Assembly (NCBI GenBank): GCA_903868845.1
Contig: CAIPWS010000010.1
Coordinates: 1-6,194 of the forward strand
DNA: 6,194 bases
Direction of reading: 5' to 3'
Source of the DNA: an uncultured bacterium
GTDB taxonomy: Bacteria; Patescibacteriota; Minisyncoccia; Phycocordibacterales; PALSA-1337
The notes under the pieces are model-generated. The model saw only the letters and a program-made list of their open reading frames with translations. It had not been told where the DNA came from and made no database searches. Made by a program: the position numbers and the translations under genes. Position 1 is the first letter of the stretch; each line of letters begins with the position of its first letter. Shown here one piece after another: positions 1-6,194 of the stretch.

Positions 1-171
1 AAGACGTATTTGGAGTTCTACAACACCAAAAGAGTTCACTGTGCTTTCAACAACAAGCTCACACCACTTGAAGTATTAACCAAGTCAGATTATTATATGT
101 CTAAATTACCAGCAGAGTGCAGAAATGGGTGGGGTTATTCAGACACTTGCATTTTTAAAATAGAGGTGTAG
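1..171 (+). CDS. Transposase C-terminus (integrase/rve-type), 5' truncated by the window edge
   Basis: The frame is open from base 1 and stops at TAG 169-171, giving the last 56 residues of a longer protein. The segment YLEFYNTKRVHCAFNNKLTP followed by LEVL resembles the end of the integrase catalytic core in IS3/IS481-type transposases. In that family a Y-N-x-x-R-x-H-x-A-L/F run is followed by a TP-x-E motif. Family members cut and join element ends with a DDE active site. The D, D and most E-region residues would lie left of the window, so activity cannot be judged. Residues 27-56 (TKSDYYMSKL onward) are a tail I do not recognise. A contig starting inside a transposase is what an assembly break at a repeated insertion sequence looks like. 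I could not locate the element's right inverted repeat. Confidence 0.75.
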   Translation, partial: KTYLEFYNTKRVHCAFNNKLTPLEVLTKSDYYMSKLPAECRNGWGYSDTCIFKIEV

Positions 172-414
172 TATTGTTTTCAGAGCACGGCGTTTGATTA
201 CGCTTGCGAAGCTCTATCCGTGTGGTGGGGATGTTTTGCCCACGTAATGAGGGTCTCCTATTTGACCCCGGCTGAGGTAGAAGAGTCCTGTCTCTAATGC
301 ATAGCAAGAGTCCGGTTATGACAGGTGCGAATAACAATGTTGCACCAAGTAACTAAAAGGATTCAGATGTCCAATTGATGGCTACTCATTCTGCCAAAAT
401 GCCAACAAAAAAGT
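172..414. other. Non-coding stretch rich in inverted repeats; function unknown
   Basis: No credible gene lies between the transposase stop and the GC-rich block at 421. Several short inverted repeats are visible: ATTACG 197-202 with CGTAAT 243-248, GTGGG 225-229 with CCCAC 239-243, GGGTC 251-255 with GACCC 264-268, CCTGTC 287-292 with GACAGG 320-325, and GGTGC 324-328 with GCACC 342-346. AAGAGTCC occurs twice (281-288 and 306-313). Upstream, AGAGC and CACGG (183-190) could pair with GCTCT and CCGTG (211-222) in a crossed arrangement. Together this suggests a folded RNA or the end region of the upstream insertion sequence. I looked for tRNA, tmRNA, RNase P and SRP signatures and saw none that fit. 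Some pairings are mutually exclusive, so chance folding is possible. Confidence 0.35.
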
Positions 415-420
415 GTGAGT

Positions 421-466
421 GAGGGGGCTCGACGCGCTAATTCAAATCTGCGCTGGCAGCCCCCTC
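421..466 (+). other. GC-rich hairpin in the glyA upstream region
   Basis: GAGGGGGCT (421-429) pairs perfectly with AGCCCCCTC (458-466), a 9-bp stem. Inside it, GCGC 434-437 can pair with GCGC 450-453 around an AT-rich loop. GTG 415-417 can also pair with CAC 468-470. The block from about 415 to 567 is much richer in GC than its surroundings and ends in an intrinsic terminator, so it may be a small RNA or a leader with attenuation. The ends recall bacterial 4.5S RNA (GGGGGCTC and CCCCC-CACC), but the SRP core GGAAGCAGCC element is absent, so I do not call it that. Confidence 0.4.
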
Positions 467-539
467 CCACCAATTTCCGTCACTGGAAGCCGCTTAAGCC
501 GTATGAGTCCTCCCATCGGCGTAGGCGCTTCTCCCGGAT

Positions 540-579
540 CGGCGTCCATCTCCTCGGATGGGCGCCGGTTTTTTCTTTT
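540..579 (+). terminator. Strong Rho-independent terminator ahead of glyA
   Basis: CGGCGTCCATC (540-550) pairs with GATGGGCGCCG (557-567) through one G-T wobble. This gives an 11-bp stem with loop TCCTCG, followed directly by a T-rich tract (569-579, TTTTTTTTCTTTT-like with one C). It would stop plus-strand transcription from the insertion sequence or from an RNA encoded at about 172-540. It lies only 53 bases before the glyA start and just upstream of the glyA promoter, so it insulates glyA. It would act as an attenuator only if transcription entered glyA from upstream. Confidence 0.85.
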
Positions 580-597
580 CATGATAGAATTCAAGCA

Positions 598-626
598 TTA
601 AGAGTCATTAATAATCTATCTAATTA
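598..626 (+). promoter_or_regulatory. Probable glyA promoter, leaderless spacing
   Basis: TTAAGA (598-603) and TAATTA (621-626) are separated by 17 bases, matching the housekeeping sigma-factor layout with imperfect hexamers. The -10 box ends 6 bases before the ATG at 633, so transcription would begin at or next to the start codon. No Shine-Dalgarno sequence precedes the ATG. The same geometry recurs before argS and before the gene at 3769, which strengthens the call. Confidence 0.5.
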
Positions 627-632
627 TTAACC

Positions 633-1841
633 ATGAAAGACACACAAATAAAGAAACTCCTTGAAGCCGAGAAGAAACGACAAAAGAAAGTCATAAACCT
701 TATTGCTTCTGAAAATTTTGTGTCTGCGGATGTGTTGGAAGCGCTTGGTTCAGAACTAACAAATAAATACGCAGAAGGGTATTCTGGCAAAAGATATTAC
801 GGTGGTAACGAGATAGTCGATAAGGTTGAAGATCTTTGTATCGAACGTGCATTGAAACTTTTTGGTCTTGATGCAAATAAATGGCACGTCAATGTTCAAG
901 CGCTCTCTGGTTCACCTGCAAACTTGGCTGTGTATGTCGGTGTTTTGGGTTTGAAAAATGATGGCCAACCACCAAAGATCATGGGTATGTCACTCGATCA
1001 TGGCGGTCACCTTACTCACGGTCACAAAGTTTCTGCTACTGGAAAATTTTTCACACAGGTTCCTTACGGTCTAGATCCGAAGACTGAGATGCTTAACTAT
1101 GTACAGCTTCGTGAGATAGCCATGAAAGAGAAGCCGGCTATTATCGTGGCAGGTTATACAGCATATCCACGTCGTATAGATTGGGCCAAGATGCGTGAGA
1201 TTGCCGATGCTTGCGGAGCATTACTCATGGTTGATATGTCACACATAGCTGGTCTTGTGGCTGGCGGGGTATATCCAGCTCCATTTCCATATGCCGATAT
1301 TGTGACCACGACTACTCATAAGACTTTGCGTGGTCCTAGGTCAGCACTTATATTTGTTCGCAAAGACGCCCGTGAACTTGATAAGAAAATAGACAAGGCT
1401 GTTTTTCCTGGTCTGCAGGGTGGTCCTCATGAAAACCAGATCGCTGCAGTTGCTGTTGCCTTGAAAGAAGCTGCAAGTCCAGCTTTCAAGAAATACGCAC
1501 AACAGGTTGTGAAAAATGCCGCAGCCCTAGCTGACGAGCTCCATAATCGTGGTTGGAGACTTATTTCTGGTGGAACAGATTCACATCTTATTCTTATAGA
1601 TACTTGGAATTCCGGTGTGAAAAATGCCAAAGGTGCTGGCGCTGTGCCAGGTAAAGTTGCCAGTGATAAACTTGAGAAAGTTGGCATCATTGTAAACAAA
1701 AATGGCATCCCATTTGATACGAGATCACCAGTTGATCCATCCGGAATTCGCATTGGTTCTGCCGCAGAGACAACTCGTGGCAAAAAAGAGAAAGATTTCC
1801 GTGCTATTGCAAAGAAGATAGATGAGGTGTTGAGGAAGTAG
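633..1841 (+). CDS. glyA: Serine hydroxymethyltransferase
   Basis: This PLP enzyme interconverts serine plus tetrahydrofolate with glycine plus 5,10-methylene-tetrahydrofolate, supplying one-carbon units in the cytoplasm. The 402-residue product is near the usual bacterial length of about 410-420. Signature segments in order are the N-terminal NLIASEN (22-28), the EGYSGKRYYGG cofactor/dimer loop (49-58), the LSGSPAN PLP-phosphate region (91-97), LDHGGHLTHG (121-130) and VDMSHIAGLVA (200-210; Asp201 and His204 contact PLP). TTTTHKTLRGPR (225-236) carries the Schiff-base lysine Lys230, and GIRIG (371-375) carries the substrate-carboxylate arginine Arg373. The near-C-terminal PA-x-TTRG motif reads AAETTRG, a mild variant. 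ATG 633 is chosen because the family N-terminus starts here and a -10-like box lies 6 bases upstream. It is 60 bases upstream of argS on the same strand, but argS seems to have its own promoter. Complete and apparently functional. Confidence 0.97.
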   Translation: MKDTQIKKLLEAEKKRQKKVINLIASENFVSADVLEALGSELTNKYAEGYSGKRYYGGNEIVDKVEDLCIERALKLFGLDANKWHVNVQALSGSPANLAVYVGVLGLKNDGQPPKIMGMSLDHGGHLTHGHKVSATGKFFTQVPYGLDPKTEMLNYVQLREIAMKEKPAIIVAGYTAYPRRIDWAKMREIADACGALLMVDMSHIAGLVAGGVYPAPFPYADIVTTTTHKTLRGPRSALIFVRKDARELDKKIDKAVFPGLQGGPHENQIAAVAVALKEAASPAFKKYAQQVVKNAAALADELHNRGWRLISGGTDSHLILIDTWNSGVKNAKGAGAVPGKVASDKLEKVGIIVNKNGIPFDTRSPVDPSGIRIGSAAETTRGKKEKDFRAIAKKIDEVLRK

Positions 1842-1886
1842 GGATATTTGATTTTAAACAATTTGGCGGATTTTTCGTCTACTTTC

Positions 1887-1895
1887 TGCTACAAT
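1887..1895 (+). promoter_or_regulatory. argS extended -10 promoter, leaderless spacing
   Basis: TGCTACAAT (1887-1895) is an extended -10 element (TG-N-TACAAT). It ends 6 bases before the ATG at 1902, so the transcript would start at about the start codon. No convincing -35 box lies at 16-18 bases; TTGGCG at 1863-1868 is too distant (21-base spacing). The extended TG motif can compensate for a missing -35. There is no Shine-Dalgarno sequence. Confidence 0.5.
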
Positions 1896-1901
1896 CATCC
1901 C

Positions 1902-3725
1902 ATGAAAGACGAAATCATAAAGATATTGCAAAAAACCGTTGAGCCACTTGGTATTGCGGCTATTTCGGTCGCCTTAGATTTTCCAGAAAATGCCGAACAT
2001 GGTGACTATACTAGCAATGTAGCTATGACAAATGCCAAAAGACTTGGACTAAAGCCGGTAGAATTGGCGACGAAGATTGTGGCAGATTTCGATAAACTTG
2101 TAAACAAGTCATCGCTTAAGGGTCTTATAAAATCTGTCGCGGTGGCTGGACCTGGATTTATTAACTTTACTTTGACTGCTGAAGCAGTTTCGAAAAATGT
2201 TCAGGAGATTTCAAAGGAATTAAACGGTTCAGAAGGCTCAAAGGGGCAAATTTCAAATATTGGTGCTGGTAAAAAAGTTTTGATAGAGTACTCATCTCCG
2301 AATATTGCCAAACCTTTTACAGTCGGACACTTGAGGTCAACTATCATAGGTGATTCTATTGCACGCATTTTGAGTGCTACTGGATATTCTGTTATTCGTG
2401 ACAACCATCTTGGTGACTGGGGGACACAGTTTGGAAAGCTTTTGGTGGCGATAGAAAAGTGGGGGGATGAATTTGGCGGACTCGATGGTATCAAAAAGAG
2501 TGAGAATCCTATCAAGATACTTGTTGATCTTTATGTGAAGTTTCATGATGAGGTTGCAATTATGGAGGATTCTGAAGACGAAAAATTGAAAACTGAGGCG
2601 GAAGAACTCGTCACATTGGCTCGTGTCAAGTCTAAAATATTGGAATCTGGCAAAGATCCGATAATTTCTGAAATTTGGAAGGTCTGTGTAGATCTTTCCA
2701 TGCATGAGTTTGCCCTTATTTATAAGAGACTTGGTGTGTCATTCGATCCAAAGAGAGGAGATACTCAGATTGGTGAAAGTTTCTTTGTGACACCATACAA
2801 GATCAATCCAGTGAGAGATGCTCTAAATGCCAAAAACCTTTTGAAAGATAGTGAAGGTGCAAAGGTGGTATTTTTCGGTAGTGAAGATCCAAAGTTATGG
2901 AAACTTCCTCCGCTTATAGTAGAGAAGAGTGATGGTACATCCATATATGCCACTCGTGATTTGGCCGCAGATTTATATCGAATCAATACATACGGTAAGG
3001 GTTTGATACTCATAAACGAAGTTGGTGCTGAACAAAATCTTTACTTCAAACAACTTATAGAAACTGAGACTATGCTCGGTTGGTTTACGAAAGGTCAGAG
3101 ACTTCATATCGCACACGGACTTTACAGGTTCAAGGATGGCAAGATGTCTACAAGAAAAGGTAAGGTCATCTGGCTGGGTGATATTCTGGACGAAGCAGTT
3201 ACACGTGCTTCCAAGATAAATGCTGATAGTGCCAATGATGTGGCTGTAGCTGCGATAAAGTTCAATGATCTTAAGCGTGACAGTATACAAGATATAGTTT
3301 TTGATTGGGATGAGATGATGAATATGACTGGTGACTCTGGACCATATCTACAATATTCATGCGTCCGTGCTAGAGCGGTAGTAGAGAAGGCAAAAGGCCT
3401 CGGAATATCGGCAGACACAAGTGGTGCGCGACCAAATATCCCTCAACTCGATCTTCTCGAGAGATACCTTTTACGCTTCACTCACACAGTTGAATTTGCT
3501 GGTGCTTCATATAAACCAAATGTAATTGCGAATTATCTTATAAACCTCGCCTCACTTTTCAATAGTTTTTATGCGCAGGTAACTATTGCTGACAAAGATA
3601 GTGTAACCGGTGCAGGTTCTCAAGATTCTGGTGCGGCCTACAAGGTTGCGGTGACACAAGTATTTGCCGATGTTCTAGAAAGGGGATTGGACTTGCTTGG
3701 TATCAAAGTTCCAGAGAAGATGTAA
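1902..3725 (+). CDS. argS: Arginyl-tRNA synthetase (class I)
   Basis: The enzyme charges tRNA-Arg with arginine using ATP, in the cytoplasm. The 607-residue product contains the expected parts in order. First comes the N-terminal Arg-tRNA-synthetase additional domain with AEHGDYTSNVA (31-41). The catalytic Rossmann core follows, with EYSSPNIAKPF (129-139) and VGHLRSTIIGD (141-151, the HIGH-equivalent). The ATP-site loop is GKMSTRKG (413-420, the KMSKS-equivalent). The C-terminal DALR-type anticodon-binding domain begins about GPYLQYSCVRARAV (480-493) and ends GLDLLGIKVPEKM, as is typical. The first HIGH histidine is Thr140 here; as I recall, Ser or Thr at this place occurs in other bacterial ArgRS, so it is not a defect. 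I chose ATG 1902 over a TTG at 1848. The upstream 18 residues do not match the family, and an extended -10 box would lie inside them. Complete. Confidence 0.97.
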   Translation: MKDEIIKILQKTVEPLGIAAISVALDFPENAEHGDYTSNVAMTNAKRLGLKPVELATKIVADFDKLVNKSSLKGLIKSVAVAGPGFINFTLTAEAVSKNVQEISKELNGSEGSKGQISNIGAGKKVLIEYSSPNIAKPFTVGHLRSTIIGDSIARILSATGYSVIRDNHLGDWGTQFGKLLVAIEKWGDEFGGLDGIKKSENPIKILVDLYVKFHDEVAIMEDSEDEKLKTEAEELVTLARVKSKILESGKDPIISEIWKVCVDLSMHEFALIYKRLGVSFDPKRGDTQIGESFFVTPYKINPVRDALNAKNLLKDSEGAKVVFFGSEDPKLWKLPPLIVEKSDGTSIYATRDLAADLYRINTYGKGLILINEVGAEQNLYFKQLIETETMLGWFTKGQRLHIAHGLYRFKDGKMSTRKGKVIWLGDILDEAVTRASKINADSANDVAVAAIKFNDLKRDSIQDIVFDWDEMMNMTGDSGPYLQYSCVRARAVVEKAKGLGISADTSGARPNIPQLDLLERYLLRFTHTVEFAGASYKPNVIANYLINLASLFNSFYAQVTIADKDSVTGAGSQDSGAAYKVAVTQVFADVLERGLDLLGIKVPEKM

Positions 3726-3734
3726 TCAAGTGTT

Positions 3735-3761
3735 TTGACAAGAAACTTTTTGTGATAAAAT
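3735..3761 (+). promoter_or_regulatory. Promoter of the gene at 3769, leaderless spacing
   Basis: A perfect TTGACA (3735-3740) and TAAAAT (3756-3761) are separated by 15 bases, slightly short of the usual 17. The -10 box ends 7 bases before ATG 3769, again predicting a leaderless message. This decides the start: a GTG at 3763 would sit upstream of the likely first transcribed base. Confidence 0.6.
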
Positions 3762-3768
3762 TGTGCGA

Positions 3769-4245
3769 ATGATTCAATTCACCGCACAACAATTTGAAGA
3801 AATTAAGTCAAAAGGCGAAATATTTTATAAAACGCTTAAGGATGTTTATTGCCCGTATTTAAAATGTAAGATTTATTTCAATTCTCAAGGATTGGAGCAT
3901 TTGAAATTTAAACAAAGGGAAAAGACTAGACTAGAACAAGATCAATACATGCGTTTCAAACTGATTGGACTCGCACCAGAGGTTTTGAAATGTTCATATA
4001 CGGTTCAAGGTATTTTGGAAACAAAGAGATTTGAACGAATTAGAGTGAATAGTAGAACTGAAACAATTTTAAAACCAGTCAGTTATTATGAATTTATTGC
4101 CGTTATAAAAAGAAATAGAATCAAGGTCATAACCAAGCAGATTGATGGTGGTAATGTATTTTTCTGGAGCATTATCCCATTTTGGGGAATGGATACGAGT
4201 ACGATGACAAGATTGTTACATGAGGGTACTCCAGAAGAAGATTAG
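3769..4245 (+). CDS. Hypothetical protein, possible RelE/colicin-like nuclease family
   Basis: The product has 158 residues. It is mixed alpha/beta, strongly basic in its middle, with no signal peptide or membrane segment. Visible landmarks are KCKIYFNSQGLEHLKFKQRE (32-51, with His44), a helix RFKLIGLAPEVL (62-73), and a C-terminal block IKVITKQIDGGNVFFWSIIP (118-137). This order resembles proteins of CPR bacteria that I associate with the PBECR (phage Barnase-EndoU-colicin E5/D-RelE-like) nuclease superfamily. That assignment is from recall of pattern only, and I cannot name catalytic residues. No antitoxin-like partner gene is adjacent, so a toxin role is unsupported. The gene is visibly more AT-rich than glyA and argS. 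Start ATG 3769 is preferred to GTG 3763 because of the promoter spacing. It is separated from argS by 43 bases and followed by a terminator. Confidence 0.8.
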   Translation: MIQFTAQQFEEIKSKGEIFYKTLKDVYCPYLKCKIYFNSQGLEHLKFKQREKTRLEQDQYMRFKLIGLAPEVLKCSYTVQGILETKRFERIRVNSRTETILKPVSYYEFIAVIKRNRIKVITKQIDGGNVFFWSIIPFWGMDTSTMTRLLHEGTPEED

Positions 4246-4276
4246 GAAAGTATATAAATAATAATAAACAAAAAAT

Positions 4277-4300
4277 CCGCTTTGTTTAAGCGGGTTCTTT
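4277..4300. terminator. Hairpin terminator after the 3769 gene, stronger on the minus strand
   Basis: CCGCTT (4277-4282) pairs with AAGCGG (4288-4293) around TGTTT. On the plus strand the tail is GTTCTTTGTT, a weak T tract. On the minus strand the hairpin is followed by six T (A 4270-4275 on plus), a better tract. It may therefore act in both directions, ending the 3769 transcript and blocking any leftward transcript from the DGR side. Confidence 0.6.
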
Positions 4301-4304
4301 GTTA

Positions 4305-4353
4305 GCGTTTGGCTACGGCTTGAAAGCCGTGAGAGGGCGAACCCTCCAAACGC
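4305..4353. repeat. Compact three-way-junction inverted repeat
   Basis: The outer stem GCGTTTGG (4305-4312) pairs perfectly with CCAAACGC (4346-4353). It encloses two further hairpins: ACGGCT 4315-4320 with AGCCGT 4325-4330 (loop TGAA), and AGGG 4334-4337 with CCCT 4342-4345 (loop CGAA). Only CT and GAG remain unpaired at the junction, so 36 of 49 bases are paired without mismatches. There is no T tract after it, so it is not an ordinary terminator. The hammerhead core motifs CUGANGA and GAAA are not present in position, and integron attC end motifs do not fit. Its role is unknown; it lies about 40 bases before the promoter of the DGR target. Confidence 0.6.
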
Positions 4354-4391
4354 CACAGTTAATATAGCAGACACAGTAAACATGTAAATAC

Positions 4392-4421
4392 TTGACATTT
4401 TGGCTATATATTGTATATAGT
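4392..4421 (+). promoter_or_regulatory. Promoter of the DGR target gene
   Basis: A perfect TTGACA (4392-4397) is followed 16 bases later by TATATA (4414-4419), or 18 bases later by TATAGT (4416-4421). Both spacings are acceptable. Transcription would start near 4427, giving a leader of about 160 bases. This differs from the leaderless promoters of the upstream genes. Confidence 0.7.
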
Positions 4422-4426
4422 TATAG

Positions 4427-4585
4427 GTGCAGTGCAGGTTCTTTGTCAGTGCAGACGCAGATGTAGTCGCGGTCAAACCGGGCCTAAAAAAGAGATTTAT
4501 CTCTAAATAAGCTCTAAACCCAACCCAAGTCCAATCCGGAGCATGCTAATAGCATTGCGATGGGGAGGCACGGAGGAATGAAGTC
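4427..4585 (+). promoter_or_regulatory. Long leader of the target gene with Shine-Dalgarno
   Basis: Between the predicted transcript start and ATG 4586 the leader holds three GTGCAG copies (4427-4432, 4432-4437, 4449-4454). It also has a perfect palindrome AGAGAT-TT-ATCTCT (4491-4504), a small hairpin ATGCT-AAT-AGCAT (4543-4555), and a clear Shine-Dalgarno GGAGG (4572-4576) spaced 9 bases from the ATG. An alternative ATG at 4578 gives only Met-Lys-Ser-stop. The Shine-Dalgarno is the only convincing one in the window. Confidence 0.6.
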
Positions 4586-5359
4586 ATGAAGAATAAGATT
4601 GAATGGAAACAGATGGGTCAAGTCTTGGCCACGGTTGTGAAGTTGTTCACCAACATCACTGCCGTGTTCAAAAAGATTGCGGTCGGGCCGGAAATCCTCG
4701 AATGGCTCGTCGAGGACGGCAAGGAGTTCTTCGAATCCAAGCTCACCGAGCTTGGTCAGGAATTCCTGAAGACGATCAATGCCAAGAATCCTGATCGTGT
4801 CAAAATGATCGGGTGGTGGGAAGCCTTCTATAAAAAGCACTTTGGCATTAACGTCAGCCTCTCGGGGATTCAGATCCCTGATCGACCGGCGGTAGGCAAG
4901 TGGCGGCTTCTCATTCTGGTCCCGGGTCTCACCAACAATTGTGTTTACGACGTGCTACAGAAGCACTTCACGTGTTGGCGATATACGGAAGATCTAGATG
5001 CGGGTGTACCCGTTAATGAACGTGACCCAAGCAAGATTGGCGCATACGCAATTTGGGTTCGTGACGTCATCGAAGCTGATGATTGTCACAAAAACAAATC
5101 GGCCAACATGGTTGCTGCAGAACGTCCGGTGCTCAAAACTGAGACACTGTTGGAGCGGATGATTCATGAGCTGGTGTATTTCTTGGAGACTGATGGTCAC
5201 TTAGACACCAGTCATTGGACACTTTGCTCTGGTTCGCGCAGTGCTGGCGGCAATGTCCCGGACGCCAACTGGGGTGGCGGTCGGTTCCTGATCAATTGGT
5301 TCAGCACTGACTGTCGGATCGGCCGCCGGCGTCCGCGTGAGGTGATTTCTTTGGTTTGA
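4586..5359 (+). CDS. DGR target (variable) protein
   Basis: The 257-residue product has a C-terminus that is the DGR variable region. Residues 1-80 form an amphipathic, probably helical part (QVLATVVKLFTNITAVFKKI, then LEWLVEDGKEFFESKLTELG) with no signal peptide. The middle (107-205) has a recognisable run: LLILVPG (108-114), CWRYTEDLD (130-138), IGAYAIWVRDVIEADD (151-166) and LLERMIHELVYFLE (189-202). I recall this arrangement in uncharacterised Parcubacteria DGR targets. Residues 216-255 come from the VR; the scaffold NVP-x-ANW (223-229) and F-x-INWF (234-239) stays constant while neighbouring residues vary. A C-type-lectin-like fold would be usual for DGR targets but is not shown here. 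It probably binds variable ligands; none can be named. ATG 4586 is supported by GGAGG 9 bases upstream. The gene is visibly more GC-rich than its neighbours, suggesting transfer. A terminator follows. Confidence 0.9.
   Translation: MKNKIEWKQMGQVLATVVKLFTNITAVFKKIAVGPEILEWLVEDGKEFFESKLTELGQEFLKTINAKNPDRVKMIGWWEAFYKKHFGINVSLSGIQIPDRPAVGKWRLLILVPGLTNNCVYDVLQKHFTCWRYTEDLDAGVPVNERDPSKIGAYAIWVRDVIEADDCHKNKSANMVAAERPVLKTETLLERMIHELVYFLETDGHLDTSHWTLCSGSRSAGGNVPDANWGGGRFLINWFSTDCRIGRRRPREVISLV
5230..5350 (+). repeat. DGR variable repeat (VR)
   Basis: This 121-base stretch at the 3' end of the target gene aligns without gaps to the template repeat at 5611-5731 (offset 381). They differ at 5241, 5247, 5261, 5273, 5274, 5277, 5282, 5283, 5289, 5304, 5312, 5313, 5319, 5322, 5324, 5325, 5343 and 5344, where the TR has A in every case. 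At 5328 the VR has G where the TR has T. By my count the TR has 33 A, of which 18 are changed, against 1 of 88 non-A positions. The changes alter 14 of 40 codons, including Asn to Gly, Asp, Ser, Cys, Ile and Arg. The conserved, GC-rich GCGTCCGCGTGAGG at 5329-5342 is a candidate IMH (initiation of mutagenic homing). Confidence 0.95.
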
Positions 5360-5380
5360 TACCCTCAAACCTCGCACCTC
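5339..5380 (+). promoter_or_regulatory. Hairpin at the 3' end of the VR, candidate retrohoming element
   Basis: GGTTTGA (5353-5359, containing the target's TGA stop) pairs perfectly with TCAAACC (5365-5371) around loop TACCC. An outer stem GAGGTG (5339-5344) pairs with CACCTC (5375-5380). An alternative pairing is GTGATT 5342-5347 with AATCAC 5381-5386. In the Bordetella phage DGR a hairpin just downstream of the VR stimulates homing, and this one sits in the same place, 2 bases after the VR. The outer stem needs TG at 5343-5344, which is AA in the TR. Confidence 0.65.
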
Positions 5381-5388
5381 AATCACTT

Positions 5389-5427
5389 GTGGCTCGCCTT
5401 CCGTTGCGGAGGCGGGCCACATTTTTT
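5389..5427 (+). terminator. Rho-independent terminator of the target gene
   Basis: GTGGCTCGCCT (5389-5399) pairs with AGGCGGGCCAC (5410-5420) over 11 bp with one T-G wobble, then come A and six T (5422-5427). It ends the target transcript before the TR, so the TR RNA is probably not made from the target promoter. Confidence 0.9.
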
Positions 5428-5453
5428 ATAATATATATGGCTGTTAAGCTGGC

Positions 5454-5482
5454 TTGATTTGTTTTCATTTCGAAAATATATT
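5454..5482 (+). promoter_or_regulatory. Probable promoter of the TR RNA
   Basis: TTGATT (5454-5459) and TATATT (5477-5482) have exactly 17 bases between them and lie just after the target's terminator. Transcription would start near 5489. A second -10-like TATACT (5526-5531) lies downstream but has no good -35. Either start would produce an RNA that covers the TR. Confidence 0.6.
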
Positions 5483-5610
5483 GAGATGGCAGTTTGCCAG
5501 AAAAAAGAAATTGCTTGTCTGATTTTATACTAAGCTCGCAGTACCACGGTAAAAACGCAGAGGACTTTGCAAAAGGTTCTTGGTGATATGGACGAAAGCA
5601 GACAAAAAGA

Positions 5611-5731
5611 TGGTTCGCGCAATGCTGACGGCAATGTCCCGAACGCCAACTGGAATGACGGTAAGTTCCAGATCAATTGGTTCAACACTGACAATCGGAA
5701 CGACAACCTGCGTCCGCGTGAGGAAATTTCT
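5611..5731 (+). repeat. DGR template repeat (TR)
   Basis: This is the 121-base invariant copy of the VR, starting TGGTTCGCGCA and ending GAGGAAATTTCT. Read in the target's frame it is full of AAT/AAC/GAC codons (Asn and Asp) at the positions that vary, as expected of a template tuned for adenine mutagenesis. AAY codons give 15 possible amino acids when both A vary, and no stops. Homology to the VR stops sharply at both ends. The codons adjoining upstream (KD) do not match the target (CS). Confidence 0.95.
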
Positions 5732-5739
5732 CACAACAG

Positions 5740-5761
5740 AGGGCTTTTGTGGCCCTTTTTT
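5740..5761 (+). terminator. Terminator of the TR RNA
   Basis: AGGGC (5740-5744) pairs with GCCCT (5752-5756) around TTTTGTG, followed by T 5756-5761. Weak flanking pairs can extend the stem slightly. It lies only 9 bases after the TR. On the minus strand there is no T tract, so it would not end the avd transcript. Confidence 0.7.
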
Positions 5762-5773
5762 GTGTTAAGTCTT

Positions 5774-6169
5774 CTAGCTACGTGTTACGTAATTTATCCA
5801 ATTGGTTGCCTCTCTGGATATATCAAAAAGTTTTACAGATAGGCGCAAATAAGTTTTGTCATCAATGATTTGCAATTCATTTTCTGTTCTAACAAGATTT
5901 TGTAAGACACCTATTTTTACGCGTAATTTATCCAATGTCGGTTTCTTTAGAATTTTTACTTGGAATGATCCTTCTATGGCTAAAGACAACATGTCTATAC
6001 ATAACTTTTCTATCTCCAGATGTATGCCCAGTTTGTTATTTTTCGATAGTTTTTGACCAGTGTTATAAATGTCTTTGTGTAGTAATCTTATGCTATGGAT
6101 AATTGGGACAATTTTACCACTGCCAATATTGCTTTTGGAGACATTTGTGATATTAGCGATAGCGTCCAA
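5774..6169 (-). CDS. avd: Avd-like DGR accessory protein, start possibly outside the window
   Basis: Avd forms a pentameric four-helix-bundle ring that binds the DGR reverse transcriptase and the TR RNA and is needed for mutagenic homing. The product has four predicted helices, at about residues 21-40 (IVPIIHSIRLLHKDIYNTGQ), 44-70, 76-101 and 103-128. They carry the family spacing: a GIHLEIEKLCIDML segment (48-61), TLDKLRVKIGVLQNLVRTEN (78-97), and DKTYLRLSVKLFDISRE followed by TNWI (104-125). The TTG start at 6169 has no Shine-Dalgarno. The frame stays open to the window edge (through 6193), so the true start may be upstream. Residues 1-19 do not look like Avd and could be an extension or wrongly included. 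The gene is AT-rich, unlike the target, and runs opposite to it, its stop 13 bases from the TR terminator. A related possibility is the 23S rRNA intervening-sequence protein family, same fold; the TR next door favours Avd. Confidence 0.82.
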   Translation of the reverse strand: MDAIANITNVSKSNIGSGKIVPIIHSIRLLHKDIYNTGQKLSKNNKLGIHLEIEKLCIDMLSLAIEGSFQVKILKKPTLDKLRVKIGVLQNLVRTENELQIIDDKTYLRLSVKLFDISREATNWINYVTRS

Positions 6170-6194
6170 ATTGATGCTGGAAGCGTCGGGGGGG

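Follow-up and report, generated by a model that had tools for sequence, protein, structure and literature searches.

A diversity-generating retroelement in Patescibacteria with Avd and reverse transcriptase genes likely co-switched by one shared G tract

Introduction

The closest described relative of the locus reported here is the diversity-generating retroelement (DGR) of Bordetella phage BPP-1 (mtd, avd, TR, brt). In BPP-1, repair is reported to fall to about 1e-9 when bRT, Avd or the template repeat (TR) is lost, with a spacer 3' of TR recruiting the complex (PMC12875486), and the target is marked by IMH together with a hairpin that follows it (PMC3240598). DGRs of CPR bacteria are also already known, and the locus resembles those described as DGR clade 2 (PMC8144416) in being cell-encoded, in its host lineage and in a target lacking a recognized domain. 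How DGRs avoid destroying good variants is an open question, and their regulation in the wild is called an 'exciting frontier' in PMC12875486. Loci of this kind in relatives further resemble the poly-G contingency loci of Campylobacter and Neisseria: a run of 7-12 G stands early in the coding sequence, its length sets whether the frame is open or closed, and the tract is kept as its phase varies. Within the limited set of literature searched, we found no description of a G tract in a DGR: the consulted passages of PMC8144416 make no mention of Avd orientation, phase variation, homopolymers or frameshifts, those of PMC6642488 make no mention of phase variation, and the matching text in PMC6851277, PMC12954397, PMC10053308, PMC11792537 and PMC12926258 concerns other matters or consists of references.

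Here we analyzed a 6,194-nucleotide stretch of DNA from an uncultured member of the Patescibacteriota (the window; Table 1), which is the entire contig C10 of an assembly of 732,696 bases in 148 contigs that is 66% complete. Like BPP-1, the window carries a variable repeat (VR) at the 3' end of a target gene, adenine-specific differences between VR and TR, and an Avd-like gene. Unlike BPP-1, Avd is reversed and divergent from the reverse transcriptase (RT) gene, a G tract lies at the Avd/RT start, the stem-loop after VR is not conserved, and a terminator-like hairpin stands behind TR, where BPP-1 has a spacer to brt (PMC12875486). We consider it quite probable, from sequence comparison, that the window locus is a DGR whose Avd and RT genes are co-switched by slippage of a single G run at their shared start.

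Table 1. Features of the window, with positions counted from its first nucleotide
Feature	Position	Strand	Basis or remark
Transposase-like fragment	1-171		Upstream gene, named by eye
Serine hydroxymethyltransferase	633-1841		Upstream gene
Arginyl-tRNA synthetase	1848-3725		Upstream gene
ORF without family above cut-off	3763-4245		Upstream gene
Target gene, 257 aa	4586-5359	+	ORF with 88 homologues; no Pfam/NCBIfam family above cut-off; predicted lectin-like C-terminal domain
Variable repeat (VR)	5230-5350	+	Repeat comparison; in 3' end of target ORF
Probable fixed template/target difference	5343-5344	+	TR/VR pairs of relatives and aligned proteins; close to VR 3' end, IMH-like position
Hairpin, 7-bp stem	5353-5371	+	Directly after VR, where BPP-1 has its stem-loop; lacks conservation among relatives
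Terminator-like hairpin	5388-5421	+	Beyond target gene
Template repeat (TR)	5611-5731	+	Repeat comparison
Terminator-like hairpin	5738-5758	+	Immediately 3' of TR
Avd-like gene	5774-6193	-	bAvd PF22296, NF033474 Avd, synteny; open to contig end
Predicted first 33 RT codons	6095-6194	+	ATG at 6095, antisense to Avd; inferred from relatives; open to contig end
G tract	6188-6194	+	7 G, then contig end; 9-10 G here in relatives L026, L027, L028, L031 and L032

Results

Adenine-specific repeats and a diversified target

The original prediction had described two gap-free 121-base copies lying 381 bases apart, and repeat comparison recovered both as VR and TR, which are 121 nt each, 84% identical and free of gaps, with starts 381 apart. 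Realignment returned the same counts that had been claimed: 18 of the 19 differences fall at TR adenines, such that 18 of 33 A are changed, whereas of the 88 bases that are not A just 1 is (Fisher p 1.3e-11). Twelve of the changed template adenines became G, four T and two C, and the sole non-A difference is a T>G at 5328. VR spans codons 215-255 of the 257-codon target ORF, and the predicted alteration of 14 residues around intact NVPxANW and INWF motifs was confirmed. A BLAST search of the 732,696-base assembly (66% complete) with the TR region found no copies besides VR and TR.

Closer inspection of the VR 3' end revealed that the last two adenine changes, at 5343 and 5344, turn codon 253 from GAA in TR to GTG in VR. 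The same GAA/GTG difference is present in the relatives L028 and L032, and residue 253 across 69 aligned proteins is V in 52, A in 14, T in 2, G in 1 and never E, suggesting that these two changes are probably a fixed template/target difference and not a product of mutagenesis. When they are left out, 16 of 31 template adenines are changed. The codon-253 difference is what one would expect of the IMH*/IMH difference (names from BPP-1) that ends a TR/VR pair.

We then compared the target protein with its homologues. A protein from ENA (P0001, encoded on a contig of 6177 b) equals the window protein at 214 of the 215 residues ahead of VR; in this protein-level comparison 17 of 40 VR residues (216-255) differ versus 1 of 215 before VR, and 15 of the 17 lie at codons with A in TR position 1 or 2. 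We read this pattern as recent diversification within one lineage. Among the 69 aligned proteins, columns at such codons were more variable than other VR columns (mean entropy 2.45 versus 1.12, p 1e-4). A target match was present in 12 of 53 genomes of the family, the window's own included, and a search of the genome contigs with the target protein gave no match. Structure-directed searches with the target reached a best E of 0.94 (PDB sequences) and 2.3 (Foldseek). The predicted C-terminal domain suggests that the target may be a lectin-like binding protein.

The Avd-like gene and the contig end

The ORF downstream of TR matched bAvd PF22296 (E 1.1e-7; 32.7 bits, below the cut-off of 40) and NF033474 Avd (E 6.9e-7; 29.5 bits, below the cut-off of 80), and a PDB sequence search with it returned nothing up to E 0.1. 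A PF22296 search of the window's own genome was silent, but so were its controls, and it therefore says nothing about absence. Its homologues, 44-86% identical, adjoin an RT or an RT remnant. We found no RT gene inside the window because the contig stops in the G run; this is the point at which the RT of relatives begins, and the RT of the window locus most plausibly sits just past the contig end. In agreement with this placement, the predicted RT ATG at 6095 faces an in-frame CAT (His) codon of Avd and relatives show equal geometry. In tract-bearing relatives, the Avd ATG is located past the tract.

Two RTs are encoded elsewhere in the window's genome (G000), on contigs C99 and C45. Because the start of C45, which reads GGGCTTAATAGTCAT in the RT sense, resembles the Avd/RT junctions of relatives, we considered whether C10 and C45 are two halves of one locus with the C45 RT (RT45) as the window's partner. 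We think this unlikely, given that an RT 75% identical to RT45 has its own Avd (L239, G024:C50) and that the window Avd resembles (58%) that of L026, from the same genome G024 and paired with another RT type. This third RT (L007:3948-4967, G000:C45) lies on a contig that starts with GGG and the shared junction motif in the RT sense and that probably broke at a G tract of its own; its neighbors resemble, by eye, a methylase and a small terminase subunit. The second RT, on C99 (L006:10593-11549 (-), 11603-11611 and 11880-12572), is DGR-like and is placed between PilC-like and prepilin-like genes, both named by eye. A C9 run (9 G in the RT sense) stands about 54 nt ahead of its ATG, and a 230-aa ORF upstream has an N-terminal part resembling DGR targets; we found no TR/VR pair or Avd near this RT.

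An Rfam search of the window gave no match, and we assessed hairpins around the repeats directly (Table 1). A stem of at least 6 follows VR in 7 of 67 loci, compared to 1 of 67 shuffled, and a stem of at least 6 lies within 45 nt of TR in 33 of 67 loci. Given the terminator-like hairpin behind TR, the template may be a separate short transcript that relies on another priming signal.

Complete cassettes in relatives

Among 12 wider stretches taken around target matches in other genomes of the family, five (L026, L027, L028, L031 and L032) hold Avd, RT and an adenine-specific pair, all in the gene order target>, TR>, <Avd, RT>. The profile of the relatives' RTs best matched PDB entry 8ub7 (E 2.7e-58; next match 5.1e-31), which we take to be the BPP-1 RT complex and which adds to the likeness with that system; in NCBIfam and PADLOC the RT matched RTs in general, and no match exceeded an NCBIfam cut-off. 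Scans for adenine-specific pairs found none in L024, L025, L029, L030, L033, L034 and L035, around the C99 RT (RT99) or in C45. A pooled TR/VR scan returned pairs in 63 of 91 loci, with 1120 of 1973 A changed versus 35 of 5376 other bases, a biased estimate since the scan score and filter favor A mismatches. Collectively, the reading of the window as a DGR, as originally put forward, is supported by the one-way A-specificity, the position of VR in the ORF 3' end, the Avd-like neighbor and the five same-family loci with homologous target, adenine-specific pair, Avd and RT in one order, as well as by the departure of P0001 from the window protein almost solely within VR.

Two of the relatives depart from the simple arrangement. 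L028 has two targets for its single TR, the second located after the RT, such that two VR genes flank Avd/RT (L028:7753-11051, G003:C15); about 7 kb upstream (L028:256-1258) is a second RT with a 13-G run and its own Avd and TR/VR pair (L228). L033 (8399-10020) carries an Avd 86% identical to that of the window beside an RT without its N-terminal half, and the tract is missing; its target end looks like unmutated template followed by a hairpin, and we read the locus as a decayed DGR.

A G tract at Avd/RT junctions

We gathered junction loci by Avd from 383 genomes of the class and by RT from GTDB and IMG/VR. An Avd-like match was present in 157 of the 383 class genomes, where weak matches may be other four-helix proteins, and the class loci analyzed are L037-L065. 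The RT samples are the best 80 of 531 GTDB relatives and the best 80 of 100 IMG/VR relatives, and the fractions given here describe these samples; the GTDB loci include Taylorbacteria, Moranbacteria, Nomurabacteria, Falkowbacteria, Uhrbacteria, Wolfebacteria, Yanofskybacteria and others. From 114 pairs, leaving out L094, L105, L125, L141 and L148, which lack a match to the 5' part of Avd, L039, whose junction contains an N, and duplicates, we obtained 103 non-redundant divergent junctions (5 family, 28 class, 66 GTDB and 4 IMG/VR).

A run of 7-12 G between the first conserved Avd and RT codons was found at 58 of the 103 junctions and at none of the other 45, with lengths of G7 in 3, G8 in 6, G9 in 16, G10 in 25, G11 in 7 and G12 in 1. 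Relatives hold the run inside contigs, with unique sequence on both sides. In the GTDB sample, 41 of 80 loci carried at least 7 G within about 130 nt 5' of the first matched RT residue, versus 0.06 expected from the six other G/C runs of at least 7 in 491,466 bases of the same loci; such a tract was present in 2 of 80 IMG/VR loci (L148 and L150). On an RT tree of 96 of the 103 loci (RT pieces below 250 aa were dropped), tract presence required 8 changes compared to 30.7 after shuffling (0 of 500 shuffles as low).

Across 15 genomes, chosen since the majority hold a tract locus, we counted 42 merged runs of at least 9 G, of which 17 were at Avd/RT or RT starts; 16 of the other 25 were examined by BLAST and showed no RT or Avd match. 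Runs of 9-15 G/C away from RT or Avd, several of them near contig ends, were observed at L226:1502, L227:1541, L231-L238, L240, L241 and L243-L245, and these perhaps mark other tract-variable genes.

Reading frames across the tract

We evaluated in silico whether each gene is in frame with an ATG across its junction. At tract-less loci an in-frame ATG was present for RT in 44 of 45, for Avd in 44 of 45 and for both in 43 of 45. At 57 tract loci, viral L150 being excluded, the assembled sequence placed RT in frame in 26, Avd in 15 and both in 13; when the tract was taken at -1, 0 or +1, RT opened in 56, Avd in 57 and both in one phase in 56 of the 57. Wherever each gene had one open phase, the Avd and RT phases agreed (32 of 32 loci), and L028 offered no ATG that opens its RT, whichever of the three phases was taken. 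When the flanks of the 58 tract loci were shuffled, the means were 30 for RT and 24 for Avd, and both genes opened in one phase at a mean of 10.1 loci (maximum 22) compared to 57 observed.

This agreement is in part due to the antisense geometry of the two start codons. In 57 of 58 tract loci the Avd ATG faces a codon in the RT reading frame, and 43 of 58 have, 5' of the tract, an ATG that faces a codon in the Avd reading frame; with starts that overlap in this way, one tract can serve both genes. When one base was removed or added mid-gap at the tract-less loci, both genes stayed open in 20 (-1) or 26 (+1) of 45, compared to 43 unchanged, a control that is uninformative because many tract-less start codons do not overlap.

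In a sample of 126 Avd proteins (6 plus the best 120 of 494 database relatives), Pro-Pro occurs among the first 40 residues of 39. In five groups the Avd bodies are 98-100% identical, yet some entries carry a tract-coded N-terminus and others start internally: P0123 with P0117/P0118, P0100 with P0097, P0126 with P0157/P0159, P0091 with P0093/P0094, and P0132 with P0179. These two forms, as database sequences, could stem from different gene callers or contig ends.

Discussion

We propose that RT and Avd would make DNA from TR RNA, erring at its adenines, and that the mutated copy would replace VR, while replication slippage in the tract would shift the frames of both genes together. Since both frames would shift at once, target mutation would be confined to a subset of a clone's cells, and a clone would consist of a few diversifying cells among many in which the target is fixed. 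If mutagenesis requires RT as well as Avd, as it does in BPP-1, it would stop whenever the tract closes one of the two genes. At the nine cellular loci with an RT ATG past the tract (L083, L089, L092, L115, L124, L126, L130, L142 and L144), only Avd would switch. Several observations weigh against the switch: 45 of 103 junctions have no tract, no phase opens the RT of L028, the window's own tract is cut by the contig end, and the Avd scores of the window stay under the curated cut-offs. More broadly, we consider it probable that Patescibacteria have placed a contingency switch on a mutator, in which one G tract, read oppositely by overlapping RT and Avd starts, turns the DGR on and off as a unit.

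The tract might instead be a programmed slippage site: by slipping there, RNA polymerase or the ribosome would supply each cell with small, constant amounts of RT and Avd, with no switching of tract length in the DNA. We consider this unlikely, although one observation favors it directly: of the 49 loci in which Avd has just one open phase, 28 require an identical shift (-1) to open, matching a fixed slippage requirement, and this bias, unexpected under random drift, counts against the switch reading. A fixed site should nevertheless keep one phase, whereas 10 of these loci are open as assembled and 11 need +1; moreover, phase carries no phylogenetic signal (21 changes over 47 tips versus a shuffled mean of 18.6), and identical Avd bodies occur in two forms. 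We find it harder still to believe that the DGR is constantly expressed, with the tract serving as promoter spacing or DNA structure between divergent genes and translation beginning from unusual codons past it. In favor of such an arrangement, 10 of 58 tract loci (one of them viral) have an ATG for RT beyond the tract, but the remaining 48 of 58 have no in-frame RT ATG past the tract as assembled, ATG-started frames cross the tract in one phase for both genes far more often than in shuffles (57 versus a mean of 10), and both genes are open across the junction at L048, which has overlapping starts and no tract, and at L050, where the tract is degenerate.

Finally, the window could hold no working DGR at all, its repeats being left from an ancient duplication or from a cassette that has decayed and lacks an RT, and its terminal G run a sequencing artefact. 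The window does lack an RT, the loss of the RT N-terminal half and tract in L033 shows that decay occurs, and a G run at the end of a contig may be artefactual; set against the A-specificity of the TR/VR differences, the confinement of P0001 divergence to VR, the five complete relatives and an equal G run inside relatives' contigs amid unique sequence, this explanation is scarcely credible.

The preferred reading, a frame switch shared by RT and Avd, is like the poly-G contingency loci of Campylobacter and Neisseria but unlike them in using a single tract for two divergent, antisense-overlapping genes and in a predicted switched product that is a mutator, not a surface molecule or methylase. 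DGRs in CPR are known; DGR mutator genes with a G tract are new within the limited literature searched. The tract may also account for contig breaks at the RT start (the window, C45 and L148) and for Avd entries with shortened starts. If the proposal is true, a heritable, reversible frame switch of RT and Avd would answer, for a large uncultured bacterial group, how good variants are spared, and tract slippage and A-specific retrohoming would be two kinds of localized hypermutation placed in series at one locus. These bacteria would then gamble even on whether to mutate.
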